From Candidatus Gastranaerophilales bacterium (GTDB lineage Bacteria; Cyanobacteriota; Vampirovibrionia; Gastranaerophilales; Gastranaerophilaceae): a stretch of DNA of 64,000 nucleotides. The notes beneath the pieces are model-generated. The model was not told where the DNA came from and searched no databases. It saw only the letters and a list, made by a program, of their open reading frames with translations. The DNA is taken from positions 1 through 64,000 of the forward strand of contig CALVAM010000006.1 of NCBI GenBank assembly GCA_944325545.1, in the 5' to 3' direction. Both the position numbers and the translations under genes were made by a program. Positions 1 through 64,000 of this stretch are shown here, one piece after another; the first letter of the stretch is position 1; each line of letters begins with the position of its first letter.

Positions 1-26
1 TCTCCACTCTTTGCTCGTTCGCGTTC

Positions 27-56
27 GAACCCTTAAAATGCTCCGCATTGGGGTTC
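27..56. other. imperfect hairpin at the window edge
   Basis: GAACCC at 27-32 can pair with GGGTTC at 51-56, and AATG at 37-40 with CATT at 46-49 around the loop CTCCG. It is more GC-rich than its surroundings. The gene that would lie to its left is outside the window, so it may be a terminator or part of a dispersed repeat. Its role is unknown. Confidence 0.35.
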
Positions 57-158
57 TTCGTCTCTTTATAGAGTAGTTTTACTTTGAGGCAGACTTGTAG
101 AATAAATTTAAACAATGGTAGGTAATTTGTCTGCCGACAAAATGTTCTTTTCTTTTTG

Positions 159-191
159 TTTACTTTTTCTTTTTAGTAAAGAAAAAGTAAA
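159..191 (-). terminator. hairpin directly after tRNA-Leu
   Basis: A perfect 14-bp inverted repeat (arms 159-172 and 178-191, 5-base loop) begins one base after the tRNA 3' end. It could act as a processing or termination signal. No clear U-tract follows it on the minus strand, so termination is not certain. Confidence 0.5.
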
Positions 192-273
192 TGTCGAAGA
201 AGGGACTCGAACCCTCAAGGATTTCTCCACAAGAACCTGAATCTTGCGTGTCTACCAATTCCACCACTTCGAC
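192..273 (-). tRNA. tRNA-Leu (anticodon CAG)
   Basis: Read on the minus strand, the acceptor stem is GTCGAAG pairing with CTTCGAC, with discriminator A. The D-arm carries the typical TGGTGGAATTGGTAGACAC run. The anticodon stem CAAGA/TCTTG closes the loop TTCAGGT, giving anticodon CAG. A long variable arm and the T-arm GGGTTCGAGTCCC follow. The long variable arm and the anticodon both indicate leucine. The 3' CCA is not encoded. Length is 82 bases. Confidence 0.95.
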
Positions 274-446
274 ATATTTCTATTATATAATGAAATAATT
301 TTATATTTTTATCGTAATATTTCTTAAAATTTGCATGATTTTTTTATTTGTTTGTTTTACCATTGTTCAAAATATATTTTTTATATCACGAGTGAAATAA
401 ATTTTTATATATCTAGTGTTAGGTTTTATTATTTTAAGGAGGTTAT

Positions 447-1373
447 ATGAAGATATCACCAATTAGTATTACTAATTATTCAAAAAACACATTTAAAGGT
501 CATGAAGAAGCTTATTCTTATTCAAGAGGAGTGCATTCTTTGGAAGATTCTATTCATTGGCATAAGAATTCAAGTATTGATAAAACTTTAGGTTCTTATC
601 ATTTAAATCAAACAGGAAGAGCTTATTATGCAGATCCGCTTGAGCCGATTACAGATGCAATAAGAGATAGAGTGGATTATATTGTATATGATAATGAGCC
701 TAGTTATCCAAGAATTGAAGATGTTGAAACTAATTATTTAGGAAAAAATAGAACAAATTATAGAAATGATTTTGAAGAAGTAAGAAATTATTATTATAGA
801 AGAGAAATGGCTGGTCATGCTGATAAGGCAGAAGCTCAATATCAACAGTGGCAAGCTGCTGAATGTACAGGGTTTTATGATAGAGCTGGTAATGCAAGAT
901 ATAGAAAAGAAAATTTAGAAGATGGTATAGAAAATATAAATAGAACAATTAAAGATAAAGAAAAAGAAAATTTAGAGTTAACTGCAAGTGCACGAAGATC
1001 TGAAGAAGAAAAATGTTTGTTAGAAATAAAACAAAAAAATTATCAAGCTAAAAATGATAAGTATTCTGAACTTGATAAATTAGCAGTTCAAACTATTGAT
1101 AAAGATAAAGAAGAAATTAATTTCATAAAATCTCAAATTGATAACATGAAAAATAATATAAAAAAATGCCAAGAAAAAATAAAAATTTGTATCGCAAATA
1201 TTGATTATTGTAAAAAGAAAATTGAATTAAATAAGAGTGATATTGTAGTTTTAAATAAAGATAAACAAACAAAAACAAATTTAATTTCTGAAATTATAGA
1301 AAAAGAATTAAAACCTATGTTTAATTCTTTAAAAGAATTTTATATAAGACAAGGCATTAAAATTATTAAATAA
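447..1373 (+). CDS. coiled-coil protein with N-terminal FKG motif, function unknown
   Basis: I do not recognise a named family. AAGGAGG lies 4 bases before the ATG, so the start is well supported. The first 20 residues include N-T-F-K-G (FKG at 16-18), a motif shared with the next gene and several others in this window. The middle is rich in Tyr, Arg and Glu. From about residue 150 to the end the sequence is highly charged (Lys/Glu) and looks like a long coiled coil. There is no signal peptide or membrane segment. The next gene lies 24 bases downstream on the same strand, so the two are probably co-transcribed. It is probably a lineage-specific structural or envelope-associated protein, which is inference. 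Confidence 0.75.
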   Translation: MKISPISITNYSKNTFKGHEEAYSYSRGVHSLEDSIHWHKNSSIDKTLGSYHLNQTGRAYYADPLEPITDAIRDRVDYIVYDNEPSYPRIEDVETNYLGKNRTNYRNDFEEVRNYYYRREMAGHADKAEAQYQQWQAAECTGFYDRAGNARYRKENLEDGIENINRTIKDKEKENLELTASARRSEEEKCLLEIKQKNYQAKNDKYSELDKLAVQTIDKDKEEINFIKSQIDNMKNNIKKCQEKIKICIANIDYCKKKIELNKSDIVVLNKDKQTKTNLISEIIEKELKPMFNSLKEFYIRQGIKIIK

Positions 1374-1397
1374 AAGAAATAAAAAAGGGGTAAAAAG

Positions 1398-2288
1398 ATG
1401 AAAATTAATGCAATAAATAATACAAATTTTAAAGGTTTATTTACAAATAAATCAACAAACGATAATTGGAGAATGGAATACAGTCCATATAGTTGGGAAC
1501 AAAATAATACATCAAAGATGGCTCCGAAAAAGCAATTTAGTATTTATGCTTCAACTCTTCCGGATAATGAAGAATTGTTTATTAAGGATAATTCTTATTA
1601 TGACAAAGAATATTCTAAAGATATTTTAGGAACAGAGTCATATTTTAAAAATTCGGAAACAGGTAAAATAAGAAAAACAATCACAGAAGTTCCTGCAATG
1701 AACAGAGAAGATTCTTTAATTGTCTTGAATAAAAAATTAAATAAGTTTTTAGATCTGAAAAGTAAAGAAATGTCTTCTATAAGTAAAGATTATGAAGATA
1801 CAAAAAACTCTACAATAAAGAGTGAATCGCGTTTTGAATATTTTTATAAAGATTCAAAAGAAGGTTATTTAAATCGAGAATATTCTCGTTCAACTTCTAG
1901 AGAAGTATTAAATGAAGAATTTTATAATTTACGAAATAATGTTGTAAATTTATATAATAATTTTAATAATTATATACAATTAAGAGATTCTGCAGATAAT
2001 GTTAAGAAAACAATTTTAAATAATCAATCTGAAATAGATTTATTAAAAAAACTAAGAAGTGATGATAAGTTAATAGATATAAGTAAGAGAGATATTTATG
2101 ATCCTAATAAAGCTTTATGGAATGCGTTGCAAGATATAAGAAAAGCTGCGAATAAATTTGTTTGTTTACCGCATAGATTAATTTCTATGGACGAAATTAT
2201 AAGAGCTCTTGGAACTATAGTAAAAAGAGAAGATATTTCAAGAAGAGCGATAGAATATGTTGATGTTTTAATAAAAAGATCAATATAG
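1398..2288 (+). CDS. lineage-specific protein with N-terminal NFKG motif, function unknown
   Basis: The family is unrecognised. The N-terminus reads M-K-I-N-A-I-N-N-T-N-F-K-G, close to the start of the gene just upstream, and AAAGGGG precedes the ATG. The body is charged and helical, with Asn/Lys/Asp-rich stretches and no hydrophobic segment, so it is a soluble protein of 296 residues. The last third may be a small helical domain. It ends at a strong hairpin terminator and is probably the second gene of a two-gene unit. The shared N-terminal motif with an otherwise different body suggests a common targeting or processing signal rather than common enzymatic function. Confidence 0.75.
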   Translation: MKINAINNTNFKGLFTNKSTNDNWRMEYSPYSWEQNNTSKMAPKKQFSIYASTLPDNEELFIKDNSYYDKEYSKDILGTESYFKNSETGKIRKTITEVPAMNREDSLIVLNKKLNKFLDLKSKEMSSISKDYEDTKNSTIKSESRFEYFYKDSKEGYLNREYSRSTSREVLNEEFYNLRNNVVNLYNNFNNYIQLRDSADNVKKTILNNQSEIDLLKKLRSDDKLIDISKRDIYDPNKALWNALQDIRKAANKFVCLPHRLISMDEIIRALGTIVKREDISRRAIEYVDVLIKRSI

Positions 2289-2291
2289 AAA

Positions 2292-2323
2292 AACAAAAGC
2301 TCCTTTAAAAAGGAGCTTTTGTT
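2292..2323. terminator. bidirectional terminator
   Basis: A 15-bp perfect inverted repeat (arms 2292-2306 and 2309-2323) with A-rich and T-rich ends lies between two convergent genes and serves both strands. Confidence 0.9.
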
Positions 2324-2325
2324 TT

Positions 2326-3339
2326 TTAAATAATTTCTTTCCCAACAATCGGAGCAATTTGTTTGATTTGTTTATACAATAAATCATATTGCCAAGGGTA
2401 TAACGATTGAGCTCCGTCACAGATAGCTCTATCCGGATCGTGGTGAACTTCAATAATCAGACCGTCACAACCTGCTGCTACGGCGGCTCTTGACATAGGT
2501 TCAACTTTATCTCTTAAGCCTGTAGCGTGAGAAGGATCAATTATAATCGGTAAATGGCTTAATTTCTTTATAACAGGAATAGAAGTTAAATCAAGAGTAT
2601 TTCGAGTATATTTTTCGAAAGTTCGAATGCCTCTTTCACATAGAATAACTTGGTTATTACCTCCTGCCATAATGTATTCAGCAGACATAAGCCATTCTTC
2701 GTAAGTTGAAGATAATCCTCGCTTTAATATAACAGGTTTATGTGCGTGTCCAAGTTCTTTTAAGAGGTTGAAATTTTGCATATTTCTAGCTCCGACTTGT
2801 AAAATATCAACGTATTTTTCAAAAAGTTCAAGTTGAGCAACTTCCATGATTTCAGAAGTAACAGCCATTCCGTGGTTATCTGCAACACTTCTAATAATTT
2901 TTAAACCTTCTTCTCCAAGCCCTTGAAAAGCGTAAGGACTTGTTCTTGGTTTAAACGCACCACCTCTAATAATTTTAACATTCGATTCTGAAAGTTCTTG
3001 TGCAGTTTCATCCATCTGATCATAAGATTCAATTGTGCAAGGCCCTGCAATCAGACCTGTGTATTTATCTCCAAATTTAACCCCATTAACTTCTACAACA
3101 GTATCTTTCCCCTGGCAAGCTCTTGCTGCTAGTTTGTAATTAGTTGTCAAACGAATAACTTCATCTACTCCTGCTAAAAGTTCAAAATCTCTTTGATCAA
3201 CTTCTTTTACTCCGATTGCATGAACAACTGTTCTTGCTTCACCATGCGAAACTCGAGCTTCAAACCCTTTTGATTCTATAAACAACTCAACACGCTTAAT
3301 GTCTTTTTCTGTAGCGTGACTATTCATTACAACCAGCAT
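2326..3339 (-). CDS. aroF: 3-deoxy-7-phosphoheptulonate synthase (DAHP synthase)
   Basis: It condenses phosphoenolpyruvate with erythrose 4-phosphate, the first step of the shikimate pathway to aromatic amino acids. Residues 1-70 resemble the ferredoxin-like regulatory domain of the Thermotoga-type enzyme, and the rest is the TIM-barrel catalytic domain. Visible signatures are AGPCTIES, RGGAFKPRTSPY and IDPSHATG, which carry substrate- and metal-binding residues. The length of 337 is normal for this class. It stands alone on the minus strand, divergent from the UPF0210 gene, and shares a terminator with the gene at 1398. The N-terminal domain suggests feedback control by an aromatic amino acid, which is inferred from family knowledge. 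Confidence 0.95.
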   Translation of the reverse strand: MLVVMNSHATEKDIKRVELFIESKGFEARVSHGEARTVVHAIGVKEVDQRDFELLAGVDEVIRLTTNYKLAARACQGKDTVVEVNGVKFGDKYTGLIAGPCTIESYDQMDETAQELSESNVKIIRGGAFKPRTSPYAFQGLGEEGLKIIRSVADNHGMAVTSEIMEVAQLELFEKYVDILQVGARNMQNFNLLKELGHAHKPVILKRGLSSTYEEWLMSAEYIMAGGNNQVILCERGIRTFEKYTRNTLDLTSIPVIKKLSHLPIIIDPSHATGLRDKVEPMSRAAVAAGCDGLIIEVHHDPDRAICDGAQSLYPWQYDLLYKQIKQIAPIVGKEII

Positions 3340-3399
3340 TCTTTTTTACCTCTTTATATTTAACTTGTGTAGTTATGATTAAAATGACAGTTTTAATTA

Positions 3400-3428
3400 T
3401 ACACAAAACAAGATTTATATGGTATAAT
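3400..3428 (+). promoter_or_regulatory. extended -10 promoter, near-leaderless
   Basis: TATAAT at 3423-3428 is preceded by TGG, making an extended -10. TACACA at 3400-3405 sits 17 bases upstream as a weak -35. The ATG begins only 10 bases after the -10 and no Shine-Dalgarno sequence is present, so the transcript would have almost no leader. Confidence 0.6.
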
Positions 3429-3438
3429 TCAATCTATT

Positions 3439-4806
3439 ATGACAATATTTGATGAAAATTTGATTTTAGAAACAATCAATATGATTAAGCTTCACAATTT
3501 TGATATAAGAACTGTGACATTAGCTATAAGCTTAAGAGATTGTTTAGCTGAAGACGTAAATATTGTATGCGATAAAATTAAGTTTAAACTTGATAAATAT
3601 GCTAAAAATTTGGTTAAATATGCAACTGAAATAGAAAATGACTATTCTATTCCGATTGTTAATAAAAGAATTTCAGTTACTCCGGTATCTTTAGTAGGAG
3701 AAGCTTGTAAAGAGAAAGATTATATAAAAATTGCTAAAACTCTTGATGAAAGTGCTTTGGATTTGGGGATTGATTTTATAGGCGGTTTTTCTGCGTTAGT
3801 AGAAAAAGGATTTACTCAAGGCGATATTGCTTTGATAAATTCTATACCGGAGGCTTTAGCAAATACAAATAGATTATGTTCTTCAGTTAATGTTGCAACT
3901 ACAAAAGCCGGTATCAATATGGATGCCGTTATAAAAATGGCTGATACAATAAAAAAATCAGCAGAACTAACAGTTCAAAGCGATGGTTTAGGAGCTGCAA
4001 AACTTGTTGTATTTTGCAATTCAGTCGGGGATAATCCGTTTATGGCAGGAGCGTATTGCGGCTATGGAGAACCGGAATGTGCATTAAATATTGGTGTTTC
4101 GGGCCCTGGGGTTGTAAGAGCCGCAATCTTGGATTTAGATCAAAATGCAGACTTAGGAGTTTTATCCAATAAAATTAAGCAGACAGCTTATAAAATAACG
4201 TCAACAGGAGAACTTATCGGAAGAAAAATGGCCGAAAAGTTGAATATTCCTTTTGGAGTAATTGACTTATCCTTAGCCCCTACTCCTGCACAAGGAGATA
4301 GTGTCGCTCAAATTTTTCAAGCAATGGGACTTGAGCAGGCAGGTGCTCACGGGACAACGGCTGCTCTTGCAATGCTTAATGATGCAGTGAAAAAAGGTGG
4401 CATAATGGCAAGCTCATATGTAGGAGGTTTGTCAGGGGCATTTATTCCGGTTTCAGAGGATGCTGGCATGATTGAGGCAGCGTCTTTGGGGTATTTAACT
4501 TTTGATAAGCTGGAAGCTATGACTTGCGTTTGTTCTGTTGGCCTTGATATGATTGCAATTCCTGGAGATACTCCAAATTCTACAATTGCCGGAATTATTG
4601 CGGATGAAATGGCAATTGGTATGATTAATAAGAAAACAACGGCAGTAAGGATTATTCCTGCACCGAATAAAAATGTTGGTGATAAGGTTGTTTTTGGAGG
4701 GCTTTTGGGAGAAGCTCCTGTTATGAAGGTTAATGAGATCTCTTCTGAAAGATTTATAAACCGCGGAGGAAGAATTCCGGCCCCTATTCATAGTTTGAAT
4801 AATTAA
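3439..4806 (+). CDS. UPF0210 (PFL-like, DUF711) family protein
   Basis: This is a 455-residue cytoplasmic protein of the UPF0210 family. Its fold is related to the pyruvate formate-lyase barrel, but its function is not established. The N-terminal region ([22 protein letters not shown]) and the Gly-rich blocks GVSGPGVV and [19 protein letters not shown] match the family along its full length. Relatives commonly sit next to an ACT-domain regulator; none is seen here. The start fits the family alignment but lacks a ribosome binding site, and the promoter -10 is only 10 bases upstream. The following small gene begins within a dozen bases and is probably co-transcribed. Confidence 0.85.
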
Positions 4807-4817
4807 GGATGGTAAAA

Positions 4818-5141
4818 ATGGCAACTTTTAAAGATATGGAAGATAGTTTGAAAAATTTTATTATACAAGAGCAATCTGATGCTCATAACGTTAGAAGTAC
4901 TAATATTGCAAAGTATAATAATATTAAGATTTGGATGGATCCGTCTAAATATCAAGAAGCACATTTTTTTATAAGAATCTCTATATCTGAAGCTGTTTTT
5001 AAACTTAGTGATTGTTCAAAATTAAACGGTGGCTTAGGCTATGAAGAACGCTTTATTATTAAGTGGTTTGGAAGAATGGGGATTAAGGAAAAACTTCAAG
5101 AACTTTGGAGTAATGCTGAAAAAAATAGAGAAGACAAATAA
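4818..5141 (+). CDS. small conserved-looking protein of unknown function
   Basis: The product is a soluble protein of 107 residues with no family that I recognise. An upstream in-frame ATG at 4809 overlaps the ribosome binding site AAGGA (4805-4809), so the ATG at 4818, with an 8-base spacer, is the better start. The sequence is mixed alpha/beta, with W-M-D-P-S and a Gly-Gly-L-G-Y segment and no membrane helix. It follows the UPF0210 gene by 11 bases, which suggests a functional link, but none is known. Confidence 0.65.
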   Translation: MATFKDMEDSLKNFIIQEQSDAHNVRSTNIAKYNNIKIWMDPSKYQEAHFFIRISISEAVFKLSDCSKLNGGLGYEERFIIKWFGRMGIKEKLQELWSNAEKNREDK

Positions 5142-5164
5142 TTAAATTTATGCTACTATAGTAT

Positions 5165-5180
5165 CAAAAGTATACTTTTG
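5165..5180. promoter_or_regulatory. perfect 16-bp palindrome, candidate HxlR operator
   Basis: CAAAAGTATACTTTTG is perfectly self-complementary and lies 11 bases before the HxlR-family start codon, just after a -10-like TACTATA (5153-5159). HxlR regulators bind palindromes as dimers, so autoregulation is likely. That is inference. Confidence 0.55.
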
Positions 5181-5190
5181 TAGGGAGCAT

Positions 5191-5529
5191 ATGGAGTATA
5201 AAGATTTGGCTACAAATCCGGTAACTGTAGTTTTGCAGTTGGTCGGTGCAAGATGGAAAATTTTGATTATAAAAGAATTATTAAAAAAAGAAATGCGTTT
5301 TTTGGAGCTAAAAAAAAACTTGGGATGTACTTCTAAAGTTCTTACTAATTGTCTTAAAGAATTAGAAGAAGATGGTTTAATAATTCGCGAAGAATATGAT
5401 ATAAAACCTCCAAAGGTTGAATATTATTTGACAGATATTGGGTATACTTTGAGGCCTGTAATTGATTCAATGCAAAAATGGGGTAAAGAATACAAAAGAC
5501 TTAGAAAATTAATGGAAAGGATTAAATAA
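5191..5529 (+). CDS. HxlR-family transcriptional regulator
   Basis: This is a 112-residue winged-helix DNA-binding protein of the HxlR/MarR-like group. The family signature is clear: an N-terminal NPVTVVLQLVGARWKILII segment, then L-K-K-N-L-G-C-T-S-K-V-L-T recognition helix residues, then a wing with E-Y-Y-L-T-D-I-G. GGAG at 5184-5187 is the ribosome binding site. Its stop codon overlaps the start of the hydrolase gene (TAATG), so the two form an operon and the hydrolase may be its target. A perfect palindrome upstream is a likely autoregulatory site. No Cys redox switch of the YodB type is obvious. Confidence 0.9.
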   Translation: MEYKDLATNPVTVVLQLVGARWKILIIKELLKKEMRFLELKKNLGCTSKVLTNCLKELEEDGLIIREEYDIKPPKVEYYLTDIGYTLRPVIDSMQKWGKEYKRLRKLMERIK

Positions 5530-6185
5530 TGAATATAAGATATTTGGGACATAGTGCTTTTGAAATTTCTGTAAAGGAACAAAAAATCCTGATCGATCCT
5601 TTTTTAGTTTCTTTTCCTAATTATAATTGTCAAGATGTTTGTGATATTTTTGTAACACATGCTCACGGAGACCATTTAGGAAGTGCTGTTGAGATTTCAA
5701 AACGTACCAATTCCCCAATAACAGCAATTTATGAACTTGCGAATTATTGTACAAAACTAGGTGCAAAAACGATTGATTTAGGTCTAGGATCTTGGAGAGA
5801 TTATAGTTGGGGCAAAGCTATTCTTGTGCCTGCTTTTCACTCAAGTTCAACCCCTGACGGAGTATATGGAGGATGTCCTTGCGGTGTAGTTTTTAAAATT
5901 GAAGATAAGGTTTTGTACCACGCAGGAGATACTTGTTTAAATTCAGAAATGAAAATTATAGGAGAACTTTATCAACCGGATATCGCTATGCTTCCTGTTG
6001 GAGGTAAATATACAATGGATATAGAACACGCGGTAAAAGCTGCTGAATGGCTGAGAACTTCTGCGGTTATTCCAATGCATTATAACACTTTTGATGCAAT
6101 AAAAGTTGATATTAAAGATTTTGAAAGGCAAATGAGAAAAATAGGAAAAATACCGATAATTTTAAATGTTGGAGATAGCTTGTAA
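5529..6185 (+). CDS. UPF0173 metal-dependent hydrolase (metallo-beta-lactamase fold)
   Basis: The 218-residue protein has the metallo-beta-lactamase fold. The zinc-binding motif T-H-A-H-G-D-H is near residue 40, a second metal-ligand block H-A-G-D-T lies near 130, and an I-P-M-H-Y-N block near 180. The N-terminus I-R-Y-L-G-H-S-A-F-E is typical of UPF0173 (YtkL-like) proteins, whose substrate is unknown. It is translationally coupled to the HxlR regulator by a one-base overlap. It is cytoplasmic, with no signal peptide. Confidence 0.9.
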   Translation: MNIRYLGHSAFEISVKEQKILIDPFLVSFPNYNCQDVCDIFVTHAHGDHLGSAVEISKRTNSPITAIYELANYCTKLGAKTIDLGLGSWRDYSWGKAILVPAFHSSSTPDGVYGGCPCGVVFKIEDKVLYHAGDTCLNSEMKIIGELYQPDIAMLPVGGKYTMDIEHAVKAAEWLRTSAVIPMHYNTFDAIKVDIKDFERQMRKIGKIPIILNVGDSL

Positions 6186-6199
6186 TGAAAATTTACAAT

Positions 6200-6228
6200 T
6201 TGAAAAGATTTTCCGGATAAGATAATAT
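6200..6228 (+). promoter_or_regulatory. sigma-70-type promoter for the fliF operon
   Basis: TTGAAA (6200-6205) and TAATAT (6223-6228) are separated by exactly 17 bases. The start codon of fliF is 30 bases downstream. No good sigma-28 element (TAAA with GCCGATAA) is seen, so this operon may be read by the housekeeping sigma factor. Confidence 0.6.
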
Positions 6229-6257
6229 TATATTGAGAGATTGTGCGTGGGGAGTAC

Positions 6258-7799
6258 ATGGAAAATAATTATTTTGCACTATTAGCTAATGATATGAAGA
6301 AGTTGTGGAACGGGCTTGATGGAGGACAAAAGCTCGGAATGCTTGTTTTAATTATAATTACTTTAATCGCTGCAACATTCTTTTTATCAAAGGCTATGGA
6401 GCCGGATTGGGTTGTTTTATATTCTGATTTAAATGAAGTCAATGCAACTAGTATTGTTGAAGGGATGAAAAAAAACGGATACAGATATAAAGTTTCGGAA
6501 GATCATAAATCAATTTTGGTTCCTTCAAATGTTAGAGATGAAATGAGGGTTTTTGTTGCTGAAAATGATTTAATCAAGAATAGTGACACAGGGTTTGAAT
6601 TATTGGATGATATGCAGCTCGGTTCTACCGATTTTAAAAATAGATTAACAAAACAAAGAATTTTTCAAGGGGAATTGACTCGTTCTATTGAAAAAATACA
6701 AGGTGTTAAATATGCACGAGTTCAGTTAGCAGAGCCGGAACGTTCAATTTTTGAAGACAGCGATGAAAAGCCTTCTGCTTCTGTTGTTTTAGTTTTAGAG
6801 CCGGGGTATAAGATAAAGGCTTCTCAAGTAAAAGCAATTAAGAATTTAGTAGCATATGCTGTTCCTAGAATGTCTCCTGAACAAGTATTTATAACAGATC
6901 AGAACGGTAATACTCTTTCTGATGAAACTTCTAAAAACTCTACAGACATGGAAAGTTTTAAAGGGAATTTGGAAAAAGATATTTCTAAAAAAGTTTCTGA
7001 CGTTTTAGAAAAAATTGTTGGTAAAGGAAATGTTTCAGTACAAGTTAACGCGGACATAGATTTTAATTCAGCTAAGTCAACAATTGAAAGTTATATTCCG
7101 GTAAATGACAAAGGAGAAGGAGTTGTTACAAGTTCTCAAACAGAAGTGGAAACTTATGAAAATCCTAACAATGTTCCAAACCCTAATAATGTAAATCAAA
7201 GAAATTTAAATTATTCTAAACAAAAAACAGCTGTTAATTATAGCGTTTCCAAGGAGGTAAAACAGGTTGTCTATGCTCCCGGAACAATAAAACGCTTATC
7301 TATAGCTGTTGCTGTTAATAAGATTTTAACAGAGGCTGAAAAAGAAGAATTGAAAAATTTGGTTCTTTCGGCTTCTGGAGTTGATTATTCCAGAGGTGAT
7401 GTGATTTCAGTTTCAGGTTTGCAATTTGAAGGGGTAAGTATAGATAAAAAAGCTCAAGATGAATTTGCAAAACAATATCAACAAGAGCAATTGATGTACT
7501 TTATAACATCTTCTGTAATACCATTAGTTATTGTACTTATACTTGGATGTTTTGCGTTGTATATTCTTAAAAATTTCGTATCAAAAATGCCGACTCCGAA
7601 AAGACCTGAAAGAATAGTACAGGAAGAGCTGCCTGATAAAATTGAAGAATCTGAACAAGAAGAAGAACTTCCGAAATTTGAGTTTAACAAAAAAGAAATA
7701 AAGTCTCAAAAAGAACAAAATATAAATGAACTTAATGAGGCAGTAATGGCATCTCCGGAAGAAGCAGCAAAATTAATAACATCATTCATAAGAGATTAA
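6258..7799 (+). CDS. fliF: flagellar MS-ring protein FliF
   Basis: FliF forms the membrane-embedded base ring of the flagellum. A transmembrane helix near the N-terminus (LGMLVLIIITLIAATFFL) and a second near residue 415 (ITSSVIPLVIVLILGCFALYIL) enclose the periplasmic ring-building domains, with the family block A-R-V-Q-L-A-E-P-E. The C-terminal cytoplasmic tail binds FliG. A GTG at 6243 is in frame, but GGGGAG at 6249-6254 lies between it and the ATG at 6258, so ATG is preferred (513 residues). It is first in fliF-fliG-fliH-fliI. Confidence 0.95.
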   Translation: MENNYFALLANDMKKLWNGLDGGQKLGMLVLIIITLIAATFFLSKAMEPDWVVLYSDLNEVNATSIVEGMKKNGYRYKVSEDHKSILVPSNVRDEMRVFVAENDLIKNSDTGFELLDDMQLGSTDFKNRLTKQRIFQGELTRSIEKIQGVKYARVQLAEPERSIFEDSDEKPSASVVLVLEPGYKIKASQVKAIKNLVAYAVPRMSPEQVFITDQNGNTLSDETSKNSTDMESFKGNLEKDISKKVSDVLEKIVGKGNVSVQVNADIDFNSAKSTIESYIPVNDKGEGVVTSSQTEVETYENPNNVPNPNNVNQRNLNYSKQKTAVNYSVSKEVKQVVYAPGTIKRLSIAVAVNKILTEAEKEELKNLVLSASGVDYSRGDVISVSGLQFEGVSIDKKAQDEFAKQYQQEQLMYFITSSVIPLVIVLILGCFALYILKNFVSKMPTPKRPERIVQEELPDKIEESEQEEELPKFEFNKKEIKSQKEQNINELNEAVMASPEEAAKLITSFIRD

Positions 7800-7820
7800 A
7801 AAAAGAATTAGAAGGTTATT

Positions 7821-8870
7821 ATGGGTATAGAAGAAATAAAAAAAGCTAAGGAAGAAGCAAAAAAAACGATAACGCGTCCTAGTCAAAAGGTCGCGGCTCT
7901 TCTTATCGCTCTTGGTCCTACAACGGCTTCTGAAATATTAAAAAATATAAAAGATGAAGATTTATTGGAACAAATAACTCTTGATATTGCTAATCTTGGT
8001 AAAATTTCAGATGAAGATTTAAATGATGTATTAATAGAATTTAAAACCGTATTTCAAGCTAAAAATTACATTGCTCAAGGTGGTGTTGGTTATGCAAAAC
8101 AGTTACTTGCTCAAACTTATGGAGAACAAGAAGCTTCAAAACTTTTAGAAAAAGTAAATTCGATGGTTAACACAAATCCGTTTTATTTTTTAAATGAAGC
8201 TGATCCTTCTCAGTTAGCAAATACATTTGCATCTGAAAATCCGCAGCTTTTGGCTTTAATACTCGCATATTTACGTCCTGAATTATCAGCTCAAGTTTTA
8301 GCATTTTTACCTCCGGACGTTCAGGCCGTTGTATCTATGAGAATTGCGGATATGACTCCTACTAATCCGGAAATATTATCAACTATTGAAGATATAGTAG
8401 AGCGTAAGTTCTCGGCATTACTTGTTCAAGATTTTTCAAATGCAGGCGGCGTAGAATCTCTGGCGAATATTCTTAATTGTTGTGATCGTGGTACAGAAAA
8501 GAATATTATGGAATGGCTGGATATTGAAAATCAAAAAATGGCACAAGAAGTGCGAGATCTGATGTTTGTATTTGAAGATATTATTATTCTTGATGACAGG
8601 GCTATTCAAAGACTTCTTAGAGAAATTGATACTAAACAACTTGCTCTTGCTCTAAAAGGTACTAAAGAGGAAATCAAAGATAAAATATTTAAAAATATGT
8701 CCGAACGTGCTAAACAAATGCTTACAGATGATATGGAATATTTAGGACCTGTAAGAGCTAAAGAAGTTCAAGAAGCACAAACCAGCATTGTTAATTCTAT
8801 CAGAACTCTTGAAGCTACCGGAGAAATAACTATTACAAGAGCTAGTGTTGAGGATGAGTTAATTGAGTAG
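7821..8870 (+). CDS. fliG: flagellar motor switch protein FliG
   Basis: FliG is the rotor protein that links the MS ring to the C-ring and interacts with MotA for torque. The 349-residue sequence shows the usual N-, middle- and C-terminal armadillo-like domains, with the E-N-P-Q-L-L-A-L-I-L-A-Y-L-R-P block of the middle domain and charged torque residues near the C-terminus (D-D-R-A-I-Q-R-L-L-R-E-I). The length is normal. It lies 21 bases after fliF and its last 8 bases overlap fliH, so translation is coupled. Confidence 0.95.
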   Translation: MGIEEIKKAKEEAKKTITRPSQKVAALLIALGPTTASEILKNIKDEDLLEQITLDIANLGKISDEDLNDVLIEFKTVFQAKNYIAQGGVGYAKQLLAQTYGEQEASKLLEKVNSMVNTNPFYFLNEADPSQLANTFASENPQLLALILAYLRPELSAQVLAFLPPDVQAVVSMRIADMTPTNPEILSTIEDIVERKFSALLVQDFSNAGGVESLANILNCCDRGTEKNIMEWLDIENQKMAQEVRDLMFVFEDIIILDDRAIQRLLREIDTKQLALALKGTKEEIKDKIFKNMSERAKQMLTDDMEYLGPVRAKEVQEAQTSIVNSIRTLEATGEITITRASVEDELIE

Positions 8871-9621
8871 TAATAGAATTAAAAGTGATAATATTCAACT
8901 TGGGGATAATTTTGTTTTGCCAATTGAACAATCGAGAGTTACTGCTCAACAGGCAAAAGTTCAAAAAATTCTTGAAGAAACTGATGCTAAAGCAAAAGTT
9001 ATTATAAGTAATGCTGAAAATAAATCACAAGTTGTTTTACAAACAGCAAATACTGAAGCAGAAAGGATTATAGAGGAGGCCAGAAAAAAGGCTCAGCAAG
9101 AATATGAACAAATAAAAAAACAAGCATATGATGAAGGGTTTCAAAAAGGTGAACAGGATGGATTATATAAATTCCAGAATGATGCTATAGAAGGAATTAA
9201 AGCTTTAGAGGTTCTTGCTAGCAGTAATTTTGAAATTAAAAAAAATATCATAGATTCAGCAACTCTCGATATTATTGAGTTAATTTCTATTATTGCTGAT
9301 AAAATATGTCATGAAAAATTTAATAGTGAAATTTTACATAATATTACTTTGGAAGCTATAAAACAACTGAATGATAAAGAAAATATTACAATAATAGTAA
9401 ATCCAAAGTTAGTCGATAATATAACTGAATTAATACCAAGTTTCCGAGAAGAATTTTCTAAAATTAAGACTTTAAAAATAATAGAAGACAATTCTTTATC
9501 TCCGGATGGAGTAATCGTTGAAACTTTAAATTCTAGATTGGATTCCAGAATTTCATCACAAATTACAGAAATCACACAAAAAATGTTAACCGGTACAGAT
9601 AATGAATTGGGACAAGAATAA
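8863..9621 (+). CDS. fliH: flagellar export ATPase regulator FliH
   Basis: FliH is the stator-like partner of the FliI ATPase and resembles the V-ATPase E subunit. The N-terminal half is a coiled coil rich in Ala, Glu and Lys, with the pattern E-A-E-R-I-I-E-E-A-R-K-K-A. The region around Y-D-E-G-F-Q-K-G-E-Q-D-G is the typical GxxxG-like FliH segment. The only sensible start is the TTG at 8863, which overlaps the end of fliG, with AGGATGAG just upstream. The stop lies inside the start of fliI (20-base overlap), which indicates tight coupling. Confidence 0.88.
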   Translation: MSSNRIKSDNIQLGDNFVLPIEQSRVTAQQAKVQKILEETDAKAKVIISNAENKSQVVLQTANTEAERIIEEARKKAQQEYEQIKKQAYDEGFQKGEQDGLYKFQNDAIEGIKALEVLASSNFEIKKNIIDSATLDIIELISIIADKICHEKFNSEILHNITLEAIKQLNDKENITIIVNPKLVDNITELIPSFREEFSKIKTLKIIEDNSLSPDGVIVETLNSRLDSRISSQITEITQKMLTGTDNELGQE

Positions 9622-10924
9622 ATATTTAGAAATTATAAAAAATACTCAAGCAATCAAAGAAATTGGAAAAATTACAGAGATAATTGGTTTAACAATAGAA
9701 TCAGACGGACCGAAATCTTCAATTGGAGATTTATGTCATATTTATAATGATTACAATGAGCCTCCGACAATGGCAGAAGTTGTAGGGTTTAAACAAGATA
9801 AAATTTTATTAATGCCGCTAGGTAATGCAGATGGAATAAGACCTGGAGCTTTTGTTGTAAATACTGGAAGTGCAATGAAAATTGGGGTAGGTAAACAATT
9901 AATCGGAAGAGTTCTTGATGGTTTGGGAAACCCAATTGATACATTAGGAGATATCCGTTTTACAGAATACCGTTCTACAAGGGCGGAAGCTATTAATCCT
10001 TTGAAAAGAAAAAGAATATCAGAGCCTTTAAGTCTTGGAATAAAATCGATAGATGGATTTGCTACATTAGGAAAAGGGCAAAGAATGGGTATTTTTGCAG
10101 GTTCTGGTGTCGGGAAAAGTACAACTATCGGTATGATGGCAAAAAACACTTCGGCTGATTTAAATGTTATTGCTTTAATAGGAGAGCGTGGTAGGGAGGT
10201 TAAAGAATTTATTGAAGAAATCCTCGGACCGGAAGGTATGAAACGATCTATTGTTGTTGCTGCTACTTCTGAGCAACCTTCTTTAGTTAAAATAAAAGCA
10301 GCTTTTGTTGCGACTTCAATTGCTGAATATTTTAGAGATAAAGGGCTTGACGTTTTATTTATGTTAGATAGTGTAACACGTATTGCAATGGCACAAAGAG
10401 AAGTCGGCTTAGCAATCGGAGAACCTCCTGCAACAAGAGGATATACGCCATCAGTTTTTGCTCTTATGCCTAAACTTATGGAAAGGGCAGGTACAAATGA
10501 ATTTGGTACCATTACAGGACTTTATACCGTTTTAGTAGAAGGTGATGATTTTAATGAACCTATTTCTGATACTGCAAGAAGTATTCTTGATGGGCATATT
10601 ATGTTATCAAGAGATTTAGCTCATAAAAACCATTATCCGGCGGTTGATGTTTTACAATCATTAAGTCGTGTTATGGGGGATGTTACTTCTCCTGAACACA
10701 GAAAAGCGGCTGGTGTTATTAGAAATTTACTTGCTGTACATAAAAAAAATGAAGATTTAATTAATATTGGTGCGTATGTTAAAGGCTCTGATCCAAATTG
10801 CGATAAAGCTATTGCTCTTATGGGAGACATCAATAATTTCCTTTTACAATCTACAAAAGATAAAATTAATTATGAAGATACCATTAATCAATTGCTTCAA
10901 TTAGGACAGCTCGCAGGTGCTTAA
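9602..10924 (+). CDS. fliI: flagellum-specific ATPase FliI
   Basis: FliI is the hexameric ATPase of the flagellar type III export apparatus, related to the F1 beta subunit. Walker A A-G-S-G-V-G-K-S-T lies near residue 165, followed by A-L-I-G-E-R-G-R-E-V and Walker B L-F-M-L-D-S-V-T-R. The arginine-finger segment and the C-terminal helical domain are present, and the length of 440 is normal. The start overlaps fliH by 20 bases. It is the last gene of the operon; fliJ, flgE and other partners do not follow and must be elsewhere. Confidence 0.96.
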   Translation: MNWDKNKYLEIIKNTQAIKEIGKITEIIGLTIESDGPKSSIGDLCHIYNDYNEPPTMAEVVGFKQDKILLMPLGNADGIRPGAFVVNTGSAMKIGVGKQLIGRVLDGLGNPIDTLGDIRFTEYRSTRAEAINPLKRKRISEPLSLGIKSIDGFATLGKGQRMGIFAGSGVGKSTTIGMMAKNTSADLNVIALIGERGREVKEFIEEILGPEGMKRSIVVAATSEQPSLVKIKAAFVATSIAEYFRDKGLDVLFMLDSVTRIAMAQREVGLAIGEPPATRGYTPSVFALMPKLMERAGTNEFGTITGLYTVLVEGDDFNEPISDTARSILDGHIMLSRDLAHKNHYPAVDVLQSLSRVMGDVTSPEHRKAAGVIRNLLAVHKKNEDLINIGAYVKGSDPNCDKAIALMGDINNFLLQSTKDKINYEDTINQLLQLGQLAGA

Positions 10925-10936
10925 GTTTTCAAAACA

Positions 10937-10966
10937 AAAAACGAGAGTTGTATAACTCTCGTTTTT
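10937..10966. terminator. terminator between fliI and rpmH
   Basis: A 13-bp inverted repeat (10937-10949 and 10954-10966) with the loop GTAT is flanked by A and T runs. It can stop both the flagellar operon and the convergent rpmH transcript. Confidence 0.92.
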
Positions 10967-10986
10967 ATTAAAATAAACTTTTTAAA

Positions 10987-11139
10987 CTACGCTCTTTTGC
11001 TTCCAGTAATAGCAATTTGATGTCTTCCTTTAGCACGTCTTCTGTTTAATACTTCTTGTCCACCAGGAGTTGACATTCTTGCTCTGAAACCACTTACGTG
11101 TTGTCTTTTAATTTTTGTTCCTTCTAATGTACGTCTCAT
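10987..11139 (-). CDS. rpmH: 50S ribosomal protein L34
   Basis: This 50-codon gene reads M-R-R-T-L-E-G-T-K-I-K-R at its start, then the L34 signature G-F-R-A-R-M and N-R-R-R-A-K-G-R. The R-T-L-x-G-T start is like cyanobacterial L34 rather than the proteobacterial K-R-T-Y-Q-P form. The C-terminus runs about six residues past the usual end. AAAAGGAAA lies 7 bases before the ATG. In most bacteria rpmH is followed by rnpA and yidC. Here it ends at a terminator facing fliI, so it is a single-gene unit. Confidence 0.95.
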   Translation of the reverse strand: MRRTLEGTKIKRQHVSGFRARMSTPGGQEVLNRRRAKGRHQIAITGSKRA

Positions 11140-11252
11140 TTTTCTATTTCCTTTTCAGCTAATTTTACTTATAATATACTCATGTAATCATGAACATGTA
11201 TTCTAGTCAAATAATTGGTTAAGTTTGGTTAAGATAATAAAGGAGAGTTAAT

Positions 11253-12062
11253 ATGAATAAATACAAAATAGGTTTTATTGGTGCGGGGAAAATGGCTAGT
11301 GCTATAATTAAGGGACTTATTAAAACAAAATTTTTAAAACCTGAAGAAATTATTGCTTCACAAGTAGAAGATAATATTGAAGAAAAATCTAAAATATTAG
11401 GTATAAAAGTTATCAAAGATAATCTTGAAATTGCTAAAAATTCTGAAATTATTTTTATTGCAACAAAACCTAATCAAGTGCAAGATGTTTTGGTTGAAAT
11501 AAGTAAAGAAATTACTTCTGATAAACTTGTTGTTTCTATTGCGGCAGGAGTTACAACTGAAAAACTTGAAAACAATCTTTCTCGAGGAACAAGAGTAATA
11601 AGAGTTATGCCTAATACTCCGGCACTTGTCGGGGAAGGTATGAGCGGTATGGTTGGCGGTAAATATGCTAAAGAAGAAGATTTAGATTTTATCCAAAAAC
11701 TTTTATCAACAATTGGAAAATGTATTATTGTTGATAATGAATCTCAAATTGATATTGTAACTGCAATTTCAGGTTCCGGACCAGCTTTTTATTATAAAGT
11801 TATTAATGAAATTGCTCGTGCCGGAGAAAAGTTAGGACTTGATTATGATAAAGCACTATTACTAAGCATTCAAACAGCAATTGGTTCTGCGAAAATGGCT
11901 TTAAATAGGGAAATTTCTATGGAAGAACTTATCTCTAATGTCGCAACAAAAGGCGGTTGTACAAGAGTTGGTGTTGATTGTATGGATGAAAACAATACTG
12001 AAAAACTTTTTTTTGATGTAATAGAAAGTACAACCAAGAAAGCACATGAATTAGGCAAATAG
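11253..12062 (+). CDS. proC: pyrroline-5-carboxylate reductase
   Basis: ProC reduces 1-pyrroline-5-carboxylate to proline with NAD(P)H, the last step of proline synthesis. The N-terminal Rossmann motif I-G-F-I-G-A-G-K-M-A and the R-V-M-P-N-T-P-A block are present, and the C-terminal dimerisation domain carries the signature A-I-S-G-S-G-P-A-F and later T-K-G-G-C-T. The length of 269 is normal. AAGGAGAG precedes the ATG. It converges on the TPR/glycosyltransferase gene with only one base between stop codons. Confidence 0.96.
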   Translation: MNKYKIGFIGAGKMASAIIKGLIKTKFLKPEEIIASQVEDNIEEKSKILGIKVIKDNLEIAKNSEIIFIATKPNQVQDVLVEISKEITSDKLVVSIAAGVTTEKLENNLSRGTRVIRVMPNTPALVGEGMSGMVGGKYAKEEDLDFIQKLLSTIGKCIIVDNESQIDIVTAISGSGPAFYYKVINEIARAGEKLGLDYDKALLLSIQTAIGSAKMALNREISMEELISNVATKGGCTRVGVDCMDENNTEKLFFDVIESTTKKAHELGK

Positions 12063-12070
12063 CCTAATTC
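12048..12070. terminator. hairpin spanning both convergent stop codons
   Basis: GAATTAGGC (12048-12056) and GCCTAATTC (12062-12070) form a perfect 9-bp stem with a 5-base loop that covers the stop codons of proC and of the gene on the other strand. There is no U-tract, so it may stabilise 3' ends rather than terminate. Confidence 0.5.
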
Positions 12071-13542
12071 GGTTGCATTTCTGATAAAATATCTTCGAAA
12101 ACACTTTTCCAGTCGCCAATTTTGTGTTGACGGAATAGTTTTACGCAGTCATACCAGTCACATTTAGTTAAATCTGTATGCCATCTCCAATTAACTTCGT
12201 AAGGTAGAATTATCCAGCAAGGAATTCCCATTGCTCCGGCAAGGTGAGCTAGTGAAGTGTCATTACAAATTACCAAATCTAAATTTGATAATGCTGCCGC
12301 TGTTTGAGAAAAGTTAATCAAATCTTTTCCGATATCAATAATGTTATTTTGTTTTAATTTTGAAATATCTTCACTTCCTTCAAATGTTTGAAATGAATAG
12401 TATTGCGTATTTTCTACTTGCATTAATGGTATAAATTCTTCACTTGGAATAACTCTATCCATATCAAAATAAGTATTTCCTTGCCATTTTATTCCGACTT
12501 TTATTTTATCGTTATTAAAATATTTTTCTTTATATTCTTTTGCAAGTTTTTCATCAGCTTTCAGGTATCCTTCCGGATAAGCAAAAATACGTTCTCCTTT
12601 TAATTTTAGTAAATATGGTAAGCTCAAAAGTGGAGCGTGCACATCAAAATCTATATTCTGTTCCGGGATATAACTGTCAATAATTTCATCTATGCCCAAA
12701 GAATTAATTTTAAATAGCGGTGCAAGAGGTTTTTGAACCATAAATATCAACTTTTTACAACGATTTGCAACAAGAGGAAGGTATCTTGCAAACATAATTG
12801 TATCTCCAAAACCCGCTTCATAATATACTAAAAGAGTTTTGTCTTTTATATTTTCGCCCTTCCAAAGATTTTTCATCGTAGCTTTGTTTGGATAACTTTT
12901 ATTTTGCAATGCTATTGCTGTATCTTTTGAAAATCTGCTTTCAAAAAGCTTTAATCCTTTATTATAATCTTTTAATCTCATATATGCTAAGCTTAAAAAA
13001 TATTCTGTATCTTTATCTTTAGGTCTTAATTTTTGGCATATTTTTAAAGCCGAGATTGCGTTTTTGACCTCTCCTTCTATGTTATATAAATGAGCTAAAT
13101 TAAACCAACCATCATAAGAAGCAGGATTAATTTTTAAGGCTTTATCATAAAATAATATTGCTTTTTTGTTGTCCTTTAAATTTTTGTAAGCTAAAGCCAG
13201 ATTGAATAATAAAGAAAAATTTTGTGGAAATTTTTTCAAAACTAACGTTTCATATGATGTGATTTGTTTATATAATTTTGCTCTTATGTATGCTTGAAAA
13301 AGGGTTTCATAAAAATATTCATTTTCTTCTTTTTTTATAGCTTGTTCGATAAAATGAATAGCTGAAATTACGTCATTTTGTTGTAATTTTAGAACTCCAA
13401 GAAGGTTATATATTTCAGCACTTTCATTATTATTTTTTAAAATTTCATTATAAGCAACTTCTGCTTCTTCAAGTTTACCTTGCTGATGTAGTGAAAAACC
13501 AACATCAAATATTTTTTTTACCTCTTCATCCAACTTTGGCAT
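12064..13542 (-). CDS. TPR protein with glycosyltransferase-9-like domain
   Basis: Residues 1-225 hold about six tetratricopeptide repeats (for example Y-D-G-W-F-N-L-A-H-L-Y-N). Residues 230-490 resemble the C-terminal half of heptosyltransferase/family 9 transferases: Y-Y-E-A-G-F-G-D-T-I-M-F-A-R-Y, then G-I-K-W-Q-G-N, then C-N-D-T-S-L-A-H-L-A-G-A-M-G-I-P. Such fusions usually glycosylate protein or envelope acceptors, with the repeats binding the acceptor. The sugar and target are unknown. It is the last gene of a long minus-strand run, 49 bases after lipA. Confidence 0.8.
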   Translation of the reverse strand: MPKLDEEVKKIFDVGFSLHQQGKLEEAEVAYNEILKNNNESAEIYNLLGVLKLQQNDVISAIHFIEQAIKKEENEYFYETLFQAYIRAKLYKQITSYETLVLKKFPQNFSLLFNLALAYKNLKDNKKAILFYDKALKINPASYDGWFNLAHLYNIEGEVKNAISALKICQKLRPKDKDTEYFLSLAYMRLKDYNKGLKLFESRFSKDTAIALQNKSYPNKATMKNLWKGENIKDKTLLVYYEAGFGDTIMFARYLPLVANRCKKLIFMVQKPLAPLFKINSLGIDEIIDSYIPEQNIDFDVHAPLLSLPYLLKLKGERIFAYPEGYLKADEKLAKEYKEKYFNNDKIKVGIKWQGNTYFDMDRVIPSEEFIPLMQVENTQYYSFQTFEGSEDISKLKQNNIIDIGKDLINFSQTAAALSNLDLVICNDTSLAHLAGAMGIPCWIILPYEVNWRWHTDLTKCDWYDCVKLFRQHKIGDWKSVFEDILSEMQPN

Positions 13543-13591
13543 AATATTCTCTCTTCTTTTTTACTAATAATATTTTAAATTGGATTTGAAA

Positions 13592-14443
13592 TTATTTCAA
13601 GGCTTGAAGCCAAGATTGTTTTGCTTGATAAGAACTTCTTACAAGTGGTGCTATTTGGTAATTTTTAAATCCAATTTTTTGGGCTAAATCCTTTAAATTC
13701 TCGTATTCTTTTAAAGTATAATATTTTTCAACTTTTAAATGTTCTTTAGATGGCTGAATATATTGACCTATCGTCAAAATATCAACCCCTGCATCTTTTA
13801 AGTCTGAAAGAGTTTCTTCAATCTCGTCTTTATTTTCACCTAACCCGACCATCATACCGGATTTTGTAATAATTGAAGAGTTTTCTTTTATATATTTCAA
13901 AACATCGACTGAACATTGATAATCACCTTGAGGCCTTGCTGTCTTAAAAAGAGATTTCACTGTTTCAATATTATGATTAAAAACTTCCGGATTGGATTGT
14001 ATTATTAAATCAAGAGATTCCTTCTTTCCTTTAAAATCAGGTGTTAGAATTTCAATTTTTGCACTTGATATTTTTCTGATTTCCTGAATACAGTTTTTAA
14101 AATGTTCAGCCCCGCCATCAGGCAAATCATCTCTTGTAACCGAAGTAATTACAGCAAATTCTAATCCTAATTCTTTAACTGCTTCTGCTAGATGTTTTGG
14201 TTCTTCTAAATCCAAAGGTTTCGGTTTAGCAACAGATATATTACAATATCTGCAATTTCTGGTACAAACATTTCCCATGATTAAAAAGGTTGCAGTATTC
14301 TTTGCATAACATTCACTTTTATTTGGACATCTTGCTCCGTCACATACTGTATTTAAACATTTTGTTTTTAAAATTCTTCTTACTATTTTAGTTTTTTCTG
14401 TATCAATAATTGGTCTTTTTAAATATTCCGGTAATCTTTGCAT
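13592..14443 (-). CDS. lipA: lipoyl synthase
   Basis: LipA is a radical-SAM enzyme that inserts two sulfurs into protein-bound octanoyl groups to form lipoate. The auxiliary iron-sulfur cluster motif is C34-x4-C39-x5-C45 and the radical-SAM motif is C60-x3-C64-x2-C67. The C-terminal R-S-S-Y, which supplies a cluster ligand, is present. The length of 283 is typical. It lies 21 bases after the histidine kinase gene on the same strand. No lipB or lipoate-dependent dehydrogenase is visible in the window. Confidence 0.95.
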   Translation of the reverse strand: MQRLPEYLKRPIIDTEKTKIVRRILKTKCLNTVCDGARCPNKSECYAKNTATFLIMGNVCTRNCRYCNISVAKPKPLDLEEPKHLAEAVKELGLEFAVITSVTRDDLPDGGAEHFKNCIQEIRKISSAKIEILTPDFKGKKESLDLIIQSNPEVFNHNIETVKSLFKTARPQGDYQCSVDVLKYIKENSSIITKSGMMVGLGENKDEIEETLSDLKDAGVDILTIGQYIQPSKEHLKVEKYYTLKEYENLKDLAQKIGFKNYQIAPLVRSSYQAKQSWLQALK

Positions 14444-14464
14444 TTTAATTTCACTTTCTTAAAA

Positions 14465-16135
14465 CTATGCAATCGGTAAATAAATTTTTACACAAAATCC
14501 ACATTCTTCATTTGAATATAATCTGATTTTACCGTTCATTCCTTCTACTAATCCCTTAACTATAAATAGTCCTAAACCGGTACCTCTTGTAGTTCTTGTA
14601 GTTTTGTCGTCTACTCGTGTAAATTTATCAAACAATGTCTTTAATTTTTCTCTTGGAATAATATCATAATCATTTTTTACACTTATAATTAGTTTTTCAC
14701 CATCAATTGCATAATCAAGAGTAATTTTAGAATCATCTTTTGAGTATTTTATGGCATTTTCGATTAAATTAACAAAGACTTGTTCTAATCTATCATTATC
14801 AGCTAATACTGAAATCTTACAATTTTCTAAATTATTAATAATTTCTTTTTCCGAATCATTTTTTACTAATAATATTGCATTTTCTACTGCAGAAGCAATA
14901 GCAACATCCGTCACATCAAAATTTAATCTTGCACCTTCTATATCAGGAATAACTAAAATATCTTCAATCATTCTTTTTAATCGTTCAGCTTGTTTTTTAA
15001 TTATCTTTAATGATTTTTGCCTCATTTCTTCATCAATTTCAATATCTTGCCTTAAAAGTCTAGAAGTATAACCTTGAATACTTGTAAGAGGAGTTCTAAA
15101 TTCGTGACTCACTGTATCAACCATATTTGAACGAAATTCATTTAATTGACGAAGTTCTTTATTTTTCTTTTTAAGTTGAATATAAGACTTATGAATTTGT
15201 CCTACCATTTTATTAAACTCTGTACCTAAAAAAACGAGCTCAAAAGGTGTAAATACATTTGTAAGAAGTCTAATTCTCCTTTCATAATTTCCTTTTGAAA
15301 TTGCAATTATTGCTTTGAATAATTGTCTAATATTTATATATAAATAATAGGTATAAAGTCCAACAACAAAGAAAACAGTAAGTATTGTTATAATAATAGA
15401 AAGAATTATTTTATCTCGGTTATAGTCAATTGCATGTCGGGTAACAGCTTCTGTTGTATTAACAATAATTAAAGCATCCGGAGATGTTTTTTTTAAATAA
15501 ACAAGCGGTTGGTTTTTTTTATCCCCATAAACTACAGGCTTGTCTGTTTCTAATTTTTGAGGAAGTTGAAACAGGCTGCTTTGGAAACCTTTATCCGAAT
15601 AATGACTTGACGCCACTAAATCTTGATTTTCTCCTGCTAATACATAAATTTGACGTTTATCATCTGATAACGTTTTAAACAAATTTTTCTGTAAATTTTT
15701 AATATTCAAAACTGCAACAAGATATCTGCCATCTTTTAATTGACGCTTAAATACCGCAAAATCATCCTTTAGATTATATATATCATATTTTTCAAGTTCA
15801 TTTTTATTAACTATGCTTAATTCTTTGTAAAATAATAAGTCTTTAATAATGCTATTCAAATATTTTTGTTCTTCAGAACGATTATTCATATATTCAATAG
15901 TAGAAATAATTTGATTTAATTCGTTATTAATCGAATGTTCAAAAACCTCAATTTCTTCAGAAACAATATTTGCAATCATAATAGCCGCAGATCTTAATTG
16001 AGCCCTATTAGATTGTTGATTAATATTACTAATAATAAGTCCGCTAACTGTCATTGGAATAAGAACAGCAAAAAAAATAACAATAATAATTTGTTCTGCT
16101 ATTTTTAAATGTCTTTTACTAAAGAATTTTGACAT
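14465..16135 (-). CDS. membrane sensor histidine kinase
   Basis: This is a two-component sensor of 556 residues. The first membrane helix is about 14-36, the extracytoplasmic sensor domain about 37-240, the second helix about 243-267, followed by a HAMP-like linker. The HisKA domain contains V-S-H-E-F-R-T-P-L with phospho-acceptor His344. The ATPase domain has the N-box N-L-I-E-N-A-I-K-Y-S (457-466) and a glycine box G-T-G-L-G-L (518-523). The gene starts 3 bases after the response regulator stop, so they are a cognate pair. It lies between wall-synthesis genes and lipA, suggesting envelope sensing, which is inference. Confidence 0.93.
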   Translation of the reverse strand: MSKFFSKRHLKIAEQIIIVIFFAVLIPMTVSGLIISNINQQSNRAQLRSAAIMIANIVSEEIEVFEHSINNELNQIISTIEYMNNRSEEQKYLNSIIKDLLFYKELSIVNKNELEKYDIYNLKDDFAVFKRQLKDGRYLVAVLNIKNLQKNLFKTLSDDKRQIYVLAGENQDLVASSHYSDKGFQSSLFQLPQKLETDKPVVYGDKKNQPLVYLKKTSPDALIIVNTTEAVTRHAIDYNRDKIILSIIITILTVFFVVGLYTYYLYINIRQLFKAIIAISKGNYERRIRLLTNVFTPFELVFLGTEFNKMVGQIHKSYIQLKKKNKELRQLNEFRSNMVDTVSHEFRTPLTSIQGYTSRLLRQDIEIDEEMRQKSLKIIKKQAERLKRMIEDILVIPDIEGARLNFDVTDVAIASAVENAILLVKNDSEKEIINNLENCKISVLADNDRLEQVFVNLIENAIKYSKDDSKITLDYAIDGEKLIISVKNDYDIIPREKLKTLFDKFTRVDDKTTRTTRGTGLGLFIVKGLVEGMNGKIRLYSNEECGFCVKIYLPIA

Positions 16136-16138
16136 GAG

Positions 16139-16846
16139 TTATTCTCCAAATGGGGTTAGCTTGTATCCGACGTTAGTAACAGTATGAAGATATCTTGGAT
16201 TTTTAGTATCCGGCTCGATTTTGTTTCTTAAAGCACCGACGTGAACTCTAAGCATTCTGACATCTTCGTCGCTTGAATACCCCCAAACTTCTTCTAATAA
16301 AGTTGCAAGAGTTACAGCTTTATTAAAATGCTGCATAAGACAATATAATATTTCAAACTCTGTTGGTGTTAATTTCATTCTTTTATTTAGAATAATGGTT
16401 TCTAATGTATCAGGGAAAATTTCAATTTCGCCTGCTTCAAGAATTTCATTTGAAGTAAATGTTTCAACAGGCGGTTGGTTTCTTCTTAACAGAACTCTAA
16501 TTCTTAAAAGAACTTCTTGTACATCAAAAGGTTTAACTAAATAATCATCAACTCCGCTGTCAAAACCAATTGTTTTATCGTCAATTGTACCTTTAGCGGT
16601 CAGCATAAGAATTGGAACATTAATTTTTGCTTGTCTGATATTTTTAGCGACATCAAAACCATTCATTTTAGGCATCATAACATCTAATAAAATCAAATCA
16701 TAACTATTGTTAAGGGCTTTTGTTAAACCTTCCATTCCGTCTTTTGCGGTATCTACAAAATATCCGCTTGAAGATATATCAAATTCCAATAAATCTCTTA
16801 TTTCTGTATCATCATCTACTATTAAAATTCTCTTTTTATCTACCAT
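16139..16846 (-). CDS. OmpR-type response regulator (RpaA-like)
   Basis: The receiver domain has acidic residues D11-D13, phospho-acceptor D55, T83 and K105. It is followed by a winged-helix DNA-binding domain with E-V-W-G-Y and R-V-H-V-G-A-L-R-N-K-I-E-P-D. The last part resembles cyanobacterial RpaA from memory, though no circadian system is implied. The length of 235 is normal. It is transcribed with the kinase just downstream and lies 44 bases after the nagA-like gene. Likely targets include its own cluster, but no binding site could be assigned. Confidence 0.93.
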   Translation of the reverse strand: MVDKKRILIVDDDTEIRDLLEFDISSSGYFVDTAKDGMEGLTKALNNSYDLILLDVMMPKMNGFDVAKNIRQAKINVPILMLTAKGTIDDKTIGFDSGVDDYLVKPFDVQEVLLRIRVLLRRNQPPVETFTSNEILEAGEIEIFPDTLETIILNKRMKLTPTEFEILYCLMQHFNKAVTLATLLEEVWGYSSDEDVRMLRVHVGALRNKIEPDTKNPRYLHTVTNVGYKLTPFGE

Positions 16847-16890
16847 ACATACCCCTTAAAACTTTTTAAATTATTATATTTTAATTTAAG

Positions 16891-17781
16891 TTAATATTCA
16901 ATATTTATAATATTAAAATTTTCATCCCATTCAATATTTCCTTTAAGTTCAATATTATGATAAATATAAGGATTGGTTGCAAACTGCGGATTAAATAATT
17001 TTTTTTGTCCTAGAATTTTAATCATTTCAGGTAAAAGTTTTGTACTACCTGCTATTGTTCCATCAGAAGATGTTGCAGTAGAGCCGTTATAAAAGATTTT
17101 AGAATCTGCAAAAATTGTTTCTTTAATGTTACTATACGTTATAGGTAAAGAATCACTTATTAAAATTACTTTATCAATAGGCTTAGTTTTAAAAAATAGT
17201 TTTAAAGCTTCATCGCTAACGTGATAACCATCTGCTATTATTTCTGCAAAAATATTATCATTAATTAAAGTTGAAAGAGCTGTTGATTTTCCTCTGTGTG
17301 AAATACCTGCCATCGCATTAAATGTATGAGTTACTCCGTTAACTCTAGATAAATCCCCTCCAATACAATGACCCGCTTGAACTTTTACATTTTTTTCTCT
17401 TAAATAATCTATTAATCCATTATCAAGTTCTGGTGCTAAGGTCACAATTTTAATAAAATCATCTTCAATTTTTTTATAATTTTCAATAGTTAAATCTAAA
17501 AAATGTTCAGGATTATGAATTCCTTTTTTTATTGGATTAATAAATATTCCTTCAAGATGAATTCCGAGAATTCCATCACTCTTTTTAGAAGCCTCTTTAA
17601 TAATTCTTATTTGTCTTTTAATATTTTCGAGAGTATCAGTAACAAGAGTAGGAAAAAAACCGCCAATTCCTATTTCTTTAAGCTTATAAGATAATCCAAC
17701 AATCTCATTTATCCCTGCTTTATTAAAATCAACACCAAAAGCACCGTGAAAATGTTGTTCAATTAAAAGAGGAGTTTTCAT
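16891..17781 (-). CDS. nagA: N-acetylglucosamine-6-phosphate deacetylase-like amidohydrolase
   Basis: It resembles NagA, which removes acetate from GlcNAc-6-phosphate in amino-sugar recycling. Metal and substrate motifs are visible: Q-H-F-H-G at the N-terminus, G-I-H-L-E-G-I-F-I-N-P near 95, Q-A-G-H-C near 135, T-H-T-F-N-A-M near 150, I-A-D-G-Y-H-V and I-L-I-S-D-S. At 296 residues it is shorter than the usual 380 or so. It lacks the N-terminal beta-sandwich strands, and the start is the barrel itself. It starts 2 bases after murE stops, so it belongs to the wall operon and may serve peptidoglycan recycling. Confidence 0.8.
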   Translation of the reverse strand: MKTPLLIEQHFHGAFGVDFNKAGINEIVGLSYKLKEIGIGGFFPTLVTDTLENIKRQIRIIKEASKKSDGILGIHLEGIFINPIKKGIHNPEHFLDLTIENYKKIEDDFIKIVTLAPELDNGLIDYLREKNVKVQAGHCIGGDLSRVNGVTHTFNAMAGISHRGKSTALSTLINDNIFAEIIADGYHVSDEALKLFFKTKPIDKVILISDSLPITYSNIKETIFADSKIFYNGSTATSSDGTIAGSTKLLPEMIKILGQKKLFNPQFATNPYIYHNIELKGNIEWDENFNIINIEY

Positions 17782-17783
17782 TA

Positions 17784-19247
17784 CTAATTTTCTCCAAAAA
17801 TTTCCCTTACTTTTTCTCTATCATCAAAATGAATAGTTTCATTGGCAAGAATTTGATAATCTTCGTGTCCTTTTCCAGCAACAAGAATAACATCATTTTT
17901 AGATGCAATTTTTTTAGCTTCTTTAATAGCTAACTCTCTATCAGGTTCAACAATAACATCATTAACGCTTTTAAATCCTGCCAAAACATCTGTAATAATT
18001 TGTTGAGGATCTTCAGAACGTGGGTTATCACTTGTTACAATTACTCTATCAGCATAATCTTCTGCTATTCTTCCCATTTTAGGACGTTTAGTAGCATCTC
18101 TATCTCCTCCGCATCCAAAGAGACAAATTAATTTCCCATCGCTAGGAGTAATGTCCCGAGCGGCTTTAAGAACATTTTCCAATCCATCCGGAGTATGAGC
18201 GTAATCAACAATAACAGTAGGATTACTTGTTATTATTTCAAAACGTCCGGCAACTCCCATAATATTTTCCATTGTTGATATTGCTTTTTTTACATCAAGT
18301 CCGGAAGCTAAAGCTGTTGTTATAGCGGCTAAAACGTTATAAATTGAAAACATTCCGTTCATTTTTAAAGAAACAGGATATTTTTCACCGTTTATGTCAC
18401 AAATAAACGATGCACCATTATTACTAAATTTAACATCAATAGCTTTTACGTCAGCAGAAGACTTTATTCCGTAAGTATATAAATTTACGGTAGGTGAAAT
18501 AACTGATATAAACCTGCAAGCATAATCATCATCAGCATTAATAACAGCAAAATCTCCTGCGACTAAATCAGAAAATAATTTAGCTTTTGCTTTAAAATAA
18601 TTATCCATAGTAATATGAAAATCTAAGTGATCTTGTGTTAAATTCGTGAAAACAGCACCGTTAAAATCACAATAATCAACTCTATGTTGAGCAAGTGCGT
18701 GTGAAGAAACTTCCATTACAACATTATCAATACCCTTTTCATTAATATCATAAAATATTTTTTGTAATTCAGGAGCTTGTGGAGTAGTGTGTTTTGCATC
18801 ATGATAAGAATCTCCTGAGAAAAACTTATGTCCCAAAGTTCCGATTAATGCACATTTTTTATTATTTTCTTCAAAAATCTTTTGTATTAAATGTGTGACT
18901 GTCGTTTTTCCGTTAGTACCTGTAACTCCAATTAAATTTAGTTTTTTAGAAGGTGATGAATAGAATAAATCTGCAATTTGAGCAATTGATTCGGATGTAT
19001 CAGAAACTATAATTTGTGGGACATCAAGATTTAATTGTCTCTCTACAACAAAAACACACGCCCCATTTGCAGCAGCTTCTTCCGCAAATTCGTGTCCGTC
19101 AACATGTTCTCCTACTAGACAAATAAATAAATTATTAGGATTGGTTTTTTTTGAATTGTAAGAAATTCCGGTTATTTCTTCTGAAAAATCATCTAAATTT
19201 ATTAAATTTAAGTAATTAATATTATCAACTAAAGTTCTTAATTTCAT
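17784..19247 (-). CDS. murE: UDP-N-acetylmuramyl-tripeptide synthetase MurE
   Basis: MurE adds the third residue to the peptidoglycan stem peptide using ATP. The ATP-binding loop G-V-T-G-T-N-G-K-T-T lies near residue 110. The substrate-specificity motif is D-N-P-R-S-E-D-P, and DNPR is known to mark enzymes that use meso-diaminopimelate. The length of 487 is normal. It lies 13 bases after ftsI and 2 bases before nagA, as in a reduced dcw-type cluster; murF, mraY and murD are not adjacent. Confidence 0.96.
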   Translation of the reverse strand: MKLRTLVDNINYLNLINLDDFSEEITGISYNSKKTNPNNLFICLVGEHVDGHEFAEEAAANGACVFVVERQLNLDVPQIIVSDTSESIAQIADLFYSSPSKKLNLIGVTGTNGKTTVTHLIQKIFEENNKKCALIGTLGHKFFSGDSYHDAKHTTPQAPELQKIFYDINEKGIDNVVMEVSSHALAQHRVDYCDFNGAVFTNLTQDHLDFHITMDNYFKAKAKLFSDLVAGDFAVINADDDYACRFISVISPTVNLYTYGIKSSADVKAIDVKFSNNGASFICDINGEKYPVSLKMNGMFSIYNVLAAITTALASGLDVKKAISTMENIMGVAGRFEIITSNPTVIVDYAHTPDGLENVLKAARDITPSDGKLICLFGCGGDRDATKRPKMGRIAEDYADRVIVTSDNPRSEDPQQIITDVLAGFKSVNDVIVEPDRELAIKEAKKIASKNDVILVAGKGHEDYQILANETIHFDDREKVREIFGEN

Positions 19248-19260
19248 ATAAAAATCCTTT

Positions 19261-20967
19261 CTAAATTTTATCAGGTTTTAAATTTAAAATATGAGCAATC
19301 TGAGTAGATATTTCTTTAAAAATAGGAGCTGCAACAGTGTTTCCCCAAATTTCTCCCCCTTGAGCTGAGTCAACAATAACATAAATCAGAACCTGAGGAT
19401 CAGTTGCCGGCAAGTACCCCACAACAGAAGTATATAATTTATTCGTATATCCGGAACCGTTTTCTTTAGGCTTAATTGAGGTTCCTGTTTTTGCTGCGAT
19501 ATTGAAACTATCAGATTTTATGGCAGATTTCCCCCTGTTAACACTTTCCATAAGAAGCTCAGTAACAATTTTAGCATGCTCAGGTGACATAACTTGAGTT
19601 TTCTTTATTTTAACGGCTTCTTCTTCCGGAGAATATTTTATGACATGCGGAGTAACCCTAACACCGTTATTAGCTATAGCAGAAACAGCAGAAACCATCT
19701 GTATTGCAGTTACTGAAGATCCATATCCGTAACTCATAGAAGCGTGATCAGAAGAATCCCATTTAGAAGGAGATTTTAATAACCCAACAGATTCTCCAGG
19801 TAAATCAATTCCGGTCTTTTCGCCAAATCCAAATTTTTTTAACATTCCATAAAATTCGTATTTACTCATCATTTGAGCTACTATAATAGATCCCACATTA
19901 CTTGAGTGTTCAAATAAATAAACTAAATCAATCATCCCAGGATTAGGATGCCGTGCGTAATCATAATTTTTAATCGTCCACCAACCAATTTTTATTTTTC
20001 CAGTATCATTAATTTTAGTGTAACGATTTATTTTTCCCAGCTCCATTGCCGAAGCTACAGTAATAGTCTTAAAAGTAGAACCTGGGGGGAAAACATCCGT
20101 CAAGGTCCAATTTTTTATTTGAAAACTTGTAGCCGATTTAAATTTATTTGGATCAAAATAAGGATAAACCGCATAAGCTAATATTTCTCCGTTTTTAGGA
20201 TTCATAACGATTACGGCACCTCTTGGAGCTTTAAATTTTTCTATAGCTTTCATAAGAGCTTTTTCACATACATGCTGAACTGCAGCATCTATTGTTAAAG
20301 TTACATCTTTGCCTTTAACCGGTTTGGTAGCAGCAATAGGATCCGTAGAAATGTTATATATAACTTTACCCTTTGGGGTCATTTCATAATTCGAAGTTTT
20401 TGAAACACTTTCTAATTTGTCTTTAGCAGTTAATTCTACGCCTGAAGCAACGTCTGCATCGAAATTATAATACCCTAAAACGTGAGAAGCCAAAGTCCCC
20501 TGAGGATAAGTTCTGATACTTTTTTTATCCATAGGAATTTCTCGTAAATTTAATTTTGCAATTTCATCTCTGGTATGCCTGTCAACATTCTTTTTTAATG
20601 AAATCATCTCGTGATTTTGCTTTAATTTTTCAGTTAAATCAAATTGAGAAATTTTTAAAATCGGAGCCAAAATCTTAGCTAACTCTTCCGGTGTGTGAAC
20701 AAAATCTTCTTTCCGTGCAAAAATATCATAATATACAGTATCAGTAGCTAATTTAATGCCGTTTCTATCATAAATATCCCCACGCATTACAAAAGAACTT
20801 GCCCTGCGTTGGTTTTTTGCTTTTACTCTAAAATGACGTAAATCAAGAACTTGGATACAAAAGAGGTATATAATAAACAGGAATAATGCCCCGACAAAAA
20901 TGTATTGAAACCACATCATACGCTCTGCAAAAATACTGTTTCTGTTCTTATCACTACCTCTGAGCAT
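19261..20967 (-). CDS. ftsI: FtsI/PbpB-type peptidoglycan transpeptidase
   Basis: This is a class B penicillin-binding protein for septal peptidoglycan cross-linking. A single N-terminal membrane anchor (about residues 18-40) is followed by a pedestal domain and the transpeptidase. The active-site motifs are S-T-F-K (catalytic serine, in P-P-G-S-T-F-K), S-S-N and K-T-G-T. No PASTA domain is present. In-frame starts exist up to 21021, but GGGAGGGG at 20971-20978 points to the ATG at 20967, giving 569 residues. It heads the seven-gene minus-strand run and has a structured leader upstream. Confidence 0.93.
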   Translation of the reverse strand: MLRGSDKNRNSIFAERMMWFQYIFVGALFLFIIYLFCIQVLDLRHFRVKAKNQRRASSFVMRGDIYDRNGIKLATDTVYYDIFARKEDFVHTPEELAKILAPILKISQFDLTEKLKQNHEMISLKKNVDRHTRDEIAKLNLREIPMDKKSIRTYPQGTLASHVLGYYNFDADVASGVELTAKDKLESVSKTSNYEMTPKGKVIYNISTDPIAATKPVKGKDVTLTIDAAVQHVCEKALMKAIEKFKAPRGAVIVMNPKNGEILAYAVYPYFDPNKFKSATSFQIKNWTLTDVFPPGSTFKTITVASAMELGKINRYTKINDTGKIKIGWWTIKNYDYARHPNPGMIDLVYLFEHSSNVGSIIVAQMMSKYEFYGMLKKFGFGEKTGIDLPGESVGLLKSPSKWDSSDHASMSYGYGSSVTAIQMVSAVSAIANNGVRVTPHVIKYSPEEEAVKIKKTQVMSPEHAKIVTELLMESVNRGKSAIKSDSFNIAAKTGTSIKPKENGSGYTNKLYTSVVGYLPATDPQVLIYVIVDSAQGGEIWGNTVAAPIFKEISTQIAHILNLKPDKI

Positions 20968-21042
20968 ATTCCCCTCCCACATAATTATTTTACCACAACA
21001 AATTATGAAAATGAATAACATATTTCCATGCTAATTAGTGTA

Positions 21043-21095
21043 AAAAATACACTGTTAATAGCAACCCAGTTGGGCTATTTTATAAGTGTATTTTT
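21043..21095. other. long imperfect hairpin upstream of ftsI
   Basis: Outer arms AAAAATACACT (21043-21053) and AGTGTATTTTT (21085-21095) are perfect complements. Inside them AATAG/CTATT and CCC/GGG can also pair. On the minus strand the structure ends in a T run and lies 76 bases before the ftsI start, so it could act as an attenuator if transcription begins further upstream. Confidence 0.55.
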
Positions 21096-21163
21096 GACAT
21101 TTTATCCTAAAAGCATTGTATTTAGAGAGTTTTATGAAACTTAACAAAACTTTAAAAACCCCC

Positions 21164-21192
21164 TTGACAAATTTTTTTATATGTTGCATAAT
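21164..21192 (+). promoter_or_regulatory. strong sigma-70-type promoter
   Basis: TTGACA (21164-21169), a 17-base spacer and CATAAT (21187-21192) form a near-consensus promoter. It is placed about 65 bases before the start of the small gene at 21257. Confidence 0.85.
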
Positions 21193-21256
21193 GAAATTGT
21201 TGAATGAAGTGTAAAACAAACACTTAATTAACAGAAAGGTCACAGAGGTGATGATT

Positions 21257-21535
21257 ATGTTAACAAATAAAATTTCATATATGTCTAATATAGGTTTTAG
21301 AGCAAACCAAAAAGTTAGTAGAAATCCTGAATCAGAAAATGCTATATTAATGTTAAGAGATGCGAATGCATCAATTAAATTCCAACAAAATCAAGAGTTC
21401 GCACAAAATGCTGATTCTATCAATGCTAATCCGTTAAAAGCTTTAGGTTACAAATTATACAGAACTTTTAATATGATTAGAGAAAATGATAACAATCAAC
21501 CTTCAGAATCTAAACAATTTAGTGCGATTGCATAA
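21257..21535 (+). CDS. small lineage-specific protein with FRA/FKG-like N-terminal motif
   Basis: The product is a soluble protein of about 92 residues with no known family. The N-terminus contains N-I-G-F-R-A-N-Q, similar in place and pattern to the F-K-G motif of other proteins in the window. In-frame starts at GTG 21248, ATG 21251 and ATG 21257 are possible; AGAGG at 21244-21248 gives an 8-base spacer to 21257, so that start is chosen with modest confidence. It has its own strong promoter and terminator, so it is a single-gene unit that may be highly expressed. Confidence 0.7.
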   Translation: MLTNKISYMSNIGFRANQKVSRNPESENAILMLRDANASIKFQQNQEFAQNADSINANPLKALGYKLYRTFNMIRENDNNQPSESKQFSAIA

Positions 21536-21579
21536 GTTTTAAATTTAGAAATCTATAATATAATACACACACATAATTT

Positions 21580-21613
21580 AGCGGTAATTTACGATTAATT
21601 ATCGCTTTTACTT
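21580..21613 (+). terminator. terminator of the small gene
   Basis: AGCGGTAAT (21580-21588) pairs with ATTATCGCT (21598-21606), with one G-T wobble, and TTTACTTTTTT follows on the plus strand. Confidence 0.8.
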
Positions 21614-21615
21614 TT

Positions 21616-22734
21616 TTAATAAGTTATTTTACCCAGAACAACTCTTTTATCCGCACCTGTACAGGACGGGATATTATTAGGAATATTATAATATGTACAG
21701 TAGCCGAGCAACGCAAAAGCCATTGCTTCTTTATAATTATTAGAAATCCCGTAATCTTCGTGGGTTTTTAGGTTTATATGTTTAGGGAGATATGTTCTTA
21801 AAAATTTCATTAAAGTTTTGTTATAAGCTCCTCCTCCGCCTATGATAACGTTATCAACCCGTGAAATTTGCGGATAAACAAATCTTTCGTAGGCTTGAGC
21901 TATTGTTTTAGCTGTAAGTGCAGTAAGTGTTGCTATAATATCATTATGGTTTTCTGGAGCGGTTTTTAGGATGTTTTCAATATATTGAGGAGAAAAATAT
22001 TCTCTTCCTGTTGTTTTAGGCGGATCAAGATAATAATATTCGTCTTGAAGAAGGCAATCAAGCCAGCTTTCGCAAACTTGACCGAAATTAGCGATTTCTC
22101 CATCTTTATCAAATTTTTTACCGAAGAATTTTTGAGTGCAGTAATCAATCATTATGTTTCCGCAGCCGGTGTCAAAACCGAAAGTTTCGTAATCATCACT
22201 TATTACTGTCACGTTGGAAATTCCGCCGATATTTTGTACTAAAGAATTCTTAAACCATTTTTCATCTGCAAAGCAGACCAGGGGAGCTCCTTGACCGTTA
22301 TATGCAATATCTTTTTCTCTAAAGTTAGAAATAGTCATACAGCCTGTTTCTTTTGAAATAATTGAGCTTTCGCCGATTTGCAGAGTACTCTTTAAAGATA
22401 TATTATCCAGCTTTTCATCATATGGATAATGATAGATCGTTTGACCGTGACTGGATATTAAATCAGGTTTCCCGAATTCACTAATTAAAACATTTGCAGC
22501 ATCCGCAAAACATTTTCCGACTGAAAAATTTAATTGACAAAGATCTTTTATATTAATGTCGCCTCTAAACGCAGAAAAAATTTTTGATTTAATATGTTCA
22601 GGGTAAGAAAAATTTATTCCATGAATCAAATTTACGGAAAAATCCGGATTAACTTCACAATAAGCAGCATCAATTGAATCGCAAGAAGTCCCTGACATTA
22701 GGCCTATAACTTTTTTTGTCTTTTTTTCATCCAT
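21616..22734 (-). CDS. anmK: anhydro-N-acetylmuramic acid kinase
   Basis: AnmK phosphorylates and opens 1,6-anhydro-MurNAc released from the cell wall, returning it to MurNAc-6-phosphate for recycling. The N-terminal ATP-binding G-L-M-S-G-T-S-C-D-S-I-D, the G-Q-T-I-Y-H block, the G-F-D-T-G-C-G-N segment and the C-terminal G-G-G-G-A-Y-N-K block are all present. The length of 372 is normal. It lies 23 bases after wecB on the same strand. Together with the NagA-like gene it supports peptidoglycan recycling. Confidence 0.95.
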   Translation of the reverse strand: MDEKKTKKVIGLMSGTSCDSIDAAYCEVNPDFSVNLIHGINFSYPEHIKSKIFSAFRGDINIKDLCQLNFSVGKCFADAANVLISEFGKPDLISSHGQTIYHYPYDEKLDNISLKSTLQIGESSIISKETGCMTISNFREKDIAYNGQGAPLVCFADEKWFKNSLVQNIGGISNVTVISDDYETFGFDTGCGNIMIDYCTQKFFGKKFDKDGEIANFGQVCESWLDCLLQDEYYYLDPPKTTGREYFSPQYIENILKTAPENHNDIIATLTALTAKTIAQAYERFVYPQISRVDNVIIGGGGAYNKTLMKFLRTYLPKHINLKTHEDYGISNNYKEAMAFALLGYCTYYNIPNNIPSCTGADKRVVLGKITY

Positions 22735-22757
22735 AAAGGAATTATATCATGATAGAT

Positions 22758-23876
22758 TTATGCAAAAAACTTTCTTATAATATTTTCAATTTGCTTAGAT
22801 GCTGTTCCGTCTCCGTATGGATTTTGAGCTTTTAGACGTGTATTTTCTTTTGTTGAGGAGAGGATTTTTTCACTTTCTGCAAGGATTTTATCATAGTCAG
22901 CCCCAACGAGTTTTGATACTCCTGCATCTATTCCTTCTTTTCTTTCTGTTTCATATCTCATAACAAGAGTAGGGCAAGCAAAAGACGGTGCTTCTTCTTG
23001 TATTCCGCCTGAGTCTGTTAAAATAAGCTTTGCATTTTTCATTAAATAAACCAAATATGGATAATCTAATGGTGTTAATAAATGAATATTTGAAAAATGT
23101 CCTAATCTTTCGTGTATTTTATTTTTAACATTAGGATTTGGATGTACCGGAATAACGAAAGTATGGTTTTCATATTTTTTAGCTAAATATGAAATTGCTT
23201 CTATTATTCTATCAATTCTTTCACCGTGATTTTCTCTTCTGTGAGCTGTAATTAAAACTAATTTGTCATCAATTTTAATGTTATTAGTTTCTTCAAAGAA
23301 TTTTCTGGAATTTTCAATAACTTCATCTGATAAACAGAATAAAGCATCAATTACAGTATTTCCTACAACGTGTATTTTATTTTCCGGAATATCTTCTTTT
23401 AATAAAGCTTTTTTATTAACTTCTGTCGGAGCAAAATGTAATTGAGCAACTCTGGAAGTCATCTGTCTCATTACTTCTTCAGGGAAAGGTTCATAAATAT
23501 CATAAGAACGAAGTCCAGCTTCAACGTGGAAAACCGGAATTTTATGATAAAAACTTGTTAAAGCTCCGCATAAAACAGTCATTGTATCACCTTGAACAAT
23601 AGTTGCATCAATAGAATTTTCTTGAAAAACTTTGTCTAAAGAAGTTAAAATTCTTGCTTGAACAGATGACAAAGATTGATTTTCTCTCATGCAATCTAAA
23701 TTAATATCTGCTTTTAGACCGAAATAGGCTAAAGTTTGATTTGAAAGTTCTTTTTGTTGTTCAGTATTGCAAATAATTACATTATAATCTTGCGGATATT
23801 TTTTTAATTCTAATATTACAGGTGCAAGTTTTATAATTTCCGGACGTGTCCCAAAGATAAAAATAATATTTTTCAT
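22758..23876 (-). CDS. wecB: UDP-N-acetylglucosamine 2-epimerase
   Basis: It interconverts UDP-GlcNAc and UDP-ManNAc for envelope polysaccharides. The N-terminus I-F-G-T-R-P-E-I-I-K and the blocks V-Q-G-D-T-M-T, H-V-E-A-G-L-R-S, T-A-H-R-R-E-N and T-D-S-G-G-I-Q-E-E are diagnostic. An in-frame ATG at 23891 exists, but the family start and a TATAAT box only 6 bases before the ATG at 23876 favour the latter, with no ribosome binding site. The product then has 372 residues. It is transcribed with anmK. Confidence 0.94.
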   Translation of the reverse strand: MKNIIFIFGTRPEIIKLAPVILELKKYPQDYNVIICNTEQQKELSNQTLAYFGLKADINLDCMRENQSLSSVQARILTSLDKVFQENSIDATIVQGDTMTVLCGALTSFYHKIPVFHVEAGLRSYDIYEPFPEEVMRQMTSRVAQLHFAPTEVNKKALLKEDIPENKIHVVGNTVIDALFCLSDEVIENSRKFFEETNNIKIDDKLVLITAHRRENHGERIDRIIEAISYLAKKYENHTFVIPVHPNPNVKNKIHERLGHFSNIHLLTPLDYPYLVYLMKNAKLILTDSGGIQEEAPSFACPTLVMRYETERKEGIDAGVSKLVGADYDKILAESEKILSSTKENTRLKAQNPYGDGTASKQIENIIRKFFA

Positions 23877-23882
23877 AAAAAT

Positions 23883-23888
23883 ATTATA
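23883..23888 (-). promoter_or_regulatory. -10 box placing the start site at the wecB ATG
   Basis: TATAAT on the minus strand ends 6 bases before the wecB ATG. A transcript starting at the usual distance would begin at or beside the ATG (leaderless). The -35 is weak. Confidence 0.5.
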
Positions 23889-23954
23889 CAATAAAAGATT
23901 TTTTTGCTATACTTTTATCGTAGAAAATATTAAGAATTAAGGAGAGTTGTTAAT

Positions 23955-25325
23955 ATGCGTCAAAGACCACACGAACAAGACAAAATAGAACGTCGACATA
24001 ATTTCTTGCCTGTAGAAGATAATTTTACGGCAGAGCAAGTAAAAGCAGAAGCAAGTCGTTGTTTAACTTGTAAAAATCCTCAATGTGTAAAGGGTTGTCC
24101 GGTAAATATTCAAATACCTGATTTTATCAAAGCTTTAAAAGAAGACGATATTGAAAAAGCAGGTGAAGTTATCAGACAAACAAGCATGCTTCCGTCTGTT
24201 TGTGGCAGGGTTTGTCCTCAAGAAAGACAGTGTGAAGGTAAGTGTATTTTAGGAATAAAAGGTGAACCGATTGCAATTGGAGCTTTGGAACGTTATGTAG
24301 GTGATAATACGGAAGCTAAGAAAACAGAGATTGTTCCTTCAGGTAAAAAAGTTGCAATTGTTGGTTCAGGTTGTGCTGGTATAACTGCTGCATCTGATTT
24401 AAGAAAAGCAGGACATGATGTAACAATTTTTGAAGCATTGCATAAGTTTGGCGGAGTTTTAAGATATGGTATTCCTCCATTCAGACTTCCAAGAACTGTT
24501 TTAGATAGAGAAATAGATGCTTTAAAAGAAATGGGAGTTAAATTTGAAAAAAATGTTATTGTAGGAAAATCAATAACATTAAAGCAATTAAAAGAAGATG
24601 GATATGATGCAATATTTATTTGTTCAGGTGCAGGACTTCCAAAAATGATGCATATTCCCGGAGAAAATTTAAACGGAGTCTTTTCAGCTAACGAATTCTT
24701 AACTCGTGTTAATTTGATGCAAGCAAACGAAGAAGATACGGCAACTCCACTTAAAGTAGGTAGATCTGTAGCAGTAATCGGCGGGGGAAATGTTGCGATG
24801 GATGCTGCAAGAACTGCAGTTAGAGTCGGGTTTGAAAAAGTTTATATTGTATATAGAAGAACAGAAGCGGAACTTCCTGCAAGATTAGAAGAAATCCGTC
24901 ACGCAAAAGAAGAAGGAGTTATTTTTCAATTCCTTCATGCTCCTTGCGAAATTATCGGAAAAGATGGATACGTCGCAGGAATGAAGTTTGAAATAATGGA
25001 ACTTGGTGAGCCAGACGAATCAGGCAGACGCTCCCCGGTTGGAACAGGTAAGTATACAGAATTAGATGTTGATACTGTAATTGTAGCGTTAGGAACAGGA
25101 CCAAACCCTATTATTCAAAAATCAGCTCATATGGATGGTTTAGATTTTGCTACTGATAAAAAAGGGTATTTTACAGTAGATACAGAGACGAGAGAAACTT
25201 CTATTCCTACAATTTTTGCAGGAGGGGATGTTGCTCCGGTCGGTACTTCAAATGCAATCAACGCAATGGGAGCCGGTAAAAAAGCTGCAAAAGCTATAAA
25301 TGAATATTTAGCTAATTTATTATAA
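23955..25325 (+). CDS. gltD: NADPH-dependent glutamate synthase small subunit-type flavoprotein
   Basis: This is a 456-residue iron-sulfur flavoprotein. The N-terminal domain holds two Cys sets for [4Fe-4S] clusters, around C-L-T-C-K-N-P-Q-C-V-K-G-C-P and C-G-R-V-C-P-Q-E-R-Q-C. Then comes an FAD Rossmann motif (I-V-G-S-G-C-A-G) and an NADPH motif (V-I-G-G-G-N-V-A-M-D). Relatives are GltD, the Nfn large subunit and the homotetrameric archaeal/clostridial GltA. No glutamate synthase large subunit or NfnA-type partner is next to it, so the physiological reaction is open. AAGGAGAG precedes the start. Confidence 0.88.
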   Translation: MRQRPHEQDKIERRHNFLPVEDNFTAEQVKAEASRCLTCKNPQCVKGCPVNIQIPDFIKALKEDDIEKAGEVIRQTSMLPSVCGRVCPQERQCEGKCILGIKGEPIAIGALERYVGDNTEAKKTEIVPSGKKVAIVGSGCAGITAASDLRKAGHDVTIFEALHKFGGVLRYGIPPFRLPRTVLDREIDALKEMGVKFEKNVIVGKSITLKQLKEDGYDAIFICSGAGLPKMMHIPGENLNGVFSANEFLTRVNLMQANEEDTATPLKVGRSVAVIGGGNVAMDAARTAVRVGFEKVYIVYRRTEAELPARLEEIRHAKEEGVIFQFLHAPCEIIGKDGYVAGMKFEIMELGEPDESGRRSPVGTGKYTELDVDTVIVALGTGPNPIIQKSAHMDGLDFATDKKGYFTVDTETRETSIPTIFAGGDVAPVGTSNAINAMGAGKKAAKAINEYLANLL

Positions 25326-25331
25326 TACAGT

Positions 25332-25358
25332 AAAGGGTTGAATTTTATTCAACCCTTT
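25332..25358. terminator. terminator after gltD
   Basis: AAAGGGTTGAAT (25332-25343) and ATTCAACCCTTT (25347-25358) form a perfect 12-bp stem with a 3-base loop. Confidence 0.85.
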
Positions 25359-25447
25359 GTTTACAAAAATTTGATTACATGATATATTTTATAAGAGAGA
25401 ATTGTCGGTAGTTAAAACTATCAAATACAAAAGAGGGCTTAATCAAA

Positions 25448-26518
25448 ATGCTTATTGAAAAATATTTGGAAGTCGTAGTAAAACAAAGAGGCAGCGATTT
25501 ACATATTTCTGCGGGTTTACCGCCGGTAGTACGTATTGATGGGAATTTGCAAAGAATGGATGTCCCTGCACTTAAACCTGAAGAGGTAGAATTACTGTTA
25601 TTTCCTATGTTAAACAAAGAACAACGTCGTAAACTTGAACAAGACTGGGAATTAGATTTTTCTTACGGTATACAAGGACTTAGCCGTTTTAGGGTAAATA
25701 TTTATAAAGATAGAGGGAATTATGCAGCCGCGTTTCGTGTAATTGCGTCTAAGGTTCCTTCATTTAAAGAATTAGGTTTATCAGATACTGTTAGAAAAAT
25801 TGCTGAAAAGCCACGTGGATTAGTTTTGGTTACAGGTCCTACAGGTTCAGGTAAATCTACTACTTTGGCGGCAATGATTAATTATATTAATGAAACAAGA
25901 TCTGAACATATTTTGACAATTGAGGATCCTATAGAATTTATTCATCCATCAAAACGTTCAATTATTCATCAAAGAGAATTGGGTCAAGATACAAGAAGTT
26001 TTGCGAACGCTCTTAAATCAGCACTTCGTGAAGACCCAGATATTATACTTGTTGGTGAGATGCGTGACTTGGATACTATTAGATTGGCATTAACTGCAGC
26101 AGAAACAGGTCACTTAGTTTTTGGAACACTTCACACATCTTCTGCTTCACAAACTATCGACCGTATAATTGATGTTTTCCCTGAAGGACAACAACAACAA
26201 GTTCGTGTACAATTATCTAACTCTCTTGTTGCTGTATTTTCACAAACTCTTTTACCATTGTTGCAAGCTGATGGTACAAAACAAGGGCGTGTTATGGCTC
26301 AAGAAGTTATGTTAGTAATTCCTGCAATTGCAAACTTAATTCGTGAAGCAAAAGCAGCTCAAATATATTCTACAATGCAGACAAACTCAGGATTTGGTAT
26401 GCAAACGTTAGAGATGGCTCTAAGAGATTTATATATGAGGAAGAAAGTTACTTTAGAAGATGCTCTTGCTCGTTCGAGCCGACCTGAAGAATTTAAACGA
26501 GGTTTACAAAATTCATAA
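25448..26518 (+). CDS. pilT: type IV pilus retraction ATPase PilT
   Basis: PilT powers retraction of type IV pili for twitching motility or DNA uptake. Walker A G-P-T-G-S-G-K-S-T is near residue 135, the Asp-box near 160, Walker B I-I-L-V-G-E-M-R-D near 200 and the His-box H-L-V-F-G-T-L-H-T near 225. The PilT-specific A-I-A-N-L-I-R-E motif near the C-terminus separates it from PilB. The length of 356 is normal. It is a single-gene unit between two terminators, and no pilus structural gene is nearby. Confidence 0.95.
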   Translation: MLIEKYLEVVVKQRGSDLHISAGLPPVVRIDGNLQRMDVPALKPEEVELLLFPMLNKEQRRKLEQDWELDFSYGIQGLSRFRVNIYKDRGNYAAAFRVIASKVPSFKELGLSDTVRKIAEKPRGLVLVTGPTGSGKSTTLAAMINYINETRSEHILTIEDPIEFIHPSKRSIIHQRELGQDTRSFANALKSALREDPDIILVGEMRDLDTIRLALTAAETGHLVFGTLHTSSASQTIDRIIDVFPEGQQQQVRVQLSNSLVAVFSQTLLPLLQADGTKQGRVMAQEVMLVIPAIANLIREAKAAQIYSTMQTNSGFGMQTLEMALRDLYMRKKVTLEDALARSSRPEEFKRGLQNS

Positions 26519-26522
26519 TTTT

Positions 26523-26549
26523 AAAAAAGCGGGTTTAACTCGCTTTTTT
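26523..26549 (+). terminator. terminator after pilT
   Basis: AAAAAAGCG (26523-26531) pairs with CGCTTTTTT (26541-26549), ending in a run of T. Confidence 0.88.
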
Positions 26550-26622
26550 GTTGATTTAAAAACATTTTTGTAATAGAGTAATCATGTATATGTTTAAGCT
26601 TTAAAAAGGAGGAAGCTATATT

Positions 26623-28221
26623 ATGGAAACATACGGAATTGAAAAATTTGGTATTATAGGACCAAAAGCAGTATATCGTAATTTGACACCAGCTCAATTA
26701 ACAGAATCTGCTTTACGTTTAGGAGAAGGTTCTTTAAGTAACACCGGTGCTTTAGTTGTAACAACCGGAAAATATACCGGACGTTCTCCTAAAGATAAAT
26801 TTATTGTTGATACTCCTAGTATTCACAATGACATTGCTTGGGGTAAAGTAAACAGACCTATAAGTAAAGAAAAATTTGATGCAATCAAAGGAAAAATAGC
26901 AGCATACTTGCAAAATCGTGAAATCTTTATTTTTGATGGTTTCGCAGGTGCTGACAAGACTTATACTCAAAAATTCAGAGTTATCAATGAAATGGCAAGT
27001 CAAAACTTGTTTATTCACCAATTATTAATCAGACCAACAGCTGAAGAATTAGCAAATTATGGTGAACCTGATTATACAATTCTTTGTGCTCCTGGTTTTA
27101 AATGCGATCCGGAAGTAGATGGTGTAAATTCTGAAGCTTGTATTGCTATTGACTATGAAGCTCACGAAATTATCATTTGCGGCTCTCAATATTCAGGAGA
27201 AATTAAAAAATCTGTATTCGCAACAATGAATTATGTTATGACTAAGAAAAATGTTCTTCCAATGCATTGTTCTGCTAATATGGATCCTAAAACAGGCGAA
27301 ACAGCTGTATTCTTTGGTTTATCAGGAACAGGTAAAACTACTTTATCAGCTGATCCAAACAGAAAGTTAATTGGTGATGACGAACACGGCTGGTCTCCTG
27401 ATGGTGTATTCAACTTCGAAGGTGGTTGCTATGCTAAATGTATTCACTTATCAGCTGAAAATGAACCTGATATTTACAATGCTATCAAGTTTGGTTCTTT
27501 AGTTGAAAACGTTATAATGGATCCAGAAACAAGAGAATTTGACTTTGAAGATGGTTCATTGACAGAAAATACTCGTGTTGGTTACCCTATTAACTATATA
27601 AACAACGCTCAAATCCCATCTAAAGGTGGTATTCCAAAAGTTGTTATATTCTTAACAGCTGATGCGTTCGGTGTATTACCTCCAATCTCAAGATTAGATA
27701 AAAATGCCGCAATGTACCACTTTGTAACAGGATTTACTTCTAAGTTGGCTGGTACTGAAAGAGGTATTACAGAACCTCAACCTACTTTCTCAACATTATT
27801 CGGCGAACCATTTATGCCAATGGATGCTTCTGTTTATGCTCAAATGTTGGGTGAAAAATTAGAAAAATATGGTACTAAAGTTTACTTAGTAAATACAGGA
27901 TGGGCTGGCGGTTCTGCAGCTTCTGGTGCTAAGAGAATGAAATTAGCTTATACAAGAGCTATGGTAACTGCTGCATTAAACGGCTCATTTGATTCTATTG
28001 AATTCAAACATCACGATGTATTTAATGTAGATTACCCAACATCTTGTCCTAACGTTCCGGATGAAATGTTAGATGCTCGTGGTATGTGGGCTGATAAGGC
28101 TGCTTATGATGCACAAGCTAACAAATTAGCTCAAATGTTTGCTGACAATTTCGCTAGCAAATATCCAAATATGCCTGCTGAAATCGTTAATGCAGGTCCT
28201 AGAGCTACTGCTAATGTTTAA
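26623..28221 (+). CDS. pckA: phosphoenolpyruvate carboxykinase (ATP)
   Basis: It interconverts oxaloacetate plus ATP with PEP plus CO2. The kinase loop G-L-S-G-T-G-K-T-T-L-S-A-D is near residue 230 and the metal-binding I-G-D-D-E-H-G-W lies soon after. The length of 532 is normal. AAAGGAGGA precedes the start. In fermentative gut bacteria the enzyme often runs towards oxaloacetate. With ppdK in the same window it forms a PEP/pyruvate node. It is a single-gene unit with its own terminator. Confidence 0.97.
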   Translation: METYGIEKFGIIGPKAVYRNLTPAQLTESALRLGEGSLSNTGALVVTTGKYTGRSPKDKFIVDTPSIHNDIAWGKVNRPISKEKFDAIKGKIAAYLQNREIFIFDGFAGADKTYTQKFRVINEMASQNLFIHQLLIRPTAEELANYGEPDYTILCAPGFKCDPEVDGVNSEACIAIDYEAHEIIICGSQYSGEIKKSVFATMNYVMTKKNVLPMHCSANMDPKTGETAVFFGLSGTGKTTLSADPNRKLIGDDEHGWSPDGVFNFEGGCYAKCIHLSAENEPDIYNAIKFGSLVENVIMDPETREFDFEDGSLTENTRVGYPINYINNAQIPSKGGIPKVVIFLTADAFGVLPPISRLDKNAAMYHFVTGFTSKLAGTERGITEPQPTFSTLFGEPFMPMDASVYAQMLGEKLEKYGTKVYLVNTGWAGGSAASGAKRMKLAYTRAMVTAALNGSFDSIEFKHHDVFNVDYPTSCPNVPDEMLDARGMWADKAAYDAQANKLAQMFADNFASKYPNMPAEIVNAGPRATANV

Positions 28222-28239
28222 TTTTTATTAAAATATATG

Positions 28240-28276
28240 TTTAAGCCTTCTTGACAAACAAGAAGGCTTAAATTTT
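28240..28276. terminator. terminator after pckA
   Basis: TTTAAGCCTTCTTG (28240-28253) and CAAGAAGGCTTAAA (28259-28272) form a perfect 14-bp stem followed by TTTT. It also faces the minus-strand gene ending at 28288. Confidence 0.92.
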
Positions 28277-28287
28277 GTTATTTAAAA

Positions 28288-28662
28288 TTAGATTAATCCA
28301 AATTTTTCGCTTGGTTCTGAATCTTTATTTTTTAGATTTTCATTTTCAAGCATTTCTAAACTTTCTTTTTCATGTTTTTTCATATCTTCAACCACTTCTA
28401 AAGATACAAAGAAGTCTACTATTTTATTATAAATATTTGGTGCTGCTTGTTTGATTTTTTCTAAAAAGTTTGTTCTTTCGACTCCTGTAAGTTGTTCTTC
28501 GATATTTTTATCTTTTTCTTTTTCTACATTAGATTCGTCAAAAATATTTTTTATTTTTGCTTTTTCACTTTCTGTTAAATTTACCCCTTGATCGTTAAAA
28601 AAACGAGTCATTGAGCTTAAATTAGCTTTTAAATTTGAATAATCAGGTATTGAATTTGTCAT
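28288..28662 (-). CDS. small charged helical protein of unknown function
   Basis: The 124-residue product is Lys/Glu-rich, with no hydrophobic segment and no recognised domain. Most of it is probably helical. A few bases before the ATG (28660-28662) the minus strand reads AAGGAGATTATTTGAA, a good ribosome binding site. It lies 15 bases after the neighbouring small gene, so the two are an operon. The combination of small size, acidity and pairing is seen in chaperone-like or effector-like pairs, but there is no direct evidence for either. Confidence 0.65.
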   Translation of the reverse strand: MTNSIPDYSNLKANLSSMTRFFNDQGVNLTESEKAKIKNIFDESNVEKEKDKNIEEQLTGVERTNFLEKIKQAAPNIYNKIVDFFVSLEVVEDMKKHEKESLEMLENENLKNKDSEPSEKFGLI

Positions 28663-28677
28663 TTCAAATAATCTCCT

Positions 28678-28986
28678 TTACTGTTCTTGTTTATTTTTTA
28701 TCTTAATTTTACAAATTTCTTTTAGTTTATCAACTGTATTGATAATATCGTCAAAATCAATAACATTTTTGTATAATTTGACAAAACGTTTTTTACAGCC
28801 AAATTCGTCATTTAATTCATTTATAAAATCATAAAGTTCATTTTTGTCGGTTTTTTCATCATTTTCAGAACTAAATTCTTTCATTAAGTCATTAAATTTT
28901 TCAATTTTTTCTAATTCAAGTTTATTGTTGTTTTCATTTATAAATTTTTGTAATTGCTCTAATTTGAATTTTAAATCTTTATCCAT
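28678..28986 (-). CDS. small charged helical protein of unknown function
   Basis: The product is a soluble, Lys/Glu-rich, mostly helical protein of 102 residues. An in-frame ATG at 29004 exists, but AAGGAG at 28993-28998 lies 6 bases before the ATG at 28986, which is therefore chosen. No family is recognised. It is first of a two-gene unit with the gene at 28288. A short segment around G-C-K-K-R-F-V-K-L-Y has the only Cys in its first 90 residues. Confidence 0.65.
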   Translation of the reverse strand: MDKDLKFKLEQLQKFINENNNKLELEKIEKFNDLMKEFSSENDEKTDKNELYDFINELNDEFGCKKRFVKLYKNVIDFDDIINTVDKLKEICKIKIKNKQEQ

Positions 28987-29077
28987 AATAAACTCCTTTG
29001 ACAATACAACAAATTTATTAACGACATTTTTTTTAGAATCTTTAATTTAAATTCAAAAATTTAATAAAAATTTACAT

Positions 29078-29113
29078 AAAAAAGATAGTTGAAATTTCAA
29101 CTATCTTTTTTTT
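29078..29113. terminator. strong bidirectional terminator
   Basis: Two 17-base arms (29078-29094 and 29095-29111) are perfect complements, with six A on the left and eight T on the right. It terminates the minus-strand gene ending at 29131. Confidence 0.9.
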
Positions 29114-29130
29114 ATGTATGAAAAAATATT

Positions 29131-29730
29131 TTATATCGGCATGTAATCAGAGTAAATTACACTTGCCCAATCATCTTCAAAATAACTTATTTGGGTTAAT
29201 GTTCCGGTTTTAATAAGATTTTTAGATTGATTAGAAGGTGAAATCTCTAAAGCAGAAGCAATAGCTGCTTGAACTACATCAGGAGTTGTAACTACAATTA
29301 TTCGATTACCCTTATTTTCTTCTACTAAATTATTTATAATCGATATTACCCGACTATTGAACTCTTCAAGAGATTCTCCATTATTAGGTTTTTGTAAAAT
29401 TGCACGAGTTCCGTATTCATCATATAAATCAGAATAAGACCTACCATGCCAATCTCCGTGATTTCGTGCTTTTAAATCAATTATAGTAATTTTTTTCTTA
29501 AATAATTTAGCAATAATTTGTGCTGTTTGCGTACATCTTGCTGAAGCACTTGTATAAATAGTGTCATATGCAACAGCTCGTTTTTCCAAATATTCGCAAA
29601 CTTTTTCTACTTCTTCTTCTCCAAATTCATTTAATTTTGGATATTTTTCTGTGTCACAAATAATACCTTCCATCGTATGAACGGTTGCACCGTGAGTTAT
29701 GAATGTTATTTTACATTTACGTTTGAACAT
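29131..29730 (-). CDS. histidine-phosphatase superfamily protein, probably degenerate
   Basis: The fold and order of motifs match the phosphoglycerate mutase/histidine phosphatase family: I-T-H-G-A-T near the start, S-A-S-A-R-C-T-Q-T-A near 65, a G-D-W-H-G block near 95 and N-N-G-E-S near 118. Two catalytic positions are changed. The R-H-G triad reads T12-H13-G14, losing the phosphate-binding Arg, and the late S-H-G motif reads T148-T149-P150, losing the second His. The nucleophile His13 remains. It may be a pseudo-enzyme with a binding or regulatory role. It is a single-gene unit. Confidence 0.8.
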   Translation of the reverse strand: MFKRKCKITFITHGATVHTMEGIICDTEKYPKLNEFGEEEVEKVCEYLEKRAVAYDTIYTSASARCTQTAQIIAKLFKKKITIIDLKARNHGDWHGRSYSDLYDEYGTRAILQKPNNGESLEEFNSRVISIINNLVEENKGNRIIVVTTPDVVQAAIASALEISPSNQSKNLIKTGTLTQISYFEDDWASVIYSDYMPI

Positions 29731-29861
29731 AATAAAAACCTCTCAATATTGTCATTATAACATATATTCAGGTAAATACCATATTTTTGTATGATTGACT
29801 TATTGAGAAAAAACATTAAACTAATCATGTAAGATTGTAACTAAACACAAGGAGATATATT

Positions 29862-30416
29862 ATGAGTAAACGATTAGATGGTTCTTCTTTATTCTCAGGA
29901 ATTAATGCGGGACTTACAAATTCTTTTTCACTTTTATCAAGTCAGTATTCTGACGGATTAACTGTTGAAAATTTAACAAATGCTTTGAGTAATACTGCAA
30001 TTACAAATACCGGTTACGGCTCAACCTTTTCATCTTATTTGTTAAATAATTTTAATTCCGTTGATTCAAATGCAGATGGGACAATTTCAGCAGATGAGAT
30101 TCAAAATTTAATGACAAATATGGCAACGCAAGGTTTAACAAGAGAACAAATTATGTCACTTGGAGCTTCATCAGGAATGAGTACTTCTTTACAAGAAACA
30201 GTTCTTTCTCATTTTAATGAAATTGATACTAATAAAGATGGTAAAGTTACAAACCAAGAGATAAATGCATATGGAGTAAATTCGGCTATTGAAAAACAAA
30301 AAATTGAAGATACAAATCGTATTGTAAATAATATGTCTTTATATTATGGAGATGATTCTTCTGAATATGAAGGTAGTCTATTAGATTATAGATATTTAGA
30401 TGATGAAGAATCTTGA
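29862..30416 (+). CDS. EF-hand calcium-binding protein
   Basis: Two canonical EF-hand loops are visible: D68-x-N70-x-D72-G-T74-x-S76-x-x-E79 and D122-x-N124-x-D126-G-K128-x-T130-x-x-E133. All calcium-ligand positions are filled. The rest is Ser/Asn/Thr-rich, and there is no signal peptide or membrane helix. Length is 184 residues. AAGGAG precedes the start. It stands alone with its own terminator. A calcium sensor or buffer role follows from the motif; targets are unknown. Confidence 0.85.
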   Translation: MSKRLDGSSLFSGINAGLTNSFSLLSSQYSDGLTVENLTNALSNTAITNTGYGSTFSSYLLNNFNSVDSNADGTISADEIQNLMTNMATQGLTREQIMSLGASSGMSTSLQETVLSHFNEIDTNKDGKVTNQEINAYGVNSAIEKQKIEDTNRIVNNMSLYYGDDSSEYEGSLLDYRYLDDEES

Positions 30417-30438
30417 TAAAATTTGTACAAAAGATTTT

Positions 30439-30470
30439 AAAAAGAATTGGTAATTACCAATTCTTTTTTT
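30439..30470 (+). terminator. terminator after the EF-hand gene
   Basis: AAAAAGAATTGGTAA pairs with TTACCAATTCTTTTT across 30439-30468 without an unpaired spacer, followed by more T. Confidence 0.88.
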
Positions 30471-30503
30471 AGCAAATTTTTTTTTTACAGGTTTTATATC
30501 AAT

Positions 30504-31139
30504 ATGAATATAAGTATAAATAATATTTCAAATAATAAATTTTATTATAACCAAGTATCTTTAAATAAAAATGTTTCATTTAAGCATAATATCCCAGATA
30601 GTTTAACACATACTAATATAGGAAGTTGTTTGGAAGGATATATTGGTAAAGTTTTGGTAAGGAAAGACGGTGGAAATACAACATTAAATGTTTTCAAAAA
30701 ATTTAAAGGTGAAAATATTGAAAATTATACTTTAAAAAATGATAAAGATGAAATCATTGGAACTGTAGATGTTTTTATAAAGAAATATATTCCTCAACCT
30801 TGGGAAACAAAAGATTTGAGCCATGTATTTGTTGATGAATTAAGGAATTTTTCGAATCCGTCAACTCCTTATTATACTGAAGGTTTAGAATATTATAAAG
30901 ATATTGGAACACGATTGTTGCAAATTGCACAGAGAAGAAGTGACGAGGCTATGTGTAATGGAAATGTAAAATTGATTTCAAAGAATACAAACGCATTTGA
31001 TTGGTATAAAAAAGTCATTGGAATGCGACAAGAATTTCCCCCTATTCCTGGGTGTAAGTTTGTTATAAACAATCCTTATGCTATGTATCTTCCACCAGAA
31101 AACAAAGAAGCGTTATCTAAGTTACAAGGTGGCTTATAG
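30504..31139 (+). CDS. GNAT-like protein with N-terminal SFKH motif
   Basis: The open frame extends up to 30447 but that part overlaps the upstream terminator, so the ATG at 30504 is chosen (211 residues). No Shine-Dalgarno sequence is visible. The N-terminus is Asn/Ile-rich and carries N-V-S-F-K-H (FKH at 26-28), resembling other lineage proteins here. The C-terminal half resembles an N-acetyltransferase: D-I-G-T-R-L-L-Q-I-A-Q-R-R followed by N-A-F-D-W-Y-K-K-V-I-G-M, where the acetyl-CoA loop and the last helix would be. The substrate is unknown, and the assignment is tentative. Confidence 0.65.
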   Translation: MNISINNISNNKFYYNQVSLNKNVSFKHNIPDSLTHTNIGSCLEGYIGKVLVRKDGGNTTLNVFKKFKGENIENYTLKNDKDEIIGTVDVFIKKYIPQPWETKDLSHVFVDELRNFSNPSTPYYTEGLEYYKDIGTRLLQIAQRRSDEAMCNGNVKLISKNTNAFDWYKKVIGMRQEFPPIPGCKFVINNPYAMYLPPENKEALSKLQGGL

Positions 31140-31143
31140 AAAA

Positions 31144-32250
31144 TTATGAATCTTTCTCTGAAGTATTTGCAGTATTAGGTTTTGTCATAACACTTATTAT
31201 ACTTAGAATTATCATAATTAAGATTAATACTGCGATATATATAAAATAATTTTTTAGAGCACCTGTAAAATACGTAGCCAGAGCTCCACCAACAATTGCA
31301 ACAAATGTAAGAACAGCAACTGTTTTTTTCTGAGAAAGTCCTGCTTTAAGGAGTTTATGATGAATATGTTCAGCATCAGCTACAAATGGTGATTTACCTT
31401 TCATAATACGTCTTAAACTTGAAAAAGTGATATCTATAATAGGAACAGCTAAAACTAAGAATGGTAATAAAACAGCTAAAGCAGCTCCTTTCATGACTCC
31501 TGCAATAGATAAAGTTGCTAGTAAAAATCCTGAAAATAAAGCTCCTGAATCTCCCATAAAGATTTTTGCAGGGTTAAAATTAAATGTTAAGAATGCAAGC
31601 ATTGAGCCTGCTAAAATGAATGCAATTAAAGCAGTTATTGGTTGAGCCGGAGTCATTGCAACAGCTATAAGTGCTAAAGAAATCGAGCTAACTGTAATAA
31701 CAGAACCTGCTAAACCATCTACGCCATCTATAAAATTAACAGCATTAGAAATGCCTACAATCCATAAAATAGTAATAGGATAAGAAAATATTCCTAAATG
31801 AATAATTCCGCCAAAAGGGTTAAAAATAGTGTCAATCTGAACTCCTAAAAGGTAAACTATTGTTGCAATAGATAGTTGAATTAATAATTTAAATTTAGCA
31901 TCTAAATTATAAACGTCATCAACCAAACCTAAAAGAAACATTAATGAACCACCAAGAAGAATTCCTGAAAGTAGGCTGCCATAAGGATAATAACTTAATA
32001 AAACAAGTACAAGAAAAGTAAGCATAGCACTAGACCAAATGGCAACGCCTCCAAGTCTTGATATGGGAGCCTTATGGATTTTTCTTTCATTAGGTACGTC
32101 TACAAGTCCTTCTTTTTGTGAAAATTCAATCACAAAAGGTACTATAAAAACCCCTATTATATATGATATAAATGCACCAATTATATGTGCTTGTGTTAAT
32201 TTAATAATAATTTTCCTATCCTCACTTTTAATACAATGGGTACTTTTCAC
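31144..32250 (-). CDS. WecA/TagO-type polyprenyl-phosphate sugar-1-phosphate transferase
   Basis: This is a polytopic membrane enzyme (about ten helices) that transfers GlcNAc-1-phosphate or a related sugar phosphate to undecaprenyl phosphate, starting envelope polymer synthesis. Family motifs are [26 protein letters not shown] and F-M-G-D-S-G, with H-I-H-H-K-L near the end. The only common start codon before the first helix is GTG at 32250, inside the end of glyA and without a ribosome binding site. An AGGA lies further in, before three ATT codons. The exact start is uncertain. Confidence 0.88.
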
Positions 32251-33463
32251 AAAGTTTTAGAGAATCATTTCTTAATTCTCTTAAAATTTGTTCATTATCC
32301 GAATTTTTTATCGCTTCAGAAATAATACGAGCTACTTCTTTCATGTCATCTTCTTTAAATCCACGAGTAGTCATTGCCGCAGCACCCAATCTTATACCAC
32401 TTGTAACAAATGGACTTTGTGGGTCATTTGGTACAGTATTCTTATTTGCAGTAATTCCTACTCTTTCTAAAACATTTGCCATATCTTTACCGGTTTTACC
32501 GGTTTTTCTTAAATCAAGTGTCATCAAATGATTTTCAGTCATTCCACCAACTATATCCATTCCGTTATCAAGAAGCCCTTGTGCTAAAGAGGCTGCATTT
32601 TTAACTATTTGTTTTGCATATTCTTTAAATTCAGGCTGCATAGCTTCTTTTAAAGCAACAGCTTTTCCAGCAACAATATGCTCTAATGGCCCACCTTGTA
32701 TTCCTGGGAAAACGGCCTTATCAATCACTGCCGCAAATTCTTCATCACACATTATAATTCCGCCACGTGGCCCTCTTAGTGTTTTATGAGTTGTTGTTGT
32801 TACAAATTGGGCGTAACCAGCTGGGGATGGATGAACTCCTCCTGCAACTAAACCTGCAATGTGTGCGATATCTGCCAGTAAATATGCACCAACTTCATCC
32901 GCGATTTCTCTAAACTTTTTAAAATCAATTATTTTAGAATAATTACTTGCACCACAGATTATAAGTTTTGGCTTGTGCTCTAAAGCTTGCTTTCTGACAT
33001 CTTCATAATCAATATTGCCGTTTGCATCAACTCCATAGCTTTTTACATCATAAAATAAACCGGAAAAATTCACAGGAGAACCGTGGCTTAAATGACCACC
33101 ATTTGATAAATCCATCCCTAAAACTTTATCTCCTGGTTTAAGTACTGCGACGAAAACTGCCATATTAGCTTGTGCTCCTGAATGAGGCTGAACATTAGCA
33201 TGAGCCATACCAAATAATTCACAAGCTCGTTTTTGTGCTAATTCTTCTATCTTATCAATAACTTCACAACCATTATAATAACGTTTGTGAGGTTTGCCTT
33301 CGGCATATTTATTTGTTAAAACACTTCCGCAAGCTTCCATTACAGCTCTAGAAGTGAAATTTTCGCTTGCAATTAATTCTATTGTGGTTTGTTGTCTTTT
33401 TAATTCTTCATCTATATATTGAGCAACTTCACTATCTATTTTTCTTATATTTTCTAATCCCAT
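32228..33463 (-). CDS. glyA: serine hydroxymethyltransferase
   Basis: GlyA is a PLP enzyme that moves a one-carbon unit from serine to tetrahydrofolate, giving glycine. The PLP-lysine motif [12 protein letters not shown] is present near residue 225, as are the N-terminal E-L-I-A-S-E-N-F and H-S-G-A-Q-A-N blocks. The length of 411 is normal. AGAGGAG precedes the ATG. Its 3' end overlaps the start of the WecA/TagO-like gene by 23 bases if the GTG start is used. Confidence 0.97.
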
Positions 33464-33602
33464 ATCGAAACTCCTCTTGTAAAAACTTTATGTCTTAATT
33501 ATAATCTAAAAAGAATCTTGCATTTGTAAATAAATGTAAAATTTGATACATTAGTTTTAAAATTGATGTATGTGTGTGTACTAAAACAGAAAGGATAAAG
33601 TG

Positions 33603-33815
33603 ATGATCACTACAAAAATTAACGGTGGCGAGTTAAAGTCATTTGTAAAAGCAGGCATGAATTTAAATGGAACAGAAAATGAAAGATTAGCAGAAAAATA
33701 TACAAAAAATCTTGAAGTTTTTAAAGATGTACCTAGCGGTGATTCCCTATTACTTGCTGGAAAAAACGTTTTAAAAGATATTGTTCCTGAAAATAGTATT
33801 AATTATATAGCATAA
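33603..33815 (+). CDS. very small protein of unknown function
   Basis: A 70-residue soluble product with no recognised family. A GTG at 33600 precedes the ATG at 33603 in frame; ACAGAAAGG with an 8-base spacer supports the ATG. The leader ACAGAAAGG followed by GTGATGAT is almost the same as that of the small gene at 21257, which suggests a shared expression pattern. It has its own strong terminator. The sequence has Gly-Gly, N-L-N-G-T and D-V-P-S-G-D-S turns and no membrane helix. Confidence 0.6.
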   Translation: MITTKINGGELKSFVKAGMNLNGTENERLAEKYTKNLEVFKDVPSGDSLLLAGKNVLKDIVPENSINYIA

Positions 33816-33827
33816 ATATATTATTAA

Positions 33828-33865
33828 AACTAAAAGGCTCCGAGAAAACTCGGAGCCTTTTAGTT
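33828..33865. terminator. bidirectional terminator between the small gene and clpC
   Basis: Perfect 17-bp arms (33828-33844 and 33849-33865) with loop AAAA; the right arm touches the clpC stop codon. Confidence 0.93.
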
Positions 33866-36351
33866 TATGCATTTTCTAATTGTTCTGAATTTTCAGGGGT
33901 TTTTCTTTCAAAAACTATTTTTTCATCTTCTAATTTTAAAAGAATTGTATCCCCCGGCTGATAAGAATTAGTAAGAATTTCTTCTGCTAACGGATCTTCT
34001 ATCTTTTTCTGTATTAATCTTCTTAACGGTCTTGCACCATAAGCCTCATTATACCCGTCTTTTGCCAAGAAATCTTTAACCTCATCAGTAACTTCAATTG
34101 ATAAATCTCTTTCAGAAAGACGTTTGAACAAATCTTTCATCATTAAATCAACGATCTCTCTGATTTCTTCTTTGCTTAAATGTGAGAATACAATGATGTC
34201 ATCGATACGGTTTAAGAATTCAGGCCTAAATGCTTTCTTTAATTCTTCATTAACAGTATCTTTAAGTTTTTCATATTTATCTTTCTTTTCATTTTCAGCG
34301 GTAGAGAAACCTAGCTTACCTTGGGTAGTGATCATACTAGCACCAACGTTAGAGGTCATGATAATTACTGTATTCTTAAAATTGATGTGTTTACCTTTTG
34401 CGTCAGTTAATCTTCCGTCATCCAGTATTTGTAACATGATATTAAACACATCCGGGTGAGCCTTTTCAATTTCATCAAAGAGAATAACTGAATAAGGTTT
34501 CTTTCTAACAAGTTCTGATAAATGACCTCCATCATCATAACCAACATATCCGGGAGGTGAACCGATAAGTTTTGCAGTTGAATGTTTTTCCATAAATTCT
34601 GACATATCAACTCTTATCATATTATCTTCACTTCCAAAAATAGCTTCTGCTAAAGCTTTCGCAAGTTCAGTTTTACCAACCCCGGTTGGACCTGAGAAGA
34701 TAAAGCTTCCGATTGGTCTGTTTGGAGATTTTAAACCAACTCTTGCCCTTCTTATTGCCTTTGCAATTGCTGTCACAGCATCGTTTTGACCAATAACACG
34801 AGAATGAAGTGTTTCTTCAAGTTTTAATAATCTTTCAGACTCACCCTCTGTTAATTTTGTTACAGGAACACCCGTCATTGTTGCTACAACCTGAGCAACA
34901 TCTTCTTCTGTTACTGTAGGCTTGTTCGCATCATTCTGACGACGCCATTCTTCTGAAACTTCTCTTATTTTCTCTTTCATATTGGCTTCGTCATCTCTCA
35001 AAGCTGAAGCTCTTTCAAATTCTTGATTTCTTATCGCTTCTTCTTTTTCTTTAATAATTTCTTTTAACTCTTTATCAAGCTCTTTGCCTTCAGGAGACAA
35101 TGTACAAACTTTTAATCTGACTTTAGAACTTGCCTCATCTATAACATCAATAGCTTTGTCCGGTAAAAATCTATCATTAATATACTTGCTTGATAATTTA
35201 GTTGCGGCAATAATCGCTTCATCAGAAATTATTAAATTGTGGTGCTCTTCATATTTTGGTTTTAACCCTCTTATAATTTCGATAGTCTCGTCTATTGAAG
35301 GTTCATCAATGATTACAGGTTGAAATCTTCTCTCTAAAGCGGAATCTTTTTCAATATATTTTCTATATTCATCAGAAGTTGTAGCACCTATAACTTGAAT
35401 TTCACCTCTTGATAAAGCAGGTTTTAAAATATTTGCGGCATCTATTGCTCCTTCTGCTGCTCCTGCTCCAATTAATGTATGCATTTCGTCAATTACAAGA
35501 ATAACATTTCCTGCTTGACGAATTTCATCCATTATTTTTTTAAGACGTTCTTCAAATTCACCACGATATTTAGTTCCTGCTATCAATAACCCCATATCAA
35601 GCTGAATTATTTTCTTATCTTCTAATATATCAGGTACTTCATTATTAACAATTCTTAAAGCTAAACCTTCTGCAACTGCTGTTTTACCAACCCCAGGTTC
35701 ACCTAATAATACCGGATTATTTTTTGTTCTTCTTGCAAGAATTTGTATAACTCTTTCGATTTCCTTTTCTCTACCGACAACAGGATCTAATCTTAATTCT
35801 GACGCCGCTAATGTCAAATCTGTTCCGAATTCATCTAAACTCGGAGTCTTTACTTTACTTGCTTGAGAACTTGATGAAGAAGATCCTCCAACACCAGCTG
35901 ATGCTGTTTGCGGCTTAGAATCTCCAAGCATTTTTACAACATTGCTTCTTACTTTATTAAGATCAACACCTAAATTTTCCAAAACTCTTGCTGCTACGCC
36001 TTCTCCTTCTCTAATTAAGCCTAACAACAAATGTTCTGTACCTATATAATTGTGACCTAATTGTCTTGCTTCATCCCAAGATAATTCTAAAACTCTTTTT
36101 GCTCTGGGAGTAAATGGAATTTCTACCGCTACAAAACCGGAACCGCGACCGATAATTTTTTCTACTTCTATACGTGCATCTTTTAAATTTACACCCATTG
36201 ATTTCAATGTTTTTGCGGCAATTCCGGTACCTTCTCCTATTAGGCCTAATAAAACTTGTTCTGTACCGACAAAATTATGCCCAAGTCTTCTTGCTTCTTC
36301 TTGTGCAAGCATTATAACTTTTATCGCTTTTTCAGTAAAACGTTCGAACAT
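33865..36351 (-). CDS. clpC: ATP-dependent Clp protease ATP-binding subunit ClpC
   Basis: ClpC is a Hsp100 unfoldase that feeds substrates to ClpP. Two Clp N-repeats occupy residues 1-145. AAA module 1 has Walker A G-E-P-G-V-G-K-T near 217, a UVR-type coiled segment lies near 430-460, and AAA module 2 has G-P-T-G-V-G-K-T near 553. The ClpP-binding loop region and C-terminal D2 domain are complete. The length of 828 is normal for cyanobacterial and Gram-positive ClpC. mcsA, mcsB and ctsR are not adjacent. Confidence 0.97.
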
Positions 36352-36428
36352 TTAATATTTCCTCTTCTTATAATAAATATATTTATAAATATATGTTACA
36401 AAAAATTTACAAATTTTTCAAGGGGGAA

Positions 36429-36497
36429 ATACTAATAATAAATATATTTACTATTAATTTTACATCTATTTTTTCAGCTAACAAATTTTATATTTAG
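36429..36497 (+). pseudogene. in-frame N-terminal remnant ahead of the HExxH gene
   Basis: AAGGGGG (36420-36426) looks like a ribosome binding site. From ATA at 36435 the same frame as the downstream gene reads I-N-I-F-T-I-N-F-T-S-I-F-S-A-N-K-F-Y-I and then a TAG at 36495-36497. The peptide looks like the Asn/Phe-rich N-termini of other lineage proteins in the window. It suggests a lost ATG and an in-frame stop at the start of the next gene. Confidence 0.4.
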
Positions 36498-36512
36498 AGT
36501 ACTTTAAACAAT

Positions 36513-37277
36513 ATGATAAAGTTAGCTAAAACTGTAAAATTACCTTTTTCGATATGTAAAGGAACTTATTCACAAAGATTGGAAAAAGCCAAAGCTCTTA
36601 ATGAACAACTTTTTAGCAAAATTAATCAAGAATTTGTGGAAAAAGATATTTCTCCTGATGTTTTTATCAGGAATATAAAAAAAGTAACAAATAATAAAAT
36701 AAAATTCCTCATTGATGATTCTACAAACGCAAATTATAAAGGTTGTACTTTGTTAGGATTTAACCCAAAGAATTGTTCTCTTGCTGACAGATTTAAAATA
36801 GCAATTCCATTAAATATTTTTGATAAAAAAGTATCAATTTATGATGCAGATATTTTTATGCATGAATTTTTTCATTTTTTTTGTGAAATAACAAATCCTA
36901 AACATCTGCAAAGAATGATAAAGAATTATGAAAAGAATTTATCAATATCAACAGAGCCTTTTTACAGAAATTATTTTTATTCTAAAAATAATTTGGATTT
37001 AGATTTTTTAGAAAAAACTTTACTTCCGAACTTTTTAAAAAAATTTAATATATATGATCAAATAGATTTTTTACAAAACAGCAGATACAGACTTATAGAA
37101 GAATTAAATGCTTTTCGGGAAGCTAATAAATATTATGATAAAATTCAAGAAAATCATTTAGATTTGATTAGTGAAAAATTGAGTACAGAATCTGGAGAGT
37201 CTTTTCATTTTGAGGAAAAAATTCCTATTATAGAAAAAGCTTTGAAAAAAATTTTAAAAAAAGCTAGAAAAGTCTAG
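36513..37277 (+). CDS. HExxH-motif protein, putative zinc metalloprotease
   Basis: The 254-residue protein contains H117-E-F-F-H121 within D-I-F-M-H-E-F-F-H-F-F, the zinc-binding motif of metalloproteases, and a later acidic block E-E-L-N-A-F-R-E-A near 208 that could give the third ligand. The rest is Lys-rich and helical. The ATG at 36513 has no ribosome binding site, while an in-frame stretch with a good site lies upstream behind a TAG, so the gene may be 5'-damaged. No signal peptide is visible in the present frame. The substrate is unknown. Confidence 0.6.
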   Translation: MIKLAKTVKLPFSICKGTYSQRLEKAKALNEQLFSKINQEFVEKDISPDVFIRNIKKVTNNKIKFLIDDSTNANYKGCTLLGFNPKNCSLADRFKIAIPLNIFDKKVSIYDADIFMHEFFHFFCEITNPKHLQRMIKNYEKNLSISTEPFYRNYFYSKNNLDLDFLEKTLLPNFLKKFNIYDQIDFLQNSRYRLIEELNAFREANKYYDKIQENHLDLISEKLSTESGESFHFEEKIPIIEKALKKILKKARKV

Positions 37278-37302
37278 ATTAATAAAAATTTGAAATATAA
37301 AA

Positions 37303-37321
37303 GGGGCTTAAATTTAGCCCC
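37303..37321. terminator. short GC-rich hairpin between convergent genes
   Basis: GGGGCT (37303-37308) pairs with AGCCCC (37316-37321) around a 7-base AT loop, between the convergent HExxH and glycyl-radical genes. T-rich runs follow on both strands. Confidence 0.65.
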
Positions 37322-37421
37322 GAGACATTTTTATTATTTAAGTTATTGGTTTTTGGAGGGAGATTCCCCTTTTTTATATGTGTAGTTACATACTCCTAAT
37401 ATTTGACGGACAAGTTCCCGA

Positions 37422-37664
37422 CTATCCAGCTAATGAACTATGGAATGTTCTTGAAATTACATCATCTTGTTGTTCTTTTGTTAATTTAATGAAGTTTACT
37501 GCATATCCTGATACTCTTACTGTTAATTGTGGATATTTTTCAGGATGTGCTTGTGCGTCTAATAATGTGTCACGATTAAACACGTTTACATTTAAGTGAT
37601 GTCCGCCTTTTTCTACGTATCCGTCTAATAAATTGATTAAATTTTCTTCTTGTTGTGTTGTCAT
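37422..37664 (-). CDS. grcA: stand-alone glycyl-radical domain (GrcA/YfiD-like)
   Basis: The 80-residue protein is only the C-terminal glycyl-radical segment of pyruvate formate-lyase: G-G-H-H-L-N-V-N-V near 20-28, H-P-E-K-Y-P-Q-L-T at 40-48 and R-V-S-G-Y-A-V with the radical Gly53, ending T-F-H-S-S-L-A-G. E. coli GrcA has about 127 residues, so this copy lacks the N-terminal extension. AAGGAG lies 8 bases before the ATG, so it is a real short gene. By analogy it can replace an oxygen-damaged radical domain of PFL. The full PFL is not in the window. It is divergent from a Crp/Fnr regulator. Confidence 0.9.
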
Positions 37665-37716
37665 TTGTTTGCTCCTTATATTTTAATTGTCTGTGTCTTT
37701 TATTTTTTACATTTTT

Positions 37717-37758
37717 ATTATAAACTATGTTTAACAACATTTCCGTTGTTTTTACAAC
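37717..37758 (-). promoter_or_regulatory. grcA promoter with Fnr-geometry palindrome
   Basis: On the minus strand TATAAT (37717-37722) is the grcA -10, with no good -35. GTTGT-N4-ACAAC (37745-37758) is centred about 41.5 bases before the predicted start site, the class II activator position. A second inverted repeat, AACAAC-N6-GTTGTT (37733-37750), overlaps it. The 5-4-5 layout equals that of Fnr boxes although the half-site differs. Confidence 0.6.
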
Positions 37759-37791
37759 AAAAAGATATTTTTAAAAATAAAGGCTCTAAAT

Positions 37792-38463
37792 ATGGAAAGA
37801 CTTGAAAAATATTATAATCAGATTAAAAATTCGCCGGTGTTTTTTGGTATGAATGATGAAGAATTAAGAGGACTGTTGGAATGTTTTAATGCGAGGGTTC
37901 GGAAGTATGAAAAAGAAGAAATGATTATAAGACAGGGGGATATGATTTCCAATATATATTTAATATTAGATGGAGCTGTTAATATTGAAAAAGATTCATA
38001 TTGGGGAAGAAGAATTATAATTTCCAGATTAGAAAAAAATGACAATCTTGCCTTATCCTTTGTCGGGTCTAAAGATGTTGAATCAAGCGTTGATGCTATC
38101 ACAGTCGAAGATACTTTAGTTTTAATTTTAGGATATGAAAAATGTACATCAATGTGCCAAAACGCTTGCGTCAGACACAAAGTTTTAATCAATAATCTTT
38201 TTCAAATACTTAGTAAAGAAAATATTGAACTTATCCAAAAAATTGAAAATGTTTCACAAAAAACTATTAGAGACAAGTTAATGACTTATTTTTCTAACGA
38301 AGCACAAAAAAATCACTCTAATACTTTTACAATTAACTTTAATCGACAAGATTTAGCAGACTATTTAAATGTAGATAGAAGTGCAATGAGTTTTGAACTT
38401 TCAAAACTTCAAAAAGAAGGATATATAAAATACGATAAAAACCATTTTGAACTTTTATCATAA
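37792..38463 (+). CDS. Crp/Fnr-family transcriptional regulator
   Basis: The N-terminal cyclic-nucleotide-binding-like beta-barrel (residues 15-115) is followed by a dimerisation helix and a winged helix-turn-helix with R-Q-D-L-A-D-Y-L-N-V-D-R-S-A-M-S. Cys118, Cys122 and Cys126 form a C-x3-C-x3-C set at the start of the dimer helix, which may hold a metal or sense redox. The usual N-terminal Fnr Cys cluster is absent. The recognition helix has M-S-F where related regulators usually have a Ser-Arg. It is divergent from grcA and probably controls it. Confidence 0.88.
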   Translation: MERLEKYYNQIKNSPVFFGMNDEELRGLLECFNARVRKYEKEEMIIRQGDMISNIYLILDGAVNIEKDSYWGRRIIISRLEKNDNLALSFVGSKDVESSVDAITVEDTLVLILGYEKCTSMCQNACVRHKVLINNLFQILSKENIELIQKIENVSQKTIRDKLMTYFSNEAQKNHSNTFTINFNRQDLADYLNVDRSAMSFELSKLQKEGYIKYDKNHFELLS

Positions 38464-38692
38464 ATATTCCTTTATATTATACAAAATTTTAAAAATATTA
38501 CCTATCTATTCTTTGTACTTACGCATAGGGATATTAATAGTATGAAATCTTAAAATGTTTAATTCAGCATCTCTTTGTAACAATCCTTTACAAAATTCCC
38601 TATACATCAAGTTATCTTCATGATAAGCTTATATTACTTGAAATTATAAAATTTAAGAGCGTATTACTATTATTTGAAAAAAGGAGAAACAA
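38464..38692. other. leader region of ppdK with inverted repeat
   Basis: No gene is seen in these 229 bases. TTTGTAA (38574-38580) and TTACAAA (38588-38594) form a perfect 7-bp inverted repeat with a 7-base spacer, a plausible regulator site about 100 bases before ppdK. No consensus -35/-10 pair stands out. AAGGAG lies just before the ppdK start. Confidence 0.4.
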
Positions 38693-41341
38693 ATGGCTAA
38701 TAAAAGAGTATGGCTATTTAGAGAAGGAAACGCAGACATGCGTAACCTACTAGGTGGTAAAGGCGCAAACTTAGCAGAGATGACTAATTTAGGTTTGCCT
38801 GTTCCTCCTGGATTAACTATCACAACTGAAACTTGTATGGATTACATTAATAACGGTAACAAAATGCCGGAAGGTTTAATGGATGAAGTAAAAAAAGCTT
38901 TGGCTGATGTAGAAAATCAAATCGGTAAAAAGTTCGGTGATAAAACAAATCCTCTATTAGTTTCCGTACGTTCAGGTGCAAGAGTATCAATGCCTGGGAT
39001 GATGGAAACTATTCTTAACTTAGGATTAAATGATGAAACAGTAGAGGCTATGGTTAAATTGACTAACAACCCTCGTTTCTGCTACGATTCATATAGAAGA
39101 TTTTTAACTATGTTCGGGTCTGTTGCTTGGGAAATGGACAGACAAAAATATTTCGAAGCTGAAGTTGAAAAAGTTAAAGAAAGAGAAGGCGTAAAATCTG
39201 ATACAGAAGTATCTGCTGAAGGTTGGAAATCATTAATTCCTATTTATAAAAATGTAATTAAAGAAGTAACAGGCAAAGAATTCCCACAAGATCCATATGT
39301 TCAATTACAAGAAGCAATCGAAGCGGTATTCCGTTCTTGGAACATTCCTCGTGCAGTTGCTTATAGAAATATGAACAAAATTGACCATAATTTCGGTACT
39401 GCTGTAAACGTTCAAACAATGGTATTCGGAAACATGGGAGATGATTGTGCAACAGGTGTTTCATTCACACGTAACCCTGCTACAGGTGAAAATAAATTCT
39501 ATGGTGAATATTTAACAAACGCTCAAGGTGAAGACGTTGTTGCAGGTATTAGAACACCTAAACCTATTTGTGAATTAGAAACAGAAATGCCTGAATTATA
39601 TAAACAATACGTCGATATTGCTAAAAAATTAGAATTAGGCTATAAAGACGTTCAAGATATGGAATTTACTATAGAAAAAGGTAAATTATACATTCTTCAA
39701 ACTCGTAACGGTAAAAGAACTGCAGCAGCTGCTGTAAAAATTGCTGTTGATATGTGCAAAGAAGGTATTATTACTAAAGAAAGAGCTATTCAATTAGTAG
39801 ATCCATATTCAGTAAACCAAATTTTATTACCTTGCTTCGATGTAAAAGCAATGGAAGAAGCTAAGAAAATCGCTCACGGTGTAAACGCATCTCCTGGAGC
39901 TGCTGTTGGTAAAATCGTATTTGATACGGAAGAAGCAGCAAAAAGAGGTGAAGCCGGTGAAAAAGTTATCTTAGTTCGTGTAGAAACTTGTCCTGATGAT
40001 ATTCACGGAATGGCAGTTTCTCAAGGTATCTTAACTCTTAGGGGCGGAGCTACATCTCACGCAGCTGTTGTTGCAAAAGGCATGGGGATTCCTTGCGTTT
40101 CAGGCTGCGAAGATATGAAAATCGACTTAGCTAACGGAACTCTAACCGGTGCAGATGGTTCTGTTTACCATAAAGATGACATAATCTCTTTAGATGGCGG
40201 TAAAGGTATCGTTATGGCAGGTGCGGTTAAATTAGCTGATGCTAAAATTGACGAAAATTTCACTACATTCTTTAAATGGGTAGATGAAATCAAAACATTA
40301 ACAGTGGAAGCGAATGCTGATACCCCTAAAGACATCGAAAACGCTTTAAAATTCGGAGCAGAAGGTGTTGGCTTATGCCGTACAGAACACATGTTTATGG
40401 ATCCTGACAGACTTCCTTGGGTTCAAAAGATGATTATTGCTGGTACTCAAGAAGCTAGAGAAGAAGCTTTAGCTAAATTATTACCTATGCAATATTCTGA
40501 TTTCTACGCTATGTTTAAAGCATTAGGATCTGATAAACCTATGACAATCAGACTTTTAGATCCACCTCTTCACGAATTCTTACCTTCTAAAGAAGCTTTA
40601 ATTGCAGAAGTTGCTACATTGAAAGCTAAAGGCGAAGATTATAAAGAAAAAGAAGAAATGCTTCATATCGTAGAAGGATTATCTGAATCAAACCCTATGA
40701 TGGGCTTAAGAGGTTGCAGATTAGGTCTTACTTACCCTGAAATCAATGAAATGCAAGTAAGAGCAATCTTTGAAGCAGCTTGCGACGCTAAAAAAGAAGG
40801 TGTTAACGTAAAACCTTACGTTATGATTCCTCTTATCGGTCACGTTAACGAATTAAGAGTTGCGAAAGAAATTCTTGAAAGAGTTGCTGAAGATGTAATG
40901 AACGAAAAAGGTATAAAAGTTGATTACAAATTCGGTACTATGATAGAAATCCCTCGTGCGGCATTAACAGCAGATGAGATCGCTGAATATGCAGAATTCT
41001 TCTCTTTCGGTACAAATGACTTAACTCAAATGACATTTGGTTACTCTAGAGATGATGCTGAAGGTAAATTCTTAAAACGTTACGTTGAACAAAAAATCCT
41101 TCCTAGTAATCCATTCGAAACACTTGATACTAAAGGTGTTGGTCAATTAATGGAAATCGCTATGGAAAGAGGTAAGAAAGTAAATCCTAAATTATTAGGT
41201 GGGGTTTGTGGTGAACACGGCGGAGATCCTGATTCTGTGAAATTCTCTCACAAAATCGGACTAGATTACGTATCTTGCTCTCCATTCAGAATCCCTCAAG
41301 CAAAACTTGCTGCTGCTCAAGCGGTTGTTGAAGGAAAATAA
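38693..41341 (+). CDS. ppdK: pyruvate, phosphate dikinase
   Basis: PPDK interconverts pyruvate, ATP and phosphate with PEP, AMP and pyrophosphate. The N-terminal nucleotide-binding domain begins L-L-G-G-K-G-A-N-L-A-E-M. The phospho-histidine is in G-G-A-T-S-H-A-A-V near residue 450, and the C-terminal PEP-binding barrel has V-C-G-E-H-G-G-D-P. The length of 882 is full. The coding sequence uses many C-ending codons, as expected for a highly expressed gene. It is a single-gene unit that complements pckA at the PEP/pyruvate node. Confidence 0.97.
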   Translation: MANKRVWLFREGNADMRNLLGGKGANLAEMTNLGLPVPPGLTITTETCMDYINNGNKMPEGLMDEVKKALADVENQIGKKFGDKTNPLLVSVRSGARVSMPGMMETILNLGLNDETVEAMVKLTNNPRFCYDSYRRFLTMFGSVAWEMDRQKYFEAEVEKVKEREGVKSDTEVSAEGWKSLIPIYKNVIKEVTGKEFPQDPYVQLQEAIEAVFRSWNIPRAVAYRNMNKIDHNFGTAVNVQTMVFGNMGDDCATGVSFTRNPATGENKFYGEYLTNAQGEDVVAGIRTPKPICELETEMPELYKQYVDIAKKLELGYKDVQDMEFTIEKGKLYILQTRNGKRTAAAAVKIAVDMCKEGIITKERAIQLVDPYSVNQILLPCFDVKAMEEAKKIAHGVNASPGAAVGKIVFDTEEAAKRGEAGEKVILVRVETCPDDIHGMAVSQGILTLRGGATSHAAVVAKGMGIPCVSGCEDMKIDLANGTLTGADGSVYHKDDIISLDGGKGIVMAGAVKLADAKIDENFTTFFKWVDEIKTLTVEANADTPKDIENALKFGAEGVGLCRTEHMFMDPDRLPWVQKMIIAGTQEAREEALAKLLPMQYSDFYAMFKALGSDKPMTIRLLDPPLHEFLPSKEALIAEVATLKAKGEDYKEKEEMLHIVEGLSESNPMMGLRGCRLGLTYPEINEMQVRAIFEAACDAKKEGVNVKPYVMIPLIGHVNELRVAKEILERVAEDVMNEKGIKVDYKFGTMIEIPRAALTADEIAEYAEFFSFGTNDLTQMTFGYSRDDAEGKFLKRYVEQKILPSNPFETLDTKGVGQLMEIAMERGKKVNPKLLGGVCGEHGGDPDSVKFSHKIGLDYVSCSPFRIPQAKLAAAQAVVEGK

Positions 41342-41357
41342 AATTTATAATTGATTA

Positions 41358-41394
41358 ACAGACGTGCGGAATGCAAAGCATTCCGTACGTCTGT
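41358..41394 (+). terminator. hairpin after ppdK
   Basis: ACAGACGTGCGGAATGC (41358-41374) pairs with GCATTCCGTACGTCTGT (41378-41394), with a single G-T wobble. It is followed by ATTTATATT, a weak T-tract. Confidence 0.8.
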
Positions 41395-41417
41395 ATTTAT
41401 ATTCATACTTCCATTTT

Positions 41418-41654
41418 CTAAATCTCAAATTTAGAAACATCAATAAGTTCTATAATATCTATATTAAAAGCTTTTGCAATTTTATCTAACGTTTCTATTG
41501 TTGGTGAACTTTCTCCACGCTCGATTGCCCCAATTGAATTTTTATTCAATCCAGCCATAAAAGCCAAACTCTCCTGCGAAATCTTACTTTTAGTTCTCAA
41601 AAGTTTTATTTTTATTCCAATTTTGCTACTTAAATTATCATTTTTATTAGTCAT
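41418..41654 (-). CDS. XRE-family helix-turn-helix regulator
   Basis: The 78-residue protein is a bare Cro/CI-type HTH domain: I-G-I-K-I-K-L-L-R-T-K-S-K-I-S-Q-E-S-L-A, then N-K-N-S-I-G-A-I-E-R-G and P-T-I-E-T-L-D-K-I-A-K. It is divergent from the nucleotidyltransferase gene, and their promoters overlap. Its -10 lies 10 bases before the ATG and no ribosome binding site is present, so the mRNA is nearly leaderless. It probably represses itself and the neighbour, as in many toxin-antitoxin or selfish modules. Confidence 0.88.
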   Translation of the reverse strand: MTNKNDNLSSKIGIKIKLLRTKSKISQESLAFMAGLNKNSIGAIERGESSPTIETLDKIAKAFNIDIIELIDVSKFEI

Positions 41655-41658
41655 ATTA

Positions 41659-41704
41659 ACTATAATTCTAGTCTATTGACATATTTTAATCAATTTAGTA
41701 TAAT
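41659..41704. promoter_or_regulatory. overlapping divergent promoters of the XRE/nucleotidyltransferase module
   Basis: Plus strand: TTGACA (41676-41681), 17 bases, TATAAT (41699-41704), a perfect consensus. Minus strand: TTGATT (41688-41693), 17 bases, TAGAAT (41665-41670). The two overlap. AACTAT (41659-41664) and ATAGTT (41702-41707) form an inverted repeat framing the region and may be operator half-sites. Confidence 0.8.
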
Positions 41705-41735
41705 AGTTGTGCAAACTAGTAAAGTAGGTGAATTT

Positions 41736-42188
41736 ATGTTAAAAAAAGAAATTTTAAGTAAACTTGAAGGCAGAATGACTGTTTTATCAGAAATTCTTGA
41801 TAATGAAATTCAAGCATTATGCGAAGCAAAAGCAAATATAGAAATAATTGCTTATTTATTTTATTGGTTCCAAAAAGAAAAAACAATTAACAATGAATTT
41901 GGGCTTCCAGAAAGAACAATGAACGAACTTTTAGACTATTTCAAATCTAAACCAGAGATAGAAAAAGTCGTAATATACGGTTCTCGAGCTAAAGGAACAT
42001 ATCGTAACGGTTCCGACATTGATTTTGCTATTTGGTCTGATAACGAATCAATCTCTGGAATTGCAATAGACCTGGACGATCTTCCAACCCCATACAAATT
42101 TGATGTAATAAACTACAAAACCCTAATACATCAAGGTATGAAAAATAGTATTGATAATGAAGGTAAAATTTTTTATCAAAGGTTTTAA
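41736..42188 (+). CDS. MNT-type nucleotidyltransferase with N-terminal helical extension
   Basis: The C-terminal part is a minimal nucleotidyltransferase: G82-S-R-A-K-G87 and S93-D94-x-D96 are the catalytic motifs, followed by the L-D-D-L-P-T-P-Y-K-F-D segment typical of the MNT group. Residues 1-70 form a helical extension that I do not recognise. An ATG at 41676 overlaps the promoter, so the start is the ATG at 41736 (150 residues), after TAGGTG. MNT proteins usually pair with a HEPN partner as antitoxin; none is adjacent. Here the neighbour is a divergent XRE regulator. Confidence 0.82.
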   Translation: MLKKEILSKLEGRMTVLSEILDNEIQALCEAKANIEIIAYLFYWFQKEKTINNEFGLPERTMNELLDYFKSKPEIEKVVIYGSRAKGTYRNGSDIDFAIWSDNESISGIAIDLDDLPTPYKFDVINYKTLIHQGMKNSIDNEGKIFYQRF

Positions 42189-42215
42189 AAAAGCGACTAA
42201 TAAAGTCGCTTTTTT
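42187..42215. terminator. terminator after the nucleotidyltransferase
   Basis: AAAAAAGCGACT (42187-42198) and AGTCGCTTTTTT (42204-42215) form a 12-bp stem with a 5-base loop. It serves the convergent decarboxylase as well. Confidence 0.92.
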
Positions 42216-42232
42216 ATTGATATTTATTAAAC

Positions 42233-43675
42233 TTATTTCACCACTTCCAATGTATCATAATCATTTAAATATGGTAAATGTTCTTCTGTAATTAACTCGC
42301 CAGGAAGTAATATCGAAATTCCAGGAGGACATTCTGCTACAACTTCTGCCGAAATTCTACCAATAGCCTCAGATTTTGGAATTCTTTCTTTTTCTGCATA
42401 GAAAGCATCTCTTAAACTCATCTTGATTATTGGATCTAACATTGGCATATGTTTACGTTTTTCCAAATAATAAATATCTTGATAATGATTTTCAGCAATT
42501 TTTTCCAAGGCATCTGCCAAATACTTGAATTCAGAACGCTTGTTTCCTAAATTACATAAAATTAAAACTCCAATATCAGAAGCTGATTCAACTTCAATCT
42601 TAAAATCGATCTCTAAAATAGATTCTAATCTCTTTCCGGAAAGACCGTCTATTTTAACGAAAACCTTTGTAACATCAGTTTTATAACCAAAATCACCTTT
42701 TAATTGATGTAAATTAGGAATTTTATCCAATCTTTTTCTTAAATATTTAGCATTTTCAACAGCTTTCTCTAGAAGTTTCTGCCCTTTTTTAGACTGTAAA
42801 TTTGCTCTAGACGCATCTAAACTTGCTAATAATAAAAGTGAAGGGCTTGTTGTATGCAATAATTTTAAAGCCTTTTCAACGGCAACTTCATCTATACAAG
42901 AATCTTTTGAAATATGCAACATTGAACTTTGGCTCATACTTCCGCCAGTTTTATGCAGAGAATGCACAACCGCATCAGCCCCTAATTTCAAAGCTGTTTC
43001 AGGCAGATCCTTATTAAAATTCCACAAACAGCCGTGAGCTTCATCAACAATAAATGGAACTCCGTGTTTTTTACATACCAAACTTATTGCCTTAATATCA
43101 GAAACAACACCTTCATAAGTTGGATTTGTTATCCAAACCATTGAAATATCGTTGTTTTCAGTTAACATTTTATCAATTTTATTAGCTTCGATGTTACCCC
43201 AAACAGACCAATCATCTATTTTATTAGGACAAATCCAAACAGGTTCAGCTCCTGATATAATTAAACCTGTCAAAATAGATCTGTGACAATTTCTATTTAC
43301 TAAAATCTTTTGTCCTTTTTTTGTTAAAGCCATAGCTAAAGCAAGATTGCCTGAAGTTGAACCATTTAACAAGAAAAATGTTTTCTTTGCACCAAAAGCT
43401 TCAGCAGCAAGTTCTTGAGCTTCTTTTATAGGTCCTGTTGCAGGATGTAAAGTCCCTAAATTATCAAACTCATCTGTTGTATCTACTGTTAAAACTTTTT
43501 CTCCAACTAATTTTTTAAAATCTTTAAATATTGCATTCCCTTTGGTATGTCCGGGAATATGAAATTGATATGTTGGATTATCATAAGCTATTTTTAATGC
43601 TTCTACAATAGGAGCTTTTATTTTTTGTTCAACATCTTCTTTGATTGATATTTTCTTCAATAATTCTTTAGCCAC
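42233..43675 (-). CDS. Orn/Lys/Arg decarboxylase-family PLP enzyme
   Basis: The 480-residue protein belongs to the fold-type I Orn/Lys/Arg decarboxylases. The N-terminus has Y-Q-F-H-I-P-G-H-T-K-G, the middle V-D-E-A-H-G, and the PLP-lysine motif H-S-L-H-K-T-G-G-S-M-S-Q. The C-terminal domain ends with P-P-G-I-S-I-L-L-P-G-E. The product is a polyamine precursor such as cadaverine, putrescine or agmatine; specificity cannot be read by eye. The cyanobacterial and Gram-positive short form without the N-terminal wing fits. It is a single-gene unit. Confidence 0.92.
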   Translation of the reverse strand: MAKELLKKISIKEDVEQKIKAPIVEALKIAYDNPTYQFHIPGHTKGNAIFKDFKKLVGEKVLTVDTTDEFDNLGTLHPATGPIKEAQELAAEAFGAKKTFFLLNGSTSGNLALAMALTKKGQKILVNRNCHRSILTGLIISGAEPVWICPNKIDDWSVWGNIEANKIDKMLTENNDISMVWITNPTYEGVVSDIKAISLVCKKHGVPFIVDEAHGCLWNFNKDLPETALKLGADAVVHSLHKTGGSMSQSSMLHISKDSCIDEVAVEKALKLLHTTSPSLLLLASLDASRANLQSKKGQKLLEKAVENAKYLRKRLDKIPNLHQLKGDFGYKTDVTKVFVKIDGLSGKRLESILEIDFKIEVESASDIGVLILCNLGNKRSEFKYLADALEKIAENHYQDIYYLEKRKHMPMLDPIIKMSLRDAFYAEKERIPKSEAIGRISAEVVAECPPGISILLPGELITEEHLPYLNDYDTLEVVK

Positions 43676-43715
43676 TAATCTTTCCTTAAATTCTTGGTAA
43701 CAAATTACTCATTAT

Positions 43716-43745
43716 ATAATACATAAAAAAAACAAAATTTGCCAA
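43716..43745 (-). promoter_or_regulatory. promoter of the decarboxylase
   Basis: On the minus strand TTGGCA (43740-43745), an 18-base spacer and TATTAT (43716-43721) form a good sigma-70 promoter 40 bases before the start codon. Confidence 0.7.
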
Positions 43746-43794
43746 AATATTGACCATTTGATTAAGAAATATTAACCCTTTGGTCGTTAAAACT

Positions 43795-43831
43795 TTCCTC
43801 TCCAAAGTATAAGATATAGTAGGGAGAGGAA
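43795..43831 (+). promoter_or_regulatory. inverted repeat that covers the TPR gene ribosome binding site
   Basis: TTCCTCTCC (43795-43803) is the exact complement of GGAGAGGAA (43823-43831), which contains the ribosome binding site of the gene at 43833. If both arms are transcribed, the site would be hidden in a 9-bp stem. A -10-like TATAAG inside the loop makes it possible that only the right arm is in the mRNA. Confidence 0.45.
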
Positions 43832-43832
43832 T

Positions 43833-44615
43833 ATGCTTATAAATACAGGAATTAATTCTGTAAATAAAGATAATTTGGCAAAAGTTACCGAAAAGGTTAC
43901 TGTGCCAAATCAATCACGAGCTTACAGCCTTTGTGTAAAAGGCGATGCTTTACGTTTCTCTAAAATGTACAAAGATGCCGTTAAAACTTATCTTCAAGCA
44001 ATATTAATGGACAGAAATGAAGTAAAAGCATATGTTGGTTTAGCATCTTCTTATAAATATTTAAAAGAATATTCAAAAGCTATCAGTACACTTCTCAAAT
44101 TAATCAATATAGATGACAGTAACGATAACTATTTCTTTGAACTGGGAGTTTGTTATTTATCAAAAGGCGAACCGGCTAACGCTATTCAATATTTAGTTAA
44201 AGCAATTTTAATAAATAGAGAAAACCTCGAAGCTCAAATCCAGCTTGCAATAGCACACGAACTTGTTGACGAAGCTGATTTATCATTAATGATTTATAAC
44301 AAATTAATAGAAACAAACCCGGGATTTTTAAAAGCATACTACAACAAGGCTGCTATGCTTATGGGAATGGAAAATTTCTTAGAGGCTTCAAAAACTTTCT
44401 TTAAATTAATAAAACTAAACCCTGATTATTACAAAGCTTATTTAGGAATTGCAATGAGTTTTGACAAACTCGGTAAATACAAAGATGCGATAAGATATTA
44501 CAAAAAATTCCTTGAATTAAAACAGTTTTCAGAAGATGCAATTTTTGCCAAGAACAGAATTCAAGAACTTAGATCTATGTATTTTTCAAAAGAGAACCAC
44601 CTAACAATTGTATAA
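43833..44615 (+). CDS. tetratricopeptide-repeat protein
   Basis: The 260-residue protein carries about six TPR units from residue 30 to 245, with typical A-Y-V-G-L-A-S-S-Y and Y-Y-K-A-Y-L-G-I-A-M-S-F-D-K-L-G-K-Y blocks. It has no signal peptide, membrane helix or catalytic domain. Such proteins are scaffolds, and no partner is indicated by the context because the gene stands alone. The ribosome binding site lies in one arm of a perfect inverted repeat, so translation may be regulated. Confidence 0.88.
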   Translation: MLINTGINSVNKDNLAKVTEKVTVPNQSRAYSLCVKGDALRFSKMYKDAVKTYLQAILMDRNEVKAYVGLASSYKYLKEYSKAISTLLKLINIDDSNDNYFFELGVCYLSKGEPANAIQYLVKAILINRENLEAQIQLAIAHELVDEADLSLMIYNKLIETNPGFLKAYYNKAAMLMGMENFLEASKTFFKLIKLNPDYYKAYLGIAMSFDKLGKYKDAIRYYKKFLELKQFSEDAIFAKNRIQELRSMYFSKENHLTIV

Positions 44616-44616
44616 A

Positions 44617-44653
44617 TTAACGGGCTCAAAGATTTTATCTTTGAGCCCGTTAA
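44617..44653. terminator. bidirectional terminator between the TPR gene and thrS
   Basis: Perfect 17-bp arms (44617-44633 and 44637-44653) with loop TTT lie between two convergent genes. Confidence 0.88.
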
Positions 44654-44669
44654 AATCAAGTTTAAAAGC

Positions 44670-46442
44670 TTAAGCTCTTGTTTTAATTTCTTCTTCAATT
44701 TGATTAATAAATTCATTAACGGCAATAGTACCAACTTGCCCTACACCGCGTTTTCTAACTGCAACAGCATTAGCTTCAATTTCCTTATCACCTATTACAC
44801 ATACATAAGGAATTTTTTTATCTTGTAGAGATTCTCTTATTTTGTAATTCATTGATTCAGATCTGTCATCTAATTTTGCTCTAATACCTAATGTACGCAT
44901 TTTTTTGTATACTTCTGCTGCAAAATCTGCGTGTTTTTCGTTAGAAATAGGAACAATCGCAACTTGAGTAGGAGCAAGCCAAGTAGGGAAAGCACCCGCA
45001 TAATGTTCAATTAAAATACCGTGGAATCTTTCCATTGAACCAAAGATAACTCTGTGTAACATTACAGGAGTTTTCATACTACCATCTTTATCTTGGTATT
45101 TAATACCAAATCTTTCAGGTAAGTTGAAATCAAGCTGAATAGTTGCACATTGCCAAGTTCTACCAATAGCATCTTTAACTTTGAAATCAATTTTAGGTCC
45201 GTAGAAAGCTCCATCACCTTCGTTGATATCATATTTCATTCCACGTTTGTCCATTGCTTCCTTAAGTCCTGCTTCAGCTAGTTCCCAATTAGCTAAATCT
45301 CCGACATAACTTTCCGGACGTGTAGATAATTCAACTTCAAAATTCATTTTGAAAATAGCCATTGTATCAGCGACAAAATCTATAATTTCATTAATTTCAC
45401 TAACTAATTGTTCAGGAGTACAGAAAATATGAGCATCATCTTGAGTAAATCCTTGAACACGAGTTAATCCTGCTAAAGCTCCTGATTTTTCTTTTCTGTA
45501 AACAGTTCCTAATTCTGCCATTCTAAGAGGTAAAGAACGATAAGAATGTCTGTTTGCTTGATAAATCAAAATATGGAATGGACAATTCATAGGTTTCACT
45601 ACAAATTGATCATCAGAATCTTCATCTTTTTGGATAAAGAACATATTTTCTTTGTAATGATCCATATGTCCTGAAATTTCCCAAAGTTTAGATTTTGCAA
45701 TTTGAGGAGTATTAACAATTACATAACCGCGTTTTCTGTGTTCACTTCTCCAATAATTTTCTATTTCTTCTCTTACAATCGCTAAATTTGGATGCCACAA
45801 AACAAGCCCGCCACCGATTTCTTCTCTTACAGAGAATAAATCAAGCTGAGTTCCTAATTTTCTATGATCACGTTTTTCAGCTTCTTCCAAGAATGTTAAA
45901 TAATCTTGTAAATCTTCTTTATTCCAATATGCAGTCGCATAAATTCTTTGAAGCATTTTGTTTTTTTCATTACCACGCCAGTAAGCTCCTGCAACTTTCA
46001 AAAGCTTAATTGCGTTTCCTTTAATGTATGATGTATTCGGAATATGAGGTCCTGCACATAAATCATTAAATAGAACATTTCCATTTTTGTCTTTTGTTAA
46101 ATAAAGAGTAGGGTTATCGTTTCTGTGTTCTTCCAATAACTCTGCTTTGTAAATCTCTCCTTCGGATTTAAATTCTGCAATTTGAGCATCAACATCAGGT
46201 ATTTCATATCTTTCAAACGTTAAATTTTGTTTGATGATATTTTTCATTTCTTCTTCGATTTTAACTAAATCATCTTGGGTAAAAGCATGTCCGTCAGTTA
46301 AATCGAAATCGTAATAAAATCCCGTATCAGTAGCAGGTCCAATAGCTAACTTTGCTTGAGGAAACAGCTTTTGTACAGCTTGAGCCATGATGTGTGAGCA
46401 AGAGTGCCTTAGCACGTTCAAAGTTTCTTTGTTTTTTTCCAT
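44670..46442 (-). CDS. thrS: threonine-tRNA ligase
   Basis: ThrRS charges tRNA-Thr. The sequence starts directly at the editing domain (R-H-S-C-S-H-I-M-A near residue 12) and lacks the N-terminal TGS domain of E. coli ThrS. The class II catalytic core with the zinc ligands (M-N-C-P-F-H and later His) and the C-terminal anticodon-binding domain (A-I-V-P-I-S-N and A-K-L-D-D-R-S-E) are complete. The length of 590 matches forms without TGS, which cyanobacteria also have. No T-box leader is seen upstream. Confidence 0.96.
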   Translation of the reverse strand: MEKNKETLNVLRHSCSHIMAQAVQKLFPQAKLAIGPATDTGFYYDFDLTDGHAFTQDDLVKIEEEMKNIIKQNLTFERYEIPDVDAQIAEFKSEGEIYKAELLEEHRNDNPTLYLTKDKNGNVLFNDLCAGPHIPNTSYIKGNAIKLLKVAGAYWRGNEKNKMLQRIYATAYWNKEDLQDYLTFLEEAEKRDHRKLGTQLDLFSVREEIGGGLVLWHPNLAIVREEIENYWRSEHRKRGYVIVNTPQIAKSKLWEISGHMDHYKENMFFIQKDEDSDDQFVVKPMNCPFHILIYQANRHSYRSLPLRMAELGTVYRKEKSGALAGLTRVQGFTQDDAHIFCTPEQLVSEINEIIDFVADTMAIFKMNFEVELSTRPESYVGDLANWELAEAGLKEAMDKRGMKYDINEGDGAFYGPKIDFKVKDAIGRTWQCATIQLDFNLPERFGIKYQDKDGSMKTPVMLHRVIFGSMERFHGILIEHYAGAFPTWLAPTQVAIVPISNEKHADFAAEVYKKMRTLGIRAKLDDRSESMNYKIRESLQDKKIPYVCVIGDKEIEANAVAVRKRGVGQVGTIAVNEFINQIEEEIKTRA

Positions 46443-46598
46443 TTTTCTTCTTTCTGTCCTTTTGGTCTTTTTGAGAAAATATCTTGCGAAATAATAACGT
46501 TTATTTCTTGAATTTTCTGCAACCCTGGGGTGGACCCCCCTAACTATTCACCTCAATAGTGTAACATAAAAACTTCTAATTTATGTTATAATCTCTTT

Positions 46599-46904
46599 AT
46601 GAAAAAAATATTCTCATTAAGTATTTTTGCATATCTTATATTGCAATCTTCCGTATTTGCAACAACCTCTACAGATTATTTGCAAGAAATTTATTCCAAA
46701 ACTTGCAACAAGGAAGTTACAATAAAATCTAAAAAAGAATTCATAGATGAATACGAACAACGCCTGGGAGATAAATTTATATCTTCCATTGTTTATGGAG
46801 AAGCTGATTTTAAACTAAAAGGGGCTCGTAAAAAAAGAGTTTCTTACGTTTGTATGTTAGAAAATGATTGTACTCCAATTTGGGGCTATATTTTACCCAG
46901 ATAA
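46599..46904 (+). CDS. small exported protein of unknown function
   Basis: The first 20 residues are a classical signal peptide: K-K, then a hydrophobic stretch F-S-L-S-I-F-A-Y-L-I-L, with a likely cleavage site at V-F-A. The mature part is about 80 residues with a Cys in the first half and two near the end (Y-V-C-M-L-E-N-D-C), suggesting disulfide bonding. No family is recognised. TATAAT ends 6 bases before the ATG and there is no ribosome binding site, so the mRNA is probably leaderless. It lies between thrS and the CNNM gene. Confidence 0.72.
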   Translation: MKKIFSLSIFAYLILQSSVFATTSTDYLQEIYSKTCNKEVTIKSKKEFIDEYEQRLGDKFISSIVYGEADFKLKGARKKRVSYVCMLENDCTPIWGYILPR

Positions 46905-46977
46905 AACTTCTTAAATTTGCTATTAACAGTATTTTATATTATCATTAACTAAGTTAACTTATTAATAATGGGGCTTT

Positions 46978-48306
46978 ATGGAAGTAGATTTAAAACTTAT
47001 TTTTAACTTATTTTTTATAACATTTTTATTGTTTTTAAACGGTTTTTTTGTAGCAGCAGAATTTGCACTTGTCGGAGTTAGAAAAACAAGAATTGCACAG
47101 CTTTCAAATGAAGGTAATTTTGATGCTAAATTAGCATTAGACGCTTTAAAACACATTGATAGATATATTGCTGCAGTACAGTTAGGGATTACAATATCAA
47201 GTTTAGGAATAGGTTGGGTAGGAGAATCTACTCTTGCAAGAATAATTCACCCACTATTTTTATTCTTACCGGAAAAACTTGATATGTTTGCAACACACAC
47301 TGTTTCTGTAACAGTAGCGTTCGCTATTATAACGATTTTACACGTAGTAGTCGGGGAATTAATGCCTAAATCCATTGCATTGCAAGATCCTGAAAAAACA
47401 ACTCTTTGGGTTGCTAAACCTATGTATATTATTACAAGATTATTTGCTCCAATGATTTTTCTACTAAACGGATTAGGAAATTCTCTTTTAAAACTTATTA
47501 AAATAGAACCTGCAACATCACATCATATGGTACATTCTACTGAAGAATTAAACATGTTAATTGATGCAAGTTTTAAAGGTGGCGTTCTTGATGAAAAAGA
47601 AGCTGAAATGATACAAAATGTTTTCAAATTTTCAGATTTAACAGCTTCTCAAATTATGATTCCAAGAACAGATATGGTATGTATTCCTCTTGATATAGAA
47701 TTAAATGATTTAAATAATTTATTAATCGAAAATCAATATACAAGATATCCTGTATATGATAAAGATCAAGATCATATTATAGGTTTTTTACACGTAAAAG
47801 ATATATATCCTCTAATGGTAAATAATAAAAAAATAGATATATCGTCACTTTTACGTCCAATCTTTCAAATCCCGGAAACAATGCCTGTAAAAAATTTAGC
47901 AATTGAATTTCAAAAGAGCCATTCTCAAATTGCAATTGTATTAGACGAATTTGGTGGAACAAGCGGACTAGTGACATTAGAAGATGTTATGGAAGAAGTT
48001 TTCGGTGAAGTTCAAGATGAGTTTGATAACGAAGAAGAATCTGATGTTAAAATATTGAGCAACAAATGTTTTGAAATTTGCGGGAAAATGCGTATGGATG
48101 AATTTTGTGAATATTTTAACGTTAATTTATCAGACGAAGACGTTAATACAATAGGCGGTTATTTCGTTAAAAACTTAGGTAAAATCGCACAAGAAAACGA
48201 TGAAATTGAAGATGAATGCTTCAAATACTGTGTTTTAAAAATGGATTCACAAAGAATTGATAAACTTAAAGTTGAAAGAAAAAATCAATCAGATGAAGAG
48301 CTATAA
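46978..48306 (+). CDS. CNNM/CorC-family membrane protein (hemolysin-related)
   Basis: The protein has an N-terminal DUF21/CNNM domain with about four helices (residues 8-190), two CBS domains (about 205-330) and a C-terminal CorC/HlyC domain (345-440). Signatures include N-G-F-F-V-A-A-E-F-A-L, V-V-G-E-L-M-P-K, I-P-R-T-D-M and the E-F-G-G-T-S-G-L-V-T-L-E-D block. The family is linked to magnesium or cobalt efflux and resistance; the older hemolysin label is not well founded. Its last 22 bases overlap the convergent vWA gene. Confidence 0.92.
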   Translation: MEVDLKLIFNLFFITFLLFLNGFFVAAEFALVGVRKTRIAQLSNEGNFDAKLALDALKHIDRYIAAVQLGITISSLGIGWVGESTLARIIHPLFLFLPEKLDMFATHTVSVTVAFAIITILHVVVGELMPKSIALQDPEKTTLWVAKPMYIITRLFAPMIFLLNGLGNSLLKLIKIEPATSHHMVHSTEELNMLIDASFKGGVLDEKEAEMIQNVFKFSDLTASQIMIPRTDMVCIPLDIELNDLNNLLIENQYTRYPVYDKDQDHIIGFLHVKDIYPLMVNNKKIDISSLLRPIFQIPETMPVKNLAIEFQKSHSQIAIVLDEFGGTSGLVTLEDVMEEVFGEVQDEFDNEEESDVKILSNKCFEICGKMRMDEFCEYFNVNLSDEDVNTIGGYFVKNLGKIAQENDEIEDECFKYCVLKMDSQRIDKLKVERKNQSDEEL

Positions 48307-49046
48307 ATTTTAGCCTCAACTTCTTTGTGCGGAACAATTAAATTCTCCATAGAATTCATTAACTGAGCCTGCGTTTCAGCTTGAATAAAATTCCCACCTG
48401 TTACATTTGCTGTGCATTTAAGTTGTGCTAAATCATCCTTATCATGTACATTAAATGCAATGACATCAATTTTTATATCCTTTCTTTCCTTAATCAAATC
48501 AATAGAAAAATCACACGGACTTTCATCACAATTTTCACCACCATCAGTTAATAAAATAATATGCTTCATCCCTTCATACCCTGCAAAATCTTCTCTTACA
48601 GCCTGTTTAAGAGAATAAGTAATCGGCGTCATACCTCTAGGACGTAATTTTGACATACTCTGCATTATTGAAGAAGAATTAACAAAGCCCAAAGGGACAA
48701 GAAGTTCCGAACTCCTACAAGCATTATATGCAATTAAATTACAAGTGTGCCCATAAACCCTTAACCCAACCTTCGTTTGAGGTGAAATTTGCGGAAGAAT
48801 ATAATCCATAGTTTCTTTAACCAAACTCGCTTTAGTTTTATGATTAAGAAACTCCCCCATACTATTAGAATAATCAACTACAAACAAAATTTTATCACCA
48901 TTATCTTTATAACTATAATTATTACTGTCATAAAGTTCATAAGGCAAATTAGAAGAATAAACAGTATAACTACTTAATATCCCGAATAAAAAAATAAAAA
49001 CAGGGAAAATTATAAAAACTACCAAGATGATTGAAGATTTTTTCAT
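48285..49046 (-). CDS. membrane-anchored von Willebrand factor A domain protein
   Basis: An N-terminal hydrophobic helix (about residues 4-28) anchors a vWA domain that faces outward. The MIDAS metal site is complete: D-Y-S-N-S, a Thr in G-M-T-P-I-T, and Asp in L-L-T-D-G-G-E-N. Several Cys residues are present. A TTG at 49064 is in frame, but the ATG at 49046 with GTGGGG just upstream is the likelier start (253 residues). The family often binds protein ligands at the surface. No MoxR-type ATPase is next to it. Confidence 0.85.
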   Translation of the reverse strand: MKKSSIILVVFIIFPVFIFLFGILSSYTVYSSNLPYELYDSNNYSYKDNGDKILFVVDYSNSMGEFLNHKTKASLVKETMDYILPQISPQTKVGLRVYGHTCNLIAYNACRSSELLVPLGFVNSSSIMQSMSKLRPRGMTPITYSLKQAVREDFAGYEGMKHIILLTDGGENCDESPCDFSIDLIKERKDIKIDVIAFNVHDKDDLAQLKCTANVTGGNFIQAETQAQLMNSMENLIVPHKEVEAKIYSSSSD

Positions 49047-49157
49047 ACCCCACAATAAACTCAATTTTAATAATTTTCTATTCTCTACATTACTTACGAA
49101 AGTTTGACACTAAACCACTTTATTTTTATAATTACGTTGTAATTAAGGAGTCTTAAA

Positions 49158-50381
49158 ATGCAATATGATATAAAACAAGCCGAAAAAAGTTTGACCGAAA
49201 TTTTTGAAGAAGTAAATGAAATAAGAGATTTTAACCAAAGAAAAGTTCTAAAATCTTTTATCGATAATCGAGTAGCTCCTGAACATTTTTATACAGTATC
49301 AGGCTACGGTCACGATGATATGGGAAGAGAAACCTTAGATAAAGTCTTTGCAGATGTATTTAAAGCTGAAAAAGCATTAGTAAGAATCCATTTTGCATCA
49401 GGCACACACACACTTGCTTGTGTTTTATTCGGGAACTTAAAATACGGTGATAAACTAATTTCAGCAGTAGGAACTCCTTATGATACAATGCTTGAAGTTA
49501 TAGGAACTCAAGGTGATGATGAAACAAAAAGATCATCACTAATCGGAAACGGAGTTTTATATGACGAAGTTCCTTTGATTAACGGAGAGGATGTAGATTT
49601 CGACAAATTAGGACAAATGGTAGATGAAAAAACTACTATGGTTCTAATCCAACGCTCAAAAGGTTACTCTACAAGAAAATCGTTATCAATGGATACTATA
49701 GAAAAGATTTGTAAAATTGTTAAATCTAAAAATCCAAACTGTATTTGTTTTGTAGATAATTGCTATGGCGAATTTGTAGATAAAAAAGAACCTTTAGAAG
49801 TCGGAGCCGACCTAATTGCAGGCTCATTAATCAAAAATGCCGGAGGTGGAATCGTAGAAGCCGGAGGTTATATCGCAGGAAAAGAACTGTATGTAGAACG
49901 TTCAGCAAATCGACTAACAGCACCAGGTATTGGATCCGAAGGCGGAGCAATGTTCAATCAACATAGATTGATTTTTCAAGGTCTGTTTATGGCACCATCT
50001 ATTGTCTCAGAAGCAGTAAAAGGAGCTATTTTAGCAGCAAAAGTTTTTGAAGATATTGGGTTTAATTCTTCTCCAAGATACGATGAAAAACGTACTGATA
50101 TAATCCAAAACATTATTTTTGGCTCACCAAAACCACTAGAAGAATTTTGTAGAACAATCCAATCCTTGTCACCTGTAAACGGTTATGTAACTCCAATTCC
50201 TGAACATATCCCAGGATATGAGGATGAAGTAATAATGGCAGGCGGAACATTTATTGAAGGTTCTACTATCGAACTCTCAGCAGACGGACCTATGCGAGAG
50301 CCATATGTAGCTTATATGCAAGGTGGCTTAAATTACGCACACGTAAAAATCTGTTTAGAAGAAATTCTTAAAAAACTTTAA
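49158..50381 (+). CDS. methionine gamma-lyase-family PLP protein (aluminium-resistance protein type)
   Basis: This 407-residue PLP enzyme belongs to the family often annotated as aluminium resistance protein or methionine gamma-lyase-like. The blocks S-G-Y-G-H-D-D-M-G-R-E near 55, H-F-A-S-G-T-H-T near 80, V-D-N-C-Y-G-E-F near 200 and the PLP-lysine segment S-L-I-K-N-A-G-G-G near 230 are diagnostic. The real substrate is uncertain. AAGGAG precedes the ATG. It is a single-gene unit. Confidence 0.92.
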   Translation: MQYDIKQAEKSLTEIFEEVNEIRDFNQRKVLKSFIDNRVAPEHFYTVSGYGHDDMGRETLDKVFADVFKAEKALVRIHFASGTHTLACVLFGNLKYGDKLISAVGTPYDTMLEVIGTQGDDETKRSSLIGNGVLYDEVPLINGEDVDFDKLGQMVDEKTTMVLIQRSKGYSTRKSLSMDTIEKICKIVKSKNPNCICFVDNCYGEFVDKKEPLEVGADLIAGSLIKNAGGGIVEAGGYIAGKELYVERSANRLTAPGIGSEGGAMFNQHRLIFQGLFMAPSIVSEAVKGAILAAKVFEDIGFNSSPRYDEKRTDIIQNIIFGSPKPLEEFCRTIQSLSPVNGYVTPIPEHIPGYEDEVIMAGGTFIEGSTIELSADGPMREPYVAYMQGGLNYAHVKICLEEILKKL

Positions 50382-50536
50382 TTAATTGAGTATTAGTTTT
50401 TAAATAATTTCAAGAAAATCTTGTTGATATCTGCTTAATAAATTATATATATTTGTAACAAAAGATTACAAAAAAGCAATTTTTTTATACAAAAAGTTTT
50501 TATATATGTATATAGGGAAAATAGGGAATAGGAATT

Positions 50537-50779
50537 ATGGCAGTTGGAGCAAGAGATTATATCGATAAATTGCTTGTAAAAAAATATGCAGATGAAAAAG
50601 TTGATAACCACGACGCAATGGAATCAATGATAGACCCGCAAAAAATGTTAGAAGCAATGAACGATGTAGCAACAATTCAAAGAAACATGTTTATGTTATC
50701 TCAAAAATTAAATACAATATGTTATGCAGTGAATGCAAAATCCGCAAGATATAAAGGCAAAGAAGCCGCAGAAGGCTAA
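50537..50779 (+). CDS. small protein of unknown function
   Basis: An 80-residue, mostly helical protein with Met-rich stretches (M-E-S-M-I-D-P-Q-K-M-L-E-A-M). It has no membrane helix and no known domain. AGGGAATAGGAA upstream gives the ribosome binding site. Its last bases overlap the stop of the convergent SIS gene by 4 bases. It has a 155-base region upstream with AT-rich promoter-like sequence, so it is probably expressed on its own. Confidence 0.65.
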   Translation: MAVGARDYIDKLLVKKYADEKVDNHDAMESMIDPQKMLEAMNDVATIQRNMFMLSQKLNTICYAVNAKSARYKGKEAAEG

Positions 50780-51852
50780 ATTTTATCTTTAACAACTTTT
50801 TGCAAGCCTTTAGGATGATCGACATTACGTTTTAATTTTAATGCAATTTCTAAGGCAAGCTGTTGAATAATTAATACATTAGCAAAAAGTTGCTGAATTT
50901 CATTTTCACAATTTATATTAATGATGTAATTTGGATTAAGTTGAATATCAACCAGTCCGATTATAACCAATTTAGGGTTATAGTCGGCTTTTATTTTTTT
51001 AAGATTTAAAATTGAACGCTCTGAAATTTTATCAACAGAAATATAAATTAAAGTTGATTTATTATTCAAAACCGCAATGTGCCCGTGCATAAATTCACCT
51101 AAAATTGCAGCTGAAATATTTTTATAAGAAGTTTCTTTAATCTTTAAAGCAGCTTCTTTAGCTAAAGAATAAGAAATTCCATCTGCTGTAATTACAATAT
51201 TTTTTTCTTTTGCTAATATTTTTGCAAGTTTTTTAATTTCAGCTCGCTTTGCCAAAGCCTTTTCCATTGTTGCAGGAATACTAAACAAAGATTTTTTATA
51301 TCTTGTTATTAAATTTTTATCTGCGTTACTGTTTTCAATAAGTTTCAAAGAAATTAAAATTAAGCATAACATTTGGGAAGTAAAAGATTTTGTAGCAGCA
51401 ATTCCCTTTTCTTCTCCGGCATAACAAGCAACTTGATAATCTGATAAATTCCAAATTGTTGAATTCTCTTTATTTGTAATACATAGAGTCGGCAAATTTG
51501 AAATTGATTTTACTTTTTCTAAGGATTTTATAGTATCAGAAGTTTCTCCGGATTGAGTTATGAATATATACAAAGTATTTTCATCATGCGGAATAACACT
51601 CTTTAATAAAAATTCGCTTGAATAAATCGCTCTTGTTTCTATTTTAGAAATTTTCTCTATGAGTTCAATCGCAAATCTTGCACAATGATATGATGAACCA
51701 GAAGCTACTAAAATTATTTTTGTTATATTTTGCGGTAAATCAATCTTAATTTCACCTGTTTGCGGATCAATATATTTCATCAAAATATAAGGAACAATTT
51801 TTGTCTGTTCACAAATTTCAAGCTCCATATTGGTTTTCTTCTTATTAAACAT
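50776..51852 (-). CDS. double SIS-domain protein, GlmS isomerase-like
   Basis: The 358-residue protein resembles the isomerase half of glucosamine-6-phosphate synthase: two SIS domains, with V-A-S-G-S-S-Y-H-C near 50, T-Q-S-G-E-T-S-D-T near 100, the later E-F-M-H-G-H-I-A and an end with D-H-P-K-G-L. The N-terminal glutaminase domain is absent, so it cannot use glutamine for amination and may act as an ammonia-dependent, deaminating or fructosamine-type isomerase. AGGAG precedes the ATG. It is followed upstream-to-downstream by no linked gene; comF lies 37 bases before it. Confidence 0.85.
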   Translation of the reverse strand: MFNKKKTNMELEICEQTKIVPYILMKYIDPQTGEIKIDLPQNITKIILVASGSSYHCARFAIELIEKISKIETRAIYSSEFLLKSVIPHDENTLYIFITQSGETSDTIKSLEKVKSISNLPTLCITNKENSTIWNLSDYQVACYAGEEKGIAATKSFTSQMLCLILISLKLIENSNADKNLITRYKKSLFSIPATMEKALAKRAEIKKLAKILAKEKNIVITADGISYSLAKEAALKIKETSYKNISAAILGEFMHGHIAVLNNKSTLIYISVDKISERSILNLKKIKADYNPKLVIIGLVDIQLNPNYIININCENEIQQLFANVLIIQQLALEIALKLKRNVDHPKGLQKVVKDKI

Positions 51853-51889
51853 AGCTCTCCTAAAACTTACATACCTATTTTAACATATT

Positions 51890-52531
51890 TTAGTCAGGAC
51901 TTGAAGCTGCAAGACATAAAATAGTGTCTATATTTTTATCCTTCAAAGTTTTTATCATTTCTTCAAAAGTCGCACCGGTTGTTGAAATATCATCAAGAAT
52001 TAATATAGGTTTATTAAGATTTTTTTCTATATTAACTTCAAAAGCGTCTTTTAAATTCTCCATTCTCTCTAATCTTGTAAGCTTATACTGAGCTTTTGTA
52101 TCCTTAATTCTTTTTATTAACTCATAATTTGGCTCTAAATTCGCAAACTTACAAAACTCCTCCACTACTAAATCCATATGATTATATTTTCTCTTTTTAA
52201 TCCTGTTTTTATGTAAAGGAGTCGGAACTACCTGAAACTCCCTTTTATCATCTAATAGAATAAAATATTCATACATAAATTTAGCAAGATAATATGCTAA
52301 TTCTTTTTGATTGTGGTATTTTAATCCTCTAATTAATTTTTGCAAATTCTTATTATAAATCCCACAAGAATAAATATTAACTCCCTCAATAATTCTAACA
52401 GGCTGAATAGATCTAAAATCAAGTTCTTGATAACACTTAGGACACATTTTTAGAGAATATTTGGAAGAAGAGCAAAAATAACACTTTTTCTTATAAATAA
52501 AATCCAATAAAGATAATAAAAACTTTTTCAT
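51890..52531 (-). CDS. comF: ComF-family phosphoribosyltransferase-like protein
   Basis: ComF proteins help convert incoming single-stranded DNA during natural competence. The N-terminal zinc ribbon has C-Y-F-C and C-P-K-C pairs, and the C-terminal PRT loop I-L-I-L-D-D-I-S-T-T-G-A-T lies near residue 180. The length of 213 is normal. The PRPP-binding motif is intact. With pilT in the same window, a competence or DNA uptake system is possible. Confidence 0.92.
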   Translation of the reverse strand: MKKFLLSLLDFIYKKKCYFCSSSKYSLKMCPKCYQELDFRSIQPVRIIEGVNIYSCGIYNKNLQKLIRGLKYHNQKELAYYLAKFMYEYFILLDDKREFQVVPTPLHKNRIKKRKYNHMDLVVEEFCKFANLEPNYELIKRIKDTKAQYKLTRLERMENLKDAFEVNIEKNLNKPILILDDISTTGATFEEMIKTLKDKNIDTILCLAASSPD

Positions 52532-52575
52532 AAGTTGAGTATAACATAATAAACTAATAAAAGTATTGCCAAAAA

Positions 52576-52603
52576 TAAAAAGCCCCTTTTAATTTTGGGG
52601 CTT
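52576..52603 (-). terminator. terminator of the gene at 52634
   Basis: AAGCCCC (52580-52586) pairs with GGGGCTT (52597-52603); on the minus strand the stem is followed by TTTATTTTTGG. Confidence 0.8.
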
Positions 52604-52633
52604 GGAATATTATTAATTAGGAGAAATATTATT

Positions 52634-53893
52634 TTATACTGGTATAATAGTTGCACCTTCAGGGATTTTATTATCTTTAAGAGCTTTTTCAATATATTCT
52701 GTAATAAGTTTTTCGTTATTCTTATCGCTAGTAGTTCTTTCAAGAAATGCTTTAAATTTTGTTGTATTTAAACCATAAGTTTTCTTATCTTCAATCATGG
52801 CAACAGGCTTACCATCTAAGACTAAAATCTTCTTTCCGCCTCCGAAATCGAAAGTAAATTCTTTAACTTTAAAGCCATTTGGCAATTTCTTTTTGGCAAT
52901 GAAATCTTCTTGCGTAATAGCAGAAATATCTACCCCTTTTTCACGCATATCTCTAATATACGTTAAGACCTCATCAGATTTTTCATCTAAAGCTTTTAAT
53001 CTTTTCAATTCAATAATTGTTGGATCTGAGTTTATTGTTCCCCTAGTTGCTTCTAGCAAATTATCACCGATTCTGGTTTGATATCTGATATTAGTTAGTC
53101 CTTTAAATTCTGCTGGTGTCAACTCACCTTTTTGTACTTTGGAAATTTGTTTAAGGACTTTTTCTGCAAAAGGTAGTTGTTCAGGTATCAACCCATCAAT
53201 AATTTTTCCATCTTTATCAAAGAATGTGTCTAAAATATTCTCACCTTTGTCGTTCTGAAGCCCTGTGACTTTACCATCTTTAAATGTAACTGTATTTTCA
53301 ATACCATTATCAACTAGTTTAAAAGTACCATCAAGAATTGTAGTTTGCCCTGTTCTTGTTCTTATACCTTTTAATCTTTTATTCTTGTCCAAGAAATTAG
53401 CAATTTCTGAATTAGGAACTGTTTCCATTTTTCCTGGTACATAGAATTTAGGTTTACCTTTTTCATATATAATCTTTAATTTATTAAGCTTATCTTTAGC
53501 TACATCTCCAGCAGCATCAGCTACTTCATCAGCAGATTTGGTAAATGAACCTTTTAAACCATTCCAAATATTTTTAAATCCGGCTTTTATTCCTTCACCG
53601 TTACCTCTTTTTTGTGCATAAACTAAAGTTGCAACACCAAGTCCTGTAGCAACAAGAGCTGTTACTAATCCTTTAGAACTTGAAGATTCTGAATAATCTG
53701 CCTTTGGTAAACTTTTAAAAGAAGGAGAAGTTGTTGTCGTATCAGCAGGTTGTGAAGTTGTTGTTGCTCCTGTTGCTGTTTGGTTTGCACCTTTATAATT
53801 CACATTGTATGAATTGTATGCATTCCAAAAAGCTTGATCGTTAGCATATTGATATGGATTAAATCCTATGCTATCTATCGCGTATCCTGACAT
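52634..53893 (-). CDS. membrane-anchored lineage-specific protein with N-terminal YKG motif
   Basis: The product has 419 residues. The N-terminus is Asn/Tyr-rich with N-Y-K-G-A-N-Q (YKG at 33-35), similar to the F-K-G motif elsewhere. A Thr/Ser-rich linker (36-74) leads to one hydrophobic helix (about 75-93), then a long charged soluble part with repeated K-x-F-T-F-D-F-G-G-G-K and V-T-F-K-D-G-K-V-T-G turns. Family unknown. An ATG at 53920 is in frame, but the ATG at 53893 with AGAAAGGCAGG upstream is better. Possibly a surface or septal lineage protein. Confidence 0.72.
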   Translation of the reverse strand: MSGYAIDSIGFNPYQYANDQAFWNAYNSYNVNYKGANQTATGATTTSQPADTTTTSPSFKSLPKADYSESSSSKGLVTALVATGLGVATLVYAQKRGNGEGIKAGFKNIWNGLKGSFTKSADEVADAAGDVAKDKLNKLKIIYEKGKPKFYVPGKMETVPNSEIANFLDKNKRLKGIRTRTGQTTILDGTFKLVDNGIENTVTFKDGKVTGLQNDKGENILDTFFDKDGKIIDGLIPEQLPFAEKVLKQISKVQKGELTPAEFKGLTNIRYQTRIGDNLLEATRGTINSDPTIIELKRLKALDEKSDEVLTYIRDMREKGVDISAITQEDFIAKKKLPNGFKVKEFTFDFGGGKKILVLDGKPVAMIEDKKTYGLNTTKFKAFLERTTSDKNNEKLITEYIEKALKDNKIPEGATIIPV

Positions 53894-54335
53894 AAAAACC
53901 TGCCTTTCTTCGGTATACACTAAGTCTACATCTCTTTTTTAAATTACAATTTAGTAATCGCAAATCGAAATGATTCTTACATCTACCTTATAATTTTGTA
54001 GTAACCTATTTTTTCCCTATATATTCATGAAGTCTTTTTTTATTTAAAAATTGACTTTTAAAAAATATATATTTACAAAACTTTACATTCTGCTAATATT
54101 TAAATCATTGGTTTAGAAGTTGATGAGTTTAGTTGGGGCTAAATTTTGCTCCAACTTTGGATTGCGGTTTAACAGGATTGTAAAAATTCTTTGATTTCAG
54201 CTTTTGTTTTTTAGTCCAATAATTAATTGGGAATTTAGTTTATAATGATTTTGTAAATTTGTTTTGGAGAGGAAACCTTAGTCGAAAGTTATTTAAAAAA
54301 AATAGACAAAACTTTTTAGTTTTGTCTATTTTTTA
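53894..54335. other. 442-base intergenic region
   Basis: No gene is convincing here. GTTGGGGC (54132-54139) pairs with GCTCCAAC (54148-54155) to form an 8-bp stem with one wobble. A TATAAT lies at 54241-54246 on the plus strand, with a T-rich downstream stretch that ends in the bidirectional terminator at 54297-54334. A short plus-strand RNA of about 80 bases is possible. Confidence 0.4.
54297..54334. terminator. strong terminator next to the tRNA
   Basis: Perfect 17-bp arms (54297-54313 and 54318-54334) with loop TTTT lie directly after the tRNA 3' end on the minus strand, where eight T follow. Confidence 0.92.
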
Positions 54336-54407
54336 TGGGCCCGGAGGGATTCGAACCCACGACCAAAGGATTATGAGTCCTCTGCGCTACCGCTGCGCCA
54401 CAGGCCC
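54336..54407 (-). tRNA. tRNA with anticodon CAT (elongator Met or Ile2)
   Basis: On the minus strand, acceptor GGGCCTG pairs with CGGGCCC (one G-T wobble) and the discriminator is A. The anticodon arm GAGGA CTCATAA TCCTT gives CAT. The T-arm is GTGGGTTCGAATCCC. The G1-C72 pair is paired, so it is not the initiator tRNA. Whether it is elongator methionine or lysidine-modified isoleucine cannot be decided by eye. Length is 72 bases; CCA is not encoded. Confidence 0.92.
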
Positions 54408-54469
54408 TTATATTTCTGTGACAGAATTAATTCTACCAACTAAATAACAAAAAATCAAGTTTATATTTG

Positions 54470-54778
54470 TTAATGAATATGCTTTGGTCTTAATAATAAC
54501 ATTTTTGTGTCTTTTATTGCTTTTAAACCGTGTGGAATTTTGGCAGGCATGACTATCATTTCATTTTGTTCTAATATGAATTTTTCTCTTCCAATTGTAA
54601 TTTCTGCTTTGCCTTCGATAATTTGTGCAACTTCATCCTGCTCGTCTATGTGTAAACTTCTTTCTTTTCCTGCTTTAAAAGAGATTAATGTTAACGAACT
54701 ATTCTCATTATCAAATACTAATTTTTTGTTATAGCTTTCGTTATATTCAATATCATACAGATTTATTTTTTCAATCAT
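54470..54778 (-). CDS. small cupin-domain protein
   Basis: The 102-residue single cupin has the metal-binding pattern H-I-D-E-Q-D-E-V near 43 and P-A-K-I-P-H-G-L near 79. The last His is the usual third or fourth ligand. It resembles small dioxygenase-like or ligand-binding cupins of unknown substrate. AGAGG lies 5 bases before the ATG. It is divergent from gyrB and is a single-gene unit. Confidence 0.88.
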   Translation of the reverse strand: MIEKINLYDIEYNESYNKKLVFDNENSSLTLISFKAGKERSLHIDEQDEVAQIIEGKAEITIGREKFILEQNEMIVMPAKIPHGLKAIKDTKMLLLRPKHIH

Positions 54779-54865
54779 AAAAACCTCTAAAAACTAATTA
54801 CTCAAAAATTTCTTTTATGGTACAATTATAATACTAAAAGATTTTAATTTATTTGAGGGGGATGA

Positions 54866-57298
<2,433 letters not shown>

Positions 57299-57318
57299 TA
57301 TGTAACAATAAATTAATA

Positions 57319-57348
57319 AAATACCTAGGAAAATAATCCTAGGTATTT
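57319..57348 (+). terminator. terminator after gyrB
   Basis: AAATACCTAGGA (57319-57330) pairs with TCCTAGGTATTT (57337-57348) around a 6-base loop. Confidence 0.85.
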
Positions 57349-57373
57349 ATAATATAAAATGGAGGGTAGAAAA

Positions 57374-57883
57374 ATGATTAATGAAAAATTAGAAGCTGAA
57401 TTTAACGAACAAATTAATAAAGAATTCTTTTCTGAATACTTGTATTTAGCTATGAAAGTATACTTTCAAGAACAAAATTTACAAGGTTTTGTAAACTGGT
57501 TTAATGTACAAGTTCAAGAAGAACACGCTCATGCAATGGGGATGTTTGATTATTTGAATGAAAGAGGTGGAAGTATTGAATTAAAAGCTATTGATAAACC
57601 TGTTGTTGAAGGTAAAAATCCTTTAGAAATTTTTGAACAAGTATTACAACATGAAGAATTTGTAACATCAAGAATTAACCACTTAATGGATGTTGCTGAT
57701 GAAGTTAAGGATAGAGCAGCACTACATTTTCTTGATTGGTATTTAAAAGAACAAGTTGAAGAAGAAGCTACTGTAAGTGGAGTTTTAGCGACTCTTAAAC
57801 TTATTGGTGATGATAAAAAGGCTTTATTATTACTTGATAAGGATTTAGCTACAAGAACTTTTGTTCAACCAGTTATTGGTTAA
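57374..57883 (+). CDS. ftnA: non-heme ferritin
   Basis: Ferritin stores iron as a 24-mer. The 169-residue four-helix bundle has ferroxidase residues in the expected places: Glu in F-F-S-E-Y-L-Y-L, E-E-H-A-H near 50 and Glu and Gln residues in the E-Q-V-E-E-E block near 127. An ATG at 57359 is in frame but contains the ribosome binding site GGAGGG (57361-57366), so the ATG at 57374 is chosen. It is a single-gene unit with a strong terminator. Confidence 0.95.
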   Translation: MINEKLEAEFNEQINKEFFSEYLYLAMKVYFQEQNLQGFVNWFNVQVQEEHAHAMGMFDYLNERGGSIELKAIDKPVVEGKNPLEIFEQVLQHEEFVTSRINHLMDVADEVKDRAALHFLDWYLKEQVEEEATVSGVLATLKLIGDDKKALLLLDKDLATRTFVQPVIG

Positions 57884-57897
57884 TTTAAATAGGTAAT

Positions 57898-57937
57898 AAA
57901 AAAAAGACCGAGATTCTTAAATCTCGGTCTTTTTTTT
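57898..57937. terminator. strong terminator after ferritin
   Basis: AAAAAAAAGACCGAGATT (57898-57915) and AATCTCGGTCTTTTTTTT (57920-57937) form an 18-bp stem with a long T-tract. Confidence 0.95.
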
Positions 57938-57948
57938 TATTAAACTGA

Positions 57949-58020
57949 CATTAGCCTTTGCTCGCTCCCGCTGTCTTGGTCGCTCGCGTTAAACGGCACA
58001 GCTTTTTGCTTCAATGATTT
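57949..58020 (-). pseudogene. remnant of a duplicated fusA 3' end
   Basis: Bases 57949-57972 are identical to 58100-58123, which hold the last codons and stop of fusA. A second, weaker match lies further right: AAATCATTGAAGCAAAAAGC compared with the fusA AAATCATCGAAAAAGC. About 30 unrelated bases sit between the two matches. No start signal or useful frame is present. It looks like a decayed partial copy of the fusA end, separated from fusA by the fusA terminator. Confidence 0.55.
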
Positions 58021-58056
58021 AAAAAAGAGTGGATACGCTTTCGCTATATCCACTCT
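58021..58056 (-). terminator. terminator of fusA
   Basis: On the minus strand AGAGTGGATA (58047-58056) pairs with TATCCACTCT (58026-58035) and is followed by TTTTTT. Confidence 0.85.
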
Positions 58057-58101
58057 ATAATATTATAATTTTATTGACTTTCGCATTTCCGCAAAAAGGC
58101 A

Positions 58102-60192
58102 TTAGCCTTTGCTCGCTCCCGCTTTTTCGATGATTTCTTTTTCAACGTTAGCAGGAACTTGTTCATAACGTTGGAATTCCATAGAGAATGTTCCACGACC
58201 TTGAGTATTTGATCTCAAGTCTGTTGCATAACCAAACATATTTGCAAGAGGAACGATTGCTCTAACAATTACGTTACCTGTATTTCCTTGAGGTTCTTGA
58301 CCTTCTACACGACCACGTCTTCTTGAAATATCACCGATAATTGTACCAGTAAATTCATCTGGAATTTCAATTTCAACTTTCATCATTGGTTCAAGAATAC
58401 AAGGTTGAGCTTTCTTAGCACCATCTTTAATAGCCATTGAACCGGCAATTTTGAATGCCATTTCTGAAGAGTCAACTTCGTGATATGATCCGTCGAATAA
58501 TTCAACTTTAACGTCTATCATTGGGAATCCTGCTAAGATACCGCCTTCAAGAGCTTCTTCCATACCTTTTCTTGCCGGCTCAATGTATTCCTTAGGAATA
58601 GCACCACCAACAATTTTGTTTTCAAATACAAATCCTGCATTTTCTTCAGCTGGAGAAATTCTGATTTTAACGTGTCCGTATTGACCTTTACCACCTGATT
58701 GACGAACGAATTTAGAATCTTGTTCAGCATTGCCTCTGATTGTTTCTCTATAAGCTACTTGAGGTTTACCGATATTAGCTTCTACTTTAAATTCTCTTAA
58801 CATACGGTCAACAATGATATCTAAGTGTAATTCTCCCATACCGGAAATGATTGTTTGACCTGTTTCAGTATCAGATTTAACACGGAATGAAGGATCTTCT
58901 TCTGCAAGTTTTTGTAATGCTATACCCATTTTATCTTGGTCAGCTTTTGTTTTTGGTTCAATTGCAACAGAAATAACCGGTTCTGGGAAGCTCATTCTTT
59001 CTAAGATAATTGGAGCTTTTTCATCACATAATGTATCACCTGTTGTAGTTTCTTTCAAACCTACAGCTGCACAAATATCACCTGCATATACTTCATTTTC
59101 TTCTAATCTTTGATCTGCATACATTCTTACAAGTCTTGAAATACGTTCTTTTTTACCGTTTGTTGCATTTAAAACATATGAACCAGATGTTATTACACCT
59201 GAATAAACTCTTAAGAATGTCAAACGACCTACGAATGGGTCTGTCATAACTTTGAATGCTAATGCTGAGAATGGTTCGTCATCAGAAGAATGTCTTTCAG
59301 TTTTTGTACCATCTTCTAATTCACCTTCAATAGCTTTAACATCTACCGGTGATGGCATATAATCAACTACGTTATTTAATAATAATTGAACACCTTTGTT
59401 TTTAAATGCTGTACCACAACAGACAGGAACAATTTTGTTTTCACAAACTGCTTTTCTTAAAGCTGCTTTCAATTCTTCTACTGTAATTGATTCTGGATCT
59501 TCAAAGAATTTTTCCATTAAAGCATCATCTTCAGAAGCGATAGCTTCTACCATTGCTTCTCTATATTCTTTTGCTTTTTCCAACATATCTGCCGGAATAT
59601 CTTCTTCTCTAATATCTGTTCCTAAATCGTTAGTATAAATTTCAGCTTTCATTGTCATAAGATCAATTAGACCGGTGAATTTATCTTCTGCACCAATTGG
59701 TAATTGGATAGGTACAGCATTAGCACCTAATCTTGTTTTAATTTGATCAACTACTCTGTAGAAATCTGCACCGGTTCTGTCCATTTTGTTTACGAATACC
59801 ATTCTTGGTACTTCGTATCTGTTAGCTTGTCTCCAAACTGTTTCTGATTGTGATTGAACACCACCTACTGCACAGAATACTGCTACAACACCGTCTAATA
59901 CACGTAATGAACGTTCTACTTCGATTGTAAAGTCAACGTGACCAGGGGTATCAATAATATTAATTTGGTGACCTTTCCAAGAAGCTGTTACAGCTGCTGA
60001 TTGGATAGTGATACCACGTTCTCTTTCTTGTTCCATAAAGTCGGTTACAGCTGCACCGTCGTGTACTTCACCGATTTTGTGTGTTTTACCTGTATAAAAC
60101 AGGATACGTTCAGTTGTAGTGGTTTTTCCTGCGTCAATGTGAGCAGCAATACCAATATTTCTGATTTTTTCTAATGGAGTTTTTCTTGCCAT
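58102..60192 (-). CDS. fusA: elongation factor G
   Basis: EF-G is the GTPase for ribosomal translocation. The G1 loop [11 protein letters not shown]2 R-G-I-T-I and G3 D-T-P-G-H-V-D-F lie in the first 90 residues, and G4 N-K-M-D near 140. Domains II to V are complete, with C-terminal [14 protein letters not shown]. The length of 696 is normal. It is not next to rpsL, rpsG or tuf, so the usual str operon order is broken here. Many C-ending codons fit high expression. Confidence 0.97.
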
Positions 60193-60301
60193 TTTTTAAT
60201 TCCCTTTATATTTTTACTACTACTATTTATACACTGTTACCAGTTATGTACATTTTCACATAAACATATTTATTCTACAAGTGGGTGAATTGTAGGTATA
60301 A

Positions 60302-60332
60302 TGTATACAAACTTGATTAGATTTTGTATACA
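60302..60332. promoter_or_regulatory. paired TGTATACA palindromes upstream of fusA
   Basis: TGTATACAAA (60302-60311) and TTTGTATACA (60323-60332) are exact reverse complements with an 11-base spacer, and each carries the palindrome TGTATACA. They lie between the tpiA terminator and the fusA start, about 110-140 bases upstream of fusA, and could bind a regulator. Confidence 0.45.
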
Positions 60333-60339
60333 AATTAAA

Positions 60340-60371
60340 AATTCGAGTATGCAAAGATACATACTCGAATT
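60340..60371 (-). terminator. terminator of tpiA
   Basis: AATTCGAGTATG (60340-60351) pairs with CATACTCGAATT (60360-60371); T-rich sequence follows on the minus strand. Confidence 0.85.
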
Positions 60372-60390
60372 AAATATTTTTAATTATTAA

Positions 60391-61185
60391 TTATACACTT
60401 ACTTTCATAGTATTAGCGATAATTTCATTAAAGCTATCAGCTTTTAAGCTTGCTCCACCTACTAAAGCACCATCGATATCAGATTGAGACATTTGTTCTT
60501 CAATTGTTGAAGGTTTTACTGAACCGCCGTAAAGAATTCTAATTGCATCACCAGCTTTTTCAGAAGATACTTCTTTAACAACATTTCTAATCATAGCAAT
60601 TACTCTGTTAGCTTCAATACTATCACAAGTTTTGCCTGTACCGATTGCCCAAATTGGTTCATATGCGATTACTGATTTAGAAACCTCATCTTCACTTAGA
60701 CCATTTAAAGCTGCTCTGATTTGAGTTGCAATATGTTCATCAGTAACACCAGATTCTCTTTGTTCCAAAGTTTCGCCGCAGCAGATAATTGGAATTAATC
60801 CGCCTGCTAGAATAGCTTTTGCTTTTTTATTAATCATTTCATCAGTTTCAGAGAAATATTGTCTTCTTTCGCTGTGTCCTATTATTACATAAGAACAACC
60901 AGCATCAGCTAACATTTCTACAGATACTTCACCTGTATAAGCACCTGATTTTTCCCAGTGACAATTTTGTCCAGCGATAGCAATTTTATCTCCACCACAT
61001 CCGCAATTGCATCTTTCTGTTTCTACAACATTTAAAGATGTAAATACAGGGGCAATAACAATTGTTGGTAATTGTTGTGCTGTAAAATCTTTTGTAAAAT
61101 TCTTTATTCCTTCAAATAATGCTTTTGCATCAGCTTGAAGTAAATTCATTTTCCAGTTTCCTGCAATAATTGGTTTTCTTGACAT
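60391..61185 (-). CDS. tpiA: triose-phosphate isomerase
   Basis: TpiA interconverts dihydroxyacetone phosphate and glyceraldehyde 3-phosphate. The substrate-binding N-W-K-M-N near the start, the electrophilic His in I-I-G-H-S-E-R-R, the catalytic Glu in A-Y-E-P-I-W-A-I-G-T-G and the phosphate loop L-Y-G-G-S-V-K are present. The length of 264 is slightly above usual because of a Cys/Gly-rich insert (C-N-C-G-C-G-G-D) near residue 60. It is preceded upstream by the RRWYD gene and followed by a terminator. Confidence 0.96.
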   Translation of the reverse strand: MSRKPIIAGNWKMNLLQADAKALFEGIKNFTKDFTAQQLPTIVIAPVFTSLNVVETERCNCGCGGDKIAIAGQNCHWEKSGAYTGEVSVEMLADAGCSYVIIGHSERRQYFSETDEMINKKAKAILAGGLIPIICCGETLEQRESGVTDEHIATQIRAALNGLSEDEVSKSVIAYEPIWAIGTGKTCDSIEANRVIAMIRNVVKEVSSEKAGDAIRILYGGSVKPSTIEEQMSQSDIDGALVGGASLKADSFNEIIANTMKVSV

Positions 61186-61253
61186 AATTTTATCTCCTTA
61201 TTTATTACAACTCGATATTAGAATAAACAAGTGGTAAAATCAACATTATTTAA

Positions 61254-61583
61254 TTATGCAGAAACGCTTGATGTAATACCTTCCATAATATTATAAAAAT
61301 CTTCTTTAGGCAGAGTAGACATCGTCTTCATCGCATAAGATAAAACGCTTACTTTATCATACCATCTTCTTGAATTAGAAATTTTATAAAGTCCCAAAAC
61401 CCTATCTATACCAAGACTTATCTCTTGTTCTTCATCTTCATCTTCTAAATGCATTTCCTTTATTTGACGAACAACATTTGTTAAATCTCTGGATAATATC
61501 CTTCGCTGATCTTCATTCATATCTTTTAATATAGATAAAGCTTTTTGCGTATGTTCATTAGAATCGTACCAACGTCTATTCAT
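61254..61583 (-). CDS. small protein with two RRWYD repeats, function unknown
   Basis: The 109-residue protein contains R-R-W-Y-D at 3-7 and again at 72-76, each followed by about 30 helical residues with a similar Leu/Met spacing, so the protein appears to be an internal duplication separated by an acidic linker (E-D-E-D-E-E near 47-52). There is no membrane helix or known domain. It lies between rnc and tpiA on the same strand, with gaps of about 70 bases on each side, and may be co-transcribed. The family is unrecognised. Confidence 0.7.
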   Translation of the reverse strand: MNRRWYDSNEHTQKALSILKDMNEDQRRILSRDLTNVVRQIKEMHLEDEDEEQEISLGIDRVLGLYKISNSRRWYDKVSVLSYAMKTMSTLPKEDFYNIMEGITSSVSA

Positions 61584-61655
61584 ATCCTTAAACCTTCTCC
61601 CGATAAAGATATTATATTCATTAAAAATATTTTTGTAATCATTTGGATGGAGTAA

Positions 61656-62327
61656 TTAATTTATTACTTTTAATTTTTTACAAGCCTCTAATGCACAATT
61701 TTGTTCAGCTTCTTTTTTTGATTTGCCTGTTGCAGTAGAAATAATTTCACCATTCCACTCTACTTCTACGACAAATTCCGGTTTATGTGCGGGACCTTTT
61801 ATTTCTACAATTCGATATGTAGGAAGGGTTTTATTTACTCCTTGAGTATACTGTTGCAAAATATCTTTTGCATTATATTTTTCAAAATGTTTATCAATAT
61901 CTTCGGCATATTCTAGTAAATATTCTTCCAAAAATTTTTCAATTTCTTTATATTTGCCGTTTAAATAATAAGCACCCAACAATGCTTCTAATGTACAAGC
62001 TATATTTGATTCTCTTTTACGTCCACCCTGTTTTTCTTCTGCACGTCCTAAAATCATTTCTTTCTCAACACCAATTAAAACTGCAATTTTAGCTAAAATT
62101 GCATCTGATACTAAGATAGAACGAATTTTTGATAATTCTCCTTCTGGAAAATTCGGATATTTTTCATACAAAAGTTTTGAAGTAAAAAGCTTTAATACAG
62201 AATCTCCCAAAAATTCCAATCTTTCATAATTTTCGAGATTATCCAAATTATTTTCTTTAGTATAAGAAGGATGTGTAAGAGCAATTTTTACAAGATTATT
62301 TTGTTTTCCAAAAATCTCTTCAATCAC
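61656..62327 (-). CDS. rnc: ribonuclease III
   Basis: RNase III cuts double-stranded RNA in rRNA and mRNA processing. The catalytic signature N-Y-E-R-L-E-F-L-G-D-S-V-L lies near residue 28, and the second metal-ligand helix A-L-L-G-A-Y near 112. The C-terminal dsRNA-binding domain (about 150-220) has S-K-K-E-A-E-Q-N-C-A. The length of 223 is normal. Its start overlaps the cdsA stop by one base (TAATG), so it is translated with the pyrH-frr-cdsA operon. Confidence 0.96.
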   Translation of the reverse strand: MIEEIFGKQNNLVKIALTHPSYTKENNLDNLENYERLEFLGDSVLKLFTSKLLYEKYPNFPEGELSKIRSILVSDAILAKIAVLIGVEKEMILGRAEEKQGGRKRESNIACTLEALLGAYYLNGKYKEIEKFLEEYLLEYAEDIDKHFEKYNAKDILQQYTQGVNKTLPTYRIVEIKGPAHKPEFVVEVEWNGEIISTATGKSKKEAEQNCALEACKKLKVIN

Positions 62328-63202
62328 TACATTATGCCTCTAAAAAGATCCATAAAATTATTTACTACAAAGAAATACAAATAATAATGAACAATAGGAA
62401 TTGTTAAAATATAACTATCTGTTCTATCTAAAAAGCCACCATGACCTGGAAGCATATTACTTGAATCTTTAACTCCTGCATCACGTTTAATCATTGATTC
62501 ACACAAATCTCCGATTTGTGCAAATCCTGCAATTAATAATCCAAGAATTATACAATGATACCAAGGTATTTGTATTGCAAGTCCAAATGCTATACAAAAT
62601 ATCATACACATAATCGTACCACCGATAGAACCTTCAATAGTTTTATTAGGGCTAATTACCGGAGCTATTTTATGTTTTCCAAATTTACAACCTGCGTAAT
62701 AACAAAATGTGTCAGTTACAATTACACAAAAGAATAATAAAAGAGCATATCCTATTCCTTCTGCTGTAACATTTTGTTTTATAATACCTGCATAAACCGG
62801 CTTACTGCCTAAGTCTCGTAAAAATAACAAATGCAAAGGGAACCAGCCGCAATATACAAAACCCAAAATTGTTGTAGCTACATTTGCAATATAAGGCTGT
62901 TTTCCCTTAAATAAAACTGACAAAAATGCCATTATTGAACACATAGAAAATGCTAAAGCTACTAAATCAAACCTATTAAAATAAGCTAAAGCTGCAAAAA
63001 TTAAACTTGATATTATTATAATTCTATAGCTTGGTAAAAAACCTTTATGCTTTAAAATTTCAGTGTATTCTCTTGATGCTAAAATTACAATTGCAAGTAC
63101 TAAAGCCATCAAGTACAGACCTCCTTGAATTATTGCAAATAGTGCAGTAAATCCAATTACAAGTCCTGTAAACATTCTTGTCAAACTTTTACTTAAAGCC
63201 AT
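62327..63202 (-). CDS. cdsA: phosphatidate cytidylyltransferase
   Basis: CdsA makes CDP-diacylglycerol, the precursor of membrane phospholipids. It is a membrane enzyme with about eight helices. The family motif near the C-terminus K-R-D-A-G-V-K-D-S-S-N and the G-H-G-G-F-L-D-R-T-D-S block are intact and hold the metal-binding Asp residues. The length of 291 is normal. The gene overlaps frr and rnc by one base on each side, as in a tightly coupled operon. Confidence 0.95.
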   Translation of the reverse strand: MALSKSLTRMFTGLVIGFTALFAIIQGGLYLMALVLAIVILASREYTEILKHKGFLPSYRIIIISSLIFAALAYFNRFDLVALAFSMCSIMAFLSVLFKGKQPYIANVATTILGFVYCGWFPLHLLFLRDLGSKPVYAGIIKQNVTAEGIGYALLLFFCVIVTDTFCYYAGCKFGKHKIAPVISPNKTIEGSIGGTIMCMIFCIAFGLAIQIPWYHCIILGLLIAGFAQIGDLCESMIKRDAGVKDSSNMLPGHGGFLDRTDSYILTIPIVHYYLYFFVVNNFMDLFRGIM

Positions 63203-63768
63203 TATACAGTCATTACCTCTTTTTCTTTTTCAACAACTAAAGAATCAATAATTCCAACATATTTATCTGTAAGTTTTTGGATTTTATCTTGATTATCTTT
63301 AACTGCATCTTCCGGCATATTTTCTTCTTTTTCAATTTTCTTTAAAGAATCTACCATATCTCTTCTAATGTTTCTTACAGCAACTTTTGCATCTTCCCCA
63401 AATCTTTTAACATCTTTTGCCGTTTCTTTTCTTCTTTCTTCTGTTAAAGGAGGGAAGTTTAATCTGATACAAGTTCCGTCGTTATTAGGAGCAACACCTA
63501 ATTCTGCTTTTATAATAGCTTTTTCAACATCTTTCATAATACTTTTATCAAAAGGTGTAATTACTAATGTAGTTCCTTCACTTACACTTACTTGAGCCAT
63601 TTGTCTTATCGGAGTAGGTGCTCCATAATAATCAACTATAACTTTATCTAAAACATTTGGATTAGCTCTACCTGTTCTTACTGATGCAAATTCACGTTTC
63701 ATTTGCGAAATTGCTTTTTCCATTTTTTCTTCTCCGAATAAATACATTTCTTCAAGAGCTTCTGACAT
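63202..63768 (-). CDS. frr: ribosome recycling factor
   Basis: Frr releases ribosomes from mRNA together with EF-G. The three-helix stem contains S-V-R-T-G-R-A-N-P near residue 30, and the tip domain V-D-Y-Y-G-A-P-T-P-I-R-Q-M-A follows. The length of 188 is normal. AAAAGGAG precedes the ATG. It follows pyrH by 27 bases and overlaps cdsA by one base, the classic pyrH-frr-cdsA order. Confidence 0.97.
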   Translation of the reverse strand: MSEALEEMYLFGEEKMEKAISQMKREFASVRTGRANPNVLDKVIVDYYGAPTPIRQMAQVSVSEGTTLVITPFDKSIMKDVEKAIIKAELGVAPNNDGTCIRLNFPPLTEERRKETAKDVKRFGEDAKVAVRNIRRDMVDSLKKIEKEENMPEDAVKDNQDKIQKLTDKYVGIIDSLVVEKEKEVMTV

Positions 63769-63795
63769 AATTTTCTCCTTTTATATTAAAATCTA

Positions 63796-64000
63796 CTAAT
63801 TTACATAAGTCCCGACAGCTTCGCCATCCATTATTTTTACAAGACTGCCTTTTGCTTTAAAATCGAATACGATTATAGGAATCTTGTTTTGTTTACACAA
63901 TGCACAAGCAGAAGTATCCATTACTTTTAACTCGTGCTTTATAATATCATCATAAGTCATATTATCTATTTTCTTTGCATTAGGATTAACATTCGGATCA
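63796..64000 (-). CDS. pyrH: UMP kinase, C-terminal part, cut by the window edge
   Basis: The visible 67 codons on the minus strand include D-P-N-V-N-P-N-A-K-K-I-D-N-M-T-Y-D-D-I and the end M-D-T-S-A-C-A-L-C, then I-P-I-I-V-F-D-F and G-T-Y-V-N before the stop. These match the C-terminus of PyrH, which phosphorylates UMP to UDP for pyrimidine nucleotides. The start lies beyond the right edge. Its place before frr is the usual order. Confidence 0.93.
   Translation of the reverse strand, partial: DPNVNPNAKKIDNMTYDDIIKHELKVMDTSACALCKQNKIPIIVFDFKAKGSLVKIMDGEAVGTYVN

Follow-up and report, generated by a model that had tools for sequence, protein, structure and literature searches.

Does the palindrome between the glycyl radical cofactor gene grcA and the divergent gene of a Crp/Fnr-superfamily regulator connect the two, and if so, which genes does the regulator serve and in response to what? 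This arrangement lies in a stretch of 64,000 nucleotides (the window), which its named relatives place in a Candidatus Gastranaerophilales genome of 1.82 Mb that is 99.6% complete. The Gastranaerophilales are non-photosynthetic Cyanobacteriota, uncultured relatives of the cyanobacteria that live in the gut. Pyruvate formate-lyase, which is killed by oxygen, is a central enzyme of gut fermenters; in the textbook case, both this enzyme and its repair part are regulated by FNR. The features of the locus are the following:

37422–37664, minus strand: grcA, stand-alone glycyl radical cofactor of the GrcA3 family, 80 amino acids
37717–37722, minus strand: predicted -10 element of the grcA promoter, TATAAT, 22 nt from the box
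37734–37738: conserved third half-site, reading GTTGT along the grcA strand (-28 to -24), also inside ATGTT-N4-AACAT
37745–37758: predicted operator box GTTGT-N4-ACAAC of the grcA promoter, centre at -41.5, assigned by exact match and conservation
37792–38463, plus strand: Crp/Fnr-superfamily regulator of the HcpR-like branch, 223 amino acids, with PF00027 and PF13545 over cut-off

The window also contains, at 36513–37277 on the plus strand, a 254-residue ORF with an HEFFH (HExxH) motif as in zinc peptidases, for which Pfam and NCBIfam searches returned no match.

The palindrome, GTTGTTTTTACAAC, is present exactly at 37745–37758, with the 5-4-5 geometry and the non-Fnr half-site that the initial annotation had described; it does not match the FNR box, TTGAT-N4-ATCAA. 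GTTGT-TTTT-ACAAC is the only exact match within the window. With a first-order Markov model based on the window, 0.04 exact boxes are expected in 64 kb, and the gap of 127 bp between grcA and the regulator gene is expected to contain 8e-5. Read along the grcA strand, the region consists of GTTGTAAAAACAAC-N22-TATAAT (37717–37758). Because of this spacing, the centre of the box falls at -41.5 relative to the predicted grcA transcription start, and because the -35 position reads roughly CGGAAA, the promoter has no -35 element; both features had been proposed by the same annotation and are borne out. Thus, the grcA promoter has what a class II Crp/Fnr promoter is expected to have, namely a site near -41.5 and a -10 element, with no -35 element, and the box is most likely a Crp/Fnr-type site of class II, with a half-site that differs from that of FNR, predicted to be read by the neighboring regulator, while a repressor could also occupy such a promoter. 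Two further elements are conserved between the box and the -10 element, at 37723–37744: the third half-site, which is nearly invariant among 26 distinct sequences from the genus, and a palindrome that overlaps it, ATGTT-N4-AACAT (centre about -23.5).

The genus set comprised 65 genomes; an ortholog of the regulator (68–100% identical) is present in 36 of them and absent from the other 29; G008 and G017 have, in place of the ortholog, a 38–39% identical HcpR beside hcp, and G079 has a partial match. Stand-alone grcA is preceded by box-N22-TATAMT, the spacer of which contains GTTGT, in 35 of the 36 regulator-positive genomes and in none of the 29 regulator-negative ones, a distribution that is close to a single evolutionary event, since the regulator-positive genomes form one group on the PflB tree (single change, support 98/97), so that Fisher values for the co-occurrence are inflated. 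The reversed-pattern control has no matches across the 65 genomes. Spacing between the box and the -10 element is identical in all 35 matches, while the distance from the -10 element to the start codon varies. The exception is G033, where neither grcA nor pflB is preceded by a box although an ortholog is present (68% identical). In 15 of the 35 genomes, the regulator gene is located more than 1.5 kb from grcA; the box stays with grcA in these genomes and is absent upstream of the displaced regulator. We therefore assign the box to the grcA promoter rather than to the regulator's own, and reject autoregulation as a general feature. The same arrangement is seen in a second Gastranaerophilales set (L216–L230), the regulators of which are 60–67% identical, and in deeper members of the genus the box, with the same spacing, is also found at rubrerythrin and nifU-nifS promoters.

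The initial annotation had proposed searching the genome for the box near fermentation genes, and had held that a lack of further sites near anaerobic genes would speak against its proposal. This search yielded a second exact, well-spaced site at the pyruvate formate-lyase operon, and the proposal therefore stands on this point. The second box lies 104 bp upstream of the pflB ATG, with its centre at -42.5, and heads pflB-grcA, with pflA just downstream. In the window's own genome, the exact box combined with a well-spaced TATANT -10 element is found at exactly two promoters, those of grcA and pflB, and the pflB box and -10 pattern recurs in 24 genomes, every one of them regulator-positive. The own genome contains five exact boxes where about one is expected, yet exact palindrome counts do not separate regulator-positive from regulator-negative genomes and no clear enrichment is evident, because the core alone is too short; only the box together with a spaced -10 element is informative. 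Two of the remaining exact sites (C5:40594 and C19:17842), which from their sequence context are probably coding or gene-end matches, were set aside, as were the sites with up to one mismatch (79, mildly above the 66 of the reversed control), among which those with class II placement revealed no convincing additional target in the own genome. In five regulator-negative loci (L090, L089, L091, L093 and L092), a different conserved stretch, CAATTTATATAAGTTAATA, is found upstream of pflB, and different control may therefore act there.

Both targets concern one enzyme, which is encoded in two pieces. PflB (L073, 4203–6281, contig C3 of the own genome) covers positions 5–663 of the 744 positions of the pyruvate formate-lyase profile TIGR01255 and ends before the glycyl-radical domain, and GrcA covers positions 665–744. 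GrcA also scores 163 bits against a cut-off of 158 bits with the curated model NF038360 (NCBIfam GrcA3), and has the glycyl-radical loop RVSGYA (RVSGYAVNF in the sequence); a literature search for GrcA3 returned no match. Only two proteins of the own genome match the glycyl-radical domain, and each is a stand-alone GrcA: that of the window and that of the operon (L073, 6394–6630). As PflB is truncated and these are the only matches, pyruvate formate-lyase is, by its genes, split in this organism, and GrcA looks like an obligatory subunit, not only a spare part. Since PflB ends before the glycyl-radical domain, the regulator furthermore appears to control both halves of the split enzyme. Of 32 regulator-positive genomes examined, 27 have a second, stand-alone grcA, which no regulator-negative genome has.

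There is a partial precedent in E. coli, where YfiD (GrcA) rescues oxygen-cleaved pyruvate formate-lyase and an artificially truncated enzyme core binds YfiD poorly but has full activity once activated (PMC8683613). In both organisms, a core without a glycyl-radical domain receives a fresh one from GrcA. However, the E. coli core is made at full length and needs GrcA only after damage (PMC8683613), whereas the pflB gene of the own genome stops before the domain and is accompanied by two grcA copies, one in its operon and one stand-alone. Regulation shows a similar mixture of likeness and difference: in E. coli, both pflB and yfiD are activated by FNR bound at -40.5 (PMC3688515), so that the two targets, the class II position and the 5-4-5 palindrome are shared; but the FNR half-site is TTGAT, and the regulator described here is without the N-terminal cysteine set and belongs to a different branch of the family.

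To which branch it belongs is indicated by 31 more distant homologs (35–44% identical) from other lineages, nearly all Clostridia. An exact box is present within 350 bp upstream in 9 of these 31, versus 0.006 expected, and is absent from the remainder of the 31 loci (233 kb). The half-site is thus not private to the window's regulator, which we therefore assign to an HcpR-like branch. Most of the box-bearing clostridial promoters also have the 22-nt spacing to the -10 element, and the genes behind them encode FrdX-Hcp, Hcp, the glycyl-radical enzyme NrdD and a DUF1858 protein. In addition, one regulator gene in Lachnospiraceae is transcribed divergently from a gene for full-length pyruvate formate-lyase, where the box has one mismatch and keeps this spacing. 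Immediately downstream of the box, the sequence of the grcA promoters is similar to that of the clostridial promoters (AGACATGTTG versus AGACATATTG); the comparison suggests that the grcA promoter may have descended from an hcp-type promoter.

The homologs also indicate which residues the half-site depends on. The recognition helix of the regulator is D195-R-S-A-M-S-F-E202, and the initial annotation had offered its M-S-F as a possible explanation of the unusual half-site. This explanation was not upheld: homologs with Ala or Asn at position 201 have the GTTGT box as well, and F201 was rejected as its cause. Instead, the box tracks D195-R196-S197, as homologs with D-R-S at these positions have GTTGT in 9 of 14 cases and those with E-R-S, E-R-A or D-R-A in none of 17, and three E-R-S homologs have GTTGG-N4-CCAAC. 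R196 and S197 correspond to CRP positions 180 and 181, which Rodionov and colleagues (2005) tied to the outer G and the inner A of the motif, respectively, and they reported Ser at 181 together with a changed motif in C. difficile and C. thermocellum (PMC1274295). Here, as in that rule, the outer G is kept with Arg at 180 and the inner A is changed; a change of specificity in this HcpR-like branch was, accordingly, already anticipated in that work. Support that is independent of kinship within the genus comes from the reappearance of the box in Clostridia and from the way it follows the helix residues. At L242 (1705–3894, minus strand), a clostridial homolog with the M-S-F helix has an exact box before the anaerobic ribonucleotide reductase gene (NrdD). 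A Gastranaerophilales HcpR with Arg at 201 (L256) faces hcp with GTTGC-N4-GCAAC, and residue 201 may therefore tune the innermost base.

As a protein, the regulator scores above the Pfam cut-offs for cNMP_binding (46.4 versus 27.5 bits) and HTH_Crp_2 (34.1 versus 27 bits) and is the only protein of the own genome to do so for either domain. The FNR model, in contrast, scores 24.8 bits against a cut-off of 228 bits, its profile aligning from position 30, at residue 16 of the regulator. The absence of the Fnr N-terminal cysteine set, claimed by the initial annotation, is confirmed: where FNR has C20, C23 and C29 (with C122), no cysteine precedes C31. The annotated C-x3-C-x3-C at 118–126 was likewise found, although the annotation had missed C31, with which the regulator has exactly four cysteines (C31, C118, C122 and C126), all invariant in the aligned Gastranaerophilales orthologs. 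C31, C122, C126 and H129 are invariant in a 51-sequence alignment, in which conservation at 122–126 and in the recognition helix was partly selected for, because these two regions served as alternative search patterns in retrieving the homologs, while C31 lies outside both. C118 is invariant in the aligned grcA-linked Gastranaerophilales orthologs and missing from the other sequences of that alignment. In an AF2 model (mean pLDDT 86), C31 is located at the end of a helix and C118–C126 in a loop before the dimer helix, the region of lowest confidence; the best full-length fold match of the model is P. gingivalis HcpR (9day_A, TM 0.77).

Several features are read directly from the genomes: the box with its constant distance to the -10 element, its confinement to genomes that carry the regulator, the pflB operon as a second target, the division of the enzyme into two pieces, the lack of any further Crp/Fnr protein, and the occurrence of the box beside homologous regulators in Clostridia. 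From these we infer how binding, activation, the direction of the response and the sensing chemistry may be arranged. A dimer of the regulator would bind GTTGT-N4-ACAAC, centred at -41.5 before stand-alone grcA or at -42.5 before the pflB-grcA operon, and would recruit RNA polymerase to promoters in which a -10 element is present and a -35 element absent, i.e., class II activation. The regulator would thereby set the supply of both halves of the split enzyme, the PflB core and the GrcA domain, and a fresh glycyl-radical subunit would be made upon loss of the oxygen-labile one. The occurrence of the box at rubrerythrin and nifU-nifS promoters, together with the link to hcp, points to oxygen, redox or nitrosative stress as the most likely signal, which would be read by C31, C118, C122 and C126 (with H129). 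We regard the operator, the targets and class II activation by an HcpR-like Crp/Fnr protein, taken jointly, as quite probable, whereas for the signal, presumably oxygen, redox or NO, and its direction alone our confidence is slightly less than even.

The main competitor keeps the same operator and targets but follows the logic of FNR: an oxygen-labile cofactor would make the regulator active in full anoxia, and oxygen would switch off pyruvate formate-lyase and GrcA, making it an anaerobic activator rather than part of a damage response. E. coli FNR acts in this way at focA-pflB and yfiD from its -40.5 sites (PMC3688515), the four invariant cysteines are as many as FNR uses, and strictly anaerobic enzymes (pyruvate formate-lyase, NrdD) are among the targets; nevertheless, we consider this arrangement unlikely, as the FNR N-terminal cysteines are missing and the targets of related regulators also include protective or repair functions (rubrerythrin, NifU-NifS, Hcp/FrdX). 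That the palindrome is instead the operator of an unrelated repressor or nucleoid protein, its adjacency to the regulator being coincidental, appears very improbable. The overlapping ATGTT-N4-AACAT palindrome and third half-site would fit such a binder, as would the single origin of the box-regulator association inside the genus, but the same box and spacing occur beside clostridial homologs, where they track recognition-helix residues, and the own genome has no other Crp/Fnr protein.

A further possibility is that the protein is an HcpR in the strict sense, sensing nitric oxide through heme, with pyruvate formate-lyase and GrcA as targets in place of hcp. NO damages radical and Fe-S enzymes, which would make such targets sensible. 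The likeness to the HcpR/HcpR2 branch (C. difficile, T. maritima, P. gingivalis; PMC1274295, PMC12915319, PMC12750200) is considerable: the closest homologs outside the clade (35–44% identical) are linked to hcp, with divergent hcp or frdX in many Clostridia and in G008, G017 and G038, and share the box and 22-nt spacing; Arg at CRP position 180 goes with the outer G, Ser is found at 181 as in C. difficile and C. thermocellum, and the P. gingivalis protein is the best full-length fold match. Yet the neighbor here is grcA, the targets are grcA and the split pflB, the best hcp match in the own genome scores 226.6 bits versus a cut-off of 360.8 bits, and hcp is present in only 3 of the 65 genomes of the genus. 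The usual HcpR2 box is GTAAC-N4-GTTAC rather than GTTGT-N4-ACAAC, C118 is an additional invariant cysteine, and the axial heme ligand of P. gingivalis HcpR, Met68, aligns with K67, so that sensing cannot simply be copied from that protein. We therefore consider a true HcpR improbable, more so than the FNR-like arrangement.

If the preferred reading, an HcpR-like activator of both enzyme halves, is correct, control of FNR's two genes appears to have passed, in gut Cyanobacteriota, to a different Crp/Fnr branch that has a different box and lacks FNR's set of cysteines. The role of HcpR-like regulators would then reach beyond NO defence to include glycyl-radical enzymes (pyruvate formate-lyase, NrdD), in Clostridia as well, and this reading yields a concrete candidate operator, a two-promoter core regulon and four candidate residues. 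More speculatively, and with somewhat less confidence than we place in the signal, the protein may represent a new class of Crp/Fnr sensor, with a metal or iron-sulfur redox site that is built from C31, C118, C122 and C126 (with H129) and bears no relation to that of FNR. Its lineage would have moved from defence against NO (hcp) to the protection of glycyl-radical enzymes, and in gut cyanobacteria it would rule an obligately two-piece pyruvate formate-lyase.

Two minor observations accompany these results. Both halves of the operon-encoded enzyme have cysteine-rich tails (PflB ends in CGCCEGTCQ and the operon GrcA in NNCGC), which are absent from the stand-alone GrcA of the window. Furthermore, an exact box without class II spacing precedes an EmrB/DHA2-family efflux gene in two distant members of the genus (L075, own genome, C14:56173; L165, G081, C51:113484), and in the own genome this box is followed by a second palindrome, GTTGC-N4-GCAAC.
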